Positions 1-5,095 of a stretch of 5,095 bases of DNA are shown one piece after another. The notes under the pieces are model-generated. The model was not told the DNA's origin and searched no databases. It saw nothing but the letters and a program-made list of their open reading frames with translations. The stretch is from NCBI GenBank assembly GCA_021797955.1, contig JAJZYV010000173.1, forward strand, positions 1-5,095, written 5' to 3'. The position numbers were made by a program, and so were the translations under genes. The DNA is from Thermoplasmata archaeon. GTDB lineage: Archaea > Thermoplasmatota > Thermoplasmata > Thermoplasmatales > Thermoplasmataceae. The number at the start of each line of letters is the position of its first letter. The stretch's first letter is position 1.

Positions 1-1
1 T

Positions 2-370
2 GACAAACTGACATATTATCGAAAACATGAAAGTCTTACTGGAGTAAAAGCATCAAGTAAAGACTTCAGGGAGAGCCGATATTTATTTACGAAGCAATCC
101 ATTGATACTATAAACGAAATCCAAAAAAAGGGGGGAATTGAAGAAAATATTCCACTTGTTTTAATTCTTAATAAATTGCAATGTAATTTGCTTATTTATG
201 AAAAAGGAAATAGAATGAGGGCAATCAGGAAGGCGCTCAATCTTCACAAAGATGTAATGGAAACAAAGAATAGGGAAATCAGGATACTTTCACTGCTTCT
301 TATCACGAAGTTTTTTTCCCCCACAATTGCCTTCAGAATATTCAAATTTTATCAAGTAAGAGATATATGA
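2..370 (+). CDS. Probable family 2 glycosyltransferase, C-terminal part (5' end outside window)
   Basis: The reading frame is open from base 2 to the TGA at 368-370, so this is the last 122 codons of a gene that starts to the left of the window. An ATG at 176 also lies in this frame, but it is internal and the coding sense clearly extends upstream of it. Near the visible start is a YYRKHESLT stretch, which resembles the 'YYR-H--SLT' segment that closes the catalytic domain of many GT-A fold family 2 glycosyltransferases. The remainder is helical and basic (RAIRKALNLHKDVMETKNREIR) and ends in a hydrophobic, aromatic helix, as the tails of these enzymes often do. If correct, it would transfer a sugar from a nucleotide donor, perhaps for surface glycan or protein N-glycosylation. 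The DXD donor-binding region is outside the window, so the family call is tentative and the substrate unknown. Confidence 0.55.
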   Translation, partial: DKLTYYRKHESLTGVKASSKDFRESRYLFTKQSIDTINEIQKKGGIEENIPLVLILNKLQCNLLIYEKGNRMRAIRKALNLHKDVMETKNREIRILSLLLITKFFSPTIAFRIFKFYQVRDI

Positions 371-547
371 TACTCAAGTGTGAGAGAATCTGAAATTTCG
401 AAGTTGATTATCACAGAATTAGCATGTTGTTTTTGTTGAAACCCGCTTTATCCGGCGATAAACCATTGATCCCCCTTAATAATCTAAACATTGGAGGAAA
501 ATTGAGGTTTCCCAAAATATTTATACAAATGGCTTTTATGTAATAAT
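371..547. other. Intergenic gap before the CARF-PIN-like gene
   Basis: This stretch of 177 bases has no convincing ORF. It holds a short T-rich stretch at 426-437 (longest run five T), about 60 bases after the preceding stop, which could be a weak U-tract terminator for the upstream gene. At its right end it carries the TATA element of the next gene. No CRISPR repeat or tRNA was seen. Confidence 0.5.
514..526 (+). promoter_or_regulatory. Archaeal TATA box, leaderless promoter of the CARF-PIN-like gene
   Basis: The sequence AAAATATTTATAC matches the archaeal box A, with an A-rich tract at its left edge where the TFB recognition element would sit. Its centre is about 26 bases before the ATG at 548, the usual distance from TATA centre to transcription start in archaea. 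The message should therefore begin at or within a few bases of the ATG. This fits the lack of a Shine-Dalgarno sequence in the bases just upstream of that ATG. Confidence 0.7.
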
Positions 548-1918
548 ATGATCAAAAAGGGAATTTTTTTAATTGGAACATCAAATGACATAATGGAATC
601 ATCTTTTTCTTCAATACTGAGGGTTTTGGAGTCATTTCAAATAAATCAGGTAGTATTGCTGTACTCTTCATTTGCAAAAAGATATGCAGAAAAACTTAAG
701 ACAACTCTTGAGAAATTGTTTCCTAACGGCACATTAAGCGTTGGAATCGAAGAAATAAATGAAATTAGTTACAGAAATCAATTTGATGCTGCTTTTGATG
801 AAGAGACTCTGCTATGTCCCACTTCCGGTTCCAGATTCTATACAATTGTATCAACAGATATTGGAAAAGCTAAAGGGGCAACACTTGTCCACGTTATGTT
901 TCCCTATGGTCCATGGAGGGAATTGTATTACCCGTTTGTACCAAGATTTCTACAACAGATAGTCGTCTTATCTGGAGACACAAAACCTCTAAGTGAGATT
1001 AAGGATATTTTTGATGAGAATAATTCGAGGCTGCTTGAAGAGGACTGGAAGGACAAAATCAAAGGGAAGAATATAACAAAAAGAGTTGGGATGAGTTCAT
1101 TCAGATATAATAAACTGAACAAGAAAAATTTTGTTGAAAATGGAGAGGAAAATATTTTCGATTTGGGAATTGACAAGTACGGAGAAATAATATCAAATGA
1201 TACATCTAACACAATAATAAACCTCAGAATTCTTGACCAGTTTAAAAAGTATAATTTGTCAATATCAATCAATGACGAAAACAGGACAGATAGAGATTTT
1301 CCAAATTCAACAGAATTCAGAAAAAATTTTATTTCAACCACGTTCGGAATAAAGGGGATAAATATTTCAGATGACAGCAAACTGTCACCCTTTGATATTT
1401 TTGGCATCCTGGGATACTTGGATATAGACTGCATAAGTTTGGGAAATCAGAGAAATTCATTAGAAGAAATTTCGGAACAGTCAAAGGGAATTATTATTGA
1501 TACGAACATGATCTATCTGGGGATAAATCTCTACAAAGAAGCGAAAATCATGGTTCCTTACTGTGCGTATATAGAAATAGCGAATAAAAGAACAGAAATG
1601 ATGAAGGGTCATAAAGACGAGTTAACGCATATATTTGCAGATATACTCTGGGACGCTTTGAATGAATTGCTGGAATCAAATCCAATTGTCCCAACCGAGA
1701 CATTTTTCTGTGACGGCGTGATTCCAATGATGGATCCCTTAATTATAAGAAATTGCACACTTTTGACGAACGACGAGGGAGCTTATCAGCATTGGATGGG
1801 AATATTTTCTGATTGGGTGAGGGTTGCAAAAGCCAAAATAAGCAAGACGAGCAGTGTGGCTAAGGTTGTATTCGCATTGTTTCTTACATCGTCTGTGCTG
1901 CAGGAAGGAATAAGTTAA
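548..1918 (+). CDS. CARF-like sensor fused to a PIN-type nuclease; putative CRISPR ancillary ribonuclease
   Basis: This is a 456-residue protein. Residues 1-140 look like a CARF Rossmann domain: strand 1 IFLIGTS (6-12) is followed by a helix, strand 2 is QVVLLYSS (34-41), and LLCPTSGSR (88-96) sits where CARF proteins carry the Gly/Ser/Thr ligand loop. A GPWRELYYPFVPR segment (121-133) follows. Residues 145-310 are charged and unassigned. Residues 314-430 fit a PIN nuclease: Asp318 in IIIDTN, Glu343 in AYIEIANK, Asp396 in MDPLII and Asp409 in LLTNDE, giving the four-acid metal site in the expected order. CARF domains bind cyclic oligoadenylates made by Cas10 in type III CRISPR, and PIN domains cut RNA. 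By inference, this is a signal-activated ribonuclease acting in the cytoplasm. The ATG at 548 is the only reasonable start: an in-frame TGA lies at 503-505 and the TATA spacing agrees. The gene stands alone, with no cas neighbour in view. The PIN call is firmer than the CARF call. Confidence 0.62.
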   Translation: MIKKGIFLIGTSNDIMESSFSSILRVLESFQINQVVLLYSSFAKRYAEKLKTTLEKLFPNGTLSVGIEEINEISYRNQFDAAFDEETLLCPTSGSRFYTIVSTDIGKAKGATLVHVMFPYGPWRELYYPFVPRFLQQIVVLSGDTKPLSEIKDIFDENNSRLLEEDWKDKIKGKNITKRVGMSSFRYNKLNKKNFVENGEENIFDLGIDKYGEIISNDTSNTIINLRILDQFKKYNLSISINDENRTDRDFPNSTEFRKNFISTTFGIKGINISDDSKLSPFDIFGILGYLDIDCISLGNQRNSLEEISEQSKGIIIDTNMIYLGINLYKEAKIMVPYCAYIEIANKRTEMMKGHKDELTHIFADILWDALNELLESNPIVPTETFFCDGVIPMMDPLIIRNCTLLTNDEGAYQHWMGIFSDWVRVAKAKISKTSSVAKVVFALFLTSSVLQEGIS

Positions 1919-2313
1919 TCAGGCGGACTGTTTGAATCCGATTGCCCTGTTTCACTTTTTTTTCCGATGTTAATGAATTCATAAACACTTGAAAATAACA
2001 AAGCTGAAAATGCGCAAATCAATCCAGATATCAGTGGATACATAAACAGGACAAGAAACTGAGGGAGTCCTATTATGGATGAAATTATTCCCGCAATTTT
2101 AAGGTCACCGGTAAGGCTGTACATAAGGTATACAGACAGAAATGATCCAAACCCCTCCAGGAATCCGAAAATAAATGCGAATCTTTTCCTTAACATCAGT
2201 AAAAGAAAGCCCGAAATTATCAGATAATAAGCGTCTTTCAGGAAAAAAGCAATGAGGATTGATAAAGGAATAGACAGTAAAGACAGATAGAATACTCTAC
2301 GGTTCATATTCAA
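1915..2313 (-). CDS. Small multi-pass membrane protein, function unknown
   Basis: I do not recognise a family. The 132-residue product has four or five hydrophobic segments at roughly residues 7-25, 27-41, 45-67, 72-92 and 93-116. A basic LRKR loop lies after the second segment, and a hydrophilic tail (GKKSETGQSDSNSPPD) ends the protein. It sits immediately downstream of the acylase gene and overlaps it by 17 bases, so co-transcription and translational coupling are likely. A role alongside the exported acylase, such as a membrane partner or an exporter of its product, is possible but only inferred from position. The start is uncertain: TTG at 2313 lies six bases after the GGAGG core of a strong Shine-Dalgarno sequence, and an in-frame ATG at 2307 lies twelve bases after it. 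Its stop codon overlaps the stop of the convergent + strand gene. Confidence 0.8.
   Translation of the reverse strand: MNMNRRVFYLSLLSIPLSILIAFFLKDAYYLIISGFLLLMLRKRFAFIFGFLEGFGSFLSVYLMYSLTGDLKIAGIISSIIGLPQFLVLFMYPLISGLICAFSALLFSSVYEFINIGKKSETGQSDSNSPPD
1956..1963 (+). terminator. Candidate U-tract terminator for the CARF-PIN-like gene
   Basis: A run of eight T on the + strand begins 38 bases after the TAA of the upstream gene. Archaeal RNA polymerase terminates at short U-tracts without needing a hairpin, and I see no strong stem here. The run lies inside the oppositely oriented membrane-protein gene, where it encodes a lysine pair near the C-terminus. It may therefore be only coding sequence. 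Confidence 0.35.
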
Positions 2314-4792
2314 TAGTCACCTCCGTTGGAAGTCCCTGCATCGGATAATATTGATGGTTTAACCAGTGACTCAACTGATTATCAAACCAGTAGCTTTCAA
2401 CATTCTCGCTAGGGCCCCCTGGAAATACCCCGTAAAATGTTCCCGTGGCCGGACTTGCAATTGTTCGGAGAGAAGATCCGATTGACACGCAGGGTAAGGG
2501 ATACTCTAATAACCTTGGCACTGATCCAACGCTGACTGTATGTCTACCTCCCCAAATTGATATTGGGCCAATTCCCAGTGCTGGAATACCTGTAAGACTA
2601 GCAATTTCAACCTTGTGGACACTCCCCCAGGCCCAGTTACTGACATTTCCTAATTTCGAATCCATAAAATTAATCGCGATTACAAAAGCTTCTTGCATCG
2701 TTTTACTGAAATTGCCATTAAACCATGAGGATGTTGGATCTTCCTTAGCCATTTCAATAGCAGTATTTACATAAACACATGGCGTGAACTGATAAATTCC
2801 ATTTTCTTTCAAAACTTTATCATAAGTCAAATTATAGAACGCGGCTGTTACATATTGGTATACGGTTGGATTCTCCATGCCTGGCCAGAATGTGTAATTC
2901 CATGTTTCCAGTAATTTTAGGGCCATTTTCTGAGAATAGTTAAGATTCATGGAACCAGTGATGGCCTTCACTATTAACGGATTATACTGGGTGGCCCAGT
3001 AGTCAGAAACATTCGATTGAAGTGCCATCATGTCTTTAAAATTCATTTTTGTATGATTCTGCAGGAAATGATCTATTGTCTTCGCTCTGCCACCTGTGGC
3101 CCAGTAAGAACCTATGAATGGATATGGATAGTTCTTCCCAACTGTTGGCTGATTTGGGGCAAACATGTATCCCCTTGACGGGTTTACTGCCTGTGGGAGA
3201 TACTTAAACGGAACAAATCCTGTTTCCCTGTATTTTGAGTTTGATCCATTTAAAAGAGATACCGAACCTACTACCTGCAGGCTCTTACCGTCTGGAAGAG
3301 TTTCATTTATTAAGGGATAGCCACCTGCAGTAATATAACCGGAGTGATGAAGCGAAACTAGTGCGAAATTTTGTGGCGGTGCCGGTCCCCAGTATTTCAA
3401 GGCGTTCAGCATTTGTGAATAGTTATTTGACTGATCAAGCATTATTTCTGCAATCAAATCAGTGCTTGGTTGATTCTCATCCCAGTTCATACTGATCCCC
3501 AGAGTACTGTTCCTTGATATTATAGGACCATTGTTTGTCGAATAAACAGTGTAAGTTCTACCGAGTTGGGTGAAATTGCATGTTGACATGGCAATGTATT
3601 TTCCATTGTATAAATAGGAATTACCTTTCAGGGATTCCAAAAAGTCATTGGCAGAATTTCCTTCCGGCGTTGTCAAACCAAAAGAAGTATGTTTTGTGTG
3701 GCCTATTAGAATCCCTAGCAATCCTGCAAGACCCCAGCCTGTAACATTAAACGACGGATCAACTAATTGATACTCAATCCAGAGAGAGGGAGCCAGCAGT
3801 GGTAAATGAGGATCATTTGCCAGCATTGGAGAACCATTAGAAGAATAATTGGATGCAATAATCCAACTATTGCTACCAACAGGAGATCCAGTGTTGTGCG
3901 ATCCTGGCAGATTGTATGGGTCGGAAATATTCATACATGCTTCTTTCAGCAGTGTGGTTAATGTGCTTAGTTTCTTTGAACTCACACCAGTTGCCCATTG
4001 GGAAAACCAATCCTGGGACCAAACATAGCTGGAAGAAATGCCCTGTTCAGCTAAATTGTAACCATTTACTGTTCCGTCTCCTGGAATCATGGTAACATTC
4101 TCCGTGTAGTAAGGATAATAGGGCCAAATCTGGCTGTAATTTGAATATCCAAGTGAATTTACAAAAATGTCAGATTGAAGTACATTCGTGGAACCTATGG
4201 CAAGTGACCATGCCATATATTGCTGCCATACCAAGCTATCATAAACTGTCCATTTAAATGGTTTAACGCCTAACAGATGAAATCCCAGTATATCAGAAAC
4301 AGAAGCTGAATTATTTATGTAGGCGTTTACACCCTGTGAGTACCAAAGCAAATAATCATAATATTTAGTATAATTATGTTCAATATCAGACTGTAACCTT
4401 TCAGCATTTCGGGTTAATCCTATCAGTCTCATCGTGTAATCTGATTGAAGACCAGAACTTCCAATAAATTTAGATAAGTTTCCAGCAGCAACTGTAGCCT
4501 GAAGTTCCATTTGAAACAGTCTCTGACATGCGCTATAATAACCTTGGGAGTAAAACAGATCGTGATTGTTCTTGGCCTGAATATGAACCATTCCAGACGA
4601 ATCTATAGTTAGCGAAACGCTGTTTTCCAGTCCGGGAACTATGTAAGAACCAGATGTAAAGTTATTACTTGAAGAACTTTGAAAAACACCAGTAGAGGGG
4701 TTTAAAATACCCAGAGAAGTGGAAATATATGAAAGACTTCCTACCAGTATGAAAGAAATTACAATAATTACAGCTAAAAACTTCCTTTTCAT
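2297..4792 (-). CDS. Secreted penicillin amidase family acylase (S45, Ntn-hydrolase)
   Basis: This 831-residue precursor is of normal length for the penicillin amidase family, which hydrolyses amide bonds of acylated compounds such as beta-lactams, acyl-homoserine lactones or N-acyl amino acids. The true substrate is unknown. Residues 5-25 form a signal or anchor helix with no lipobox Cys, followed by a Ser/Asn-rich linker. Family landmarks follow in order: DLFYSQGYYSACQRLFQMEL (78-97), GVNAYI (154-159), GSNSW (306-310), LANDPHL (324-330), NPSRGYMFAPNQ (537-548), GGRA (567-570) and a FPGGPSENVESYWFDNQ tail (790-806). Self-cleavage should occur between Gly306 and Ser307, exposing Ser307 as the N-terminal nucleophile of a 525-residue beta chain. 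Asn547 is a candidate oxyanion-hole residue. About 22 N-X-S/T sequons suggest heavy glycosylation outside the cell. The ATG at 4790-4792 is followed directly by the basic start of the signal sequence and lacks a Shine-Dalgarno. It is the first gene of a two-gene operon. Confidence 0.93.
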   Translation of the reverse strand: MKRKFLAVIIVISFILVGSLSYISTSLGILNPSTGVFQSSSSNNFTSGSYIVPGLENSVSLTIDSSGMVHIQAKNNHDLFYSQGYYSACQRLFQMELQATVAAGNLSKFIGSSGLQSDYTMRLIGLTRNAERLQSDIEHNYTKYYDYLLWYSQGVNAYINNSASVSDILGFHLLGVKPFKWTVYDSLVWQQYMAWSLAIGSTNVLQSDIFVNSLGYSNYSQIWPYYPYYTENVTMIPGDGTVNGYNLAEQGISSSYVWSQDWFSQWATGVSSKKLSTLTTLLKEACMNISDPYNLPGSHNTGSPVGSNSWIIASNYSSNGSPMLANDPHLPLLAPSLWIEYQLVDPSFNVTGWGLAGLLGILIGHTKHTSFGLTTPEGNSANDFLESLKGNSYLYNGKYIAMSTCNFTQLGRTYTVYSTNNGPIISRNSTLGISMNWDENQPSTDLIAEIMLDQSNNYSQMLNALKYWGPAPPQNFALVSLHHSGYITAGGYPLINETLPDGKSLQVVGSVSLLNGSNSKYRETGFVPFKYLPQAVNPSRGYMFAPNQPTVGKNYPYPFIGSYWATGGRAKTIDHFLQNHTKMNFKDMMALQSNVSDYWATQYNPLIVKAITGSMNLNYSQKMALKLLETWNYTFWPGMENPTVYQYVTAAFYNLTYDKVLKENGIYQFTPCVYVNTAIEMAKEDPTSSWFNGNFSKTMQEAFVIAINFMDSKLGNVSNWAWGSVHKVEIASLTGIPALGIGPISIWGGRHTVSVGSVPRLLEYPLPCVSIGSSLRTIASPATGTFYGVFPGGPSENVESYWFDNQLSHWLNHQYYPMQGLPTEVTIEYEP
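2317..2324 (-). promoter_or_regulatory. Strong Shine-Dalgarno site for the membrane-protein gene, inside the acylase gene
   Basis: Read on the - strand this is GGAGGTGA, a perfect match to the archaeal anti-Shine-Dalgarno sequence. It lies within the last ten codons of the acylase gene (the Thr-Glu-Val-Thr region). It leaves three bases before the TTG at 2313 and nine before the ATG at 2307, so it supports translation of the downstream gene but does not settle which codon is used. It is the only strong Shine-Dalgarno sequence seen at a gene start in the window. Confidence 0.75.
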
Positions 4793-4975
4793 TATTACTG
4801 TAAATCGTATTACTTAATTAGGGTTTATGAAAACTGCTTTATTAATATACAAAACTAAAAATAGAGTGTGTAAAGCCGATTATTAAACCCTTAAATTTAA
4901 TTCTGTTAGCATATCCGAACATTACATCCAGAAAGTATTAAAGATAAAATAAGGGTAATTTGATTTCCATATGTT
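4793..4975. promoter_or_regulatory. Divergent promoter region between the acylase operon and the aminotransferase-like gene
   Basis: This 183-base AT-rich gap must hold both promoters. Neither gene has a clear Shine-Dalgarno sequence next to its ATG, so both may have short or no leaders. Two octamers form an inverted pair, AGGGTTTA at 4820-4827 and TAAACCCT at 4884-4891. They flank the best TATA candidate for the acylase, so they could be regulator sites, though chance is not excluded at this length. No ORF or RNA gene was seen. Confidence 0.5.
4840..4849 (-). promoter_or_regulatory. Possible TATA box for the acylase operon
   Basis: On the - strand this reads TATATTAATA, the most TATA-like element upstream of the acylase ATG. 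Transcription would start near 4819, leaving a leader of about 27 bases with no Shine-Dalgarno. A weaker alternative, TAATTAA near 4814-4820, would give a leaderless message instead. The sequence does not decide between them. Confidence 0.35.
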
Positions 4976-5095
4976 ATGAATAAGGAAAGTATAAGAAAAC
5001 TCTTTAGTGGTATAGATTCAAAAATACATCTCGCAGCGTGTTCTCAATCTCCGATGAGCTTTGCTTCAATCAATGCATTACAAAATTATGTCACA
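4976..5095 (+). CDS. Probable class V aminotransferase (PLP-dependent), N-terminal part, cut by window end
   Basis: The frame is open from the ATG at 4976 to the end of the window, giving the first 40 residues only. The start is well placed: a TGA in the same frame lies at 4961-4963, no other start codon falls between, and the nearby ATG at 4971 runs straight into a stop. The peptide reads IRKLFSGIDSKIHLAACSQSP and then SINALQNY. This resembles the opening of class V aminotransferases and cysteine desulfurase-like enzymes, where an FPGL-type start leads to 'hLN-aSqsP' and a helix with 'Al--y'. Those enzymes use pyridoxal phosphate to move amino groups or break C-S bonds. The lysine that binds the cofactor is outside the window, so the call rests on a short similarity. 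No Shine-Dalgarno is visible. An A-rich stretch at 4941-4950 is the only hint of a TATA element at leaderless distance. Confidence 0.5.
   Translation, partial: MNKESIRKLFSGIDSKIHLAACSQSPMSFASINALQNYVT

Follow-up and report, generated by a model that had tools for sequence, protein, structure and literature searches.

The window (the whole stretch of 5,095 bases that was analysed) holds the CARF-PIN gene and two further genes on the opposite strand (Table 1). The small hydrophobic protein next to the CARF-PIN gene had no Pfam match over the cut-off, and the ORF end at positions 2–370 had neither a Pfam nor an NCBIfam match. No cas gene was recognised in the window with Pfam and NCBIfam, the CRISPR array scan of the window returned only short repeats in two or three copies, and neither a tRNA nor an Rfam match at the gathering score was found in it. 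An antisense ORF at 928–1434 was taken by eye to be spurious because it sits inside the conserved CARF-PIN gene.

AT-rich, TTTATA-type stretches were seen by eye about 25 bases upstream of the ATG in six sequences (the window and L001–L005), which suggests that the CARF-PIN gene is read alone; judging from the bases of the TATA-like box, the gene may have a promoter to itself and an mRNA with hardly any leader. A bacterial promoter scan, a tool not designed for archaea, gave 11 sites in comparison with 7.8 ± 3.2 in shuffles.

The gene pair at 1915–4792 of the minus strand, with the penicillin amidase followed by the small hydrophobic protein, recurs in the genomes G095, G240, G243, G253 and G247, but at E 1e-3 neither the CARF-PIN protein nor the 2–370 ORF had a relative in the corresponding stretches. 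The copies of the penicillin amidase in G095 and G240 share 75% identity with that of the window and the G243 copy shares 74%, and none of these three genomes is among the seven with a CARF-PIN match described below.

Table 1 Coordinates and basis of the features in the window
Feature	Position	Strand	Basis
TATA-like box about 26 bases 5' of the ATG	517..527	+	Read by eye, putative
CARF-PIN protein, 456 aa	548..1918	+	ATG start, ORF list; PADLOC match, alignment A3, AlphaFold2 model
CARF domain (Rossmann-like sensor), residues 1–145	548..982	+	
PTSGSR ligand-loop motif, residues 91–96	818..835	+	Pro91, Thr92, Gly94 and Ser95 unchanged in 10/10
Middle region, residues 146–305: two helices, small beta meander, helices	983..1462	+	Model, dN/dS
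PIN nuclease domain, residues 306–456	1463..1915	+	PADLOC PIN-containing models and profile comparison
Asp318, first PIN acid (IIDTN)	1499..1501	+	Invariant; aligns with PIN consensus acid
Glu343, second PIN acid	1574..1576	+	Invariant; aligns with PIN consensus Glu
Asp389, extra invariant acid, CD motif	1712..1714	+	Alignment A3
Asp396, third PIN acid	1733..1735	+	Invariant; aligns with PIN consensus Asp
Asp409, fourth PIN acid (TND)	1772..1774	+	Invariant; aligns with PIN consensus T-x-D
Small hydrophobic protein, neighbour outside the finding, convergent with the CARF-PIN gene	1915..2313	-	
Penicillin amidase family protein, neighbour outside the finding	2297..4792	-	PF01804, E 6.4e-143

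Domain architecture and selection on its parts

The PADLOC model CARF_m3--CARF_PIN matched residues 9–444 of the 456 at E 3.6e-47 (profile positions 8–368 of 397), and all ten sequences of alignment A3, which comprises the window protein and nine relatives 24–44% identical to it, matched PDLC01983 and PDLC01984 (both CARF_m3--CARF_PIN) as well as PDLC01182 (CARF+PIN). The AlphaFold2 model of the protein has two domains (pLDDT 86.5), and in a structure search with this model the N-terminal Rossmann-like domain matched CARF proteins. The best structural match was SiRe_0806 of Sulfolobus islandicus (PDB 9jxw and 9jxx, with cA4), with both domains aligned over 328 residues at 11–12% identity, 5 Å r.m.s.d. 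and a TM-score of 0.42–0.45; in the structure list, the CARF part has cOA binders and ring nucleases as its neighbours. VIA-align rows beyond the first two match the N-terminal part only, so from the third row on the comparison covers that part. Profile comparison of the PIN part with 17 PIN domains gave E 4.5e-4 at a probability of 33% (controls, E 0.49 and 0.54) and placed Asp318, Glu343, Asp396 and Asp409 on the consensus acids of these domains in the same D-E-D-D order. The CARF-PIN protein had no Pfam, NCBIfam or PDB-sequence match, the PIN part being included in the Pfam and PDB searches, and the PIN part folded alone (5 sequences) reached a pLDDT of only 48.3.

The sequence-only reading had proposed a CARF-PIN fusion in an acidophile-like archaeon, and the PADLOC match, the alignment, the AlphaFold2 model, the SiRe_0806 match and the profile comparison bear this out, supporting ORF 548–1918 as a CARF domain with a C-terminal PIN-like domain. 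Within that reading, structural comparison covers the CARF part and, through SiRe_0806, both domains, and the PADLOC CARF-PIN models and the E value of the PIN part favour the architecture; the 33% probability of the profile match, the missing Pfam and PDB-sequence matches and the low pLDDT of the isolated PIN part count against the PIN identity. That the observation is not due to chance is confirmed by the PADLOC match, the good-confidence two-domain model and purifying selection between close relatives.

Both the Rossmann-like N terminus with its PTSGSR loop and the four acids lie where they had first been read. All 10 sequences of A3 share P91, T92, G94, S95 and the four acids, whereas S93 and R96 vary; the loop reads PT[SA]GS in all ten and is placed after strand 87–91, and PT[SA]GS after the fourth strand is what we take to be the CARF ligand loop. 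His115, Asp389 and most of the YPFVPR stretch ending at Arg133 are also invariant in A3. Asp389 precedes Asp396 by seven residues and is outside the usual four-acid PIN set.

The CARF-PIN gene is under purifying selection in Ferroplasma acidarmanus Fer1, most clearly in its PIN part. Between Fer1 and the genome G055, neither of which has a Cas10 match, 34.0 synonymous differences over 286.7 sites and 32.0 non-synonymous differences over 1111.3 sites give a dN/dS of 0.23, with 0.35 for the CARF part, 0.24 for the middle region and 0.10 for the PIN part, with the domain limits placed at identical residue numbers in each protein and hence approximate (Fisher P from rounded counts, 9e-9 for the whole gene and 4e-5 for the PIN part). 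For the pairs L001–L005 and L004–L005, dN/dS was 0.08–0.09 overall and 0.04 in the PIN part; for L001–L004 it was 0.11 overall, with 0.086 in the CARF part versus 0.095 in the PIN part, and these three pairs share sequences. In 5/6 pairs, dN/dS was higher in the middle region than in either of the other two parts. Comparisons of the window with Fer1 or L003 are near saturation (whole-gene dS 2.6 and 1.9), and the window and L003 gave 0.22 for both the CARF and the PIN parts. In each of the four close pairs dN was lowest in the PIN part, and so was dN/dS in every one of them but L001–L004; the pattern across pairs therefore argues that the nuclease part is kept. An alternative interpretation is that this is a ring nuclease, that is, a ligand-gated PIN protein that mainly destroys the messenger, with a PIN part that is inactive or regulatory, but we consider this very improbable given the constraint on the PIN part, the invariance of all its acids in A3 and the lack of any detected Cas10 that could supply a ring for destruction.

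Distribution of the gene and of messenger synthases

Searches with the window protein as query returned 8 clusters at E ≤ 0.001, its own near-identical P0001 included; a profile search added P0009, and P0013 was found with P0009 as query (about 8,000 candidates scored in each search). Apart from P0001, the nearest relative found is 44% identical to the window protein. The relatives' loci come from Fer1 and four Thermoplasmata MAGs, and the genomic-context evidence covers relatives other than P0007–P0009 and P0013. Among viral contigs, 45 stretches fitted a pattern and none was confirmed as a relative, and plasmids yielded no relative. Across the order of Fer1, 7 of 117 genomes had a CARF-PIN match, with an open frame in six (G001–G005 and G055) and a broken copy in G098, a fragment holding a stop. 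Of 389 genomes sampled from the phylum, 4 matched the PADLOC model (three with an intact copy and G098 with a broken one); among 14 control genomes there was no match. On contig 1 of G098, the decayed CARF-PIN remnant lies in two pieces at L018:7063–7610, with a stop in each.

Cas10 (PF22335) was found in six of the 117 genomes of the order (G039, G207, G219, G232, G161 and G098), and none of the 117 had both Cas10 and an intact CARF-PIN gene, G098 with its decayed copy being alone in appearing on both lists. Chance suffices to explain why no intact copy coincides with Cas10 (P = 0.72), so this is no sign that Cas10 is avoided; what it shows is that the CARF-PIN gene persists without Cas10. 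Fer1 and G055 each consist of one contig (1.94 and 1.83 Mb), and the other four of the six intact carriers are draft MAGs, for which the absence of Cas10 is therefore weak evidence. As a gauge of sensitivity, PF22335 matched 5/14 control genomes and TIGR02578 matched 7/14. Csm1 (TIGR02578), RAMPs (PF03787) and mCpol (PF18182) were each matched in one of the seven carriers, always G098, whose Cas10 is Csm1-type and contains the mCpol match.

The single mCpol model (PF18182) had no match in the six intact carriers, four of them drafts. The single SMODS model had matches in five of the seven carriers including G098 (four of the six intact ones), two of them over the cut-off; their identity as CD-NTases was rejected, as all five score above the TIGR03671 cut-off and are thus CCA tRNA nucleotidyltransferases of the archaeal kind. 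With one model each and drafts making up 4/6 genomes, these searches point to the absence of CD-NTase and mCpol from the intact carriers. Archaeal CCA-adding enzymes (L034–L038) gave matches to SMODS and CBASS cyclase models at E values of about 7e-4 to 2e-7 and are an easy false positive in CBASS searches of archaea.

Cas1 was sought in the five carriers other than G055 and G098 and was found in Fer1 only, in two places. The complete Fer1 genome has two type I-B systems, and no Cas10, RAMP, mCpol or CD-NTase was detected in it. Ten proteins of the two loci best match Cas3, Cas5, Cas6, Cas7 and Cas8 models, with Cas8 and Cas7 of type I-B; the Cas6 proteins also match the III-A Cas6 model, more weakly, and one of the loci adjoins an array of 14 regularly spaced repeats.

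A transposase (DDE by scan, L002:8655–9704) lies just upstream of the Fer1 CARF-PIN gene, and a putative transposase frame with the same length and first residues (L015:1375–2424) was seen by eye beside the cas1–cas2 end of a Fer1 I-B locus; ORF listings of G055 (L017), read by eye, have no transposase directly upstream of its CARF-PIN gene. Two further frames, L016:7764–8822 and 17649–18707, are by eye of equal length with the same first residues in opposite orientation, the former lying inside the second I-B locus before cas1, and are perhaps copies of one mobile element.

These distributions bear on the proposal of the sequence-only reading that the RNase is switched on by the CRISPR second messenger. 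In its ordinary form, the protein would be a type III effector with a PIN RNase activated by Cas10-made cA4 or another cOA, the carriers having lost type III recently or their Cas10 having been missed or left unassembled, and the window host would have type III elsewhere. The crystal structure of the best structural match, SiRe_0806, contains cA4, the messenger of type III systems, so cOA-type ligands are possible for the CARF-PIN protein as well, and G098 has a Csm1-type Cas10 together with the gene remnant. In its accessible part, a 2025 classification lists PIN RNases among cOA-activated effectors and states that III-A is the commonest subtype among Thermoplasmatota (PMC12669027), and the accessible part of a 2024 study describes archaeal effectors as dominated by Csx1, with no cA3- or cA6-activated ones in archaeal genomes (PMC11229360). 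We nevertheless consider a type III effector unlikely, because none of the six intact carriers, two single-contig genomes among them, has a Cas10 match, because purifying selection has acted on the gene between Fer1 and G055, and because the copy has decayed in the only carrier genome with a type III Cas10, a single case that is the reverse of what is expected of a type III effector. Activation by the CRISPR messenger is thus not supported in the relatives in which it could be tested. The other option named in that reading, a stand-alone defence switch, may apply.

Known systems and a candidate function

Gene order around the window's CARF-PIN gene is not that of the relatives that share the amidase pair, so it is probably an accessory gene. 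Among the other loci, ten neighbours were scanned in L002, L003 and L005, of which eight are a glycosyltransferase, a transposase, a TPR protein, TFIIB, an MBL-fold protein, a cytosine/purine-type permease, ScpB and PurD; of the other two, one had a weak Gar1 match under the cut-off and one had no match. Neither a cas gene nor an RNA-repair gene was recognised among the ten.

Csm6/Csx1 (CARF-HEPN) and Can1/Can2/Card1 (CARF-PD-(D/E)XK) are effectors in which a CARF sensor is fused to a nuclease, and their CARF parts match the window CARF part structurally. The window protein differs from them in carrying PIN instead of HEPN or PD-(D/E)XK, and its gene, unlike theirs, lies outside a cas locus, with no Cas10 match in the tested intact carriers. 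The PADLOC CARF_m3--CARF_PIN and CARF+PIN models have the same domain order and a nearly full-length profile match, with no architectural difference seen; the architecture is therefore already catalogued, by sequence, and the window protein is, on profile evidence, a new member of it. SiRe_0806, which is known from structure titles, resembles the window model over both domains and has no sequence-profile match to the window protein. Two CARF families associated with PIN had been reported by 2014 (accessible part of PMC4012209), and the whole word 'PIN' is absent from the portions of text available for PMC12409355, PMC12830947 and PMC9704534. No functional study of CARF-PIN was apparent by title in literature searches that covered mainly openly accessible papers.

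RtcR, which senses broken tRNA, shows that the ligand of a CARF domain need not be cOA; it is an AAA+ transcription activator and not a nuclease (PMC7790460, in the part available). If the CARF-PIN protein were a comparable sensor, its CARF domain would bind 2',3'-cyclic phosphate RNA ends, as in damaged tRNA, and its PIN domain would cut more RNA or clear damaged RNA in a stress response. Such a sensor would account for function without Cas10, and the identified neighbours are mostly housekeeping and not defence genes; however, the ten scanned neighbours include no RNA-repair gene and the proteins that match the CARF part structurally are cOA binders and ring nucleases, and we regard this explanation as improbable.

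The interpretation that we prefer, with a probability of roughly 0.5, is that in these Thermoplasmatales the protein is a nucleotide-gated PIN ribonuclease that acts independently of a resident type III Cas10 as a stand-alone stress or defence switch. A dimeric CARF domain would bind a small nucleotide, most likely a cyclic or cyclic-phosphate-ended oligonucleotide, and, once occupied, would act through the middle region to turn on the PIN part, in which Asp318, Glu343, Asp396 and Asp409 would form a metal-dependent endoribonuclease site. The signal may be a cyclic oligonucleotide made by another enzyme or cyclic-phosphate RNA ends, as described for the RtcR CARF in the available part of PMC7790460, and the stress or defence RNase would be transcribed alone from its own promoter. 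More tentatively, the family may represent a branch apart from type III: CARF-gated RNases of archaea without Cas10, CD-NTase or mCpol, which would respond to a hitherto undescribed nucleotide signal from another enzyme or from RNA damage.

CARF effectors are usually taken to be dependents of Cas10. In the complete genome of Fer1, selection maintains a CARF-PIN gene alongside two I-B systems, and no messenger synthase was detected. This makes the Fer1 gene a sharp and cheap test case for archaeal CARF ligands unrelated to type III CRISPR, and we caution that a CARF nuclease should not be annotated as a type III effector by default.
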